NCBI GenBank assembly: GCA_011033025.1
Contig: WFMF01000204.1
Coordinates: 62,001 to 126,000, forward strand
Reading direction: 5' to 3'
Origin: Beroe forskalii
Lineage: Eukaryota > Ctenophora > Nuda > Beroida > Beroidae
DNA: 64,000 bases
Numbering within the stretch: the first letter of the stretch is position 1; each line of letters opens with the position of its first letter. Below are positions 1 through 64,000 of this stretch, piece after piece. The position numbers and the translations under genes were made by a program. Under the pieces are notes generated by a model. It saw only the letters and a program-made list of their open reading frames with translations, ran no database searches and was not told the origin of the DNA.

Positions 1-120
1 CTCCACATCAATGTGAAGGAGTTGCTAGCAGTCCAAAAGGGACTAACTTCACTGGGATCAGGGTTATCAAACCAATCCCTTGTGATAGGAGCAGACAACA
101 TGTCTTGTCTGGCGTACATC
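1..120 (+). pseudogene. DIRS-like RNase H fragment
   Basis: The first 120 bases match, with scattered differences, the RNase H-coding stretch of the DIRS-like element at about 24695-24814 in this same window (shared landmarks: the INVKELLAV coding region and the stretch encoding ADNMSCLAYI). Similarity stops abruptly after the TACATC at 120, so this is the edge of a fragment of the same or a sister element, cut at both ends here. It is not functional as seen. Confidence 0.85.
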
Positions 121-561
121 ATGTGATCATAACAAAGTTTTCCAATGACGGTAAGTCAGTCTGAGAATCAATATCAGTTATCAGAATAAACATCCTCTTG
201 CAATCAACACGGAACAAAAACGCACATGGTTTAGCACGACTAAGATTGACCGAACTACTTTGCACTCTGCTCCTTCATAAAATTCATTATTTCGTTTAAG
301 TTAATAATTGGATTGCTACACAAGGTTTAATATTCCGTTCTTTTTCAAAATTTGCAAACGAGGTGTCGCGAAGCGCCGCCGAGTGAGCTATGTATCCATT
401 TATATATTATTCTAGCAGGTCCATCATTTACATATTATTCTAGCAGGCCCAACGGGCCTGCTAGTCCTTATAATAATGAAGTACAATTTTCATTTAAGTT
501 GCATTAGGGTACCGCGCCCCGCAAATATTCCAATCCAAGACATTCTTCATTGGGTAATAGG
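121..561. other. intergenic, no gene seen
   Basis: No coding region is recognised. The stretch holds a perfect 11-bp hairpin at 440-464 (CTAGCAGGCCC, loop AAC) and is otherwise AT-rich. Confidence 0.5.
440..464. repeat. short perfect hairpin
   Basis: CTAGCAGGCCC and its exact complement are separated by AAC. The sequence before it (tattattctagcagg) is imperfectly repeated just upstream at about 406-418, so the hairpin may be a small repeat remnant. Confidence 0.6.
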
Positions 562-576
562 GGCCCTCAAAAGGCC
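562..576 (-). terminator. degenerate histone 3' stem-loop of H2A.X
   Basis: On the minus strand the sequence is GGCCTTTTGAGGGCC. It folds into a six-pair stem (one T-G wobble) with a three-base loop, one base fewer than the standard four-base histone loop. It lies about 30 bases beyond the stop of the H2A.X-type gene, the expected position for SLBP-dependent 3'-end formation. Confidence 0.55.
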
Positions 577-607
577 ATTTACACGCGGTTTGAACAACCG
601 TCCTGTC

Positions 608-1029
<422 letters not shown>

Positions 1030-1288
1030 TTAAACTTTAGTATTTGCCAAATAAAATCGCTAATTCACTCTATTACGGGGCGCGGACCAGCATACCTCGT
1101 GAGAATATACTTTACGGTTTCGACGTGTGTTTATAGATCCACGTGTGTTTATAGGTAATTTTGTCATCTTCATTCCGATGTCATCAATTCTTTAAAAAAT
1201 CCAACAAAAAACTGAGTCGTCATAGTCATGAGGCTGGGCCTTCCCAGCCGCCAGCAAACCCCAAAAACTGAACTGTTCTCTTGAACAC

Positions 1289-1500
1289 ATGGCACATGGG
1301 AATACTAGATCAGTGGAACACTGGTCCAATGGAACGCTTGACCAGTGGCACACGGGAACAGTAAATCAGTGGTGCACTGGAGCTCTATATCAGTGGTGTA
1401 CTGGCACTCTAGATCAGTGGTACACTGGAACACCGGATCTGTGGTGCAGTGGAATACTAGATCAGTGCAAAACGGGAATACTGGATCAGTGGTGCACTGA
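1289..1500. repeat. degenerate copy of the 24-bp minisatellite
   Basis: Units such as 'gatcagtggtacactgg' recur every ~24 bases with many substitutions. This is an older, diverged version of the array at 1690-1953. Open frames here come from the repeat period being a multiple of three and are not taken as genes. Confidence 0.75.
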
Positions 1501-1612
1501 AACCACATCGCCCAGTCAGTTCGTCGGGTGATTAAAAGTTTGCAATGGTGATTTCCTTAAAATCGCACCCACATACGCGTGTTATCATATGATGCTCTTT
1601 AAAATACCTACC
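1499..1612 (+). repeat. dispersed repeat A, copy 1
   Basis: About 110 bases from 'aaccacatcgcccagtcag' onward recur in the same orientation at 21066-21176, with a few changes. The family is unidentified. Confidence 0.8.
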
Positions 1613-1689
1613 TCCTCTTGTACCTCTTGTAGGTTCTTGCTGGAAATCCGAGCTAGACCATCTGGAACTCTATAATAGTGGAAGACGGG

Positions 1690-1953
1690 AACACTGGATC
1701 AGTGGTGCAGTGGAACACTGGATCAGTGGTGCAGTGGAACACTGGATCAGTGGTGCAGTGGAACACTGGATCAGTGGTGCAGTGGAACACTGGATCAGTG
1801 GTGCAGTGGAACACTGGATCAGTGGTGCAGTGGAACACTGGATCAGTGGTGCAGTGGAACACTGGATCAGTGGTGCAGTGGAACACTGGATCAGTGGTGC
1901 AGTGGAACACTGGATCAGTGGTGCAGTGGAACACTGGATCAGTGGTGCAGTGG
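1690..1953. repeat. 24-bp minisatellite, 11 near-identical units
   Basis: Eleven head-to-tail copies of a 24-bp unit (aacactggatcagtgg followed by tgcagtgg) run without visible variation, which points to recent homogenisation. Partial, diverged units continue to about 2080. Long stop-free frames on both strands are a by-product of the period and are rejected as genes. Confidence 0.95.
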
Positions 1954-2373
1954 AACACGTGGGTGCAGTGGTACACTGGGACTTTAGATCAATGTGCAGT
2001 GGTGCACCGTAACAGTAGATCAGTGGTGCACTGGAACACTGGAACATGTGGGTGCAGTGATGCACTGGAACACTAGATCATTAGGGCACTGGAATTCTAT
2101 GTTGTAATGAACTTCTGCTTAGAAAATAGTTTTGATAACTATTTCTGAAATTCATAATTATTCTCAGAAGTACGTGCTTATTCATAAATCATGAACAGTT
2201 CAGCTAAATAACGCCAGAATGAAATCAAGGTTAAAAGCGAAGTTAGTCTTGTTCACTTGTTATGAGGCCACCTAAAGAATGCTCAGTGCGAGTTATGTGA
2301 GTATGTTGATTGTATATTGCAACAAGAGGCGTGTATATCGCAACATTATTACCAGAAGGTGTAGAGCGAAGGT

Positions 2374-2646
2374 AATCCAATGTCTTATCTATAAAGGTGT
2401 ATGGGTATACTACAAACATAACAAAATACTGTACATCGATTTTCTAATTCGAGGATTGACATAAGAGGCGGAAGAGACTAAACTGTGAATCATCAGCGGT
2501 TACCCTACAGTTGTAAGGTCTCCCTGTCATCTGCGATGTAGGTGTCCCATCAGCAGGTGACAAAGGGAAACGGAGGGGTTTCGGCCCACGTACCCCTCAT
2601 AGCTTACAACTGCAAGGCTGGGCCACCCAGGACTCCGGATTCCTGA
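2374..2646 (-). repeat. dispersed repeat B, copy 1 (inverted)
   Basis: This stretch is the reverse complement of sequence at 18903-19350 and 20297-20504, sharing blocks around 'aaccgctgatgattcatag' and 'caggattccggagtcctgg'. A weaker fourth copy is at about 11345-11465. No coding capacity is seen; it is a non-autonomous element of unknown class. Confidence 0.8.
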
Positions 2647-3623
2647 GAAACGCAGTTTAGAGGGAAGGGGAGTAAAAGGAAAGAGTTCAGTAGAGGCAAA
2701 AGATCAATGAGTGTTAAAATCAGGTGAAACATCTTAATGTAACGCTATTTAAAACCTGAAAGTGAAAGTTAAAATGAATGGGAGGTTACAGGCATCTGCC
2801 TGTCCAGCCCCATATTCAGTCCCAGGTTAATCATACAGTAAGTTGCTCAAATTTAGCAACAAGCTGCACAACTATCCAGTACAGAATGTTAATAACCTCT
2901 CGTGTCAATACCTAAACAAATTGATCTAAAATTGTGCTGTTATCTAAAATTGCATATTTTTGAAAACTAAGCTATTCTTATTAAGGCAACGTTTAATTAT
3001 GTCTACAAGATTAGAGTTACTATATCCTCTTTCAATCAGTTTTTGGAAAACTTTTGAAGATTGAAAAGGAAAGTTTCAAATTCAGTACAAATGTTAGCAT
3101 ACCTAAGGATTTGACTATAGAATACATTATGACCTACTTCTAGAGGGATATTACTCTGTGGAAATGTTAAGGAAACTACTAAGAAATTAAAGTCATCGGT
3201 CTTGTTATATATAGACACAATAACCTTGCTTGGTTGGATAGGAACTCTGAAATCATTTCTAGCTACCCTCAATTGAGACACTTTTAAAGAAGTCCCTTTA
3301 CTCTGAGAGGAAGACTGAAGATAACGTCGGTATCAAGTGTATAGTTGCAAATATAACTATTTTTATTTCGTTAATAACCTGTCCTTTCTATCTACGCGGC
3401 CTTCGACCGCTTACCTTTGACAATTCTTCGCACAATACCCGCAAAAGGCAATGGTTACCCACCTCCAAGCAGCAACTCCTGACTCATATGGAGCTGTGAA
3501 CGAGAAGATGGAATACATGGAAATAACCGATCCAAACTGTGATAGCTGCTAAACCCTTCACAACGTAAGTTTGTATGTATGCACGGTACGATAACCAGTA
3601 GATTTTCGGTTGTATAATTTGGG
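2647..3623. other. intergenic, nothing recognised
   Basis: AT-rich sequence with no recognisable gene; the short open frame at 3036-3281 (-) has no family features. Confidence 0.5.
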
Positions 3624-3639
3624 GGCTTTTAGAAAAGCC
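3624..3639 (-). terminator. histone stem-loop of H2B
   Basis: The minus strand reads GGCTTT TCTA AAAGCC, a six-pair stem with a UCUA loop that fits the metazoan histone consensus (GGYYYU-UYUN-ARRRCC). It lies ~40 bases past the H2B stop and is preceded by 'aaac'. It is the expected SLBP binding site. Confidence 0.92.
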
Positions 3640-3680
3640 GTTTAAGGTGCCTTACTGAGGGTAAGACTACTCTCATACCC

Positions 3681-4040
3681 TCACTTGGAGGAAGACGAGG
3701 TGTACTTGGTCACTGCTTTGGTACCCTCAGAGACAGCATGTTTCGCCAGTTCTCCGGGGAGGAGTAGCCTCACGGCAGTTTGGACTTCCCTCGAAGAAAT
3801 GGTCTTGCGTCGGTTGTAGTGTCCGAGGCGGGAAGCTTCACCAGCTATTCTTTCGAAGATGTCGTTCACGAAGGAGTTCATGATGGACATTCCTTTGGAG
3901 CTGATACCCGTATCAGGGTGAACCTGCTTGAGGACTTTGTAGATGTAGATGGAGTACGATTCCTTCCTCTTCCTCTTGCGTTTCTTGTCGCCAGCAACTC
4001 GTCCAGCTTTCTTTCCCGCCTTCTTTTCGGCTTTTCCCAT
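3681..4040 (-). CDS. H2B: histone H2B
   Basis: A 119-residue intronless frame encodes H2B, a core nucleosome histone that pairs with H2A. The basic tail ([14 protein letters not shown]) leads into the histone fold ([15 protein letters not shown], then [20 protein letters not shown]), and the C-terminal helix includes [18 protein letters not shown], ending KYTSSSSK. The tail [18 protein letters not shown] is slightly shorter than usual for animals, and an in-frame stop lies just upstream, so the ATG at 4040 is the only available start. GHYNRRK instead of the common AHYNKR(S/K) is a local variant. A histone stem-loop follows at 3624-3639, so the gene is probably replication-dependent. No TATA box is evident within ~100 bases upstream, where the sequence changes character, so the promoter may have been lost or replaced. 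Confidence 0.96.
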
Positions 4041-5030
4041 GTGATCCCCTTAATTACACTATGCGCCGAAGCGGTAATGCAACAAACAGGGGGTACCAGA
4101 GGGTGAAGGATTGGGGAATGTGGAGCTTACGGCCCTTCACCCCTCGAGCAGCCGGCGTCCCGGTACAGGGTCATGCAGGAAGCAGTGAACTTAGAGGCGT
4201 GCGTGATGGCGACCATGCTCCTATCCCTGAAGTTCACTTTCCCGCGGAACTCCGAAGAGTCTGGCAGGTCCGCTAGCAACAGGGATGCGGGAAGGAAGCG
4301 TGGAACTTGAGCCCGAAAGCTGAAGAACCTGGTCTACTAAACAATGGCCGTTAAAGCTCAGTGAATTCGGCTGACAATTATTTACCAAAAAACCAACTCA
4401 AAGCTACAAATCCACCGCGCACAGACGCCCCACCGCCAGGAAGGAAGGCCTCATGAAGGCAGTCCAGAGAGCAGGACAAAGATGCCAGCTGGATGAGGGG
4501 TTGTGTTGAAAAACACAGTTTGTGTGAACAGTAGCTGTTCGTTTCTTCACCTCGAGTTCACCCGACACTTTAGGGATCACTATCAGAGGTTGTGTTGAAA
4601 AACACAGTTTGTACTAATAGAGGATCACCCCGTGGAGATCAAAAGATTTTCTTTGAACACAGAATCTACATTCTGTGTGGCTGCGACCAAATACACCCGA
4701 CCTCCAAAAGGCAGGAGAGAAGTCCGCTCGGCAGGCTTCCCCAAAAGCCAGATCTGGATCTTCGGAGACTTGTGGCAGTCACGCTAAAGTGAAATGCTAT
4801 CGTATTTCTACAGCAAGAGTAGCGCTGTTTCCATAGACAAGCATAGATTTAGCAGACCTTTATACACCAACCAGTATGCCTGCACCACTGAAGTCTGTCG
4901 GTCAGGCGACTCAGACAGTCAACAGTTGCTAAGAGAGCACTTGGGCACAGTGTGATGCAAACCATGTCATCAAGCACGCCACGACATTCCCATAGCATAC
5001 AGGACCCCCGTTGCCAGTAACTATTGTGTC
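4041..5030. other. intergenic, two short direct repeats
   Basis: No gene is recognised. A ~24-base string beginning 'ggttgtgttgaaaaacac' occurs at about 4500 and again at about 4588, each followed by different sequence. The first ~250 bases are GC-richer than their surroundings but do not match any rRNA, tRNA or snRNA I can recognise. Confidence 0.4.
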
Positions 5031-5408
5031 TTCAGTTATCTAAAACAGACTGATGAAAACACAAGAATTGAATAACGGGCACAAGGGGTCCCACACAGCC
5101 ACAAAATCACCGTACGCTTGTACTTGATGGTTGCAAAGCCAGACACGTACTCTTAAATTGGTTGACAGTTACATCATCCAATTACATGACTGTTTTCAAA
5201 AGGATAAAACAGCAGCAGACTCCTCGTGTAACACAACACCATGTACAAAGAGTACACAGTACAAAGTACACAGAGTATACGGAACACGCACACACAGTGA
5301 ACACAAGACAGACGACAGGTCAACATGAAGTGAAGAATGCATTCATTTCATGAATACAGTCATTCACAAACATGAATGAGAATAAATGATCAAAAGGTTT
5401 ACTTCATT
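5031..5408 (+). repeat. dispersed repeat D, copy 1
   Basis: About 375 bases match the reverse complement of 29238-29611 closely, including the stretch encoding no convincing protein around 'gtacaaagtacacagag'. Because the two copies lie in opposite orientation 24 kb apart, they could pair or recombine. The class is unknown. Confidence 0.85.
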
Positions 5409-6338
5409 CACTTTAGGATCCATGGTTTTCCGTGAATATTTTATGCATTTTAATGAATGAAAAGAGAACAGAATGTGCAGTGTAACGTGACAAAAGAAAG
5501 CAAAATGAAAAAACATGTGAATAAAAGAAAAACAAAAAAATGAATAAGAAACAGAAAGTGAAGAAAAGGCAAAAAAGAGGGGGTGGAGAATGTAGGAAAC
5601 GTGAAATGAATGAGAAGTGCGTTAATGCAGAGTGAAAAACCGTGAATGAGTAAATAAGAGGAAAATTATAGGAATAAAAGATGAGGTGGTGTGAAAGATG
5701 ACATGAGATGAAGGAACTCTTCCCATCCCGCTACATGTAGCAAGTGTAAGAAGCGAGACAGTGAGCAGAGGAAAAGACAGGAAAACGTCATTGGGTTGCG
5801 TTAGAGTGGTCACAAGATGACGTCATGTAAGAATGACATCACTGTCAGGAGTAGGAGAGTGACTGTGTTACGTCATGCCATGATGACGTCATAGTGAGAA
5901 TTAGAAGAATTCTCACGAAGAGGTGCCTCTCCGTCATGCCATGATATGATCCGTTGCAGAGAACGATACCATAACAGTGTGTGGTACGGAGAGTTTGTAC
6001 GTCGTTTTGTCTGAAAGTCTGAAGGTTTGTTTACCAGGGAAACGTGACCGTGGGAGGAAAAGAGGAGTGTTTTGTTTGTCTGGTAGTATGTACGTCTGTT
6101 AGTGTGAATGGATTCCGGGTATGTGTGTGATAGCAGTCTGAGTTGTGGTTTTAAGAAGATCCCAAGAGTGGAATGCTAAATGGGTTAGGAAGTTGGAAGG
6201 AGTCAGAGTGTCGGTGCTAAACACAGAAAGGGGCAAGAAGAGAAAATTACAGTAATTACTGATACAAAAATAGAAAGTGTAGAGAAAAATAAACAAAAAT
6301 AGTGGGAATGTTCAGCATGTAGAGTGCCAGGAGAGAAG
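5409..6338. other. A-rich intergenic region upstream of the SGNH gene
   Basis: The plus strand is strongly purine/A-rich for several hundred bases. Two perfect CRE-type palindromes (TGACGTCA) occur at 5818-5825 and 5884-5891, with near matches around them. No coding region is seen. Confidence 0.5.
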
Positions 6339-6345
6339 TATAAAA
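6339..6345 (+). promoter_or_regulatory. TATA box of the SGNH gene
   Basis: TATAAAA lies 76 bases before the ATG at 6415, which leaves room for a short leader of about 45 bases. That spacing resembles histone genes. Confidence 0.6.
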
Positions 6346-6414
6346 CAGTGTGTAAAGAAGTGTGTGAACAAGTCAGAACAAAGCTGGAGTTGTTGATGCT
6401 GAGAGCAGGCAAGG

Positions 6415-6975
6415 ATGAAAATCTGTTTGATTGTTGACAGCAACCTGAAGTATGTCAGCAAGGAAATGTTTCCCTTGTTAAGCTGTGAGGGTGATCTGTA
6501 TGTGCCCTACTTGGTAAAGAAAGACTCTGAGTCTTGGCCAAGTGTGGGTCAGTTGAAGGAAGCAGGATACACAGACGTGTTGGTTGGGCTAGGGACCAAC
6601 CATTGCAAGCACCCTGGTGATGAGTGGAGGAAGGGTGCTGAGGCCCTGAGTGAGATTATCTCAGAGTGGGCAATAAGCCTTCCTGGAGTGAGGCTTTACT
6701 GCTTGCTGCCACCACCGAGCGTAAGCTCTGCGGTGTCAGCCAGAGTACAACTGTACTCTACATGGCTGCGAGGCCACCTGGAAAGAGGGGTGATTCTTAT
6801 CGCCCCTCCCTCCTTCCTTTACACCGAGGAAGGGACGTTGAAGGAGGGCTTTGCAAGAGAGAGGGAGCTGGAAAGTGGTGTGAAGGAGCACCAGAAGGTG
6901 CATCTCAACGAGGCTGGGGTGAAGGTCCTCACTGAGAGGATGCAGACTGTGCTGCTAGGGCACATCCACTCATGA
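6415..6975 (+). CDS. intronless SGNH-hydrolase-like protein with histone-type 3' end
   Basis: A 186-codon frame has the layout of an SGNH/GDSL hydrolase. IVDSN near residue 9 supplies the nucleophile serine block, GLGTNH near residues 58-63 resembles the GxND block, and VHLNEAG near residue 163 is the C-terminal histidine block. The Asp normally three residues before that His is Gln here, and the D of GxND is His, so catalysis may be weakened or changed. Stand-alone SGNH domains also occur in ORF1 of CR1-like LINEs and in many invertebrate repeats, so this may be transposon-derived. The gene has a TATA box at 6339 and tandem TGA stops, and is followed by two histone-type stem-loops (6995-7010, 7040-7055) and an AATAAA. 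It runs toward the LINE on the opposite strand. Substrate unknown. Confidence 0.75.
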   Translation: MKICLIVDSNLKYVSKEMFPLLSCEGDLYVPYLVKKDSESWPSVGQLKEAGYTDVLVGLGTNHCKHPGDEWRKGAEALSEIISEWAISLPGVRLYCLLPPPSVSSAVSARVQLYSTWLRGHLERGVILIAPPSFLYTEEGTLKEGFARERELESGVKEHQKVHLNEAGVKVLTERMQTVLLGHIHS

Positions 6976-6994
6976 TGAGTTGTGAGGAAGAAAC

Positions 6995-7010
6995 GGCTTT
7001 TTTAAGAGCC
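6995..7010 (+). terminator. histone-type stem-loop 1 after the SGNH gene
   Basis: GGCTTTTTTAAGAGCC fits the histone consensus exactly (stem GGCUUU/AGAGCC, loop UUUA), preceded by 'aaac' and directly followed by AATAAAG, a potential polyadenylation signal. It lies 20 bases after the stop codon. Confidence 0.85.
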
Positions 7011-7039
7011 AATAAAGAAAAAAGAAAAACGGAACGAAC

Positions 7040-7055
7040 GGCTTTTTTCAGAGCC
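7040..7055 (+). terminator. histone-type stem-loop 2 after the SGNH gene
   Basis: GGCTTTTTTCAGAGCC has the canonical UUUC loop and is preceded by 'gaac' and followed by A-rich sequence. It is a near duplicate of stem-loop 1, 45 bases downstream. Confidence 0.85.
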
Positions 7056-7378
7056 AAAAAATTAGAAAAGGGAAGTCTTGGTCAAAAAAAGTTAAGTAAA
7101 GAAAGGGGTTAGTAGTGAATGGGGTGACAGGGGTGAAAGGGATCAGTGAATTTGGTCAGTGTAGTCTGTCAGTGGGAAGGTATGAGTCATGGCACAGTAT
7201 CAAGTGTCATGACTGAAGAGAGAAGTCTAATCGGATTTGTTTAAGCCCGTTTAGACAAAAGAGGAGGCGAGTAAGAAGTTGCAACGAGCCCGTTCAAGCT
7301 CGTTTCAACAAAAAAGGGAGGAGGGAAGAGAACGATGCAAGAGAGAGTGAGAATGAGGAGTGAGTGCACTGAATAGTG
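7056..7378. other. 3' flank shared by converging SGNH gene and LINE
   Basis: No coding region is seen. Several short inverted motifs such as gagcttgttcaagctc (7402-7417) and gagcccgttcaagctc (about 7287) lie here; this is probably the LINE 3' untranslated region read on the minus strand. Confidence 0.5.
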
Positions 7379-10219
7379 TTACGACCCAAGTGAGAAGTTT
7401 ACTCGAGCTTGTTCAAGCTCAGAGACAGCAGCACTGTTCTGGTGTATAATGCCGCTCAGAATTTCAAAGATGCGACTTGTGGGTGATAAAATTTGATCTA
7501 TCACAAGTCTAGAGGTAGGTAGGTTGTGTTCAGTTTTCCTCATGATGTAGTCGTAGGAGAGTTTAGTCCACCGAGCACGAAGCGTGGTGCAGTTTGCCAT
7601 GTCTCGGAGAGTCTGAGTGTTGGTAGACCGGGGTAAGCCTAGGAAAAGACGGAGGACTCTGTGCTGGAAGGTCTCAATGTGAATGTTGGTGTAATAGGTA
7701 GGCACCAGTAGGTAGATCGGAGCACAGTGGTCAAAGACAGGCCTGATGTAAGCTTTATAGAGGTAAATCAGGATGTCAGAATGAATGTTCGGTGCATAAG
7801 CAAAGAGTCTGCAGACAATTGCAAAGCGTTTCCTAGCTTCCTTTAGGATAACATCAATGTGTGGTTTAAATGAGAGTTCATCGTCCATCCACACTCCAAG
7901 ATATCTGTGAATCTTGGCGTACGGTATCATGATATGATTCTCACTGGACAAAGACCGAGCAAAGATGCGGTGATAAGTTGATTTGGGTGAGTGGAAAAAG
8001 GAGATGAGAGCGCTCTTATCAGGATTGATGGTTATTTTCCACTTCTCTGCCCATGTAGTGAAAGAGTTAATGAAATCCTGTAGGTGTTTTGCAGTCGAGA
8101 AAGTCCTTCGGCTTCCTGAGAGAGCAGCAGTGTCGTCAGCAAACTGTGAGGAATGAACATACTGAATGTTGGGAATGTCATTGGCATAAATGAGAAAGAG
8201 TAATGGGCCGAGAATTGATCCTTGTGGTACCCCAGAGAGTGGCTGAAAGGTTTCAGAGAACACACCGTGGTGTTTCACTCGTGATGTCCGCCCTGTCAAA
8301 AAATGGTAAACCCACCGAAGAAGGAGAGGGGGTAGTTTGAGTTTGTGAAGTTTGAAAAGAAGCGATTCAATACAGACCTTATCGAAAGCTTTCGATATGT
8401 CTGCAAAAAACCCTACATTGGAGAGTTTCATACGCTTATTGTGCAAGATCTTGTGCACCATTGTGAGAACTGCGTCAGTTGTTGAGTGGTGAAAACGAAA
8501 ACCGAACTGTTCGGCATTGAAGAGCCGGTTAGTTTCCATGTATGCCATGATTCTATTGAAAAATACCCCTTCTAGTATTTTCCAAATGCATGAAGTAAGA
8601 GAAAGAGGTCTGAAGTTCTTGGGAATGTCAGAGCTAACCCCGTGTTTGGGAATCATGGTAATGTCTGATTGCTTGGCCGAGAAAGGGAGATGTCCTAGAA
8701 GGAGTGACGCGTTGAAAAGTGCGTGAAGCTTGGGTAGGAGAGAGGTGGGTGCATGATGAATGAGCATATAGGAGATCCCATCAGGCCCAGGAGCAGAGTT
8801 TTTGCCGTTCTCTACCCTCTGAGAGAGCGAATGAGTGATGTCATGAAAGGAAATCGGATTGCCCATGTCCGTTGTGGGGCTTGGTGTGGTAGAGATGTTG
8901 TCGGGGTCGATGAAAGAAGAAAATGTCTCAGGAGAAGTGCGAGGAAGAGGATCAGCAAAGGCTCGAAACTCGAGGTTAAACCAGTGTTTAACCTGAGCGT
9001 GTGTCGAGCTGGTTTCAAAGAGGTGAGGGGGAGGACCAGGATGTGACTGAGAGGTGGACGGAGGGGAAGGAGGGGATGGGGGAAGGTCGGATGAAGATGA
9101 GGAGACATTATGTCTCCGAGAGGCTCGTTCCTCTCGTGCACGTGACTGCTCATTATTATGAGAAGTCAATGCTGTGACTGTGGGCTTAGGGTGAGGTATG
9201 TCAGGCAATGGGGTCATGACCTCCATTAGATGACTTCTGAACTCATTTGCTTGTAGAGTTGCATCAAGTGTTGTAGTGCCGTCGGAGAGCAGAAGAGGTG
9301 CAATCTTGTTTTGGGATTTGATTCCTGTAATATCCCGTATGTCTTTCCAAAATACACCTGGGCTATGACGCATTTTTTGCCGTAATTGTTTACACTTTTC
9401 GGAATTAATGAGCATCTTTTTGGAATATTTAGCTTTCTTGATGGATTTAGTGACCTTATTCAAACGTTTGGTTAAGGTAGAGTGAAGCGGGTCTCTACTT
9501 GTTGTTTGGGCAATGCGAGTTTTGAGGTTCCGCTTTTCAGAAACAAGGGAATGGGTAAGGCTGGTGCCAGGTTTTTTAGAGATACCAGGCCTGATAATAT
9601 GAAGCGAATTAGAGGCAGGAAGACTGGATGCAGCAGATTGAATGATTGCCTGAGTTAAGCTTTCAGAAAGTTGATCAATCATCGAAAGAGAAGTTGGAGG
9701 ATTAGGTGGTAAGTTAGTGAGTCGATTATGAAGAGTTTCCTTGTAGCATCTCCACTCAGCTGGTCCAGCTTTCTTTATATCGAAAGAGGCGGTAAAATTT
9801 GCCAAAGGGGAGTCATCCTGGTTGGGAAGTGGAGTGGAAAGCATGCCCAGGACGGGAGTGTGGTCAGACCCACTGCCATGGAGCGTAAACGAGTTTTCAA
9901 ACTCATGTGCAACATGTTCAGGAATGAGTGTGTGATCGATGGTATCGAACGTTGAGTGAGATTGGCTGTGGTGGGTGTGGCCGTCCGGCGTGAGTGATGA
10001 GTAGTGATGCTTTTGCATGAGGCTGATAAGCCTGTTTCCCGCCCGATCATTGCGGGTACTACCCAGTGAGGTGTGTTTCAGGTTGAAGTCCCCTATCAAG
10101 ATGTTGTTGGGGTAATTCGTCATAAGTAGAGGGAAACGAGACACGTCAGAGCTAGCCACACGATGAACAAGAGTAACGTGAAAAACCTCTTCCCCAGGAA
10201 AGGAAAAGGAAAGTACCAC
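7379..10219 (-). CDS. LINE ORF2: endonuclease (C-terminal part) and reverse transcriptase
   Basis: The 946-codon frame begins inside the APE endonuclease: GDFNLKH near residue 43 and SDHTPVL near residue 118 are catalytic landmarks. A Ser/Pro-rich linker follows around residues 370-400. The reverse transcriptase has the motifs FADISKAFDKV, GVPQGSILGPLLF and FADDTAAL (the catalytic DD pair), then the YLGVWMDDELSFKPH thumb-proximal block and a C-terminal domain. It would nick target DNA and prime cDNA synthesis there. The frame is open over its whole length, so this copy is fairly young. The N-terminal endonuclease portion (about 10399-10590) is in a different frame; the shift falls at a run of four A (plus strand) at 10395-10398. 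I place it in the Jockey/CR1 superfamily; the exact clade is uncertain. Confidence 0.93.
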   Translation of the reverse strand: MVLSFSFPGEEVFHVTLVHRVASSDVSRFPLLMTNYPNNILIGDFNLKHTSLGSTRNDRAGNRLISLMQKHHYSSLTPDGHTHHSQSHSTFDTIDHTLIPEHVAHEFENSFTLHGSGSDHTPVLGMLSTPLPNQDDSPLANFTASFDIKKAGPAEWRCYKETLHNRLTNLPPNPPTSLSMIDQLSESLTQAIIQSAASSLPASNSLHIIRPGISKKPGTSLTHSLVSEKRNLKTRIAQTTSRDPLHSTLTKRLNKVTKSIKKAKYSKKMLINSEKCKQLRQKMRHSPGVFWKDIRDITGIKSQNKIAPLLLSDGTTTLDATLQANEFRSHLMEVMTPLPDIPHPKPTVTALTSHNNEQSRAREERASRRHNVSSSSSDLPPSPPSPPSTSQSHPGPPPHLFETSSTHAQVKHWFNLEFRAFADPLPRTSPETFSSFIDPDNISTTPSPTTDMGNPISFHDITHSLSQRVENGKNSAPGPDGISYMLIHHAPTSLLPKLHALFNASLLLGHLPFSAKQSDITMIPKHGVSSDIPKNFRPLSLTSCIWKILEGVFFNRIMAYMETNRLFNAEQFGFRFHHSTTDAVLTMVHKILHNKRMKLSNVGFFADISKAFDKVCIESLLFKLHKLKLPPLLLRWVYHFLTGRTSRVKHHGVFSETFQPLSGVPQGSILGPLLFLIYANDIPNIQYVHSSQFADDTAALSGSRRTFSTAKHLQDFINSFTTWAEKWKITINPDKSALISFFHSPKSTYHRIFARSLSSENHIMIPYAKIHRYLGVWMDDELSFKPHIDVILKEARKRFAIVCRLFAYAPNIHSDILIYLYKAYIRPVFDHCAPIYLLVPTYYTNIHIETFQHRVLRLFLGLPRSTNTQTLRDMANCTTLRARWTKLSYDYIMRKTEHNLPTSRLVIDQILSPTSRIFEILSGIIHQNSAAVSELEQARVNFSLGS

Positions 10220-10398
10220 ATGTGAAAAGGTGAGGTTGATCCTGCTATCAACACACTTGCAGTATTTATGGATATCCCTCCGAATGTAGAAGGCAAGAGA
10301 GCGGTAAGGTTGAGAGTGTGGAAAGGAGAGTGAGACATAATCACTGATAGGTGGTAGGGGAGTGTTTGCCTTGAGTAATGTCTCACTGATAGCGAAAA

Positions 10399-10590
10399 CG
10401 CTAAGTTTCGTTTCTTGAGAATAGAAGAAACGATCGGGGCTCGTTTCTTCACAGAGTAGGCATTGAAGTGCCCAAAGGTGAATAGGGTGGAGCCACTGAA
10501 CCGCTGAAAAACAGCAGCATTGTGACGTAGTGAAGTGAATGAGTCTTGCTGAGGGAAATATTTACGTGAAAAGATTTTACAATATTACAA
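10399..10590 (-). pseudogene. N-terminal endonuclease segment of the LINE, out of frame
   Basis: Upstream of the long ORF2 frame, another frame encodes FGHFNAYSVKKRAPIV and related residues. These match the start of APE endonucleases ('N-x-x-S-x-x-K' block), which would then continue into FAISETLL in the ORF2 frame. One extra T in the T-run at 10395-10398 would join them. No initiator ATG is present in this segment. Confidence 0.7.
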
Positions 10591-10627
10591 TACAGCCAAT
10601 AAACGCGCGTTAAATTTGCGTTACGCT

Positions 10628-10676
10628 GATTGGTTCATATTTATCCGCGCTCGAACACACTATGTGTATATATAAG
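10628..10676 (+). promoter_or_regulatory. H2A promoter: inverted CCAAT and TATA
   Basis: GATTGG (inverted CCAAT) at 10628-10633 and TATATATAAG at 10667-10676 lie 125 and ~85 bases before the H2A ATG, the usual arrangement for histone genes. The CCAAT part (to about 10661) is also present at the 5' end of the second LINE copy at 30218, so it is shared with the LINE 5' region. Confidence 0.75.
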
Positions 10677-10703
10677 ATTCTTGTTTCAGCATCATTAACT
10701 TGA

Positions 10704-11129
<426 letters not shown>

Positions 11130-11189
11130 GGTGTAAATACCCCTCCTGGAGGAGGATCATCACCATTACTCATGGTGATGTGGCCAAAC

Positions 11190-11205
11190 GGTGCTTTTCA
11201 GCGCC
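11190..11205 (+). terminator. histone stem-loop of H2A
   Basis: GGTGCTTTTCAGCGCC with loop UUUC is preceded by 'aaac' and followed by ACCA, an essentially textbook site 60 bases after the stop. The purine stretch AAAAGAGAA at 11216-11224 fits the histone downstream element bound by U7 snRNP. Confidence 0.96.
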
Positions 11206-11224
11206 ACCATTTATCAAAAGAGAA

Positions 11225-12188
11225 TTTCTTTTGTACACGTCGCAATAAACTTGGTGCGATGCTTCTTCCGTGCAGTTCAACTATGATAAACTTCCCGAAG
11301 CGGCCGATGATTGCTTATATATGAATTACAAGATACCATCGAATATAACGTTTGCCCTATAAAGGCGCATGGGTATAATTATATGCGTATCAATTTTTAA
11401 TCCAAGGATCGGAATGTCAACTGTGAGTCACCAGCAGTTACCTTGCAGGTCCTCCCTGTGATGAGGTTCTTTAATTCAAAACGTGATTCCTTTACAAACC
11501 CAATGTTAGCATTGTCAGGATATCGTATAAACTTGACGAAGTGCGCAACCACGGGTATATCATTTCAAAATACTAGAAGAGGTCCTAGAACGCTGACGTT
11601 GACAGACACGAATTGTTTTCTACCGCAGAGATATGACTCTTGAGAGGGATTCCATGGACACCGGAGTGGGATAATTTATCAAGTAATTTAGAGTTCTCCA
11701 CGTAGTCTAATGTTATTAGCGGTAGGAGCAAGATTTGGCGTTTAGAGAAGGATTCAGGTATCATGTTTTGGGCACTTACTTAGATACACTAGATTCAATG
11801 CCCTCTGTGTGGATTGAAATCACTCTCGCGGTTTTCATCAGCAATGTACATGGAACGATCGAAGAAAACATTGAAAAAGTGCTGTATATGAAAAAGTGCT
11901 GTATATGAAGTGCTGTTTTTTTCACATTGCTCTTCAGATCTGATGCTACGTTAAAAAGCTGTCAGTTTCGACTTTGTTGTTTGCCGTTGGAACTAAATGT
12001 AATCAGTGTCGAAGTTCCCGTACCATGAATAATGGACAAGTGTCCTACGACCTTTAAATCGGCGTTGGAAAGAACAGGAGTAGCGTCATTGCTACTGATA
12101 AATGCTCCACCAAAATAGCACTCGAAACGAAAAATAACATTTGTTAATGTAAGAGTGCAAAATCATTTTCTTTACTCGTTAGTGAAGT
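11225..12188. other. intergenic; weak copy of repeat B
   Basis: The part at about 11345-11465 is a diverged copy of repeat B (compare 20340-20504). A short direct duplication 'aaaaagtgctgtatatg' lies near 11876-11910. No gene is seen. Confidence 0.55.
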
Positions 12189-12204
12189 GGCGCTAAGAAG
12201 CACC
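12189..12204 (-). terminator. histone stem-loop of H3
   Basis: Minus strand GGTGCTTCTTAGCGCC folds into a six-pair stem with loop UCUU, 'aaac' before and ACTTCA after, 23 bases past the H3 stop. A purine-rich stretch (taaagaaaa) follows at about 12166-12176. Confidence 0.95.
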
Positions 12205-12227
12205 GTTTTGTTGCTGTTAAGTGAAGC

Positions 12228-12680
<453 letters not shown>

Positions 12681-12710
12681 TTACAAGTTAAAGAAATCAC
12701 TCCATCCCCG

Positions 12711-12785
12711 TTTATAAATACTCGGACTTGTGACGTCATGTACAATCAGCCAATGAGCGCGTGGAAAATTCTCTTTTTTGATTGG
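12711..12785 (-). promoter_or_regulatory. H3 promoter: TATA, CRE and CCAAT elements
   Basis: On the minus strand TATTTATAAA lies at 12720-12711, ~75 bases before the ATG. Farther up are a perfect TGACGTCA (12731-12738) and CCAAT-type elements at 12750-12754 and 12780-12785. This is typical histone promoter architecture. Confidence 0.7.
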
Positions 12786-12849
12786 TCGAAGTACTACTGT
12801 GCTACGCTTTCTGGTTGGCTATCGTAAGCTAACAACGGATAGCCTTGTT

Positions 12850-13015
12850 ATCACGGAAAACAATCCTTGGATCACGGAACACAATCCTTGGATCACGGAA
12901 AACAATCCTTGGAGATCCCTCTTAATTAAATAAGAGTGGCTAAATGTACGAAAGCAAAAGCTGACTAATAAACATGTAGTTAGTTTTCAATTCCTGCCCT
13001 GACTAGGGCGGTAAT
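12850..13015 (+). repeat. dispersed repeat C, copy 1, with a 21/22-bp triplication
   Basis: Three head-to-tail units of 'atcacggaaaacaatccttgg' are followed by ~100 bases that recur at 20509-20640, where only one unit of the tandem part is present. Confidence 0.8.
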
Positions 13016-13229
13016 CCCTGTGGAAAATGACACAAAGTTGGGACATTTCTAGCATAGTTTATTGGAAAATTTCAGGATACTTAAGTGCTCATTAAGGATA
13101 CGTTGTTACAAAGTAACCTAACCCAACATTTTTCTAGCGAGGGATGGCCCCACCTGTTGCCATGGGAAAAACGGTTATGACCAACATCGTGATGGAGGGA
13201 CACCAGATGCAGTAAGTGAAGTTTTGGAC

Positions 13230-14062
13230 GGTAGGCTCAAGGTGTTCCAGGCAGTGGACTTAGGGTGTACCGCTTGGAGTTGTTAAATGCATCCTATGCT
13301 CACTTGAAGTTGCAGAAGTGAGTCACAATTGGCATTGCGGCTATAGTTTGGATTTGGAGAGATCATTGTCCAAGTTGAAGACAGGGAATTTCCGTTGGCC
13401 CATATGCAGTCTATGGGTGCGGGGCTAGTTTGTCTGACTGGCTGTATAAAGTGATAATGAATTAGTCACATTACTCTCAAGTATTGTGACATAACTGCTT
13501 AGGCCATTACAGTCTTCAGAATATTACCAACCTTTAGATCATCAGTGCTCATTTTAAGAAAGGCAGCATTATTTCCCAGATATAAGATATATTTATTCTG
13601 TATACCATTATTTGTGTGCGTGTTGATTTTATCTCTCTGTTATCAGTTGCTTGATAATCCCACAAAACCGTTATTGTGGCTGTGTGTATTCCTGAATACC
13701 ATGGCTACAAATATTTCTGCAAAGCCCTCTAATGAAAGAGAAATTGACGATTTGGTGGGAAGGTCCAAGTCTTTGTCAGGAAGGGCAATGGCAGGAGTTG
13801 CCATGCGACGATCCGACCCAAGTTACGCCGTCAAAGTGCCGAGAGTTAAGCAAGGAAAAGCTTGTCTGTGTTGCGAAGCGTTTCAGTATGTACAATTCAG
13901 AATAATTGTCTCAGACAGGCCAGATCTTCAGGCTACGAAATCAGACCTCGTGAAGTCGCAGAAGCTTGTTATTGTTCAACAGCATGAGATGATTATTTGC
14001 AAGGACAAGATGTTGAACTCAGTACAGAATGCAGTGACGGAATCAGTGACGAAGACTGTTGT
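13230..14062 (+). pseudogene. LINE ORF1-type unit, copy 1 (decayed)
   Basis: The leader 13230-13612 recurs inverted at 46505-46882. The coding part from the ATG at 13701 matches the intact ORF1-type protein at 40829-41701: it starts [18 protein letters not shown] and shares [20 protein letters not shown]. At least two frameshifts scramble the middle (about 13765-13930). The copy is cut at about 14060, before the RRM-like part, where the foldback element at 14059 begins. It is a dead fragment. Confidence 0.85.
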
Positions 14063-14928
14063 CAAATCGTTATTTGGAAGCACGTGAATTGTCGTGGACG
14101 TTTTGTAAGTACGGGATTTAAAACTGATATTTACACGTGATTTTCGACTTGATTACATTGAAACAACTTCAAATACGATAAATTTATGTAAATTGAAGCC
14201 AGTTGCTGTTTCAGCACGCGAGTTCACGTCAATGAGTTGTAGAAATTAAGAAATACGTCAATTTTGTAAACAGTCCCATGGGAAAATTTAGACGCTTATT
14301 TCATTGACTTACCATATTCAACCATAGTAATAACGTCGTTCTCAACCACCTATTATAACTATGGTGCAAACAAATGTAAATTCGCTTATTTCAACCCATT
14401 TCCTTTCATCGTTTTCTATCTCTTTTTCAAGTTTCGTTCCGGGGATATGTATATAGGACCTCCATAACCGACATTTTGGACGGTTTTCGTGGTAACCCCC
14501 TGCTTAAATGCTTAATTAGGTGTGGCCAGTCCATTTTGTCACGTTGTTTTAGTGTTTTTACGCGATTTTGATGACGTCATCACAGCACCAAAATTGGCTC
14601 AAATCGATTGCACCATAGTTATAATAGGCGGTTGAGAACGACGTTATTACTATGGTTGAATATGGTAAGTCAATGAAATAAGCGTCTAAATTTTCCCATG
14701 GGACCGTTTACAAAATTGACGTATTTCTTAATTTCTACAACTCATTGACGTGAACTCGCGTGCTGAAAACAACAACTGGCTTCAATTTCACATAAATTTA
14801 TCGTATTTGAAGTTGTTTCAATGTAATCAAGTCGAAAATCACGTATAAATATCAGTTTCTTTAAATCCGTAATTTCTAAAAAACGTCCACGAGAATTCTG
14901 GCCACAAATAACGATTTGACACTTTTTG
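14059..14928. mobile_element. foldback element with ~300-bp inverted arms
   Basis: The left arm (about 14062-14363) is the near-exact reverse complement of the right arm (about 14608-14925), with a ~245-base spacer. The termini read TGTCAAATCGTTATTTG at both ends. The arms share sequence with 32900-33085 and 50690-50840, so this is a family. No transposase is present. It sits directly at the truncation point of the ORF1 copy on its left. Confidence 0.8.
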
Positions 14929-15057
14929 ACAGGATTAAAACAGACCCATACTTCTCTCATGAGTCGGATACTTAATATATGACTAAGATTTATGTAGTGA
15001 TGTACGGTATTGCATATGAATTGATTGTGTCGAGAAGAATAAAAATAAAATTTTTAG

Positions 15058-15749
15058 TTTGATTCATAATTTATCTTATATTTCCTCCCAAATCACTGCG
15101 AGAAATATGAAAACCATTATTAGACATTAGTTCACCATCGTATCACAGAATAGCTGGCTACAGTGCAAATTTCGTCATAGATGTAATCTCAATAATTTAG
15201 CGGTCAATCTTTGGAGGCTTCCATGGCAACATTTTCGGCCGTTCACCACGGAACTCGTTTTATAGCTAAATCTCGAGGTCTACAAGCAATGTATTGAAGT
15301 AAAACATAATACAATGAAAACTCTGAGTAAGAGATGTTCAAAGTAGCGCAAAATACCCAAAATAACAATCGATCGCAAATACGTTGTTTTAGTGTTTTCA
15401 TGATTTTGATGATGTCATCACAGCACCAAAATTGGCTCAAATCGATTTTTACATAGCCTACTATACAATTTCGCCCAGCCCAACATAGTACTTTGGCCGG
15501 TCTCAGCTCATGATAAGTCGTAAGTTTGACATGTCACTCGTTTGGTTTTCTTCTAAAACTTCAAAATCGATTTTTCACCGTGCCTTAGAAAATCGCGTAT
15601 ATCTCGATGAAAAATCGAGATAAGCCCAATGATCCGTATGATTTTCTGAAAGCTCTTTAAATTTCCAACTAACGATTTTTCAACATTTCTGAGCTATCTC
15701 CATTCCTTCTTGGTCAAAAATGCGCACAAAGATGACCTATTTTCGCTAA
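15058..15749 (+). repeat. segmental repeat E, copy 1, left part
   Basis: Nearly identical in direct orientation to 50845-51537. The block is interrupted after TAA at 15747-15749 by the element at 15750-17746 and resumes at 17750. It contains no recognised gene. Confidence 0.9.
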
Positions 15750-17746
15750 CCCTCTTGTTCCATGGCCAAATAATTCACTGAAATAATATGGCCATATTTT
15801 TTCTGAAAAATATATTTTCAGCTCAACCATTCCATGCCCATATAATTTTGCGCCGCGCAAATTACGTAATTAAATCACAGTTCAAGCATTGAAACATTAA
15901 CCCATCAGTATTCAGTCAACTGATGATTGGTGCATAAACCAATCAGATTGAGCAATATGAATGTATTTCCTTCTCAAATTCCTTCTCGATACTTTATTAC
16001 GAGCATAATATTTCTATTCAATGCACGTAAAGTTGGCCTTGTCTTCATTCCGATTTACCTAGACCCTATAGTGCACACAGCACAGTCGAAAAATCGAAAT
16101 AACAAGGCCTACTACAGCAGTACAGCCTATATGAACTTATAAAGAAGCAGCAAACTGGGATGTGTTTTTGTCGAGAGTGAAAAATTGCGTGGCCTTGTCC
16201 CCTACTTGCATATTCCAAAATCAAATTTTATAAAAGAGAGAACCGGTCAGTCACGGATCGTCAACACTTTTGAATGCCCCGGCACCTTGCTGCCACTACG
16301 TTACACATCTGTTGCGGAGAGCCAACACGTTTGCAACTTACCTTCGTGCCTGTTCACCGCTAACCCTAATGTGGGGCTGTACAGTGCAAGTGTAGATACC
16401 TTCATGGCGTTAAAGAGGCTTAAACAAGGCAAAAGGTTACCTACACCATCACCATCTGCTGCGACTTCTGTTATGATGTGTGTGTCTACTGAATTCTTTC
16501 AATAGCTTTCAAAGGCAGACTCCATAGGTACCTACAGACTTACCAGTACCAGTAGTGATGTGTTTTAAGTCTGTGCACGCCTTCACTGGGCTTTTTACCG
16601 ATTCCCTGTCAAAGCTCCCTAGTTCTAAAGTTATAATCCTAAACCTTTACCCGGAGCCCAACTACGCTAGCCCTAATTCTAACTCTAACTCTTATCCTAA
16701 CTTCAACCCTAACTTAATGTTTGATTGTTTGCGCCTAACCTAAACACTGATTTTAGAGTAGGCCGTAAACACTAGATTTAGAGGACAGTTTTATCAGAAA
16801 AAGTTTTGCTCGCTCACTATGTTACCTTCACCGAATGAGCGATTGAGTGAATGGGATAGGTACCAAGTACCAACCTCATTGAATAATGAATATAGGTAGG
16901 CTTCCATATGGGGCTCAAATTGGCGGATTCTACCGTTCCAGTGCCGTTGGCCAAAACCAAATAGTAATGATCACGGTAATGATGTAGTCAATGCAAACAA
17001 TTCAGATTGTATGTATATTCTAATATGGCCTGAGACCTGTGGTGAGCTCACAAAATTTCATGACTGGCAGTGTTCACTGTTCTGCATAAGGCTTTAATCA
17101 ATGCTTTTAAGGCCAGAAGTGGCCTATGCAGACACTGAGTGAGTGAGTGAGGCTTAATGAAGCCTAAAAAAGTATCAGTGGCCAAAAATGATAAAATGAC
17201 TTGATTGAATTGATTGAGTATGACCTACATGAGTCAGTACATGGCCTCATTAGTCTGATAACGGCCCCATTAGCAGTTTCTCCGAGGTTGTGGTTCACAA
17301 ATAATCAAGTTAAATTATTGTCTTTAACATGACCTTTATATACGATGAACTAGATATGATTTGATTGTTCTTATTCAACGAACTTTTTTAGTTTCATATT
17401 TCCCAATTGCGAAATCAGGAGTTTTTATTTCCTCGATCCGCCTTGATCAAGGTCAATGGTGAACGAGCCTGAAGTCGGGTGTAGAGTGTTGGATGTAAAC
17501 AATTACCTCATTAACACACAAGAATACCCGGGTACATGTCAAAATTCAATTAAGCGTATCAATTAGAACGCGATCTAGGTGCCCACTACCCATATATATG
17601 AGTAAAAAAAATTTAATATGTGCCGGCTCGCACATATTTTTTCGACCGAATTATATCAGTAAAATCGTAAAAATATGGGTAAAAAATATCAGAAAATAAA
17701 TATCACTGATATATATGAGTGGAAATATGGCCATGGAACATAGGGG
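15750..17746. mobile_element. ~2 kb TIR element with TAA target duplication
   Basis: The element begins CCCTCTTGTTCCATGGCCA and ends with the complement of CCCCTATGTTCCATGGCCA, imperfect inverted termini, flanked on both sides by TAA. The uninterrupted sequence at 51535-51537 carries the single TAA, proving insertion. A 3-bp TWA-type duplication suits PIF/Harbinger elements, but no transposase or Myb-like frame is visible, so it is non-autonomous. Internal short frames (15927, 16185, 16555) show no family features. Confidence 0.85.
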
Positions 17747-17749
17747 TAA

Positions 17750-18560
17750 ACAAGCAAGAAAATTTCGCTAAGTTGATGACGTCATAATGACATCATAATG
17801 ACGTCATCAGAACTTCTCTTATAGCCAATTACCTACTCCTGTCTTAGATGAACAAAACATGACCTCGATCATGTCTCTACTATTTGTGGATCTTGAGATA
17901 TGGGTCAGTGAGCGCAGACTCCTTTAACATAACTTTTGTTGCGCACGAATTTTCATACAGCGCGCGCTGTAGATTCTAGATTAAACACCTCGGCCATGAG
18001 CGATTTTTTTTCAAAATTTTTTCGAATTTTTTTTCACTTTTTTTTTTTTTTTTTCTTAAATTTACTTTTTTTTTCTTTTTTTTAACTCTAAAAACTTTTA
18101 AATGGTTTTATTTTTATTTTACTTTAGTTTTATTTTGATTTAATTTTGGTTTTACTTTTATTTTGTTTTATTTTGATTTTACTTTCATTTTCATTTCGTT
18201 TTAATTTTATTTTCATTTTATTTTAATTTTAAAATGGTTTTATTTTACTTTGGTTTTACTTTGGTTTTATTCTGGTTTTATTTTGATTTTACTTTTATTT
18301 TGATTTTACTTTCATTTTCATTTCGTTTTCATTTCGTTTTCATTTTATTTTCATTTTAAAATGGTTTTATTTCTATTTTACTTTGGTTTTATTTTGATTT
18401 TATTTTGATTTAATTTTGGTTTTACTTTGATTGTATTTTATTTTGATTTTCATTTTGATTTTTAAAATTTTCATTTCATTTTTATTTCATTTTCATTCTA
18501 TTTTCATTTCATTTTGGTTTTATTTTTATTTTATTTTGATTTTAGGTTGATTTTACTTTG
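17750..18560 (+). repeat. segmental repeat E, copy 1, right part, with T-rich tract
   Basis: 17750-18000 matches 51538-51786, including three near-CRE motifs (gatgacgtcataatgac). From 18001 to 18560 follows a T-rich degenerate array of units such as ttttattttactttgg, shared with 51787-52155. The motif 'acctcggcca' occurs on both sides of the tract (about 17986 and 18597). Confidence 0.85.
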
Positions 18561-18902
18561 ATTACAATAAAAATTGCTTAAAAAATGCCATTAGCCACCT
18601 CGGCCACCATACATGGGTCTCGATGCACCCTCCCTCACTCTCCCAATTTTTCATGCTTCAAATGATGGCTTTTCGCCCATAGCATCCAGCATTTCATTGA
18701 CCCAGCCCTTTACATCTTCATCTGATGATTCAGTCAGTCCAAACACTACCAAATTCTTCTCCCTCTGCCCAGCCTCTGATGCAAAAAAGGGCAAGACGAA
18801 CATGCCGTTTTGTGGTTTTTTTTCTCACTCACATAAAGCCTGAAGGGGTCCAAATTTTTGTCTATCAATGCTTCAATGCTCCAATACCTTAACTGTGATG
18901 CT
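18561..18902. other. unassigned, short open frame of unknown nature
   Basis: A 76-codon frame at 18613-18843 (+) is rich in Ser and Thr and lacks recognisable motifs. I do not call it a gene. Confidence 0.3.
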
Positions 18903-19350
18903 CAGGATTCCGGAGTCCTGGGTGGCCCAGCCTTGCAGTTGTAAGCTGTGAGGTGTACGGTGGGCCGAAACCCCTCCGGTTCCCTTTGCCACCTGCTGAT
19001 GGGAAATCTACATCGCAGATGACACGGAAACCTTATTGAATTTGAATTTGAAAATAATTTTTACAGCACAATTACAGTATATATTTTCTCATTCAATTAT
19101 AATTAAAGAAGCTTCTTGGTTGTGCTGAGGGAAAGCACTTAGCCAATCACAAAGATTGTTAACAAGGCTACCTGCTAAGGATATACTCATAATATATTTA
19201 TTCATTATAAACTGTAGGGTAACCGCTGATGATTCATAGTTTAGTCTCTTCCGCCTCTGATGTCAATCATTGAACTAGAATATCGATATGCAGTATTTTG
19301 TTATGTTTGTAGTATACCCATTCACCTTTATAGATAAGACATTGGATGGG
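18903..19350 (+). repeat. dispersed repeat B, copy 2, split by ~170 bp
   Basis: Matches repeat B at 20297-20504. An extra ~170 bases (about 19035-19205) interrupt it between 'ggaaacctta' and 'aactgtagggtaacc', which are adjacent in the other copy. Confidence 0.8.
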
Positions 19351-20296
19351 ACTAATAAATTTTATTTACTACATAACGGACAGGTCTGTTTTGTCCCAAA
19401 AATAAGTTTAAAAAGTTAAAACAGACACAGACACTGACATCCCCCTTTGCACACACACTTTTTTACGCTCGTACATACTTTTTTACACACGTACACACTT
19501 TTTAGCTTCTTTATATTCCTTCACACTCCTTTTTAACACTTATAACTTTTTACACATACCCACTTTTTTACACACTCACACACTTTCGTTGACAAGTAGC
19601 TCTCCAGATTGATATTGAGATATATTAATGATGGAATTTTGTTGGGGAGTTATTTGTCGACTTTTGGAAAGATTATCTTACACCAATGCAAATAATTTGG
19701 CTTAAGATTCGTCCAGATAGTTAATCATGACCTATAACTCAGTATTTTTCAGATTTAAAGTTACATTTGTATTTGGATATTCTCCTGTTCCACCGATAGT
19801 ACAGGTAATGATTTTTTTCTGTTTTAGAGTGCTAAACAGTTCGACTCTTGATACTCATAATTGACAACAAAGAAAAATTAGAATGAGAGCATCATAATCA
19901 GCAACCTCACATGAATTCATTGAATACAATAGTCTGTTGAGTGATTTAAGAGAAAACTTTTATTGAGAGATGTATTTTTCCATTACTTGATTGATTACTA
20001 AACTAATTGATCCTTTTCAGGTTGAGACTGGAGAACCAATTTAAGTGGCTAATTGCTTCGGATGATATCACACGACAGTTACTCCTGTTAAATGGTATGG
20101 TTCTGCCGTATGGCATACTGTAAAATTTCAACATTTATTTATACCCAGAAACGCATTACCTATACCGAGGAACAGTAAGGTCAGATTTAGCTAAATCGTC
20201 TGCAGTTTGGACTTTCCAGCTAACGGACTAAATAGCTACAGCTAGGACTTTATAGCTAAACCTACAGAAAGATTTGGCTATATAGTCCTACAATCC
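19351..20296. other. intergenic, low-complexity 'cactttttacac' stretch
   Basis: About 19440-19585 is a degenerate array of 'acacactttttac'-like units. The rest shows no gene or known repeat. Confidence 0.5.
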
Positions 20297-20640
20297 AAAC
20301 CCCTCCGTTCACCTTTGTCACCTGCTGATGGGACATCTACATCGCAGATGACAGGGAAACCTTACAACTGTAGGGTAACCGCTGATGATTCATAGTTTAG
20401 TTTCTCCCGCCTCTGATGTCAGTCATTGAATTACAAAATCGATATGCGGTATTTTGTTATGTTTGTAGGATACCCATTCACCTTTATAGATGAAACATTA
20501 GATTAGGCTTGGATCACGGAAAAGAATCCCTGGAGATCCCTCTTGATTGAATAACGGTGGCTAAATGTACGAAAGCAAAATCTGACTAAGCATGTAGTTT
20601 TCAATTCGTGCCCTTCCTAGTGCCCGGGTAGCTCCTGGAA
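20297..20640 (+). repeat. dispersed repeat B copy 3 followed by repeat C copy 2
   Basis: 20297-20504 is repeat B without interruption; 20509-20640 is repeat C with a single leading unit. The two repeats abut here although they are 10 kb apart in the first pair (2374 and 12850). Confidence 0.8.
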
Positions 20641-21065
20641 TATACTAAAAATACACCCCCGACGTGCGTAAACGGCTTTTGTTTATTTCAAAGCCTCTTG
20701 ATTTACGTCTGATACTTTCTGAGCAGTGATCTAATTATTCTTCTGTGATTCGGTTGTACTGACACAAGGAACCTTTGGTGACAATCAATTTCGTTGTCCT
20801 TCACCTTCATTTCTCAAATTTCATTTGATAAAATAGTGTTGTTAAGTTTAAAACAGAAAAGTTTGAAACAGTAAAGTTTAAAACAGTAAAAGAATGGTCC
20901 TTCCCATTGACTATACGATTCTTATTCAACGACTCGATCCGCGAAAATTCAACCCCTGGATTAATGATAAGCGAAACAATTTTAGACCAGCCACCGCATG
21001 GTTGATTTTAGTGGAAATTTATCATTCATCGCTTTTCGTTCTAGTTTTCATTTGCAGAATATGCG
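20641..21065. other. intergenic, nothing recognised
   Basis: A short tandem of 'aagtttaaaacagtaa' units lies near 20845-20890. No gene seen. Confidence 0.4.
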
Positions 21066-21176
21066 AGAAACCACATCGCCCAGTCAGTTCGTCGGGAGAT
21101 CAAAAGTTTGCAATGGTGAGTTCCTTAAAATCGCACCCACATATGCGCGTTATCATATGATGCTGTATAAAATACT
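21066..21176 (+). repeat. dispersed repeat A, copy 2
   Basis: Direct copy of 1499-1612 with a few substitutions. Confidence 0.8.
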
Positions 21177-21413
21177 CCCATGATTTAGTGATTGCTAGTT
21201 GGATCCTACGAAGGAACGAGTTACTGGAGCATCAGTTTGGTATTCAATAAGCCAACGAAACGACACGAAATATAGTAAGGAATGAGATCTGACTATTCAC
21301 GGAATCATTTAAGTTCAACCGGCTTGACATCTGTACATAGGGCCGGTCAAAATAAAGAGCAATAAGGTATCAAGATTTATTTGATCACAGTCATTTCCTT
21401 TCTTATACGTGGT

Positions 21414-21429
21414 GGCTTTTAGAAAAGCC
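21414..21429 (-). terminator. histone stem-loop of H4
   Basis: Minus strand GGCTTT TCTA AAAGCC followed by ACCAC, preceded by 'aaac', ~50 bases after the H4 stop. The stem and loop are identical to those of H2B. Confidence 0.93.
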
Positions 21430-21481
21430 GTTTAGACTTGGAACAGGGTCCATGCCTTCCCTAGGATCTTACAGCGACTGT

Positions 21482-21783
<302 letters not shown>

Positions 21784-22154
21784 AAGAGCCCGCGAGGGCG
21801 AAATCCACCGGTCTTCGAAGAAAATCAGAAAAATTTTTTGATATTATAACGATTTTCTTCGAAGCCGCGCGGTCTACGCCGCGCACTACCTCAGAACATA
21901 GTCATTCTGAGAATCGAGCGCTACTCCAGGACCCATCCAGGAGCGCACTGTCAAAACAGGTCAGATTTTGATTTCCGCTTGCGAAACCACCGTGTTTTAT
22001 TTGTTCCATGTTATTGCTTGTGGTCTTAAGGTCTGGGGTGCAGGCCGCTTCAACCTCAGTCCGGGCCTTCTCCTGGCCGGGTGTTTCGCTCGCGGTTGGG
22101 GGTGGGTTCGGAACTGGGGGGTGAGCACTTACCTGCACCCACACAAGCAATAGC

Positions 22155-22365
22155 GTGTATGTGTGCTTCTCATCAACCAGTGTAATGTTGATGTATTCTG
22201 GATTGTAATGAGTCTTGTCGTTTTCTCTTTATTACAATCAACCGCACACATTAGTTCACGTGTATGTATGCTTCTCATCAACAGTGTAATGTTGATGTTT
22301 TACGGTTTGTAATGAATATCGTAGTTTTCTCTTCATTACAATCATCCGCATACTTAAGATCAGGT
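22155..22365 (+). repeat. ~105-bp tandem duplication in the DIRS 5' region
   Basis: 22155-22261 and 22262-22365 are imperfect copies (both contain cttctcatcaac and gtaatgttgatgt). They lie between the left terminal repeat and the gag start, a likely leader or promoter region. Confidence 0.8.
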
Positions 22366-22431
22366 GTTCTTTTGAACCTTTTTAACAATGAAGTTGTTAA
22401 ATTACCTTTACTAATCACTACTTTGAGAAGT

Positions 22432-23650
22432 ATGATGGATTACGAGGTATTAAACCCTCCCCCTCCCCCACCACCAAACCCAACCACATCGGGCCCCACA
22501 CGGGCACCATCTTCAGATCCCTCTGACCTCTTCCAAGTCCCACCCATGTTCCAGGGGTCAGCACAGCAACCTGAGTCAACAACCAGTCTACAGAACCTAG
22601 CAAGAGCTGTGCCACCACCCATCCCAGCTGGTTTTCAAACCTACCGTTCAGTGTACATGAAGAAGGAGGAGTTCTCAAGATTCTTCGCTGAGGCGGGATT
22701 AGAGAAGAGACTGACCCCCCCCCCCCCGAAGGTGGGTAAGGGATTTGTGGAGCCCAATGATGCGGACTACAACTTCCTACTCTCCCTGACGGACAGACTG
22801 GGGTGGGGAGCGGAAGCCCTCTTCAAGGCAGATGATGCCAACACAGACCCCCGGCTCGGCGGATCACTTCAATGCATTGGCATAGCCCTTGGACAGTCCC
22901 TAGCTCTCATTGATCATATGAGACGCTGCCGTATCCTGAAGCAGACCTGGAAGCACCTCCATCACGGACACATCGCTTCTTTCCTGAAGCAGGCGTATGA
23001 CTCCGGAACATTCACCAACGGCGACCAGGACTCACTCTTCCCGGACAACTTCGCTGAGTTCTCTAAATCCTACAAGATCCCCGCTCCTGAACTACCTGGT
23101 ATCAGGAACACCATTCCACCTGCTCAACCAACCACAAGGTACAGTTATGTTGGGAAGTTTACTACTAAGAGTAACCTTTCAAATGATTTGCTAGACAATA
23201 CTAATTTAGTTCAGACTCCAGTGTCTGGTTCATCGAACCCGTTTTGTCCCAGTGTGGGTCCTATAAGGGGACCCGCACCTAATGCTCGGTTGGTACGGGC
23301 AAATTCCAGGAGGGAACCTACCCGTACCACAATGGTGTGGTCTAAAGGAGACACACCATCTCAAAGCATTAGTGTCGTCAACCCAGTATCTTTAGGAGAT
23401 ACTCGGGATTATATCGACAGGGGACCAATCTGCTCCAATATGGACAAGCAGAATTATAATGGTGGTAAGAGACGGGCCTCATCTTCCCCTTCAGGGAGGG
23501 AGAAGAAACGCAAGGGAGAAATCCCGCCCTTTCGGGAGGTGGCCCGACACGGGCCAGAATTTGACACAGTGGCGGGAGTTGACATCGAACCAGCAGATTC
23601 TGAGCTGGGTGTCAGGAGTAGAACTCCTCTTTCAAACATTACCACTACAA
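22432..23650 (+). CDS. DIRS gag-like protein
   Basis: I place the start at the double ATG 22432/22435, which precedes a proline-rich tail (VLNPPPPPPPN). The frame is open farther left to 22264, but there it lies inside the tandem leader repeat. The central part (about residues 95-260 from this start) is a helical region around DRLGWGAEALFKADD and RRCRILKQTWKHLHHG, typical of DIRS gag proteins, followed by a Ser/Pro/Arg-rich, nucleic-acid-binding-like tail (RRASSSPSGREKKRKG). No zinc knuckle is seen. The same frame stays open across the whole reverse transcriptase region to 25740, so the end given here marks only where gag-like composition fades. Confidence 0.75.
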
Positions 23651-25393
23651 CCACCGCAGGAAGTGGTTTATCACACAGACATAGCACACCAGCATGTCAT
23701 GGACAATCTAGTCTCGGAGTTAGTGGTCAGAAGCATTGTAGTAGAGTGTTCGGAGCCCAGATTCATAGCGGGCTTGTTCTTAAGACCCAAACCAGGGGGG
23801 AGTCACAGGCTGATCATCGACCTCTCACCCCTCAACGAACATTTAAGAAAGGAACATTTCAAAATGGAGGGTCTACAGGATGCCCTGGACATCCTGGAGG
23901 AAAAGGATTGGATGTGCAAAGTGGATCTAAAGAACGCCTATTATTCAGTTCCCATCAAAGAGGAGCACCAACCATATCTAGCGTTCATCTGGCAGGGAAG
24001 AACATGGATGTTCACGAGGCTATGCTTTGGCCTCTCCCCTGCCCCAAGGATCTTCACGAAGATCCTGAAACCAGTGCTCAAGTGGCTGAGGGCCCAAGGA
24101 GCCAAGCTGGTAGCTTATATAGACGATTTCTGGGTTGCACACGCCTGCAAGAGCAAGTGCAGGGAACTGACACTCAAATTAGTGCAGTTTTTAAGCAGCC
24201 TGGGATTCACGGTAAGTGGAGAGAAGAGCATCATGGAGCCAGTACAATCTTTAGTCTTCCTGGGGATGGAGATATCCTCCCGGGACATGACTGTAACACT
24301 GCCAAAGGAAAAGAGAAGCCTCTGCCTCCTCAAGGTGATGTTGAGGAAGAAGTATACATCACCCCTCACCATGGCCAAGTTAATAGGCTCCTTGGAGGCA
24401 ATAAAACCAGCCTTCAGAATGTGCCCTCTGTATTATCGCACCATACAGAAGTGGCATGTAAACCTTTTACGGAGAGGGGTCGGCAGTCAGTCGATGAACA
24501 TGTTTCGATTGTACGAGGAGCAACTCATGGAGTTGGAGTTTTGGAGGGACCTGGTCCCCAAACTCAAACCACAACCGATCATCCAGCTTCAGGGGTCCGC
24601 ACTTCAGTTACATACCGATGCATCGGACGAAGGCTGGGGCGCCACGTTGGGCAAGAGAGTAGCTCACGGCCAATGGACCCAGCAGGAGACTTCACTTCAC
24701 ATCAATGTGAAGGAACTGTTAGCAGTCCTCAAGGGACTGACTTCATTGGGATCATCCCTGAGGGACCAGTCCCTAGTGTTGGGAGCAGACAACATGTCTT
24801 GTCTGGCGTACATCCGCAAAATGGGCGGAGTTCGGAATGTGCAAATGTCACATCTAGCGAGAGAAATCTGGGAATGGGCCCAGAACAGGGGACTGAATCT
24901 AGTCACCCATTACATTCCGGGGTTACTCAACACGAGACCGGATTACCTGTCCCGGATATGTCAGGACGAGAACAAGGAATGGATGCTGAACCGCAAGGAG
25001 TTCAACATGATACGGAAGGAACTGGGTCCCCTGAGAAGGGATCTGTTTGCCAGCCACAGAGCTCACCAGCTGCCTCAGTACATGACATGGGGAGAGCAGC
25101 ACGAGATGATGAATGCATTCCATCATCAGTGGCTGGACGGGGACTATGCGTTTCCCCCGTTTGCAGTGATAGGCAGAGTCCTCAGCAAAGTGAGGAGAGA
25201 CAGGTGCAGGCTGGTGCTGGTAACCCCGAAGTGGGAAGCACAGCCGTGGTACACAATGCTGCTAGCAATGTCAGTGTGTCGTCCCATACCACTGAAGTAC
25301 CACAGGAACCTGTTGCTGGACCCAGCGGGAAACAGTCACCCACTGGGAAGTGCTTTACACCTGACTACCTGGCTCATAGACGGGAACAACTGA
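23459..25393 (+). CDS. DIRS reverse transcriptase / RNase H
   Basis: This 644-codon frame is +1 relative to gag and overlaps it. The RT starts with the 'GRW...W..L..D/N..IL..V.G..L.F'-type block near residues 25-60 and has RPKPGGSHRLIIDLSPLN, DLKNAYYSVPI, LCFGLSPAPRIFTKI and the catalytic YIDDF at residue 220. RNase H follows with HTDASDEGWGA near 385, INVKELLAVL, the D of LGADNMSCLAYIR and HYIPGLLNTRPDYLSRI. The missing Leu/Ile-Asp variations are within the family range, and no inactivating change is visible, so this enzyme may be intact. It makes the element's cDNA. It lies wholly inside another long open frame (see findings). Confidence 0.95.
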   Translation: MVVRDGPHLPLQGGRRNAREKSRPFGRWPDTGQNLTQWRELTSNQQILSWVSGVELLFQTLPLQPPQEVVYHTDIAHQHVMDNLVSELVVRSIVVECSEPRFIAGLFLRPKPGGSHRLIIDLSPLNEHLRKEHFKMEGLQDALDILEEKDWMCKVDLKNAYYSVPIKEEHQPYLAFIWQGRTWMFTRLCFGLSPAPRIFTKILKPVLKWLRAQGAKLVAYIDDFWVAHACKSKCRELTLKLVQFLSSLGFTVSGEKSIMEPVQSLVFLGMEISSRDMTVTLPKEKRSLCLLKVMLRKKYTSPLTMAKLIGSLEAIKPAFRMCPLYYRTIQKWHVNLLRRGVGSQSMNMFRLYEEQLMELEFWRDLVPKLKPQPIIQLQGSALQLHTDASDEGWGATLGKRVAHGQWTQQETSLHINVKELLAVLKGLTSLGSSLRDQSLVLGADNMSCLAYIRKMGGVRNVQMSHLAREIWEWAQNRGLNLVTHYIPGLLNTRPDYLSRICQDENKEWMLNRKEFNMIRKELGPLRRDLFASHRAHQLPQYMTWGEQHEMMNAFHHQWLDGDYAFPPFAVIGRVLSKVRRDRCRLVLVTPKWEAQPWYTMLLAMSVCRPIPLKYHRNLLLDPAGNSHPLGSALHLTTWLIDGNN

Positions 25394-26282
25394 AAGATGT
25401 TCCTAGAGAGGTACAGGATTACATCCTTAACAATGAGCTCAAAGAGAGTACATTGAACGCCTATGAGGCTAAATGGAAACTATGGGTTTCCTATTGTGAT
25501 AAGAACGGGTTAAACCCTATGGAACCCAATATCCCTGCGATAGCAACATATTTACATCATAAATTACACGTGCAGGGGGTGAAGTTCACGACAGTTGAAA
25601 ATGATGCAGCAGCCATATCAAAGTACCTTCCACTTGTAGAGGGGTATTCAGTGTTCAATCACCCCATCATCAAACGGCTTAGGAAAGCTAGCTATCATGT
25701 AGTCCCACCAGAACCAAAATATAACGAATTTCTCTATTAAATTTACGCAGGAAAACGTACACTCTTTGCAAACTCATGTCCATGGGCAGAGACGCAGACG
25801 TCACTAATTTCCAGCTCCCCAAGAGGGACCCAGCCTCATTTAACAGGGATGATACACAGTTCATTATCCTCAAACGAGGCATCTTGACTAAATCGCAAAG
25901 GAAGGGCTGCAAGGGACTAGTTAAGATAGAAGCATTCAAGCCGGAGCAGGCTGACATGTGCCCAGTCAGAACTCTGATAGATTACTTAGTAAGAACACAG
26001 CCACTACGTCACAAGGAGGCAACTGAAGTCTTTGTGACGTCAGTAAAGCCACATAAACCCATTGCCAGGGCAACAGGGGGTAAGTGGCTCATGGAATCCC
26101 TGAATAGGGCAGGGATCGATACTGCGAGATATAAAGGTCACTCCTTTAGAGGAGCAGCTGCTAACAGCAAGAGAAGTGCTGGGGCTTCAGTAGAACGCAT
26201 CCTCAAGGAAGGGATGTGGAAGTCTGAAAAGGTCCTGAGGAAGTATTACCTCAGAGAGGACCATCAATGGAAGTCTGATTAG
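25345..26282 (+). pseudogene. DIRS tyrosine recombinase, split by a frameshift
   Basis: The N-terminal (SAM-like) part is at the end of the gag frame (residues AHRREQLKDVPREVQDYIL through KPKYNEFLY, stop at 25740). About 25735 the reading shifts, and the catalytic domain continues in another frame: MSMGRDAD supplies the first Arg, GHSFRG the H-x-x-R pair (His122/Arg125 of the frame from 25776), GMWKSE the Trp at the second-His position, and KYY the nucleophile tyrosine region. All expected catalytic residues are visible, so only the frameshift breaks it. It would integrate the circular cDNA. The product is probably inactive in this copy unless the shift is a sequencing error. Confidence 0.88.
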
Positions 26283-26321
26283 TTACTAAGGCATCGTTCG
26301 TTCCTATTATAGCCTTCAAAG

Positions 26322-26350
26322 AGGCACTTGTGAGTGAGCGAGATGAAAGG
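26322..26350 (-). repeat. right inverted terminal repeat of the DIRS-like element
   Basis: AGGCACTTGTGAGTGAGCGA and the next nine bases are the complement of the left end at 21754-21783, forty bases after the recombinase stop. Confidence 0.9.
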
Positions 26351-26439
26351 AAAACTCCCCGAAGCGGCCGAAGGCCGCGTAGAGGGGGAGTATCCTTTCA
26401 TGAGGGAACGAACAAGTGCCTTAAGATCCCTCCCTCTCC

Positions 26440-26790
26440 ACCCTTTATCTGGGACATATTCGGTTCAAGTAGTGATCGTATATCGATTATTATGACCCGA
26501 TACACTGCAAGGTCAACTCATATCGTTCACGTTTAACCCTATATCTCGGACATAATCGATTCGAGTAGTCATTGTATAACTACGATATTGTGATATAGAT
26601 ACCATTCCGATTATTATGACCCGATACACTGCAAGGTCATCGCATATCGTTCAACTTCACGTTTAACCCTATATCTCGGACATAATCGGTCCGAGCAGTG
26701 GTCCTATTTTAAGCCACGAGATTGTGGCATCATTCGGATGATTATTATGACCCAATACACTGCAAGGTCAACTCAATGTTCACGCTTAAC
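26440..26790 (+). repeat. three ~100-130-bp tandem units
   Basis: Units start at about 26440, 26536 and 26666 and share 'taaccctatatctcggaca' and 'cgatacactgcaaggtca'. They lie just outside the DIRS right end and may belong to its 3' region. Confidence 0.8.
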
Positions 26791-26947
26791 CGTTTTCAGA
26801 AGCTACAGCAGGGGCTACAGCAGGGGCTACAACCGGGGCTACAACAGGAAACCCCATAACTACAGAGGACACAGCCATGGTTACTCATCATACCGAGGAA
26901 AACCCTACAGAGGGAAATACCACCAGAGAGGTGGCAAGAAGTACTAG
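26738..26947 (+). CDS. small Arg/Gly/Tyr-rich frame
   Basis: A 69-codon frame encodes a low-complexity basic C-terminal half built from SRGY/NRGY units (YSRGYSRGYNRGYNRK) and ending RGGKKY. Its first ~18 codons come from the third tandem unit, so the true start is unclear. RGY/RGG-rich tails bind RNA in many proteins, but no family is recognised. It might be an accessory frame of the DIRS-like element or a fragment of a host gene. Confidence 0.3.
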   Translation: MIIMTQYTARSTQCSRLTVFRSYSRGYSRGYNRGYNRKPHNYRGHSHGYSSYRGKPYRGKYHQRGGKKY

Positions 26948-29237
26948 CCTCCCAAACTGTGTCCACTGTCTATCCTCAAATGTTGTTTTAACTCAAATGT
27001 AGTTGACTCCTGATTGTAGTTGTTTTTGTTACCATTCATCCCCTCTATGGGGTACTTCCAGACACACTTTGTACGGTGTCAGGAGCGTTTCTGTGTTTTA
27101 CCCGGTGATAAACCGGAAGTAAGAGATTTAACTGGTACGCTTGTTTTGAGCATGACAGTTATTAGGTTTTCCCATGGACTGGGAATTTTTATTTAAGTTC
27201 ATATAAGGACGTGAATGTCTAAGTTTCTTAATTCTGATTTTGTTGTTTTTTATACTATTGGGTTTTTTAAACAATACTTGATTATAGTTATATTGTCCCA
27301 ACTTTCCTGAGTCCATTTAAGTTCAATCAAATCGATTGATAAGTAACTCATTACACCATGATTCAAACACAAATTCCTTTGATCATATAACAATTGTGAT
27401 TTTCGGGAAAGCGTTATTTGTATATTTAATTAATTCAATATACAACAAATCAAGTACAAAATAATATCGATTTTCGGTTCCTTCGCTCAAATAGAAAAAA
27501 AAGCTATGCCCTTAAGAAGTTAGGAAAAGGTAAAATCCCCGCTTAATCCATCTGGGATGAGGTTGAACGACACCTCTGAAATTGGGATTTCGCGCGTGTG
27601 AGAGGATTTGCCCCTAGATCCTCTCACTGACACAAGCACACTTTTCAGTAGTGCAAATGACAGTTTTGTTCTCATCATACTGATCACATCTCGATATTCC
27701 TCATTGATTATAGTACGTTATAGTACGTTTATAGTACGTTCATAGTACGTTTGTTTACCTCCATAAACGGAGAATTATTTTTACACTTGGCTAACTCGTT
27801 GTTTCATGACTACACATAATCGATTTCCTCCCTCATCAGTTCAAAAATTACAAGTTTTCTGTTCTTATCGACCACGAGTCGGTCTGGCCAAATAGGACAC
27901 TTACGCGCGCGCATCAGATCATTGTTGTTGATGCGCAAATCGTCTTTCCGTACTAGCAGAAATAAGCACCTTTCTGCGTACAAACCATATTTCATCAGCA
28001 TTTTGGCGCGCACGCAACTAAAAAAGTTGACGCGCGCGCCTGAATCTATTCCCTCGACTTCGGACCCCAGGTCTTTATGGTCGAGGGAATGTTCTTACAG
28101 TCTCCTTCAAAGGCTGACCTGTTTTGACGACCACTCATGATTTCAGTGACAGCTACAGTATTCTCTGCAATCGGTAGTAAGAATTTTATCAAGTTACTTA
28201 CTTGACAACATAACCGTAGTATATACCTTTGATCTCAATTTAAATCTAACTTTGCAACGGAAAAGCGCATTCCATTCGCACATTATTTTAGCTTTTCTTA
28301 TTCTGGATCTTTATGCGATTTACAAAAACACCACGTTCTCGGCTGTGCAGTGGAAAAATGTTTGAAAAACCTCGACAGTGACAAAGAGCACCATAATTAC
28401 TGTATATACTTTTTGGATGGCTAGAATTTGCTCGTGGTTACCCAAAGTAGTTCACTCATACCGTAGCGCCCTGTCAAAAAATAAAGGGCGTGTTCCTGGC
28501 AAGTTTGGGCGACAAAACATTGATCTGGCAGAAACTTGAATTGAAACTTAATGGACACCTATTGATAATAATATTCCAGTTGTCACTTAGTGGCGAATTT
28601 AAAGCGTTTGTAAGGGTGAGTCCTTTTCCCGGCGACCATTCAAGTCCTTTTCTATGAATGAAGAGGGGGTAACTAAGTCTCGGAAAAATCGTACAGCGAG
28701 TCAAATGAGGACGTGAAAAATTTTTAAAATATCCCTGGAATGAAGGCATATACATTCAATTTTGCTATCAATACAAAATCTTTTCCAAGCGATTCCTCAA
28801 AATCGTTTTACAATATGCACATGTGATTTGTGAAGCAACTCTTCTCGAGGACTGTACCTTTTTGAATGCCTTGTAAGAAGTAACTTTCGTGTATTTTAAT
28901 GTCGGGATGCCTAAGAAATAGATACTAGGACCTTCAAAATTCTTTCAAATTGACGATGAACTGTTTTTTATTGAATCAGTTGCTTATGGGAGTTACTTTT
29001 GAACGAGGATTTTTATTGAAAACTGAAAATTCTGAAATTAGAATGGTATACTGACGAAAAAAACATCCTGATATCCAACAACGACGTAGAAATGGATATA
29101 TAAATCATTTTCCTAAAATCATTAGTGCAATGCATATGTATAAATATAGAACAAAGTGAAAATATTGCGTTATAAAATGGGGCACCTCAACGCCTTGCAC
29201 GATTTAAAAAGTAAACGATTTAAAAAGTAAACGATTT
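26948..29237. other. unassigned AT-rich stretch with small repeats
   Basis: No gene is recognised. Visible structure: a 10-bp perfect hairpin (gtgagaggat, 27598-27627) and four 'atagtacgtt' units (27710-27751). Short frames at 27128, 27810, 27922 and 28474 have no family features. Confidence 0.4.
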
Positions 29238-29611
29238 AATGAAGTAAACCTTTTGATCATTTATTCTCATTCATGTTTGTGAATGACTGTATTCATGAAA
29301 TGAATGCATTCTTCACTTCATGTTGACCTGTCGTCTGTCTTGTGTGCACTGTGTGTTGCGTGTTCCGTATACTCTGTGTACTTTGTACTGTGTACTTTTG
29401 TACATGGTGTTGTGTTACACGAAGAGTCTGCTGCTGTTTTATCCTTTTGAAAACAGTCATGTAATTGGATGATGTAACTGTCAACCAATTTAAGAGTACG
29501 TGTCTGGCTTGCAACCATCAAGTACAAGCGTACGGTGATTCTGTGGCTGTGGGACCCTTGTGCCCGTTATTCAATTCTTGTGTTTTCATCGGTCTGTTTT
29601 AGATAACTGAA
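29238..29611 (-). repeat. dispersed repeat D, copy 2 (inverted)
   Basis: Reverse complement of 5031-5408 with scattered substitutions. Confidence 0.85.
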
Positions 29612-30217
29612 TTAAAAATTTTTTAAAGAATTTTTTAAAAAAAAAAGGAAAAAAAATTTTTTGGCTTCATTTCCCATTTGACACTTTGATAGTTTGTTCT
29701 TATACACTGAGAATTAATTTAAATTGGGGTTTTTCAAGGCGATAATTGCTATGACAAAATAACTGCATTTTGAATATAGAATAAGTCATCACAGCATCAT
29801 GAGAATCTTATCACTTCATCAGGTGCATCAAATTGATGATAAAAAATATATTTCCATAAAAATACACATAATAGCTGATTATCATATTTGGCCTTGAAAA
29901 CATTGCATGCTATGTAAATTCAGGTATTAAGGTTTGAAAGCATAATGGAGGTCAAGAGTGAGCTCCAAGATGTCCTTGCATTATTGAGAGTCTTGGAAAT
30001 ACCAGTGGCTTTCCATCCGACATGAATTCAAAGCTTAATCATGCAAAACTGTATCAATACTGATTGAAAAATCGATTTTTTCGAACTTATTAGGTTCAAA
30101 TTTAAGCTTGAAAAAATAGTCTCATGAACAAGAATACATGTCATTAGGTGCATGAAATTAAGCCTTTTTGAGACCTTAGGCTTAATTATATGTAAAACTT
30201 AATTTCCTGTAATAAAG
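29612..30217. other. AT-rich, nothing recognised
   Basis: No gene or clear repeat. It ends where similarity to the 5' side of LINE copy 1 begins. Confidence 0.4.
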
Positions 30218-30553
30218 TACACATAGTGTGTTCGAGCATGATAAATATACCAATCAGCGTAACGCAAATTTATCGCGCGTTTATTGGCTGTATTGTAATA
30301 TTGTAAAATCTTTTCACGTAAATATTTTCGCGCTCACGTTGCACACAACTTAGCACGTTGCACACAACTTAGCGTTTTCGCTATCAGTGAGACATTACTC
30401 AAGGCAAACACTCCCCTACCACCTATCAGTGATTATGTCTCACTTTCCTTTCCACACTCTCAACCTTACCGCTCTCTTGCCTTCTACATTCGGAGGGATA
30501 TCCATAAATACTGCAAGTGTGTTGATAGCAGGATCAACCTCACCTTTTCACAT

Positions 30554-31756
30554 GTGGTACTTTCCTTTTCCTTTCCTGGGGAAGAGGTTTTTCACATTAC
30601 TCTTGTTCATCGAGTGGCTAGCTCTGACGTGTCTCGTTTCCCTCTACTTATGACGAATTACCCCAACAACATCTTGATAGGGGACTTCAACCTGAAACAC
30701 ACCTCACTGGGTAGTACCCGCAATGATCGGGCGGGAAACAGGCTTATCAGCCTCATGCAAAAGCATCGCTACTCATCACTCACGCCGGACGGTCACACCC
30801 ACCACAGCCAATCTCACTCAACGTTCGATACCATCGATCACACACTCATTCCTCAACATGTTGCACATGAGTTTGAAAACTCGTTTACGCTCCATGGCAG
30901 TGGGTCTGACCACACTCCTGTTCTGGGCATGCTTTCCACTCCACTTCCCAACCAGGATGACTCCCCTTTGGCAAATTTTACCGCCTCTTTCGATATAAAG
31001 AAAGCTGGACCAGCTGAGTGGAGATGCTACAAGGAAACTCTTCATAATCGACTCACTAACTTACCACCTAATCCTCCAACTACTCTTTCGATGATTGATC
31101 AACTTTCTGAAAGCTTAACTCAGGCAATCATTGAATCTGCTGCATCCAGTCTTCCTGCCTCTAATTCGCTTCATATTACCAGGCCTGGTATCTCTAAAAA
31201 ACCTGGCACCAGCCTTACCCATTCTCTTGTTTCTGAAAAGCGGAACCTCAAAACTCGCATTGCCCAAACAACAAGTAGAAACCCGCTTCACTCTACCTTA
31301 ACCAAACGTTTGAATAAGGTCACTAAATCCATCAAGAAAGCTAAGTATTCCAAAAAGATGCTCATTAATTCCGAAAAGTGTAAACAATTACGTCAAAAAA
31401 TGCGTCATAGCCCAGGTGTATTTTGGAAAGACATACGGGATATTACAGGAATCAAATCCCAAAACAAGATTGCACCTCTTCTGCTCTCCGACGGCACTAC
31501 AACACTTGATGCAACTCTACAAGCAAATGAGTTCAGAAGTCATCTAATGGAGGTCATGACTCCATTGCCTGACATACCTCACCCTAAGCCCACACTCACA
31601 GCATTGACTTCTCATAATAATGAGCAGTCACGTGCACGAGAGGAACGAGCCTCTCGGAGACATAATGTCTCCTCATCTTCATCCGACCTTCCCCCATTCC
31701 CTCCTTCCCCTCCGTCCACCTCTCAATCACCTCCTGGTCCTCCCTCACCTCTTTGA
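30554..31756 (+). pseudogene. LINE copy 2 endonuclease/linker fragment
   Basis: 400 codons almost identical to the first part of ORF2 of copy 1 (GDFNLKH, SDHTPVL conserved), ending by frameshift in the Ser/Pro-rich linker. Upstream of it the same four-T run as in copy 1 (30375-30378) separates the endonuclease start from the frame. Confidence 0.9.
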
Positions 31757-32208
31757 AACCAGCTCGACACGAAACACGGTTAACTTAGGTTTCGAGCCTT
31801 TGCTGATCCTTTCCTCGCACTTCTCCTGAGACATTTTCTTCTTTTCATCGACCCCGACAACATCTCTACCACACCAAGCCCACAACGGACATGGGCAATC
31901 CGATTTTTCATGACATCACTCACTCGCTCTCAGAGGGTAGAGAACGGCAAAAACTCTGCTCCTGGGCCTGATGGGATCTCCTACATGCTCATTCATCATG
32001 CACCCACCTCTCTCCTACCTAAGCTTCACTTTTTCAACGCGTCACTCCTTCTAGGACATCTCCCTTTCTCTGCCAAGCAATCCCGTAATATTACCATGAT
32101 TCCCAAACACGGGGTTAGCTCCTGACATTCCCAAGAACTTCAGACCTCTTTCTCTTACTTCATGCATTTGGAAAATACTAGAAGGTGATTTTTTCATCAG
32201 AATCATGG

Positions 32209-34596
32209 GGGTCGAAACCTATTTTTGTTTTTTTGTTTTTTTGTTAAGGTAAATGTTGTTTTCTCTGAAACAAAAACAAAAAAACAAAAAAACAAAAAAA
32301 AAAAATACAAAAATACAAAAATACAAAAAATACAAAAAACATAAAAAACAAAAACAAAAAACAAAAAAAACAAAAAAAAAACAAAAGTTACAAAAACATC
32401 AAAAACATAAAAAATAAAAAAAAAATAAAAACAAAACTAAAAAAACAAAAATACAAAAACAAAAAAAAAACCAAAAACATGAAAAACAAAAAATATGAAA
32501 GGGAATTTGGTTTGTGCCCATTTTGCTGCTGTGGTGTTGTCTTCAAAAGTCAAGTGAAACCACTCTAATAAAGTATTTTGCGATAGAACGCTATTTTCCC
32601 TACTTGAACATCTGTAACTCAGAGTTTTCGCCAGATTGTGTTTTACTGACACATTGCTTTTAGACCTAGAGATTTAGCAATAGGAGTTCTCAATTTAAGG
32701 CGATCGGTCGAAAATTTTACGTAGGAGGCTTCTAAAAATGTAACTGCCAAATGCTTGAAATTACGTTTAAGACCGAAACTTTAGAATGCAGCCCTATTCT
32801 GGTGATACAATGACGAAGTGATAATGGTTTCTCAATGCCTCAATAAATAGGGAATGAGAAATCTACGATGAAATTGTGAAGCACGTAAGTTCATCGTGGA
32901 TGTTTTCTTGAAATTAGGGGATTCAAGAAATTTATAGTATTTGCATAGGTCATTCGACTTTGATTACCTTGAAACAAGTTCAGATGCGATAGAAAACACG
33001 TAAACTTGATGTCAGTTTCGCATTTCAGCCGTTGAGTTCACGTCTCGATGAGTTGAAGGAATTGATAAGAAATACGTGACCAATGTTGTTTGTTCCGAGT
33101 TAGAATAAGGTTTGGTTATGTGGGCTCGAACTGACAAAATGAATGTGAAAATGGATTTTCCATACTCAATTCAGCAGAAGGTTGTTTACGCCAACCTTAA
33201 TAACTTGATGTATCAATAGTATTATATTTACTCTTTTATTTGTTTTTTAATCTATTTTGTAATTTTTTCCTGTTCCCAATCGCGTTTTTGTTTTACAAAA
33301 AGGCATTGAGAATAGGTTAGCAGAGATCGTGTATTTTTGGGGTTGTTTGTATACTACCTTTACGCGTACTGTTAAATCTGAAATAGGTGCTGCGCGCGAC
33401 CGTGTGTCGTCGTGGTGGTTGGTACATTTTCATGCATCCAACTGCTCCTTTATAATATCACTCGCGTCAGAGTAGCTATACACAGGAGGGGGCTTAGTAG
33501 GTATTTGAGTTCAATGCTCTGTTCATTCTGATGTTGAAATTAATTCTTTTTCAAAAATTCTACAATTACTTAATGACTTAATCATAAGATCAAAACAATA
33601 TCAATTTTCACGGAATCAATCACATTGGATTGGATATCAATCACACAGTCATTTGGTCATGTTTAAGTAGCGGCAAGTCGGCCAATTTACAATGGGCAGT
33701 ATTTGTGCAATCAGTTACGAATGATCTAAAGAATTGTCTTGAGAAAAGAGAGTTTGTATCGGTTCATGATTGATAATAGTGATATCTGAATCTTGGTCAG
33801 TAATCATACTGTGTATCTCAATTCTCAATCTTGAAATTATCAAGGCAGGCACAATAATATCGAACATTGCAATGGTATGATATCTGCAACGCAACACAAA
33901 AGAAAACGTAACGCGTAACGAAAATGGTGATCATAGTTACGAAACTCTGAACGGCGCGCAACTAAACAAATTCAAAGAGTTCTATGAAATGGCGGGGCGC
34001 GCGCAACATTTGGCACGTGAAACGAAACGCCCACGTGATATTTAGATCTGCGCGTTAATTCAAACTTAGAAGGAAAAGTATTATATAGCGCCCGTGCATA
34101 ACAAGGAATATTTATATAGTTTTCACATATTTCAGGCGTGACCGTGGTGTTTCCACATGATAAAAACGGCGCGCACTGAGTGCGGCGTGCGCGCCACTGA
34201 GTGCGTGCCATTCCCACCATTAAATCTCCAAGGTGGGAATGGCGCGCACTGAGTGCGCGCCGTCTTTTATGTGGAAACACCACGGCCAGGGAACAGGAAA
34301 TTAAGCGCCTGCATACAGGAACAACGGGCTCAAGAAATACGCCGGCAGGCGCAATTCTTGTTGTATTTTTGTATTTCATGTTTTTTGTTTTTTGTTTTTT
34401 TGTTTTTTATGTTTTTTATGTTTCGTATTTTTGGTTTTTTTTGTTTTTTTGTTTTTTGTTTTTTGTTTTATTTGTATTTTTGTATTTTTTGTTTTTTTGT
34501 TTTTGTTTTTTTGTTTTTTTTGTATAGGTAAATGTGATTTTTGGAAAAAACAAAAACAAAAAAACAAAAAACAAAAAAATATGTCGGCCACCCCCC
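32209..34596. mobile_element. 2.4 kb element with 8-bp target duplication inserted in LINE copy 2
   Basis: AATCATGG at 32201-32208 is repeated at 34597-34604, and LINE copy 1 has it once, so everything between is an insertion. Ends are GC-rich (GGGTCGAAACC left; complement GGGGGGTGGCCGAC right) followed by long T-rich/A-rich tracts. Each side has the form T-rich, 'aggtaaatgt', A-rich. An 8-bp duplication suits hAT-type elements. No transposase is visible inside. 32900-33085 resembles an arm of the foldback family at 14059, and 34142-34285 is a palindrome. Confidence 0.82.
34142..34285. repeat. ~144-bp interrupted palindrome
   Basis: CCGTGGTGTTTCCACAT (34142-34158) pairs with its complement at 34269-34285. 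Inner CGCACTGAGTGCG-type palindromes and a core GCCATTCCCACC / GGTGGGAATGGC flank a 13-base centre. It looks like a MITE nested inside the inserted element. Confidence 0.8.
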
Positions 34597-35520
34597 AATC
34601 ATGGCATACATGGAAACTAACCGGCTCTTCAATGCCGAACAGTTCGGTTTTCGTTTTCACCACTCAACAACTGACGCAGTTCTCACAATGGTGCACAAGA
34701 TCTTGCACAATAAGCGTATGAAACTTTCTCCAACGTAGGGTTTTTGCAGACATATCGAAAGCTTTCGATAAAGTCTGTATTGAATCGCTTCTTTTCAAAC
34801 TTCACAAACTCAAACTACCCCCTCTCCTTCTTCGGTGGGTTTACCATTTTTTGACAGGGCGGACATCACGAGTGAAACACCATGGTGTTTTCTCTGAAAC
34901 CTTTCAGCCACTCTCTGGAGTACCACAAGGATCAATTCTCGGCCCATTACTATTTCTCATTTATGCCAATGACATTCCTAACATTCAGTATGTTCATTCC
35001 TCGCAGTTTGCTGACGACACTGCTGCTCTCTCAGGAAGCCGAAGGACTTTCTCGACTGCAAAAACACCTACAGGATTTCATTAACTCTTTCACTACATGG
35101 GCAGAGAAGTGGAAAATAACCATCAACCCCTGATAAGAGCGCTCTCATCTCCTTTTTCCACTCACCCAAATCAACTTATCACCGCATCTTTGCTCGGTCT
35201 TTGTCCAGTGAGAATCATATCATGATACCGTACGCCAAGATTCACAGATATCTTGGAGTGTGGATGGACGATGAACTCTCATTTAAACCACACATTAATG
35301 TAATCCTAAAGGAAGCTAGGAAACGCTTTGCAATTGTCTGCAGACTCTTTGCTTATGCACCGAACATTCATTGTATCATCTTCATTTCGTTGCGTTTTTA
35401 TCTCTCTGTGCAGTTAACTGATAAGCGCATGTCACACACCATTAACAAGTTTTGCAAGTGACATATACTTGGAATACAACTACATTGTATATACAAGTAC
35501 ATTGGACAGCCCCTTCTGGA

Positions 35521-35942
35521 ATGGATCACTATTCTCTAGATAGAACACAGGACCTCTTGTTTGATGTTTCTACGATGCTGCATGAGTTTTCCCTCGAAAC
35601 ACAGTGTAAAGATATCAGAAGAGTAACCCCCGAAAAATTTGCAAGTACAAAGTACAACAGAGAGGTATTATCAGTGTGGCTGACAGAAACTGTGAAGCAA
35701 CTAAAACTGTGCTACGATGGACTGAAAGTGTCTACAGGAAAGATAGACGAGCTCAAAGAGGAAAGTTATCAGCCTGCAGAAGAATGAACTTCAAAACAAA
35801 GAAAACAGTTCGATGCTCAGAGTGAGACGGTGGGAAAACTACAGACTGCACTTAAAGTCAGGTTGGAAGCTGCAAATGGAGAAAATTTCGTTCGTGGTGG
35901 CAGGCAGTGCAGGAAGGGCGTTCAGGGGTAGGGTGGTGGCTG
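35521..35942 (+). pseudogene. retrotransposon ORF1-like coiled-coil protein fragment
   Basis: The frame from the ATG at 35521 (MDHYSLDRTQDLLFDV) runs to a stop at 35787, and coding character continues in a second frame (QFDAQSETVGKLQTALKV) to about 35942. The part after residue 60 is Leu/Lys/Glu-rich with heptad-like spacing, suggesting a coiled coil. N-terminal domains of this type precede RT in invertebrate LINEs, though I cannot name the family. It lies right after the truncated LINE and is interrupted by a frameshift. Confidence 0.5.
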
Positions 35943-36145
35943 TTAATGACGCATTATTATGACGCAATACTTATATAGAACACAGGCTATATATAATGCC
36001 GGTAATTACGTAGCATTACATGTCATTGTATGTACTTATGTATAACTAGCAGGACCCGTCATAGCTTACACCTGGGCGAATCTGAAACATGTGTAAAAGT
36101 TGCACTACAGTCAGGAATTGCGGAATTGTAATACAAAGTACCCAC

Positions 36146-36281
36146 TTTCGGAAGGCGGCGATGGCACCGGCCTCGTTCTCACTCTGCTGATGGCACAGAC
36201 CGAGGTAGTACCAGGCTTCTCCGCACGAGGCTTCCTGAGTCACGAGGCTCTCAAATACAGATATAGCAGACAGCAGCTCAC
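36146..36281 (-). CDS. PEX5: single TPR exon, PEX5-like
   Basis: On the minus strand an acceptor (ccttacag) precedes an open exon encoding ELLSAISVFESLV, then GEAWYYLGLCHQQSENEAGA and IAAFRK, followed by a donor-like GTGGGT. The order 'G-D/E-L...A...FE...V......EAW-YLG.....ENE..AI.A.R' is the first TPR repeat of PEX5, the cytosolic receptor that imports PTS1 proteins into peroxisomes. Other TPR proteins are possible. The lower border could alternatively be 36142. The acceptor region is duplicated in tandem just upstream (24-bp period). No neighbouring exon of the same protein was found in the window, so this may be an isolated or pseudogene exon. Confidence 0.5.
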
Positions 36282-38407
36282 CTGTAAGGTATGATAACAG
36301 CTCACCTGTAAGGTATGATAATAGGTTACATCCAGGGGTGCCGAAACCGGGGGGTTTTTGGGGTGTTAACACCCCCCACTTTTTTGACCCAACACCCCCC
36401 ACTTTTCAGCTATTCAGATTCTCCTGTCATAAAGTTCCAATCTGAGAAATTTCCACAATTTCGAGGTACTCCCTCAGGCTACTATAAAAACATTCGGATG
36501 TCGCTTGTTTGTTCTGTTGATCATAATTCATAGGTTACATGCTGTATTGCTGCTTATTAATCTAATTATTAGCTTTGTAATTGGATAAGTATCTGACAGC
36601 CAGGCATATTTAATGAGGAATCAACTTGTGGTTCCTGGCGTACATACTGTGTGACATCAAATTTTCAGTTAACCATTCCACCAATCATTGTACACTCTGC
36701 AGGTACACTCTGCAGGTACGTCACGAAGTGCCTTTTGTTGCTTTATAACAAGAGTGAGCTCTTCATGTTAGTGTGACGTAGCTGCTGTTTAAACTTTAAA
36801 ACCGTCGCTTTTTTTCTCATATCATTGGTTTTTCACCGAAAACGCCGCATCCAACACAACCAAATCCATTTTGGTTTTGGGAAATACCTATATGCTTATA
36901 TGGATTTTTCACACCAATATTGTAAATGAATTATCTTGTAGAACTGTAGGAAGGAGTTATTTGAGGGTTTAATTTTACTTTGTGTGTTTGCAATTTTTTT
37001 TTTAATTCTCTTACTACTCAGCCCGAATTCCTAGGGGACAGGGGACCAGTCCCCTCAGTTTTTGATAGATTGCTAAAAAAGTGCTCAAAATTCAATAGAA
37101 AATCTAAATTATTAAAAATTTAGCCTGCAGGCATGACTACCAGTTTTTTGTTTTAAAATTTCCATGTCCCTCCAGTTTTTCCTCAGCATTATGACCCTGT
37201 TACTACTGCATTAAACTTTCAAATTTTATTTCTGTTTTCAAATTCTTTTACTTGTGAAGCATTGTTGAAAGGCACTGAAATATCTAATATTGGAACGTAA
37301 AATTTGCAAATGGTTTAATAACACCTTTGTCTGGAACTTTAACTTTGAACATAATATTTTCCATGTATTAACATAATTAAATTTAAGTTAAATTAATAGC
37401 CGAAAATTAACTTTTTTAAAACCCCCCTTTTTGAAATCAGAAAAGGGGGAAAATCAAGAAAACCCCCCCTGGGAAAGGTTTCAAACTGTTCCAGTTTTTT
37501 AGGTTTGGATTTCCAGTTTGGCCAAAAATTGAAAAAAGATATTTCAAAGGTTTAAGGAAAAATTCCCTTTCCCTAAAAATTTTAAGTAGTCCAAAATGCT
37601 ATTATTAAGGGCCCATTTTAACCGTGGGACGGGAAACAAAAAAATTATTTTAGGTTTTTTTTTAAATTTTTTTTTTTCAGCTTCTTTTAAAATCAGATTT
37701 TTAGCTTCAAAACCCAAAGGCCGTTTTTCCTTTTTTAAAATCTTTTAAAAGCCCCAAAATTTTTTAAAAATTTGGCGTTTTTTCCCCAAAAAATTTTTGG
37801 GGGCCAAAAATCAAAACCGGCCCTTTTTTGTTTGAGGAATTTAGTCTAGTTTCACGTAAAAAAAAGAATTATGCAAAAATTCCAATCGTAGCCGAAGTTA
37901 TAAGTTTGAGTAAGTACTTTTTTGAAAAACGCGAACTGAGAAAATGGCGATTTTGTGGTTAGAAGAGGTTTTTTGATTTAGGCCTCACTGTTTTAGCAGC
38001 AATCAAGCCCAAACTTGTAGAGAATACATACCAACGCTACTTATCGAATAAAGTTGGTTTCATTCTAAAATATTGATATTTTGCCCAAGGTTATGGGCCA
38101 ATTGGCTTGCGCGATGCGCGTATGCCCATATATGGCATGCGTTTTTCGCCATAACTCAGCCATTTTTTGAGATATCGACTTGTAATTTTTATGGTAACTC
38201 AGGGACCATTATCTTCATCGATTGCACAGCCCAGATCCCGCCCAAGTTGCTTTTGGAAAAATATACCATTTTGTGCCCATATTTGGGCATGGCACCACGG
38301 CGGCGCCAGTGGGTCTGAGTACCAAACCCGGCCAAAAGTTGGCCCACGGTATACCTTTGGGTCAACCGTTATCTCAGAAACCTGTTTTCCCAAAAATTTG
38401 GCTTGAG

Positions 38408-38444
<37 letters not shown>

Positions 38445-38875
38445 TTAAGATAATAACATTTGTTAGCTATGCGCGCGTAACGCGACGTACGTACGTACGT
38501 GATATGATGCGCGATTTAATTGGATTAAGCGCGCTTAAGTATAAACAAATTATTGGATAGGCAACCGCGCCGGACGTAAATAACACAAAAGGCTTGAACT
38601 AATGCGTATTTTTAGGCCACGAGTGACCTGGACATCCACCCATTATTGGATGCAGTCCAGTGATCATTGATCTTCATATGAATACAATATACACAGATGT
38701 ATTTGCTCAGAATTTGGAGTGATGAGGCGATCATTTATCATTCGCACAAAAGCCAAGGATTATTCTGTGGAAGAGTAGAAGCAAAATTCGTATTCAAAGT
38801 TCTACACAAGTGACTCATGTTAGTTAACTTTGCCGATCGCAGCTTCACACTTTTCCTAAATTCAAAAGCACTCAC
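36282..38875. other. no gene seen; homopolymer-rich and C-run stretches
   Basis: About 37430-37830 is unusually rich in runs of identical bases (see findings). 38409-38445 is an almost pure C run of ~36 bases, followed by an acgtacgtacgt tract near 38485. No recognisable coding sequence, on either strand. Confidence 0.5.
38409..38445. repeat. poly-C tract
   Basis: About 36 consecutive C bases. Such a long C run is prone to length error in sequencing and marks a boundary: sequence character changes on the right. Confidence 0.95.
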
Positions 38876-38971
38876 TAGTAGCAAGACTTCTGGATTTCCA
38901 ACCAGTGCTATAGCAGCAGAAAGCTTTCTCTTGTTCCCACCACTATACTTGTAACACTGCATATCGCTGTA
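38876..38971 (-). CDS. ABCA exon: ABC signature
   Basis: 96 nt (32 codons), acceptor 'ccatatcag', donor GTGAGT. Encodes [19 protein letters not shown] and EVLLL. The next exon should begin with the Walker B Asp-Glu but is not seen in the 2.5 kb that follow. Confidence 0.9.
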
Positions 38972-41900
38972 CTGATATGGAATAAAAGTGTTTCAGTAAA
39001 GATGCGATATATTCTGACAGATTATTCAGGTCTTTAGTCGTGAGAATTTTCTGTTAAGACACACGAAATATTGGAGGTTTTTAGTGATAAACAGCGAAAT
39101 AAGGTTAGCAACCAAAGATTATATATTAAACAAGACAGAAGTACAGAACTACCTACACTGCCTGAAGGAGATCCTTCATTTGGCTCACCTTTTGTAGGCC
39201 AAGTTGTTTTATGTAAGTGTCTGCTGACTTCCCAGGGTCTTTGACACCGTGTATGGAAGCGAATAGAGTTAACATCTCTCTTCCTGTGAGCCTGAAGAGC
39301 AATGAAGAATAAAGGGATATATGAAATTAAACGTCACTATTTTAATTATTTAGTTGTTTCAGATTAGAAAATAAAAACCAAATTCGGTTAGCCCAAAACC
39401 CGAACCTAAAGTAAGAGTGACACATCGGAGAGTTAATCAGACAACGATTCTTGGAAACTCCGGAATTTCCACACTTGCATAACTTTTAAAGTTTAAACAA
39501 GAACTCTAACTCTTTCTAAAGTCTCTATCTATCATTTAACCCTTCACTCAGTGGCATAGCTGTAGCTAGAACTGAAGAACTCACGTGTTGATGACAGCAT
39601 CGAACTGCGGACAGTAGCCCAGTAACTGCTGGACCTTGGACAGTTCCGTCACGACACAGTGCCCACCCACCGTAGCGTTGCCTTCCGACACACTCAACGC
39701 TCCAGTCAACATGTTGAACGTTGAGGTTTTACCCGCACCGTTAATACCGAGCAAGCCGAAACACTCCGCCTGTAGAGTGTTCAGAATTTGAGAATTCGAA
39801 AGAAAATGGCGCAAAAAATTCACAAAATTACTGACTGATAGGGGTTATGAATTGGTAACATTTACAACAGGATTCTTTGAGAAATAAATTCCAATAAGGG
39901 TCCAGAACAAACCTTCTTCACGCCAAACGTGATGTTTTTCACTGCCTTGTGGTTGAACTTTGCCGTAGGTTTTCGTTTTATCACCGCTAAAAGCCATTCC
40001 CAGGAGCGGTTTGTGTATCGCTTTGATAACCCTGCAAAAGTTAAGCGATGACTTATTTTGGAAGGATCTTTGGCTCCTACTGTACTGATACTTTCAGCTA
40101 TTTTGATTAATAATGTTTTGATGCAAATGATAAAAAAGTCCACAATTACTTTCTAAGATTCATCTCTGACTTACCATTGACGGTCAGTTTATCATCTCTG
40201 ACTTACCATTAACAGTCAGTATGCCATCTCTGACTTACCATTGACAGTAAGTATATCATCTCTGACTTACCATTGACTGTAAGTATATCATCTCTGACTT
40301 ACCATTGACAGTCAGTATATCGTCTCTGACTTACCATTGACTGTAAGTATATCATCTCTGACTTACCACTGACAGTCACTATATCATCTCTGACTTACCA
40401 TTGACAGTCAGTATATCGTCTCTGGCAGTTCTAGCCCTATGACTCTCCTCTTCAACGTCAGTATTAGCTGCAGTGTCGTCGCAATCAGGCGTCTTGACGA
40501 CCTTCCTCTTCCGAAGCGTGTATCTGGGAAGGTTTTGGGTATAAGAGTCAAAGGTGGTGGGTTTAAGAGTGTTGAGGATGACGTCGTAATCAGAGATTCG
40601 AGTGGCGAATTCGTGACGTGAAAAGTGAAGTCAAAATGCAGAATTTAGGGCTATGATCATGCTTGAAGAATCATTTCAATAAGGACACCTTTTTAAATTA
40701 AGTATCTACTTATTTAGTTCCATTGAATGTCGCCATTATTTGTGTGCGTGTTGATTTTATCTCTCTGTTATCAGTTGCTTGATAATCCCACAAAACCGTT
40801 ATTGTGGCTGTGTGTATTCCTGAATACCATGGCTACAAATATTTCTGCAAAGCCCTCTAATGAAAGAGAAATTGACGATTTGGTGGGAAGGTCAAGTCTT
40901 TGGCTCGGAAGGGCAATGGCGGAGTTGCCATGCGACGATCCGACCCAAGTTACGCCGTCAAAGTGCCGAGAGTTAAGCAAGGAAAAGCTTGTCACAATGT
41001 GTTGCGAAGCGTTTCAGTATGTACGAATTCAGAATAATTGTCTCAGACAGGCCAGGTCAGATCTTCAGGCTACGAAATCAGACCTCGTGAAGTCGCAGAA
41101 GCTTGTTATTGTTCAACAGCATGAGATGATTATTTGCAAGGACAAGATGTTGAACTCAGTACAGAATGCAGTGACGGAATCGGTGACGAAGACTGTCGAA
41201 GAGCAGATCAAGACATACAGCGAGGCGGTGAAAAGCACGGGTGAATCATCTCAGATCAGTCAGCAGACGCTGAAAAGTGTAGTTAAGGACGTTGTTCAGG
41301 AAGAAGACAGGAGTAAGAACGTGATGTTGTTCGGTTCGCCGGAAGAAAAGGACGAGGACTTGTCGGGCAAGGTGCTGGAAGTGTTCGGAGAGCTGGGAAT
41401 CAAACCTGTTGCTGAGGTTTGTCGTGTGGGCAAAACCGGGGACCAGAGGCGCTCAAGACCAGTGAAGGTTATGTTGTCGTGCACGAGCACATCTAGACAC
41501 ATCTTAGTGCAGGCCAAGAAGCTGCGGAACTCAACGAAGTTCAGTTCAGTCTTCATAAGACCGGATAGGACTATGGACGAACGCTCGGCACATAAACTCC
41601 TCATTGAGGAGTTGAAGAAGAAACGTGATGGTTATCCTAGCAGAAAACATTACATTAAATTCGGTCCTGCAGTCACAGTGGTCAACTCGAACGGATCGTG
41701 ATCATTTCAACACCGTGCCCAATGCCCATTATTGGTCGACCGCGAATGATTGATGTGTGAATTTAATATTGTTCCTCTTTCGTCCTAGGTTTTTGTTGTA
41801 AAGTGTAACATGAGTTTGATATAAATATCACACAAAACTAATGAATGTTTTCGCATATTTTTTCAAACTATTAAGTTTTGTTGAGTGAGATTTTCAAATA

Positions 41901-44207
41901 TTACTTTTGTGTAGAATGATTTCAGATTTATGTATATATTTTCAAAGCCCTTAGTGGTACCCCACCGCGGGTTTTCAATCAATCTATCAGAATGAACTAA
42001 ATGTTTATCAGTCAAGTAATGCCATAATTAATCCTAGACTTTTGACTGGTACTTATTCAGGACGTTGGTTTGATACAGGCAACAATCACCATCCTCGTGA
42101 AGTATACAGTATAACATATTGTTTTAAATTATAAAACTCAAAGAGTTGCATTTACTTTGATTCCATCCCGTGCTTGCAGGTCTGAATTACACGTGAGTCT
42201 AAAACTCTAAAAGCCAGGTGTTATTTCGTCAGCTGCAGCTCAAAGAAAGAGGCAATTTCTCAATTATCTCGGGATAATTAATATCAACCTAATATGAATG
42301 GTATGCCATAATGAAGGTAGTGTAATTTGGACAGACACGTCAAAGAAGCGTATCTCCCTCTCTCTTTGATGATAATGTGGAGGAAAAACTTAACGCTTCG
42401 AGAATTCGATGTTATTGAAGTGTTGTAATTGAATATAATCATAACCATGTTATCAACATGGTTACAGGAGCAGCTGACAATTTGTACCTAACTCTGTAAT
42501 TAAGAGTGGTACGAATAATTAACACGTAATTAAAACTGAGGAGCCATGAGATGATCCTATCTTGGTATGCTGCCAGGCAACTCTTTTAGTTTTGAAGTGT
42601 CCTCTTTTGTTGGAATTTAGAACTCTCAGGAGGCTGCCTGTTTTGTAACTCTGGCAGAATAGGAGCACTAGCGGGGATATAGCAAAGTAGCAACTTAAGC
42701 AGGGACTCAAGAGATAACAACTAGAGATAAGGGAATGAGAAAATGAGAAATGTGAGAAATCACCAGCTTATCGTCCTGCTCCCCATCTGCTGCCTCCCTC
42801 TTTTCATATTCACACAAGAACATGGTTCTGAATGGATGCCCATCACAGAGGTGACTACCCATCGCCACCACTCTCCTGAATACCTTCCAGAACACCCTCC
42901 AGAACACCCTCCCCGATGTTGGGTACCAAGCTACACAGTCACACACTTCTTCATGGAATTGAACAATGTTCCGAAATTTAGGGCTTGTGAAAGGAAAGCT
43001 GCGATCGAAAAATCCAAGACTGCTGCTTATAACCCACGTGAGTTGGAAAACTTGTGCATTTTAAGAGTTTAAATACCTTCAAATGATAATTAACATTCAA
43101 TTAACGTTTTGATCATTGACCACTCCTTCGACAAGTAATTATGTAATTTGTGACAGAACTGTTTATTGCTTAAAATCCTAAGCTCAAACTTAATAATTTC
43201 AAGCTTGATAATTGATGCTTCGCTTACATACGTACTAAATTGCAGAATCTAGAGTTTGCTTGCTTTCCAGTAGGAAAGGGAAGAAAGGACCATACGAAAA
43301 TTTCTATTTTCTCTCCATGGAATGCTTGATGCCATCCGGTTGGTTTTTGTTTTTGTATTGCAGTTTTCTCACTTTTTCTCATAAAATCACTTACGTAGTA
43401 TTCAGCTTTGCTAAGAAGGTAAGGACTAAGGACAGGTGAACATGATTACATGATAAAACAGCTTAACCAAGATATAGCAATATCATTAACAGATTAACGT
43501 AACATATTACTCAAAAGTACAGAAGATAGGTACACAAGAATCATCTTCAACACCTGACATGCTGGAACATAATAAGATAATGAAGGGTTTAGTAACGAGG
43601 TAAAAAGTACTAACGTCCTATTACGAGGCCGAAGGCCCGAGTGTAATATATGGCATTAAAACCGAGGCCGAAGGCCGAGGTTTTAATGCTTAGTTTAGTA
43701 CTTTTTACGAGTTATTAAACGAATTATGCACCGACTTTACTCGAAAAAATGGCAATATTTTCAAACACAAGGAAATGTTTTAAATTAAGATATGAAGGTA
43801 TTAGTTTGCTCAACTGTGCGAAATAAATTATTACGCACTGTTCCACTGCACCATAATAAATTATTATGACCTGGCAGTGCGTAATAAATCCGATTTCGGC
43901 ATTACAGTGCGTAATAATTTATTGCGCACGGTACCCTGGTGCCTATAGGGTTTTTGAATACATAGCATAAACATGCCTGGAAGGTGCATAATAGCATAAT
44001 TAAGCTCAAGCACAGGAAAAGCGTGCAAAGGCTACGATTTAAAGAAATCGATTGAAGAACTATCATTCTAGATCATTATTCAAGGAATATGATTGGTTAC
44101 TTACTTCTCCAACGCGATAGTGAAAGTAAGCCAGAAGACACAGGTGACAGGGAGGACCAGCATGTACCGACCAAGGAGGTCCCAATCCCAGGCGTCATGG
44201 ACTTTAC
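38876..44207 (-). CDS. ABCA-type ABC transporter, six internal exons
   Basis: Six minus-strand exons join in phase: 44105-44207, 40399-40523, 39913-40031, 39585-39769, 39189-39291 and 38876-38971. The first ends a transmembrane block ([15 protein letters not shown]...), typical just before the first nucleotide-binding domain of ABCA proteins. Then come a charged linker, [17 protein letters not shown], Walker [10 protein letters not shown]-loop region [23 protein letters not shown] and the signature [10 protein letters not shown], stopping just before Walker B. ABCA proteins are full transporters that move lipids across membranes. The remaining exons are outside the window or lost; nothing after VLLL was found downstream. 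The 3.6-kb first intron holds a LINE ORF1 copy. Phases agree across all five junctions and no stop interrupts, so this may be a live gene. Confidence 0.88.
39189..39291 (-). CDS. ABCA exon: NBD helical subdomain
   Basis: 103 nt, acceptor 'gctcttcag', donor GTGAGC. Encodes [16 protein letters not shown] and [11 protein letters not shown], matching the 'LTGREHL' region of ABCA. Confidence 0.88.
39585..39769 (-). CDS. ABCA exon: Walker A and Q-loop
   Basis: 185 nt, acceptor 'ctctacag', donor GTGAGT. Encodes [20 protein letters not shown] and, later, [13 protein letters not shown]. The Walker A lysine and Q-loop glutamine are present, so ATP binding should be possible. Confidence 0.93.
39913..40031 (-). 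CDS. ABCA exon: NBD start
   Basis: 119 nt, acceptor 'cttttgcag', donor GTTTGT. Encodes LSKRYTNRS and [12 protein letters not shown], the strands before Walker A. Confidence 0.85.
40161..40416. repeat. 32-bp tandem array over an ABCA splice donor, 8 units
   Basis: 'catctctgacttacc' recurs at 40161, 40193, 40225, 40257, 40289, (cgtctctg) 40321, 40353 and 40385, an exact 32-base period. Each unit contains the complement of GGTAAGT and of the last ~17 exon bases, so eight potential donors are lined up. Confidence 0.95.
40399..40523 (-). CDS. ABCA exon: charged linker to the first NBD
   Basis: 125 nt, acceptor 'ccttcccag', ending ...DDILTVN plus one base before GTAAGT. The acidic [16 protein letters not shown] part resembles the 'E-E-D-V-x-x-E-R' linker before ABCA NBDs. 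The donor and last ~17 coding bases are the 5'-most unit of a 32-bp tandem array (40161-40416). Confidence 0.82.
40829..41701 (+). CDS. LINE ORF1-type protein, intact copy
   Basis: I start at the ATG at 40829 ([18 protein letters not shown]), because the decayed copy at 13701 conserves this point while the upstream extension is leader sequence. 290 residues: an N-terminal variable part, a long helical/coiled-coil region around [17 protein letters not shown] and [20 protein letters not shown], then an RRM-like domain ([57 protein letters not shown]). This order is that of L1/CR1-type ORF1 RNA-binding proteins that coat LINE RNA. No RT follows; it is a solitary ORF1 in an ABCA intron, on the opposite strand. 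Other copies: 13230-14062 and leader-only 46505-46882. Confidence 0.75.
   Translation: MATNISAKPSNEREIDDLVGRSSLWLGRAMAELPCDDPTQVTPSKCRELSKEKLVTMCCEAFQYVRIQNNCLRQARSDLQATKSDLVKSQKLVIVQQHEMIICKDKMLNSVQNAVTESVTKTVEEQIKTYSEAVKSTGESSQISQQTLKSVVKDVVQEEDRSKNVMLFGSPEEKDEDLSGKVLEVFGELGIKPVAEVCRVGKTGDQRRSRPVKVMLSCTSTSRHILVQAKKLRNSTKFSSVFIRPDRTMDERSAHKLLIEELKKKRDGYPSRKHYIKFGPAVTVVNSNGS
41702..43586. other. ABCA intron sequence, nothing recognised
   Basis: AT-rich; a frame at 42743-43072 (+) begins with a hydrophobic stretch and a short '[10 protein letters not shown]' repeat but resembles no family I know. Not called as a gene. Confidence 0.4.
43587..43720. mobile_element. small foldback MITE
   Basis: GTTTAGTAACGAGGTAAAAA near the left end and its imperfect complement at the right end (to 43720) flank an inner palindrome around cgaggccgaaggccg. 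Just to the right (43830-43935) lies another set of inverted 'gcgtaataaattatt' motifs. Non-coding. Confidence 0.7.
44105..44207 (-). CDS. ABCA exon: last transmembrane segment before the first NBD
   Basis: 103 nt, acceptor 'gacctcag', donor GTAAGT. It encodes [12 protein letters not shown] and a hydrophobic stretch ending FTIALEK; compare the 'W-x-W-D-L-x-G-R' block of ABCA proteins. It ends with two bases of a Lys codon completed by the next exon. Confidence 0.8.
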
Positions 44208-44659
44208 CTGAGGTCGTTATTATGTGAAATATATTCAAAGTGTTGTCAAATGTTGCTGATTAACTGTTGCTAAGTGGGTTGCTATTACTACATCTTATGA
44301 TGCATTGATATGAGTGATGCTACGTAACGAACAACTGAACAATAAGCTTAGAGTATTGCACAAAAGCATAGAGCCATTCTTCTATTTTTGAACTGTATTG
44401 ACGCATTTCTATGAAGTTTCCACATATTATTTTGTTGCATGAGAGTGATCTTCGTGCCACGGCAAGTCGAGCTTTTTAAGTGCTGAAAATTGCACGGATG
44501 AACTTTATATTTTGCACGCACTGTGCTGTGCGCAATATCCTTTAGAGTCTTATTTATTTTTAAGCTTCGGCGCAATATATCTTCTCGCGCCACAAAATAT
44601 ATGTGGTATTAATGTGGAAGATACTGCTTGATGTACATGTCTTATTAAAACTTTAAAGG

Positions 44660-45009
44660 GGTGAGGGTTGGGAGTGGGGTGAGGTTGTATGGGGTGAGGG
44701 GCCATAGTGGGGTGAGGGTTAGAGGGTGAGGGGTTGGGGGTGGGGTGAGGGGTTAGAGTGGGGTGAGGGTTGGGGTGGGGTGAGGGGTTAGAGTGGGGTG
44801 GGGGGGGGTGGGGGTTGGGGGTGAGGGGTTTAGGGGTGAGGGGTTAGTGGGGTGAGGGGTTAGAGGGAGGGGTTGGAGAGGGGTGAGGCGAGAGGTAGGA
44901 GTGGGGTGAGGGGTTAGAGTGGGGTGAGGGGTTAGAGTGGGGTGAGGGGTTATAGTGGGGTGAGGGGTTAGAGGGGGTGAGGGGTTAGAGTGGGGTGAGA
45001 GGAGAGAGT
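44660..45009 (+). repeat. G-rich minisatellite, left block
   Basis: Degenerate ~18-bp units of 'ggggtgaggggttagagt'. The plus strand has many closely spaced GGGG runs, giving potential for G-quadruplexes. The block is resumed at 45890-45967 after the element at 45017. Confidence 0.9.
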
Positions 45010-45016
45010 GATTCCC

Positions 45017-45872
45017 GCACTATATAGAGACAGCGCACTATGTAGAGACAAGCTGTTTTGGAGCCAAAATTCACATTCTCTAAATAGTGCGTAAAAACAC
45101 TATATAGAGACAACGCACTTTATAGAGACAATAGAATTCTACTGATAATCATGAATGTTAGCGGACCTTATTAGGATTACAGATCTGTAACATACGGTAG
45201 ATACTGCTTGTTAGCTAACCTCATTAGGATTAGAGATAAGGAACATACTGTAGATACTGCTTGTGACCTCATTAGGATTCCTGGACTCATCGGACTTCCC
45301 GTGTGCCCTGAGGAACTTCGCTCCTGAAACCATCATGATGGACTTCGAACTGGCCTTTCGGGACACCATTCTCGAGCTAGTGGGGGCCAGAGGGGAGGTC
45401 AGTGTCAGCAGCCTTCCTCTTCCGGGTCTTCTTGGCAAGATGGACAGCGATGAGGAGTCTTGAAGTTGAACGGTCGGCCAGGAAGGACATCTTCGAGGAG
45501 CTTCTGTGCACTTCCAGTAGGAAACATTACCTGCATCTGTATGCAGGTAATGGAACGTTGTCTGTAGAGTGGACATGGTGCGAAAATACTAGCCGTAATG
45601 AATTAGGCAATAACAGGAGTACATGTTACTGTGACATGTTGTGTGGGACCAATGCAATGTGACCCGCTACTGCGATCACTGATAAGGCACGCTTGTACGC
45701 TTAATGAGGACGTGTCTCTATATAGTGTGCTTTCACTCGAACTTTGTTCTCAACATACATTACCATATGGTCGACATTTTGTCTCTATATAGTGCGAAAA
45801 AACACTATATAGCGACAGTGCACTTTATAGAGAAATGGTGTCTCTATATAGTGCGGTGTCTCTATATAGTGC
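45017..45872. mobile_element. TIR element inserted in the G-rich minisatellite
   Basis: The left end GCACTATATAGAGACA and right end TGTCTCTATATAGTGC are exact complements, and each is repeated once or twice inward. GATTCCC (45010) and GATTACC (45873) flank it as a probable target duplication with one mismatch. Inside is a MULE-like transposase fragment. About 856 bp. Confidence 0.78.
45263..45463 (+). pseudogene. MULE-type transposase fragment
   Basis: The frame contains FAPETIMMDFELAFRDTILE, which fits the conserved 'P-x-x-I-x-x-D-F-E-x-A' block around the second catalytic Asp of MULE transposases. The next block (G-C-x-F-H) is not preserved in this frame; related residues appear in a second frame beyond 45402. 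It is a short, broken remnant inside the TIR element at 45017-45872. The assignment rests on this one motif. Confidence 0.45.
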
Positions 45873-45889
45873 GATTACCGAGAGAGTGA

Positions 45890-45967
45890 GGCGAGAGGTA
45901 GTAGTGGGGGTGAGGGGTTAGAGTGGGGTGAGGGGTTAGAGTGGGGTGAGGGGTGAAAGTGGGGGGT
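45890..45967 (+). repeat. G-rich minisatellite, right block
   Basis: Same units as 44660-45009; the split is explained by the intervening TIR element. Confidence 0.85.
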
Positions 45968-45988
45968 TGAGGAAGGTAACTATAAATT

Positions 45989-46079
45989 ATCATGGGGAGG
46001 AATGATATCACGTGGTATACCTGACAAAGAGGTAGTGAGACCTAACCACCTCTTGTCAGGTATACGATTTCCCCATGAT
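45989..46079. mobile_element. nested foldback, ~90 bp
   Basis: ATCATGGGGA / TCCCCATGAT outer arms and an inner stem of 18 pairs (gtatacctgacaa... with one bulge) at 46015-46065. MITE-like or capable of a long RNA hairpin. Confidence 0.75.
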
Positions 46080-46341
46080 AGGGGTGAGAGTGGTCAGACC
46101 GCATGCCAGTTAAGGGGTGCCCTCACCACCCAGAAGGAATGACCAGTTGAGGTGTGGACCGTGGACCCTAACCTATCCCAAATTATCAAAATTGAAACAT
46201 TATAAATCATGTGAAACATGGACCATGCCGTCTCCCCAACTGCTTCCCCCAGTTCCCCCCATTGCCTCCCCCACTGCATGTCATAGATTGTCTGACCGCG
46301 TCCTCAGCACTCCAGACAGAAACTGTGAGTACTAAAGGGTA

Positions 46342-46413
46342 TTTAGTACCACCCACCCTACCATTTATATCAAAAGTACTTTCGATATAAATGGTAGGGT
46401 GGGTGGTACTAAA
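46342..46413. mobile_element. 72-bp near-perfect palindrome
   Basis: Thirty-base arms (46342-46371 and 46384-46413) are exact complements, and the 12-base centre is itself palindromic except for one pair. 'tagtaccacccaccctacc' marks the left arm. Probably a minimal MITE. Confidence 0.9.
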
Positions 46414-46504
46414 GTACTAATTAATCTGCCGAATCTGACTGTTCTGTCGAAAGTCTGAACTTCAGGAAAACAATTATTTATCAGGAAAACAATTATTTAT
46501 TAAT

Positions 46505-46882
46505 TTCTTGGCACTTTTACAATCAACTTATAGAATAAATATATCTTATATCTGAGAAATAATGTTGCCTTTCTTAAAATGAGCTCTGATGATCTAAAGG
46601 TTGGTAATATTCTGAAGACTGTAATGGCCTAAGCAGTTATGTCACAATACTTGAGAGTAATGTGACTAATTCAATATCACTTTATACAGCCAGTCAGACA
46701 AACTAGCCCCACACCCATAGTCTGCATAAGGGCCAACGGACATTCCCTGTCTTCAACTTGGACAATGACCTCTCCAAATCCAAACTATAGCCGCAGTGCC
46801 AATTGTGACTCACTTCTGCAACTTCAAGTGAGCATAAGATGCATTTAACTTGCATTAACTTATTACCTTTCACTGCCTCATT
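46505..46882 (-). repeat. leader of the LINE ORF1-type unit, inverted copy
   Basis: Reverse complement of 13230-13612; the coding part is absent. Confidence 0.85.
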
Positions 46883-48050
46883 CATTGAGGGTGTTCATTA
46901 CCACCTACCCTACCCCGTAAACCACAAGAGCCAAGGTAGAGCCGTGTGTGGTCCGAAGAGAAACCCGATACCAGTAACCACATACTGTAACAAGGTTTGT
47001 GTGTAACAACCCTTCTACTGCAGCCCTAATAAACAGGGTGGCGGCCCTCTCTTTCTTACTGTGAAACACGAACCACAGTAGAGTCACATACTTCTTAAAG
47101 ACTACAAATACTCAAACCTTCCAGGAGAATGTAGAATTAGTAGACAAAAGCAGTATTATTTAACAATGAGTAAATAAACGTGATATAGTAGGTTGCATAA
47201 AGTGTTAAATACGTAACAATGTAACATAATACATATAGCACCTGGAATCAAGATGCGCATTTGAAATTTAAATGTCCTTTACTTATTTGTTGTTAACTTA
47301 TAGTTACTGTGTTACCACCAAACGTAAAATGGTAATAGAGCAAAAACTTTTTTTAGTACTGTTCTTGTGATTGAAATTCTAAATTAAGAAACTCATGATA
47401 CTCGGCTTCGCTTTGTTCAATATACGCACTGTCCTCAATTTATGAATTAGGTTAATATTCTTAAGCGTAGCTCTCTTCAAGAACTTCTTTCTTAAAAATC
47501 TCCTCATCCCACATTTTTCAAAATTTCAACCCACATTTTTCAAAATCATTTCACGAAGCCAGCTGCACGCCAATACCATCTCCCAAGGGATTGCTGAGCT
47601 GTCAACAGCAACTGGGCACTAGGCAACCCAGCATTTGACAGTTAATAAGTTGGTGAATATCCTCAGCTTAATATGGAGACAATAATATCATGTTGTTGTG
47701 CAATGTGCATACAGTATTCGAATACATTCAGTGTTTCTGATGATTGGTTGCTTCTGAGGGTGTCAGTTGTTGAGAGATTTCAGTACGCACCCTTTCCACA
47801 AACTCACTCCCACTTAGAATCTTCAACTTCATTTCATATATTCGATATTTGGGTCCTCTTTGAGTTAAAACTCGATGGACCGAATAAAAGGCGCCTGATA
47901 GATGGTGAGATCTCAGTACACACCCTTTCTTAATCTCACTCAGAATCTTCTGAAACTTAATTTCACATTAACGCATGGCTTAATATTCGAAATTAAGGTC
48001 CTTATTTAAGCTAAAACTCCCTGGATAGATTTATAAAGCCCCCACCCAGA
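46883..48050. other. unassigned AT-rich stretch
   Basis: No gene or clear repeat; related sequence blocks ('cagtacgcaccctttc' / 'cagtacacaccctttc') near 47780 and 47912 form a diverged ~130-bp tandem. Confidence 0.4.
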
Positions 48051-48455
48051 ATGCGACATCGCCATATAGAGCATTGATATCGCCTCAGTGGAATCAGTTG
48101 TCGCCTCCTCCTGAAAATTGTCGCCAACATTTACAATGTTTGCGACAATTTCCTAAGTAGGCGACCATTTAGTTGTAACTTTGTCGCCTATAATCTATTT
48201 TTTGTCGCCTACAGTAAGTAGTACAGGATTATCATAATTTGTCGCATGTCACAGGAAATAATCGCCTTCCAGGATAAGTTGGACTATGTCCAAGTCTTGA
48301 GCAAATTTGTCGCCTCATGTAATAAATTGTCGCTTACTCTGGCGATGCAATAAATCTGTCGCCTATAAGATAAAATAATCGCATATGATATTTTCGTAGA
48401 ATATCCGAATAGATTAAAATCGTCGCATATCCTGGTTGATTGTCGCTTCAGGAAT
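48051..48455. repeat. cluster of interspersed TGTCGCC motifs
   Basis: About fifteen occurrences of gTCGC(C/T/A), mostly 'ttgtcgcct', are spaced 15-45 bases apart in otherwise AT-rich sequence, with a few on the opposite strand. No gene. Confidence 0.7.
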
Positions 48456-49167
48456 CGTTTGGAATTTAATTAGAATATATAAATTATGTTGAAACAACGT
48501 GTAGGTTACATTTTACACATGACAGGGAGACAGAGAGCTCGAATTGAAACATCTTTCACAGTTTCATGAAAATTACGATACAGTGGATTACAGATTAGCA
48601 AAGACATGAAATTTAGTTACCAGTTAATTGTTTATGTACTTCAAGATATTCCTTAATTTGATAGGGAAGTAAATGCGTATATTCAGAGTTCAGAGTGAAT
48701 TGTTTATAGTTGTGTCTTCAGTACATCAGTTGTACATCAGTTGTTTGATGTTTCAATGGCATATGAATTTACCTTAATTAGCAGAGCTAAATTAAAGTCA
48801 GTGATGTACGCTGCGTACATCTTCCTAGATCTGTCCAAACCCTATTGCACCATCAACGTCTGCAACATGGAAAAGAATTAAAACCTGAAACACATTCGTT
48901 TATCTTCAAACTGATCTCACCAAGCGATATTGCGTCATTAGTCATCCTCCTGTTAAGCAGTGAAGTTATACGGAATTGTAATACTCTACTCACTTCTGTA
49001 ATCACACACTGCTATGGTTAAATAAATACCGCACAATCATACAAGGTGCAAGGTGTAAAATTACGAGATAATAAATAGGCAGATACGATGACGTTGATAT
49101 CATTGTCGGAAGTAGTATGTAGATGAATTCTTGCCTGTCATTTTCAAGGCTGTGGCTGCAGCTAATT

Positions 49168-49341
49168 AATAAATCTACCGGATTCCGTTCAGAGAAATAA
49201 TAAGTTAATAGCTCACACCCTCCTAATCCTATATAATAAATCCTATATAATAAATCCTATATAATATAATCCTATATAATAAATCTACCGGATTCCGTTC
49301 AGAGAAATAATAAGTTAATAGCTCACACCCTCCTAATCCTA
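49168..49341. repeat. 65-bp direct duplication with a 'tcctatataataaa' microsatellite between
   Basis: 49168-49232 and 49278-49341 both contain aatctaccggattccgttca and gctcacaccctcctaatcc; the spacer is four units of a ~14-bp repeat. Confidence 0.85.
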
Positions 49342-50689
49342 TTTCAAAATATGGAATCTAAAGGCTGTAAAAGATATATCCTAATGAAAAAACTCTTTAA
49401 ATACCTCACAAAAAAGGATATTTTAAATAGATACAACATGACCCTAGATTTTAATGATATTTACTTCATAATCTCTTCATACCTTAAAAAACTAAATCAA
49501 AGACCTCTCGACCTATCATAAAATTTCTCTCTAACCACATTATAACAAGAGACGTATGCTTTGCTAGAGGGTGCAGAGGGGACCCATATCCGGAAATCTA
49601 AAATCACCTACCGACCTAGTTCACTTGTTTTCCCGCTGATTTATAAATAGTTAAACTAATTTTCATCAATGGCTTGGGAGACAGACCGTCTCTTTCTTTC
49701 CATTCTTGTGGCTTACAACATTTATTGTTATCTGTGAGGCACAGTGCGGGGTTGCGGTGATTCGATGGACTCATGTCTCTGTGTTACTTTTCAATCTCCA
49801 GCAGTAATTAAATTACCTTCCTTACCTTTGTTATGCTTTCATTTACTTTCCATATAATTCACATATTTCTACCTTCCCCTTTACTCTCGTTTATACTTTA
49901 TTGCATCCTTCCTAACACTTTACTTTCGCTCCTTGTTTATATTCTTGTTTGTAATCTGGGCGAATGAATGCGAAAAATGAAGCTTAAGTTTGTCAAGCAT
50001 TAAATTGCAAGTTTTCTTATTTATATGTTTAATTATTCTTTGACATATATTAATTTTTCATTAAAATGGGAGCTTTTTAATTGTTTGGTTACAGTTCTGG
50101 GGTACATATGGAATGGTTTCACCTTCTATATGTGCGGCCTCCGGGTGTAGGTTTCTTGGGCTTGGAGGCCGAAAAAATCGTGTGTACACTAATTTTGCAT
50201 ACAATCACCTGATGACCCATGATAGCCCTTGAGCACTAACTTTCACTTTCAGGCCTTAAATTATTATTAAAATTCATATAATACTTTTAAGCAAGTTTTA
50301 CTGGAATGATTTTACATAAATACATATTAATTGATCTTGCATATTTGTAGTATATGAATGCACGATGCATATGAATGCATATAATGGTTCATATTATGTT
50401 GCTTTACTAACCCTGAGATATGGACTGATCGGACTACAGCACTTCTGTACTGTAGTTCATAGATTAAAATATTTGAGGACACATTTGCGGTATGTAAACA
50501 TTGGCCGTGGATGAAAATGGCAGGGCTACTGATTACTAGACGAATCAAAAACCGTGTTTATCAATCAACTGAACTTGTGAGAAGAAGGATACGCCATAAT
50601 TTCAAAATCTTTGTTCGTACCCAAACGAATCTAATGGACTTGCAGCTTATTCAAATTGATATTTGGTCAACTTTGTTTTTACATACATA
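49342..50689. other. unassigned AT-rich stretch
   Basis: No gene recognised on either strand. Confidence 0.4.
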
Positions 50690-52155
50690 AAGTTACGATG
50701 AGAGTTCATTGACTCAAAATCGACTTCAGCCTGTCTGATTCTTTGATTTAATGAAATCGTCAATTCAAGTCGAAATTCACGTGTAAATACCAGTTTCCTT
50801 AAATACCGTAATTTCTACAAAATGTCCACGAGAATTCACGTCCTTCATAATTTCATCTTATATTTCCCTCCCAAATCACTGCGAGAAATATGAAAACCAT
50901 TATTAGACATTAGTTCACCATCGTATCACAGAATAGCTGGCTACAGAACAAATTTTCATCATAGATGTAATCTCAATAATTTAGCGGTCAATCTTTGGAG
51001 GCTTCCCACGGCAACATTTTTTCGGCCGTTCACCACGGAACTCGTTTTTATTTAAAGCTAAATCTCGAGGTCTACAAGCAATGTATTGAAGTAAAACATA
51101 ATACAATGAAAACTCTCTGAGTAAGAGATGTTCAAAGTAGCGCAAAATAACAATCTATCGCAAAATACGTTGTTTTAGTGTTTTTACGCGATTTTGATGA
51201 CGTCATCACAGCACCAAAATTGGCTCAAATCGATTTCCCACATAGCCTACTATACAATTTCGCCTTAGCCCAACATACTTTGGCCGGTCTCAGCTCATGA
51301 TAAGTCGTAAGTTTTGACATGTCACTCGTTTAAGTTTTCTTCTAAAACTTCAAAATCGATTTTTCACCGTGCCTTAGAAAATCGCGTATATCTCGATGAA
51401 AAATCGAGATAGCCCAATGATCCGTATGATTTTCTGAAAGCTCTTTAAATTTCCAACCAACGATTTTTCAACATTTCTGAGCTATCTCCATTTTTTCTTG
51501 GTCAAAAATGCGCACAAAGATGACCTATTTTCGCTAAACAAGCAAGAAAATTTCGCTAAGTTGATGACGTCATAATGACATCATAATGACGTCATCAGAA
51601 CTTCTCTTATAGCCAATTACCTACTCCTGTCTTAGATGAACAAAACATGACCTCGATCATGTCTCTACTATTTGTGGATCTTGAGATATGGGTCAGTGAG
51701 CGCAGACTCCTTTAACATAACTTTTGTTGCGCACGAATTTTCATACAGCGCGCGCTGTAGATTCTAGATTAGCCACCTCGGCCATGAGCGATTTTTTTCA
51801 AAATTTTTCGAAATTTTTTCATTTTTTTTTTTTTTTTTTTTTTCTTAAATTATTATTTTTTTTATTTTTTTTCTTTTTTTAACTCAAAATTTTTCAATGG
51901 TTTTATTTTTTATTTTACTTTACTTTTATTTTGTTTTATTTTCATTTTATTTTCATTTTAAAATGGTTTTATTTTACTTTGGTTTTACTTTGGTTTTACT
52001 TTGGTTTTACTTTGGTTTTACTTTGGTTTTATTCTGGTTTTATTTTGATTTTACTTTTATTTTGATTTTACTTTCATTTTCATTTCGTTTTCATTTCGTT
52101 TTCATTTCGTTTTCATTTTATTTTCATTTTAAAATGGTTTTATTTCTATTTTACT
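50690..52155 (+). repeat. segmental repeat E, copy 2 (empty-site copy)
   Basis: Begins with sequence similar to the right arm of the foldback at 14608-14925 (50690-50840), continues as a direct copy of 15058-15749 plus 17750-18360, and ends in the same T-rich tract. It lacks the 2-kb element, so it records the pre-insertion state. Its T-rich end runs straight into histone H1 coding sequence. Confidence 0.88.
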
Positions 52156-52158
52156 TTA

Positions 52159-52261
52159 GTAGCAACTCCAAAGAAATCAACAGCAAAGAAGCCCTCCGCA
52201 AAGAAGGTCAAGAAGCCAGCAGCCAAAAAAACCTGCCGCTAAGAAGACTGCCAAAAAGTAA
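52159..52261 (+). pseudogene. H1: C-terminal tail of histone H1
   Basis: The plus strand encodes ATPKKSTAKKPSAKKVKK and PAAKK, the Lys/Ala/Pro-rich tail typical of linker histone H1. One extra A in the A-run at 52225-52231 shifts the frame; in the shifted frame the tail ends in AKKTAKK and a stop at 52259-52261. A histone stem-loop follows at 52330. Everything upstream (globular domain, promoter) has been replaced by the T-rich tract of segmental repeat E. Confidence 0.85.
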
Positions 52262-52329
52262 AAGGTAATTGCTTCCTGAAGTTTGGAGTCGACTCCTATG
52301 GAGAACAATTCCCAGTCGAGGGTTTAAAA

Positions 52330-52345
52330 GGCTTTTATAAAAGCC
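52330..52345 (+). terminator. histone stem-loop of H1
   Basis: GGCTTTTATAAAAGCC: six-pair stem, loop UAUA, followed by CCAAAA. It fits the consensus apart from A at the second loop position, which is tolerated. About 70 bases after the H1 stop. Confidence 0.85.
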
Positions 52346-52512
52346 CCAAAATTGACGAGGAATATCTTATCCCCGGGATGCGCAACAAATACGAGGTATT
52401 CGTTAGCTAACGTTCCGTCGTATGACCAATTTTTAATTGAGAGTTACCTACACTCTTCGCGAACTAGCATCCGCTGATGGAGAAGGGGTCGTCGACCATA
52501 ATACCCGGTATA

Positions 52513-53097
52513 CCTTAGTACAGAATATTTATACATCACAATATTTATACGAATTTTGATTTTTTCGTATAAATTTCATGTATAAAATTTATGAAGTATA
52601 AATTATGTGTCGTACAAATTTTTCATACAACCGTATAAATTTTCCAGTCAACCGTACATTGAAACGTATTGAAGAGAATGCTAGTGCTGAATATATTAGC
52701 GATGAGATTGCTAGATGCCTTAAAATTTCTCCAGGAATAGATGAAACTAAAGTAAATAGAGGAAAAGCTGTTCTTCGAACTCTGCATCCAAAGACAATAT
52801 TAAAGTCTTTCACTTACTTTAAGACGCCAGAAGGAAAGTCAAATATTTTACAAGAATGGTCTGGTATCGCTAAAGCAGTGAAAAAAATACGTGATACTCA
52901 AAACAAGGGATACTGATGGCTTAGTGGAGTGTGGACCCGTTCTCTTGTCTCACATTGAATAATTAATTTCAAAATTTTAACTGAATTCATCAAACCGAAT
53001 TTCTTTTTTCTTGGTAGCTGATAAAATCGTATAAATTTAATGTCGTATAAATAATATCCGTATAAAATTCGTGACGTATAAATATTCTGTACTAAGG
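52513..53097. mobile_element. 585-bp TIR element with its own small frame
   Basis: CCTTAGTACAGAATATTT starts both ends (22-bp perfect inverted termini), flanked by TA on each side, the duplication expected for Tc1/mariner-like elements. Subterminal regions carry many copies of 'cgtataaat'. The 103-codon frame inside (52605-52916) occupies half of the element. Confidence 0.85.
52605..52916 (+). CDS. 103-codon frame in the small TIR element
   Basis: The predicted protein is basic and helical in character (RTLKRIEENASAEYISDEI, then GRAVLRTLHPKT-like and EWSGIAKAVKKI). The region after residue 18 reads like a real domain without low complexity, and codon use differs from the AT-repeats around it. 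I recognise no family. It could be a DNA-binding protein of the element or a captured host exon; the start is uncertain because the first ~15 codons lie in subterminal repeats. Confidence 0.45.
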   Translation: MCRTNFSYNRINFPVNRTLKRIEENASAEYISDEIARCLKISPGIDETKVNRGKAVLRTLHPKTILKSFTYFKTPEGKSNILQEWSGIAKAVKKIRDTQNKGY

Positions 53098-53289
53098 TAA
53101 ATTCACCGCCGCGAAATTCTTGGGGGTCAATTCCCGAAGCAAGATGCGCTAGAGTAAAATAATTTTGGCTGACGTCGTCAGACCCATTATTTCAAATTTT
53201 AAATTTGAGTCGTGAGGGGGTCAGGCAACGCCTGACAAAAATAATTAGTGAGTGCGAACTTGTTATTTTCATTTGTATAATGAGCCGTT

Positions 53290-54245
53290 AGTATATGATC
53301 ATTTGACCCCATGAAAAAGGAAAATGCTAGGGTCAAATGATCTGTGGGTTTTAGGGTCATATGATCGCATCATTTGACTCTAAGTCGTATTTGATAAATT
53401 TTGCAATTTTAGTCGAAAATAATTTTTCCAGCTGTAATTTGTGTTCTATGTTAATGAAATTGATTAAAACATGAATAAAATGACCACAAGAGTATAAAAT
53501 GTTGTCTATAGACCATTTAATCTATAGTCAACAAAATAATCCCTAAAATTGAACAAATGCAAGCAAAATCTATTGTTTAAAACCTAATGTTAGTTATTTA
53601 ATGCAATAGATATATTCGCCATATCTCATGTATACAAAGAATTAGAAAGACGTGGAGGATCCAACCGATGTAATTTTTGGTTTTTGATTAATTTTACCTA
53701 TTATGTTATTTTTAAAGGCATTATTGGTAGTATTTCTGATCGCCTATGATCATAAGTAGGTACATCTATAACATGATAAACTTATAAATGCATTTAAACA
53801 CAAATTTAGTGAAAGGGATGAAAAAGCCTTTAAAATCGACTAAAATTGGGTCAAATGATCGCGTCAAATGATCTATCATTTGGTCAAAAATTCAATATTG
53901 ATCATTTTAGTGTTGGTGGGGCTGGACAAAAATCCAATTAGCACCTAATTAGATGCATGTTCATCATAAACAACGTTGAAACGAAAACTGATGATGCTTA
54001 GGCTGAAAATTTCTTTCAGGTTACCAATACTAGTAGCCTCCAAAATTGCATGAATATCCTAGGAATTCTTGTTTTCAGTTGCGTATGTGGTTTCTGAGGT
54101 TAAAGCTATCACAGCCATTGGAATTAAGTCAGGACATGATGTTGTTATCTTCAATGTATTACACTGATTTCAATCGTTGCAATGTTCAGGGAAGTGATAA
54201 AGGCAATTTCTCATTTGACCCGATAGGATCATTTGACGTTTCCCT
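53290..54245. repeat. region with interspersed GTCAAATGATC motifs
   Basis: GATCATTTGAC or its complement occurs near 53297, 53330, 53363 (variants), 53858-53885 (three in a row) and 54228, the first and last being near the edges and in the same orientation. Probably a non-autonomous element; no coding region. Confidence 0.55.
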
Positions 54246-54509
54246 ATAACCACAAATTGCTGTAGCCTATTTTTGAGGAAATTAATCCGATTACTCGGCG
54301 ACTGGTTGGTTAGAGTTATATGCCTCCCATATATCTCTGGCTGAGTGACGTCACAGTCAAAGCCCCAATCTTTTTGTATCTTAATCCTCACCCTAAACTT
54401 TAAACAAATCCTGTCCCTAATCCTGATTCTAACCCTAACTCTTCAAGCGCTAGATGAGCATCAATGTATTTTTATTTTTGGTGTGTGACTTTATTGTCAC
54501 AGATAATGG

Positions 54510-54621
54510 AAAACTCCCCGAAGCGGCGGAAGGCCGCGTAGAAGGGACTTGTCCTTTCATGAGGGAACGAACAAGTGCCCTCGTGGGCTCTTAAGGCACT
54601 TCTGAGTGAGCGAAATTAAAG
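54510..54621 (-). repeat. DIRS-like element end fragment, outward-facing
   Basis: Contains ctccccgaagcggcgg, cctttcatgagggaacgaac and GGCACTTCTGAGTGAGCGA, the same modules as 26322-26427. Interior side to the left. Confidence 0.75.
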
Positions 54622-54820
54622 CATAAAGAAGGCTCTCGGTTATATGGAAGATTGCCCCATTGCCCATATTATAGACAATGACATATATCAATTATGTTAA
54701 TAATCACCATGAATCATGTCTTCTTGTTTTTGCATCCTGGTCCTAGCAGTAATATCTACAAGAGAATTCTCCGTAAATATCATTGTTCACAGCAAAGATA
54801 ACATCATCAGGAACACCAAC

Positions 54821-54960
54821 CCTTTCATCTCGCTCACTCACAAGTGCCTTAAGAGCCCGCGAGGGCGAAATCCACCGAAAGGCACTTGTTCGTTCCCTCA
54901 TGAAAGGAAACTCCCCTTCGGGTGTTCCCCTAACCAGGGGTGTCGCGAAACGACACCCCT
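54821..54960 (+). repeat. DIRS-like element left end fragment plus hairpin
   Basis: CCTTTCATCTCGCTCACTCA onward matches 21754 for ~55 bases, then the inverted 'internal' module, then a perfect 10-bp hairpin AGGGGTGTCG/CGACACCCCT (54936-54960, loop CGAAA). No coding part follows. Confidence 0.8.
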
Positions 54961-55929
54961 ATTTCTGGCGAAGCTTTTTACTGTACGTGCGCTCGCGACC
55001 ATTTCCGCGCGAACGACACAGTTTTTAGGTGGCGCGGTTTCCTGCTACGTGATTGCATTACGTCATCGCATTTATATAGCCTACTCGGCAGATGGGCACC
55101 TTGCAATCGGCGCCGATCAGCGCTGATCAGCGCCGACCCACCGCCGATCAGCGCCGATCGGCGCTGATCAGCGCTGATCGGCGCTGATCGGCGCTGATCA
55201 GCGATTGATCAGCGCTGATCAGCGACACCGCCGATCAGCGCTGATCGGCGCTGATCAGCGCCGATGGAAAAAATTTAAAATTTTATCGGCGGTCGTCGGC
55301 GCTGATCAGCGCCGATCAGCGCTGATCAGCGCTGATCAGCGCCGATCGGCGATCAATCAGCGCTGATCGGCGAAATTGGCCGCCGATCAGCGCCGATCAG
55401 CGCTGATCAGCGCCTACCAAAACACCTGCATAAGAGCCTTAGAAAACTCCATCGGCGCTGATCAGCGCTGATCAGCGCCGATCAGCGCCGATCAGCGCCG
55501 ATCGTTAACTTACTATATTCGCACTGATATGGACATTTGGGTACGTTTCCCTTGCAAAATATAATTCCGACTGGCCCTGGGTGACGTTGAGAGTCCGATC
55601 AATTGATCAAAGTGGATAGATCAAAGAGGATGGGCACTGGGCAGGTCGTCAGGAAGGAAGGAGGTTAATGGTTATAAAGTTATAAGAGGACAGTCTTCCT
55701 ATCAGCTTTGGGTGTATCTCAACACCCATACACCCATATGAGCCGCCCCTGGTCCGAGCTGGTTGATGTGTTAGTCTAACCGCTTACACATGTGAAAGAA
55801 AAATCTCTCCTGCCCAATCCCTAGAAAGACTTTCAGTTGCATGAGCAGGAGCAAGGGATAGGATCCTCGATCATCGATATCTCTCACCATACCTCCAGCG
55901 AGGCTACTGCGGAATGTGACCCACTTCCA

Positions 55930-56230
55930 GGGGGATAAAAGTTCGCAGTCCTACGGCTAGGTGCGACTTTTTATCCCCATTCGAAGCACGAATGGGAATG
56001 AAAGGTCGAAGTTCCACTCCTGTCTAAGTCTTTTTATTCCCCTGCTTGCTACCGAGCTCATAGGGGGTAAAAAGTCGCAGTGTATTGTGGAATTGCGCCC
56101 TTCCCCCCCCCCCCCCCCTTAGAATACAGTACAGATCAAAGGTAAGCAGGGGGTAAAAGGTCGCACCTGTACCCTAGGCTGGTAAAAAGGCGGGGGATAA
56201 AAAGTTGGGGGTAAAAGGTCATATCCCCCA
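55930..56230. repeat. interspersed GGGGTAAAAAGTCGC motifs
   Basis: At least six forms of 'ggggtaaaaagtcgc' in both orientations, plus a C run at 56105-56120. The motif occurs again at 61499. Confidence 0.65.
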
Positions 56231-56364
56231 TCTCTTAATGCCCTAATCACGGAAAGCTATTCCATCAATCACCATCACAAAAATCGGAATTTCAAAAGAA
56301 TCTGCCTTACAAATACATTGTAAAATCGTTACGACACAGTAGGACCGTTAGGTCCTACGGTCAT

Positions 56365-56461
56365 ACGAGTGAATTACTGCGGGAGACTCCCGGGAGTCCC
56401 CCGGGAGTACTGCGGGAGTACTCCGAGAGTACTATACGGGAGTAATTCGCTCGTATGACCA
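56365..56461. repeat. ~95-bp hairpin
   Basis: GGTCATACGAGTGAATTACT pairs with the complement ending at 56461 (one mismatch); the interior is a run of 'cgggagta' units. Confidence 0.8.
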
Positions 56462-57600
56462 CACAGTAACACCGTTACGACACGTTAACACCGCTACGAC
56501 ATAGTAACACCGGTACTACACAGTAACACCGTTACGACACAGTAACACCGTTACGACACAGTAACATTGTTGCGACACAGCAACCCCTTTGCGACACGTC
56601 ACATCGTCACGACACAGTAACACTATAACTCTAAGTCTATAATTACGACACAGTAACATCGTAATTACGACGCAGTAACGCCGTTACGACACAGTTACAC
56701 CGTTACGACACACTCACAGTAACGTCGGTCGTCGTTACAAGTACGCATCAGTAACGGTGTAACGACTCGGTAACATTGTTACGACACAATAACACCGGTG
56801 CGACACACTAACACCGTAAAGCCAAAATAACACACTTACGACAGAAAACGCCATTTTACTTTTAAGACCCGTTGATATATGATATAGCGCTTTTGATGGT
56901 TAACAAGTAACAACATTACTGTGTTGTAACGGTGTTACTGTGTTGTAACGGTGTTATAACTGTGTCGTTACGGTATTATTTTGCCGTAATGGTGACACTA
57001 TGTGGTAACGGTGTTACTGTTACTGTGTCGTAATGGTGTTACTGTGTCGTATCGGTGTTACTGTGTCGTATCGGTGTTACTGTGTCGTTATATCGGTGTA
57101 ACTGTGTGAGTGTCGTATCGGTGTTACTGTGTCGTTACGGTGTTAGTGTTTCTTAACGACGTTACTGAGTTGTAACGACGTTACTTAGTCGTAACGACGT
57201 TACTGAGTCGCAACGACGTAACCGAGTCCTAACGTCGATACTGTGTCGTAACGGCGATACTGTGTCGTAAAGTTGTTACAGTGTCGTAACGACGATACTG
57301 TCGTAACGTTGTTACACTGTTACTGTGTCGTAACGGCTTTACTGTTTCGTAACAACGTTACTGTTTCGTAACGGCATTACTGTGTCGTAACGACGATACT
57401 GTGTCATAAGAGCATTACAGTGTCGTAACGGTGTCTGTGACGTAACGGTGTTTCTGCTTTACTGTGTCGTAATGGTGTTACTGTGCCTAATTACAGTTAA
57501 CAGTGTTACTGCGCCGTTAATGTGTCGTAACGGTGTTTCTGTGTCATAACGTAGTTTCTGTGCCGTTACTTCGCATCTCTGTCGTAACAATGTTGCGGTC
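56459..57600. repeat. two head-to-head arrays of a 19-20-bp unit
   Basis: 56459-56830 has units of gttacgacacagtaacacc, and 56915-57600 has the complement ggtgttactgtgtcgtaac, both degenerate, with ~85 bases between. Together they form a >1 kb imperfect inverted repeat inside the TIR element. Confidence 0.9.
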
Positions 57601-58506
57601 TAGTAAAGAAGTAAAGGTATCATACGACTATCCTGAGCCGAGTTATGAACGAAATACGTTCGATTATGACCTCAGGACTTCGAATATTTTTGCGTCCAAT
57701 ATTCTCAACGTCCAATTTACGAAATTAAGGCGTTGGGAGATATGGGCCCATCTTATACGTACAGACTTTCAAAGTTAATAAATCGTAGTTTGTATGAAAG
57801 TACTTCAAACTATCTGGCCGCTTATTTTGATACTACTTTTTTGAATATTTGTTAAGTAAGCCTATAATCGGCCCGGCGCAACGGGTCTGTAGTTGTTTAC
57901 AATGTTTAATGTTGTTGTTGACTATTGACGTGGTTATTGATGTTGTGATAAACCTAGGTGCGAGGATTTGCCATTAAACGTTTCCCAGGGCCAGCCGGAA
58001 TTGTATTTTTAAGGGAAACATACCCACATGCCCGTATCGGTGCGGGTTTGGTAAGTTAGCGATCGGCGCTGATCAGCGCTGATCGGCGCTGATCAGCGCT
58101 GATCAGCGCCGATGGAGTTTTCTAAGGCTCCTATGCAGGTGTTTTGGTAGGCGCTGATCAGCGCTGATCAGCGCTGATCGGCGGCCAATTTCGCCGATCA
58201 GCGCTGATTGATCGCCGATCGGCGCCGATCGGCGCTGATCAGCGCTGATCGGCGCTGATCAGCGCCGACGACCGCCGATGAAATTTTTAATTTTTTCCAT
58301 CGGCGCTGATCAGCGCCGATCAGCGCCGATCGGCGGTGTCGCTGATCAGCGCTGATCAATCGCTGATCAGCGCCGATCAGCGCCGATCAGCGCTGATCAG
58401 CGCCGATCGGCGCTGATCGGCGGTGGGTCGGCGCTGATCGGCGCTGATCGGCGCCGATTGCAAGGTGCCCATCTGCCGCCTACTCATGGTAATATGAAGT
58501 ACTAGA

Positions 58507-59187
58507 ATGCAAATGTATACAACCAAAGGACATGTTATTGAAGTTACAGACACTGCTAAAGATTTGGGGGTCCTCGTCTCAAGCGATAGATCATGGTCGC
58601 CCCATATTGAACAAACTGTTCAAGGAGCTAGGAAAATGTCCTCTTGGGTTCTTAGCGCTTTCTGTGACCGATCTCCCCTCGTCATGCTCACTCTCTACAA
58701 GTCAATGGTCCGCTCCAGGCTTGAATACTGCTGCCCTGCTTGGAACCCTTCCAAGATAGCTGACATCCAGAAATTAGAGAACGTCCAACGCTGCTTTGTC
58801 CGAAAGGTAACTGGACTCAAAGATTTGAGTTACTGGGACCGCCTCAAGAAGCTGAAACTTATGTCACTTCAACGCCGGAGGGAAAGATACTGCATCATAC
58901 AAGTTTGGAAGATAATCCACAACCATGCTCCAAATGATGTCGAGATGCAGTTTAAGCACCATCCTCGGCTTGGGATCAAGGCACTCATCCCACAGATTAA
59001 CACCAAAGCCCAGCTATCTGTGCGTAGTGACTACGACAGTTCGTTTGGTGTAAGAGCAGCTCAGCTTTGGAATATCTTGCCACCTGATGTCTCCCAACTG
59101 AATCTTCTTGAAAGCTTCAAGATCGGTTTGGGCATGTTCCTTGAGCAGTTCCGGATACACCTCCTGTTCCGGGGTACACAGCTGTGA
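58507..59187 (+). pseudogene. C-terminal part of a CR1/Jockey-type LINE reverse transcriptase
   Basis: 226 codons: DTAKDLGVLVSSDRSWSPHI (the conserved post-catalytic block), then LYKSMVRSRLEYCCPAWNPS, VQRCFVRKVTG and LKLMSLQRRRERYCIIQVWK, the C-terminal domain found after RT in CR1-group LINEs. The catalytic palm, with its F/Y-x-D-D motif, is absent, so it is 5'-truncated. The frame itself is intact to its stop at 59187. It belongs to a different family from the LINE at 7379. The TIR element ends 20 bases upstream. Confidence 0.9.
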
Positions 59188-59717
59188 ACAACAACTCATT
59201 GCTGAGCTGGAAGGAGACGCGCACGACGCAGATGTCCTGAGCACGCCCAGTCAAACTCACCAAAACGTACCAAAACGTACGTAACCAAATCAGTGGAATT
59301 CAACAATTTGCTTGAATGATCAAATGTACAATCAATTCGATTTATACTCGTAGAGAAAAATAGTTTCAACTGAATTAAAACACTAAAATAAGAAGCTCAT
59401 CGGTCGGTAGCAAATACTGCACCTGCTAGGCAGAGGCTGTTGCTTAAAATAGATTAGGTCTTCTTCTTAACTGCTAAAATAATGTGCTTTATTCAAGGTT
59501 ATTTTCATGGCGCCTTCCAGACTAGTATAATTTGGGATAAATTTGTGACAATTGGCAATCCGAGCTTATCCAAACTGTAAAGAGGAATCGCTTCGATTGA
59601 GAAAAATGAAGTTTGCTGGCAGTGACACACTGACACAATTTAAACATATCGTCAATATTACCCAACATATCGTCAATAACCCAACATTTATCGGCGAAGA
59701 CCTCTCAAAATCAAGGT
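59188..59717. other. unassigned
   Basis: Probably LINE 3' flank then AT-rich sequence; no gene recognised. Confidence 0.4.
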
Positions 59718-59992
59718 CTCCTGACAGGCGGTACCCGGTCAAATCCTGTCCAAAGGAGCATAGAATCTGTGTAAAACCTGTTACAGAATCACAGACTTAT
59801 CGAAAACGTGTCCCCAACCGGTTGTAAAGTTAGTTTTGAAATGTGGCAAACCCGTCCAAAACCTGTCACAGAGTTGATAAAAAAGATGCAAATCCTTTTC
59901 GAAATCTTCTCTTAATGATAAATCCGTCTAAAACCTGTTTAGAAGTTTAGAGCTTGTCAACAAAAAGAGGACGTGGTACCGCCTGTCAGGAG
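59718..59992. mobile_element. 275-bp MITE
   Basis: Perfect 18-bp inverted ends CTCCTGACAGGCGGTACC enclose ~240 bases with several 'aaaacctgt' motifs. No convincing target duplication. Confidence 0.8.
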
Positions 59993-60010
59993 GCCTAAAT
60001 TTGGCCAATA

Positions 60011-60722
60011 CATGGTGTGCCAAAAATCTTGACCCCTTCTACTTTTTTGTTCATTCGAAAAATACAACAGATATCTCTATTCTGTGAAAAGATTCCTTAA
60101 ATATAACCAAAGAATGGTGGATTCTGAGATTTTAAGCTTGCTATGGCATCCTTAGCAACCACACGAGTTCCCATAGCAACTGTCCTAAAAATTGAAGATT
60201 CCACCCAAGGACTCAAGGAGACTACATCGCACAATCACATGCATTGAACCCCTATCGAGCTAGATTAACTGCATATTTGAACATTTTGTATTGTGTACTC
60301 CCCTGTCTATTATTGAAATAAACGGCAGATTTTTCCATTTTGAGTTCGGTTGCTATGGAAACTCGTGTGGTTGCTATGAAAGAAAAAGTAATATGAAAAT
60401 CTCAGAATTCAGCGTTGACTGGTTACGATCACTGAAACTTTTCACAGAATCGAAATATCTATCCTGTACCTATGATGAGTAATCAAAACAGAAAATGTAG
60501 CCTATATCGAAATGTCAAAAATGCGTTAAATCTTCAATTTTTAGGACGGTTGCTATGTGAACTCGTGTGGTTGCTATGGATGTCATAGCAACCTAAAAAT
60601 CTCAGAATCCGCCATTCTTCGGTTATACCTATTTAAAGAAACTTTTTACAGAATCGATATATCTGTGGTATTTTTCGAATGATGAAAAAAGTAGAAGGGG
60701 CCAAGACTTTTGGCGCACCCTG
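60011..60722. mobile_element. 712-bp mariner-type MITE
   Basis: Left CATGGTGTGCCAAAAATCTT and right complement CAGGGTGCGCCAAAAGTCTT begin ~180-bp inverted arms; TA flanks both sides (60009-60010, 60723-60724). CAGGGTG plus TA is the mariner/Tc1 signature. A third partial arm copy lies in the middle (~60350-60540). No transposase. Confidence 0.85.
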
Positions 60723-60724
60723 TA

Positions 60725-61713
60725 ATATTCAAGAAGCCTGGCACAGTTTCGAGACTGGTACATCACAGGCTGATTAGTGATTAAAGGGTTAAAACTTTTT
60801 AAGTTTATGAATAAGAATAACACATAAAAATTGTTTCTGTCCAGCGAAAGGAAACTTTCTGCTGATCGAATTCGAAATTCCGATATATAGGTTATTAAAT
60901 CTATCCCAAGCTCATTTAAGCGACCATTTTAGTTGCGGTATACGGTCAGCGGTCACCAGTGGTCCACCGGGGATGAAATTTTGTTTATATTGGTCAGGGC
61001 AGAAATCAACCGGCAGAGTCTTAGGGAAGCTGAAAATGACACTTCAAGTTCAATGAGACAGAATTTTTAGGAAAAATACAGTTAAAATGCCCAAAAAAGC
61101 TGGGGCAGGGATTGTGATTCATCAAACGGGGCCAGGGCCAAACTTTAAAAGCAAATTAATCGAGGCTGGGGAGAAAACGCGAATGCTAGCCGTGACTGTA
61201 TCCGGGGCCGGGATCCCAGTCGACCACTGATGGTCGCCAAGAAATGGCTAAAATGAAATTTTGTAAATGAGTACACAAAAATCTATAAAGGCCTAAAGGC
61301 GTTGACTCAGACGAGGGTCGTCAGACCCGAGTGGAAGACAATACTGTAGTTGGTCAGAGTAAATTGGTTCTTGCTATTTCTAGTTGGGGTATAATCCGGT
61401 TCTAAGATCTAAGCTGTGACCGTATACCAGTATAAAATGAAATAAATTAATGAGAGAGATAAGGAAAGAGAGATTACGCGCCGTTTGGTAAAATATCGGG
61501 GGTAAAAAGTCGGGCTCTCGACACGGGAATGCACAAGTGCCACATATTGATAATAAGGATCGTTAGCTACGCTCATATAACTATAGTATATAAGAACCGC
61601 TCGCCTTGAATGGATGAAGTGTGGATATTAGCTACTTTTGGTCTAAGACATAGCCTTGGAATGTCCTGGAACCTCCGGAAAGGAACGGCACTTGTTCCCA
61701 TCTATACAGTCAA
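60725..61713. other. unassigned
   Basis: No gene recognised. A 'ggggtaaaaagtcg' motif at 61499 is shared with 55930-56230. Confidence 0.4.
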
Positions 61714-62906
61714 TCAGCTGTGCCGTGTGCAATGTGCAAGGAGCCTGCGAAGAGGTGCCTGATCCATCTCCACTACAAGACGTACAGTGGTTATTTCCTG
61801 AAAAGAAGAAATTTCATTTTCAGCAATGTACATGAATTGCCGACGTTCTATTGTTATCTTACTTATCTATAATGTAATTTGAAAAAGAAATCGAATTACA
61901 CTGTAATTAGTATGCGATTAGTATTAGTATGTAAATTAGTATGATATTTAGAATTTGAATATATGAGATTCAACAAAAACAAACAAAAACCAATCGTATG
62001 ATACCTAGATATGTAAATGAATAAAGTAAACCTGTGTGGTAGTGGTACACTTCGCAGGGCAAGCTATTTCATGTAGTGACATGCACTGTGAGAGCCCCAA
62101 AACTGGATGACTGATGCGGTGTTCTCGCGACTTTAGAACTACAGAGTCATGTGCCTGCGTCCAGTGAAAGTAGGTACATGAAAATCACTTCTAATCCCAC
62201 CTGAAACGAACAACTTTAAAATAAAAGATGATATTAAATTTGAAAGTATATTATAGGTGCCCACCAGCCACAGACTGCAGAGCACACCAAATTGCAACTA
62301 CAGAAACAGAGACAGTATCACAGTCTGTATTTAAATTTTATCAACAAACCACAGTACAGAAATGCTGTACTCTAATCAATCCATGTCTCTATAGTTAGTA
62401 GAAAAAAAGGGACAAGTATATGATTTTGAACTAAAAAACTAATGAATCAATGCATGTACCAATAATGTACATTAGGTATACCCCTCCCAGGCTCGTTTTA
62501 GCGAACGTGTAATTTCTGTAAGTTGCCTACATGTCATTAAGCTAAATGAAATTAAGTCTTTTTTGAGGCCCAAGGGCTTCAATACATATAAACCTAAGCG
62601 TAATTGAAAAAATTTCATAAAAATTTCAAAATTCGCTAAATTTTTGGAAGATCCATGAAGATTATTGTGTACAGTTGCACAAATGTTCATGCGTAGAAAG
62701 TTAGCTGAAATTTTCTAAAGGTTCGATTTTAAACACCAAAACCTTTGGTTCGGAAAATTTTGTATACGATGTCAATTAATAAAGCTTACCAGTCTGATTC
62801 AACTCCATGGCTCCTTGCTGGATATCTTCTGGGTTCTGACATGTCGGCGTTCTTTGATGTCGATAGCTTTCTCCCGTTCTCGGACAGACATAGCAATAGC
62901 TAAAAC
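61714..62906 (-). CDS. possible 3' end of a host gene (two to three exons)
   Basis: Minus strand: a candidate exon 62032-62154 (acceptor 'ctggacgcag', donor GTTTAC) encodes 41 codons including SREHRISHPVLGLSQCMSLH with three cysteines. It joins in phase to 61714-61797 (acceptor 'cttcttttcag'), which ends ...LLAHCTRHS and a stop. Another possible exon, 62791-62906 (acceptor 'tctcgctcag', donor GTAAGC), has one frame with cysteines (CYVCPRTGESYRH...CQNPEDI), but its phase fits a different downstream acceptor better. Cysteine spacing hints at an extracellular PAN/apple-like module. No firm homology; this is a splice-site-based guess. Confidence 0.25.
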
Positions 62907-62949
62907 TGAGCGAGATTTCATGTTAGACTTTGGTGAATAATGAGGGGAC

Positions 62950-63350
62950 TGCCACTGTCCCAATTGTGATCCCGTCCCAATTTACTTTTGGGACTGGTTC
63001 TTGGGACACTTGGGGCAACTGGGACATTTCGGACAATTGGGACAAACATGAAGTCGAAAAAATCAGTCAATTATCATTTTCCCATTGATCCAAGTTATAT
63101 TCTAATTCATACTACTATACTAAAGTACATTTGATTGTGTTTGTTTGCAGTGCCGCTATGTAACAGGCTGTGAGACAAAAAACACTAGGTTAATTGCTGC
63201 TCAGAAACAGAATAATTTAAGCCCCAGTTGTCTTTGTCACTTTTGTCCCAATTTTCCCAAATGTTCCATTTTTCCTTGTCCCAATTCACTTTTAGAGTCC
63301 CATTCTTCTCTGTCTCATTTGTCCCAATTGTCCCATTTGTTCCATTTTCT
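62950..63350. repeat. interspersed GTCCCAATTGTCCC motifs
   Basis: 62958-63055 and 63225-63350 are dense in tgtcccaattg/caattgggaca in both orientations, separated by ~170 bases of ordinary sequence. Looks like the ends of a small non-autonomous element. Confidence 0.55.
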
Positions 63351-64000
63351 CTGTATATATTTTTATTCTCTTAAGTGGGTGGCCTTGCCAACAGTCTTCA
63401 TGATTGACTAAGTGCTGTCCCTTAGCACAACCAAGACGGCTCTTTATAAATAAAAAAGGTTTGAAATATATATTGACATTGTGATTGTGTTGTGAAATAT
63501 ATTCCCAATACCAATTCCACTTCACACTTTTTCGTTAGGTATGTATAAATTCACGATAATATTCGTTATGTAACTCTATATTACAAGATTACATACCGAC
63601 ACTGTCAAAAAATGAAAGGGTTAGCATACACAGCTAAAATTCCACAATACAGACTGTGTGTAGGTATATTATGTGTAGGTAGATAATGTTTGTGTAAGTA
63701 CCAGGATATTTAGAGCTTAATAAAAGCAGTGAAGTTTAGATTTTGAGCTCCAGAAGCGGAGTTATGACCAAAAACAGTTTTTGGTCATAAAAAAACAAAA
63801 AACGATAACTTTAAAAGCTCGAAAATGAAAGTTTAATTTCTTGTTCCGTTTTACTATACTTTATTGGCCTTTATTTAGCCGGCCCTATGGACAAAAATTG
63901 AATTAATCCAAGCTACTCATACAACATGGCATGGTAAAATGATAGCTCGATGATTGATATATTAATGGTAGATAGGTAAGAAAGAGCAAACTGATATGGA
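63351..64000. other. unassigned
   Basis: AT-rich. A 26-base palindrome, TATGACCAAAAAC and complement (63763-63790), is the only structure seen. Confidence 0.4.

Follow-up and report, generated by a model that had tools for sequence, protein, structure and literature searches.

In animals, tail-less mRNA that ends in a stem-loop is described as peculiar to the replication-dependent histone genes in the accessible portions of two reports (PMC1924863, PMC9526256). A locus of the ctenophore Beroe forskalii raises the question of whether a gene for a different kind of protein can be expressed in the same way. The window (the whole 64,000-nt stretch of DNA analysed here, C253:62001-126000 of a 216-Mb genome, C253 being the contig) is part of a histone cluster. 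Within it, a frame that encodes no histone is followed by two histone-type stem-loops, SL1 and SL2. Does the gene use these signals, or do they stand behind it for another reason? In window positions, the parts of the unit are:

6339-6345, plus strand: TATA box TATAAAA, 76 nt upstream of the ATG
6415-6975, plus strand: intronless ORF of 186 aa, GDSL/SGNH-like (open frame and Pfam)
6986-7068, plus strand: 38-nt unit present twice in tandem (6986-7023 and 7031-7068, 82% identical), with one stem-loop in each unit
6995-7010, plus strand: SL1, a stem-loop of histone type with AAAC before it; the 6-bp stem includes one U-G pair and the loop is UUUA
7011-7016, plus strand: AATAAA abutting SL1, followed by an A-rich purine tract
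7040-7055, plus strand: SL2, also a stem-loop of histone type, with GAAC before it and the loop UUUC
7063-7075, plus strand: purine-rich tract TAGAAAAGGGAAG, at the place expected for a histone downstream element (by eye)

An initial annotation had described a non-histone, intronless frame with a TATA box, a double stop, SGNH similarity and two consecutive stem-loops, and this anatomy is confirmed with correct coordinates. From the ATG at 6415, the frame runs on for 186 aa to a TGA at 6973-6975, and a second in-frame TGA (6976-6978) follows at once. Pfam returns PF13472 (Lipase_GDSL_2; residues 55-170, E 3e-5, 25 bits where the cut-off is 32.9), a weak DUF459 and no histone family; thus, the product is non-histone and its SGNH similarity, although borne out, is weak. 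A relative scores 14.1 bits against the same cut-off.

By eye, the window protein offers a candidate for each of the Ser, Asn and His blocks usual in SGNH/GDSL hydrolases: the S in VDSN (from residue 7), the N in GLGTNHC (from residue 58) and the H in KVHLNEAG (from residue 161). However, D-x-x-H is usual at the His block of SGNH/GDSL hydrolases, where this protein has Q-K-V-H. It also differs from these hydrolases in falling below the PF13472 cut-off, in matching none of the NCBIfam profiles and in having no convincing PDB relative by sequence: a PDB search with the protein matched two designed TIM barrels, which were taken as spurious, and one with a profile matched nothing. Short-peptide scans of viral and prokaryote records, a method that detects close relatives only, found no relatives beyond this genome. 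The protein is a putative enzyme.

The stem-loops, GGCTTTTTTAAGAGCC (SL1) and GGCTTTTTTCAGAGCC (SL2), are exact fits to the histone consensus, as had been claimed. Both share the strand of the gene and lie 19 and 64 nt behind the stop, 45 nt apart from start to start, and their sole difference is a loop base that the consensus leaves free. Each folds into a 6-bp stem with a 4-nt loop, the same shape as the histone stem-loops. The AATAAA between them begins 36 nt after the stop, directly at the 3' edge of SL1. Behind SL2, TAGAAAAGGGAAG resembles (again by eye) the tract TAAGAAAGGAAAT behind the H4 stem-loop, and the 25 nt from 7056 to 7080 have zero substitutions in both other copies of the gene. 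By its look, SL2 is a tandem copy of SL1 made locally, or SL1 of SL2. The idea that the two stem-loops and the AATAAA could act as a switch between 3' ends is possible but weak, because the AATAAA touches SL1 and reads AACAAA in a frameshifted copy of the gene, and because SL2 looks like a duplicate of SL1.

The residence of the gene in a histone locus, which the initial annotation had only surmised, is evident from open frames for H2B, H2A and H3 in the same window:

3624-3639, minus strand: H2B stem-loop (consensus and RF00032)
3681-4040, minus strand: histone H2B gene (open frame and Pfam)
10755-11129, plus strand: histone H2A gene (open frame and Pfam)
11190-11205, plus strand: H2A stem-loop (RF00032 and extended motif)
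12189-12204, minus strand: H3 stem-loop (RF00032 and extended motif)
12228-12638, minus strand: histone H3 gene (open frame and Pfam)
21414-21429, minus strand: stem-loop of a truncated H4 (consensus, RF00032 and extended motif)
21482-21757, minus strand: histone H4, the 3' 91 codons only, the 5' part disrupted at about codon 13
52161-52564, plus strand: histone H1 3' region, 5'-truncated, with a stem-loop at 52330-52345

The truncated H1 is 99.5% identical to an open-frame H1 locus at C253:52250-53050; its stem-loop has the loop UAUA, and its front is replaced by other DNA that is T-rich further upstream. A second H2A copy (668-1017, minus strand) is in two pieces in different frames. Outside the window, C253 holds more core-histone matches. 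The stem-loop at C253:50665 is preceded by a 103-aa ORF, a length that fits an intact H4, and no ATG ORF of at least 60 aa ends within the 200 nt before an H2B-type 3' end at C253:59234. H1 matches occur at three places on the contig, two of which were read and have each their own stem-loop; the notion that the SGNH gene stands in for a missing H1 was consequently rejected.

Repeats are interspersed with these genes. Near-identical copies of a non-LTR retrotransposon lie in opposite orientation at 7379-10123, just behind the SGNH gene, and at 30650-31756. Some hundreds of bases away from the truncated H4 lies an element (22264-26282), DIRS-like by eye, with a reverse transcriptase ORF (RVT_1, 68.5 bits) and a weak match to a tyrosine recombinase that stays below the cut-off. 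Two 473-nt inverted repeats (55086-55558 and 58006-58478, 96% complementary) are rich in GATCAGCGCC-type 10-mers, and most of the microRNA-model matches near 55086-58478 fall within them.

Could the two stem-loops behind the SGNH gene be a product of chance? When up to one mismatch is allowed, the consensus GGYYYTTYTNARRRCC has 7 matches in the window against 0.68 expected, and among simulated 100-nt flanks of local composition one exact site is seen in 1 of 200,000 and two sites in none of 200,000. Genome-wide, the bare 16-mer has 62 exact matches, 9 of them on C253, but its reversed-pattern control has 220, so the 16-mer is not informative alone. An extended motif, AACGGYKYTTYYNARMRCC, consists of the consensus plus the preceding AAC, widened to fit H2A and H3; AAC precedes the histone stem-loops read, with the exception of H1, which has AAA. 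This motif has 13 sites in the genome (reversed control, 3), of which 12 are on C253, an enrichment that is partly by construction because the motif was drawn from sites already seen, the gene's own included; its scarcity elsewhere is not. Seven of the sites are histone 3' ends, the one at C253:59234 among them, five are at three copies of the SGNH gene, and the one elsewhere has no ATG ORF of at least 60 aa ending within 200 nt upstream. The histone motif is nearly restricted to the C253 histone cluster. On the strength of the window count, the 13 extended sites and the simulated flanks, a chance origin was rejected.

Further non-histone genes with the motif were sought at 30 of the 62 exact-site loci, of which C253 holds 9 and other contigs 21. 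Among the latter, one site lies 105 nt behind a 223-aa Ig-domain ORF, without the AAC context, three lie 101-191 nt behind ORFs of 60-67 aa, and 17 have no ORF (at least 60 aa, within 200 nt). These sites were taken as chance.

Scores from the Rfam histone model, RF00032, are low. SL1 (22.8 bits) and SL2 (23.3 bits) are below the gathering score of 34, which only H4 (35 bits) passes among the window's histone sites (H2B 31, H2A 30.7, H1 26.5, H3 23.8). A genome scan with this model gave 21 matches to E 10 (75 of 41,571 candidates scored), a set that is incomplete in that it lacks the window's own H1-type site (26.5 bits). The model, which was not drawn from the sites seen here, agrees with the extended motif: among the matches listed, the best 13 are all on C253 and comprise 8 histone and 5 SGNH sites; the latter, at 22.4-23.3 bits, are not far above the next-best sites listed (21.1 and 20.6 bits). 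In folding, SL1 is matched by 3 of 200 shuffles and SL2 by 18, compared with 17 for the H2A site.

Other parts of the transcription unit can also be set beside those of the histone genes. Against -76 for the TATA box of the SGNH gene, that of H2A is at -88 and that of H3 at -78; the 250 nt before H2B were searched and none was found. A short 5' leader would follow from this position. The distance from stop to stem-loop, 19 nt for SL1, is 23 nt in H3, 41 in H2B, 52 in H4 and 60 in H2A. In contrast, the SGNH promoter has no CCAAT boxes, which H2A and H3 have, and shares one 8-mer with the H2A promoter and zero with that of H3. Directly behind the stem, the SGNH gene has AATAA and AAAAA, whereas the histone genes have ACC, CCC or ACT.

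Of the processing factors, SLBP is encoded in the genome (one SLBP RNA-binding domain, E 7.8e-24). An Rfam search of the genome for U7 snRNA gave no match; the control genomes, all prokaryotes, are unable to yield U7. Matches to a U7 Sm-motif pattern numbered 7 in the genome, two of them overlapping, compared with 17 for its reversed control. Six short stretches that were read gave two weak hits to the U7 model (21.3 and 17 bits vs 34) and no convincing 3' hairpin.

The SGNH gene is present in three copies on C253: the window's, a frameshifted copy at C253:45993, and a copy at C253:137520 whose 5' end falls in an assembly gap. The pair of stem-loops seen at the window copy is complete at C253:137520; the frameshifted copy keeps SL2 intact, has SL1 one base short, and carries AACAAA in place of AATAAA. 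Upstream, C253:45993 and the window copy have about 170 nt in common, TATA box included. Compared with the window, C253:137520 has 4 substitutions in 548 ORF positions and 7 in 244 positions of the 3' flank without the stem-loops (Fisher p 0.041), and none in SL1 (0/16), SL2 (0/16) or the 25 nt behind SL2, which are counted within the 244. The four countable ORF changes, two nonsynonymous and two synonymous, are too few to gauge selection. For the frameshifted copy, the corresponding counts are 25/552 and 6/243 (p 0.23), so that here the ORF is not more conserved than the flank; there are no substitutions in the compared stem-loop letters or in the 25 nt behind SL2.

Relatives of the gene are found elsewhere in the genome. 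A search with the window protein gave 12 matches, the C253 copies included, and a search with a relative gave 18. The dispersed relatives are on eight other contigs and are mostly fragments; where matched by the window protein, they have 28-41% identity to it, and they share its candidate S, N and H residues where aligned. The two full-length dispersed copies (on C669 and C301) differ by a dN of 0.060 and a dS of 0.834, which indicates that their ORF was under purifying selection. The suggestion that the gene is transposon-derived is plausible, since the relatives elsewhere sit in repeat-rich DNA. When the 3' flank of one dispersed copy was used as a query, at least 47 genome matches were obtained (40 of 964 candidates scored). 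All three cluster copies are on the one contig, and no mobility gene of the same element was identified for the dispersed SGNH relatives.

An LTR element was considered for the dispersed copies on account of two direct repeats on contig C192, 99% identical, that flank a split SGNH relative. However, the stretch between them has a 985-codon frame on the opposite strand with a weak GIY-YIG match, and therefore no element class is named. This frame (locus L093, 170-3127, minus strand) is open and Penelope-like by eye; GIY-YIG scores 18.6 bits, below the cut-off, in the 709 residues scanned.

Whether stem-loops accompany the paralogs outside the cluster, a point raised by the initial annotation, has a divided answer. 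The exact histone site is absent from the dispersed relatives in genome-wide searches with both the bare 16-mer and the extended motif, and at up to two mismatches five of the dispersed loci, scanned in this way, gave one match (L004, position 2066), on the strand opposite to the gene. A different hairpin, GGC...GCC, is present soon after the stop in all five dispersed copies that reach the end of the protein; a sixth, C669:432365, is cut off before that end and has no hairpin there. The stem has 8 bp (one copy lacks a base) and the loop 4 nt, with UUUA in the C301 copy only. Two of the eight pairs are changed on both sides, and each change separates the C669 and C301 copies from the other three, so that both may reflect few events. 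In shuffles, 8 of 500 reached the covariation score and 8 of 500 the proportion of paired cells, but the number of double-changed pairs was reached by 253 of 500 and that of pair types by all 500. Among random 70-mers, 411 of 20,000 contain a stem of at least 8 bp that includes 4 or more G-C pairs and closes a 4-nt loop. Because the dispersed copies are related, their hairpin counts as one observation, not five.

We conclude that this is probably a real non-histone, SGNH-type gene within a histone cluster, with a transcription unit of the replication-dependent histone type whose signals are used. The SLBP-dependent histone machinery would cut its pre-mRNA just behind SL1 or SL2, yielding a non-polyadenylated, replication-coupled mRNA, and local tandem duplication would have generated SL2 from SL1, or SL1 from SL2. 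Transcription of the gene, SLBP binding, the 3' end and the timing are thus predictions from DNA sequence. They are favored because two exact, same-strand sites lie 19 and 64 nt behind the stop, where the window's histone genes have 23 to 60 nt, because the extended motif is, with one exception, confined to histone 3' ends and the SGNH copies, and because of the TATA position, the like fold, the SLBP gene, the upstream sequence shared with C253:45993, and the comparison with C253:137520, in which the stem-loops and following 25 nt are unchanged and the ORF has proportionally fewer substitutions than the flank. Counted against them are the failure to find U7, the non-histone letters of the 3' flank, the lack of CCAAT boxes, the low Rfam scores, and the frameshift in one of three copies, whose ORF is no better kept than its flank. 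In addition, U-runs near the loop weakened binding by human SLBP in one assay, as far as the accessible text of PMC5892938 goes.

The main rival holds that the stem-loops are relics: 3' ends of histone genes that were truncated by rearrangement and that just happen to lie behind an ORF which is unrelated or dead. Truncations of this kind occur here, as seen in the H1 and H4 fragments, each with its stem-loop, and in the H2B-type 3' end without an ORF at C253:59234. Since rearrangements do leave histone 3' ends, they may have been the route by which the SGNH gene gained its module, and the relic explanation keeps weight. It is weakened, however, by the mere 19 nt between stop and SL1, where tblastn with the cluster histones finds no histone coding remnant, by an SGNH stem-loop sequence that differs from every cluster histone stem-loop read, and by the co-duplication in three copies, which fits a single unit, as do the strand and the spacing of the promoter; we judge it unlikely. 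It is improbable that the gene is an ordinary polyadenylated one, with a 3' end set by the AATAAA at 7011 and hairpins that are incidental or tune stability. The closeness of this signal to the stop and the different 3' hairpin of the dispersed relatives are in keeping with such a gene, but two exact histone stem-loops are very unlikely by chance, and the frameshifted copy has AACAAA yet an intact SL2. Moreover, in C. elegans histone genes an AATAAA behind the hairpin is conserved but used rarely if at all, according to the part of PMC1924863 at hand.

The hairpin of the dispersed copies points in another direction and suggests that the signal originated as the gene's own 3' end. In its simplest form, the hairpin would belong to the RNA of the dispersed SGNH family, and that of the cluster lineage would resemble, or have become, a histone stem-loop. 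The presence of GGC...GCC in five of five copies, with two double-changed pairs, speaks for this. However, the stem length and most of the loops differ, the double changes split the same two groups, and about half of the shuffles reach the pair count, which makes it the most doubtful of the explanations considered. Rather unlikely, too, is a wider proposal, in which a mobile, repeat-associated SGNH family had its own conserved 3' hairpin, one lineage settled among the histone genes, its hairpin became an SLBP target and was duplicated, and the enzyme gene, selfish or domesticated, is now made in S phase along with the histones.

If the histone-type reading is true, a second type of client gene would show that capturing a short 3' module is enough to enter the histone pathway, and it would also provide a natural test of histone 3' end function on a non-histone protein. 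If the mobile-family proposal is true, a non-histone protein-coding gene would be run by histone mRNA metabolism. No precedent for a histone stem-loop on a protein-coding gene other than those for histones was recognised among the literature matches listed, which cover titles and the starts of abstracts, subscription journals being mostly outside. A re-analysis of human SLBP eCLIP, in the accessible text of PMC5892938, gives 49 peaks, of which 35 are in histone genes, and so leaves room in general for SLBP binding outside them.

Like a replication-dependent histone gene, the SGNH gene is intronless, has a TATA box near its start and a short 3' flank, is sited within a histone cluster, and has a 6-bp/4-nt stem-loop soon after the stop, with AAC before and a purine-rich tract behind. 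Unlike such a gene, it encodes no histone, has two tandem stem-loops, the first abutted by AATAAA, lacks CCAAT boxes and has an A-rich rather than ACC-type 3' flank. Among non-LTR retrotransposons, ORF1 may carry an esterase domain, for which the accessible text of PMC3905857 names SGNH hydrolases; the likeness, drawn from description and not from sequence comparison, is that of an esterase-type gene associated with mobile elements, but the SGNH gene is a short stand-alone ORF. The human gene H2AC18 has, as described in the portion of PMC9756948 at hand, a stem-loop with AAUAAA and a purine-rich tract behind it, and in principle both genes could use two 3'-end pathways. H2AC18, however, is a histone gene in which the PAS overlaps the HDE and two processing complexes were tested, whereas the SGNH gene is known from its sequence and has two stem-loops.
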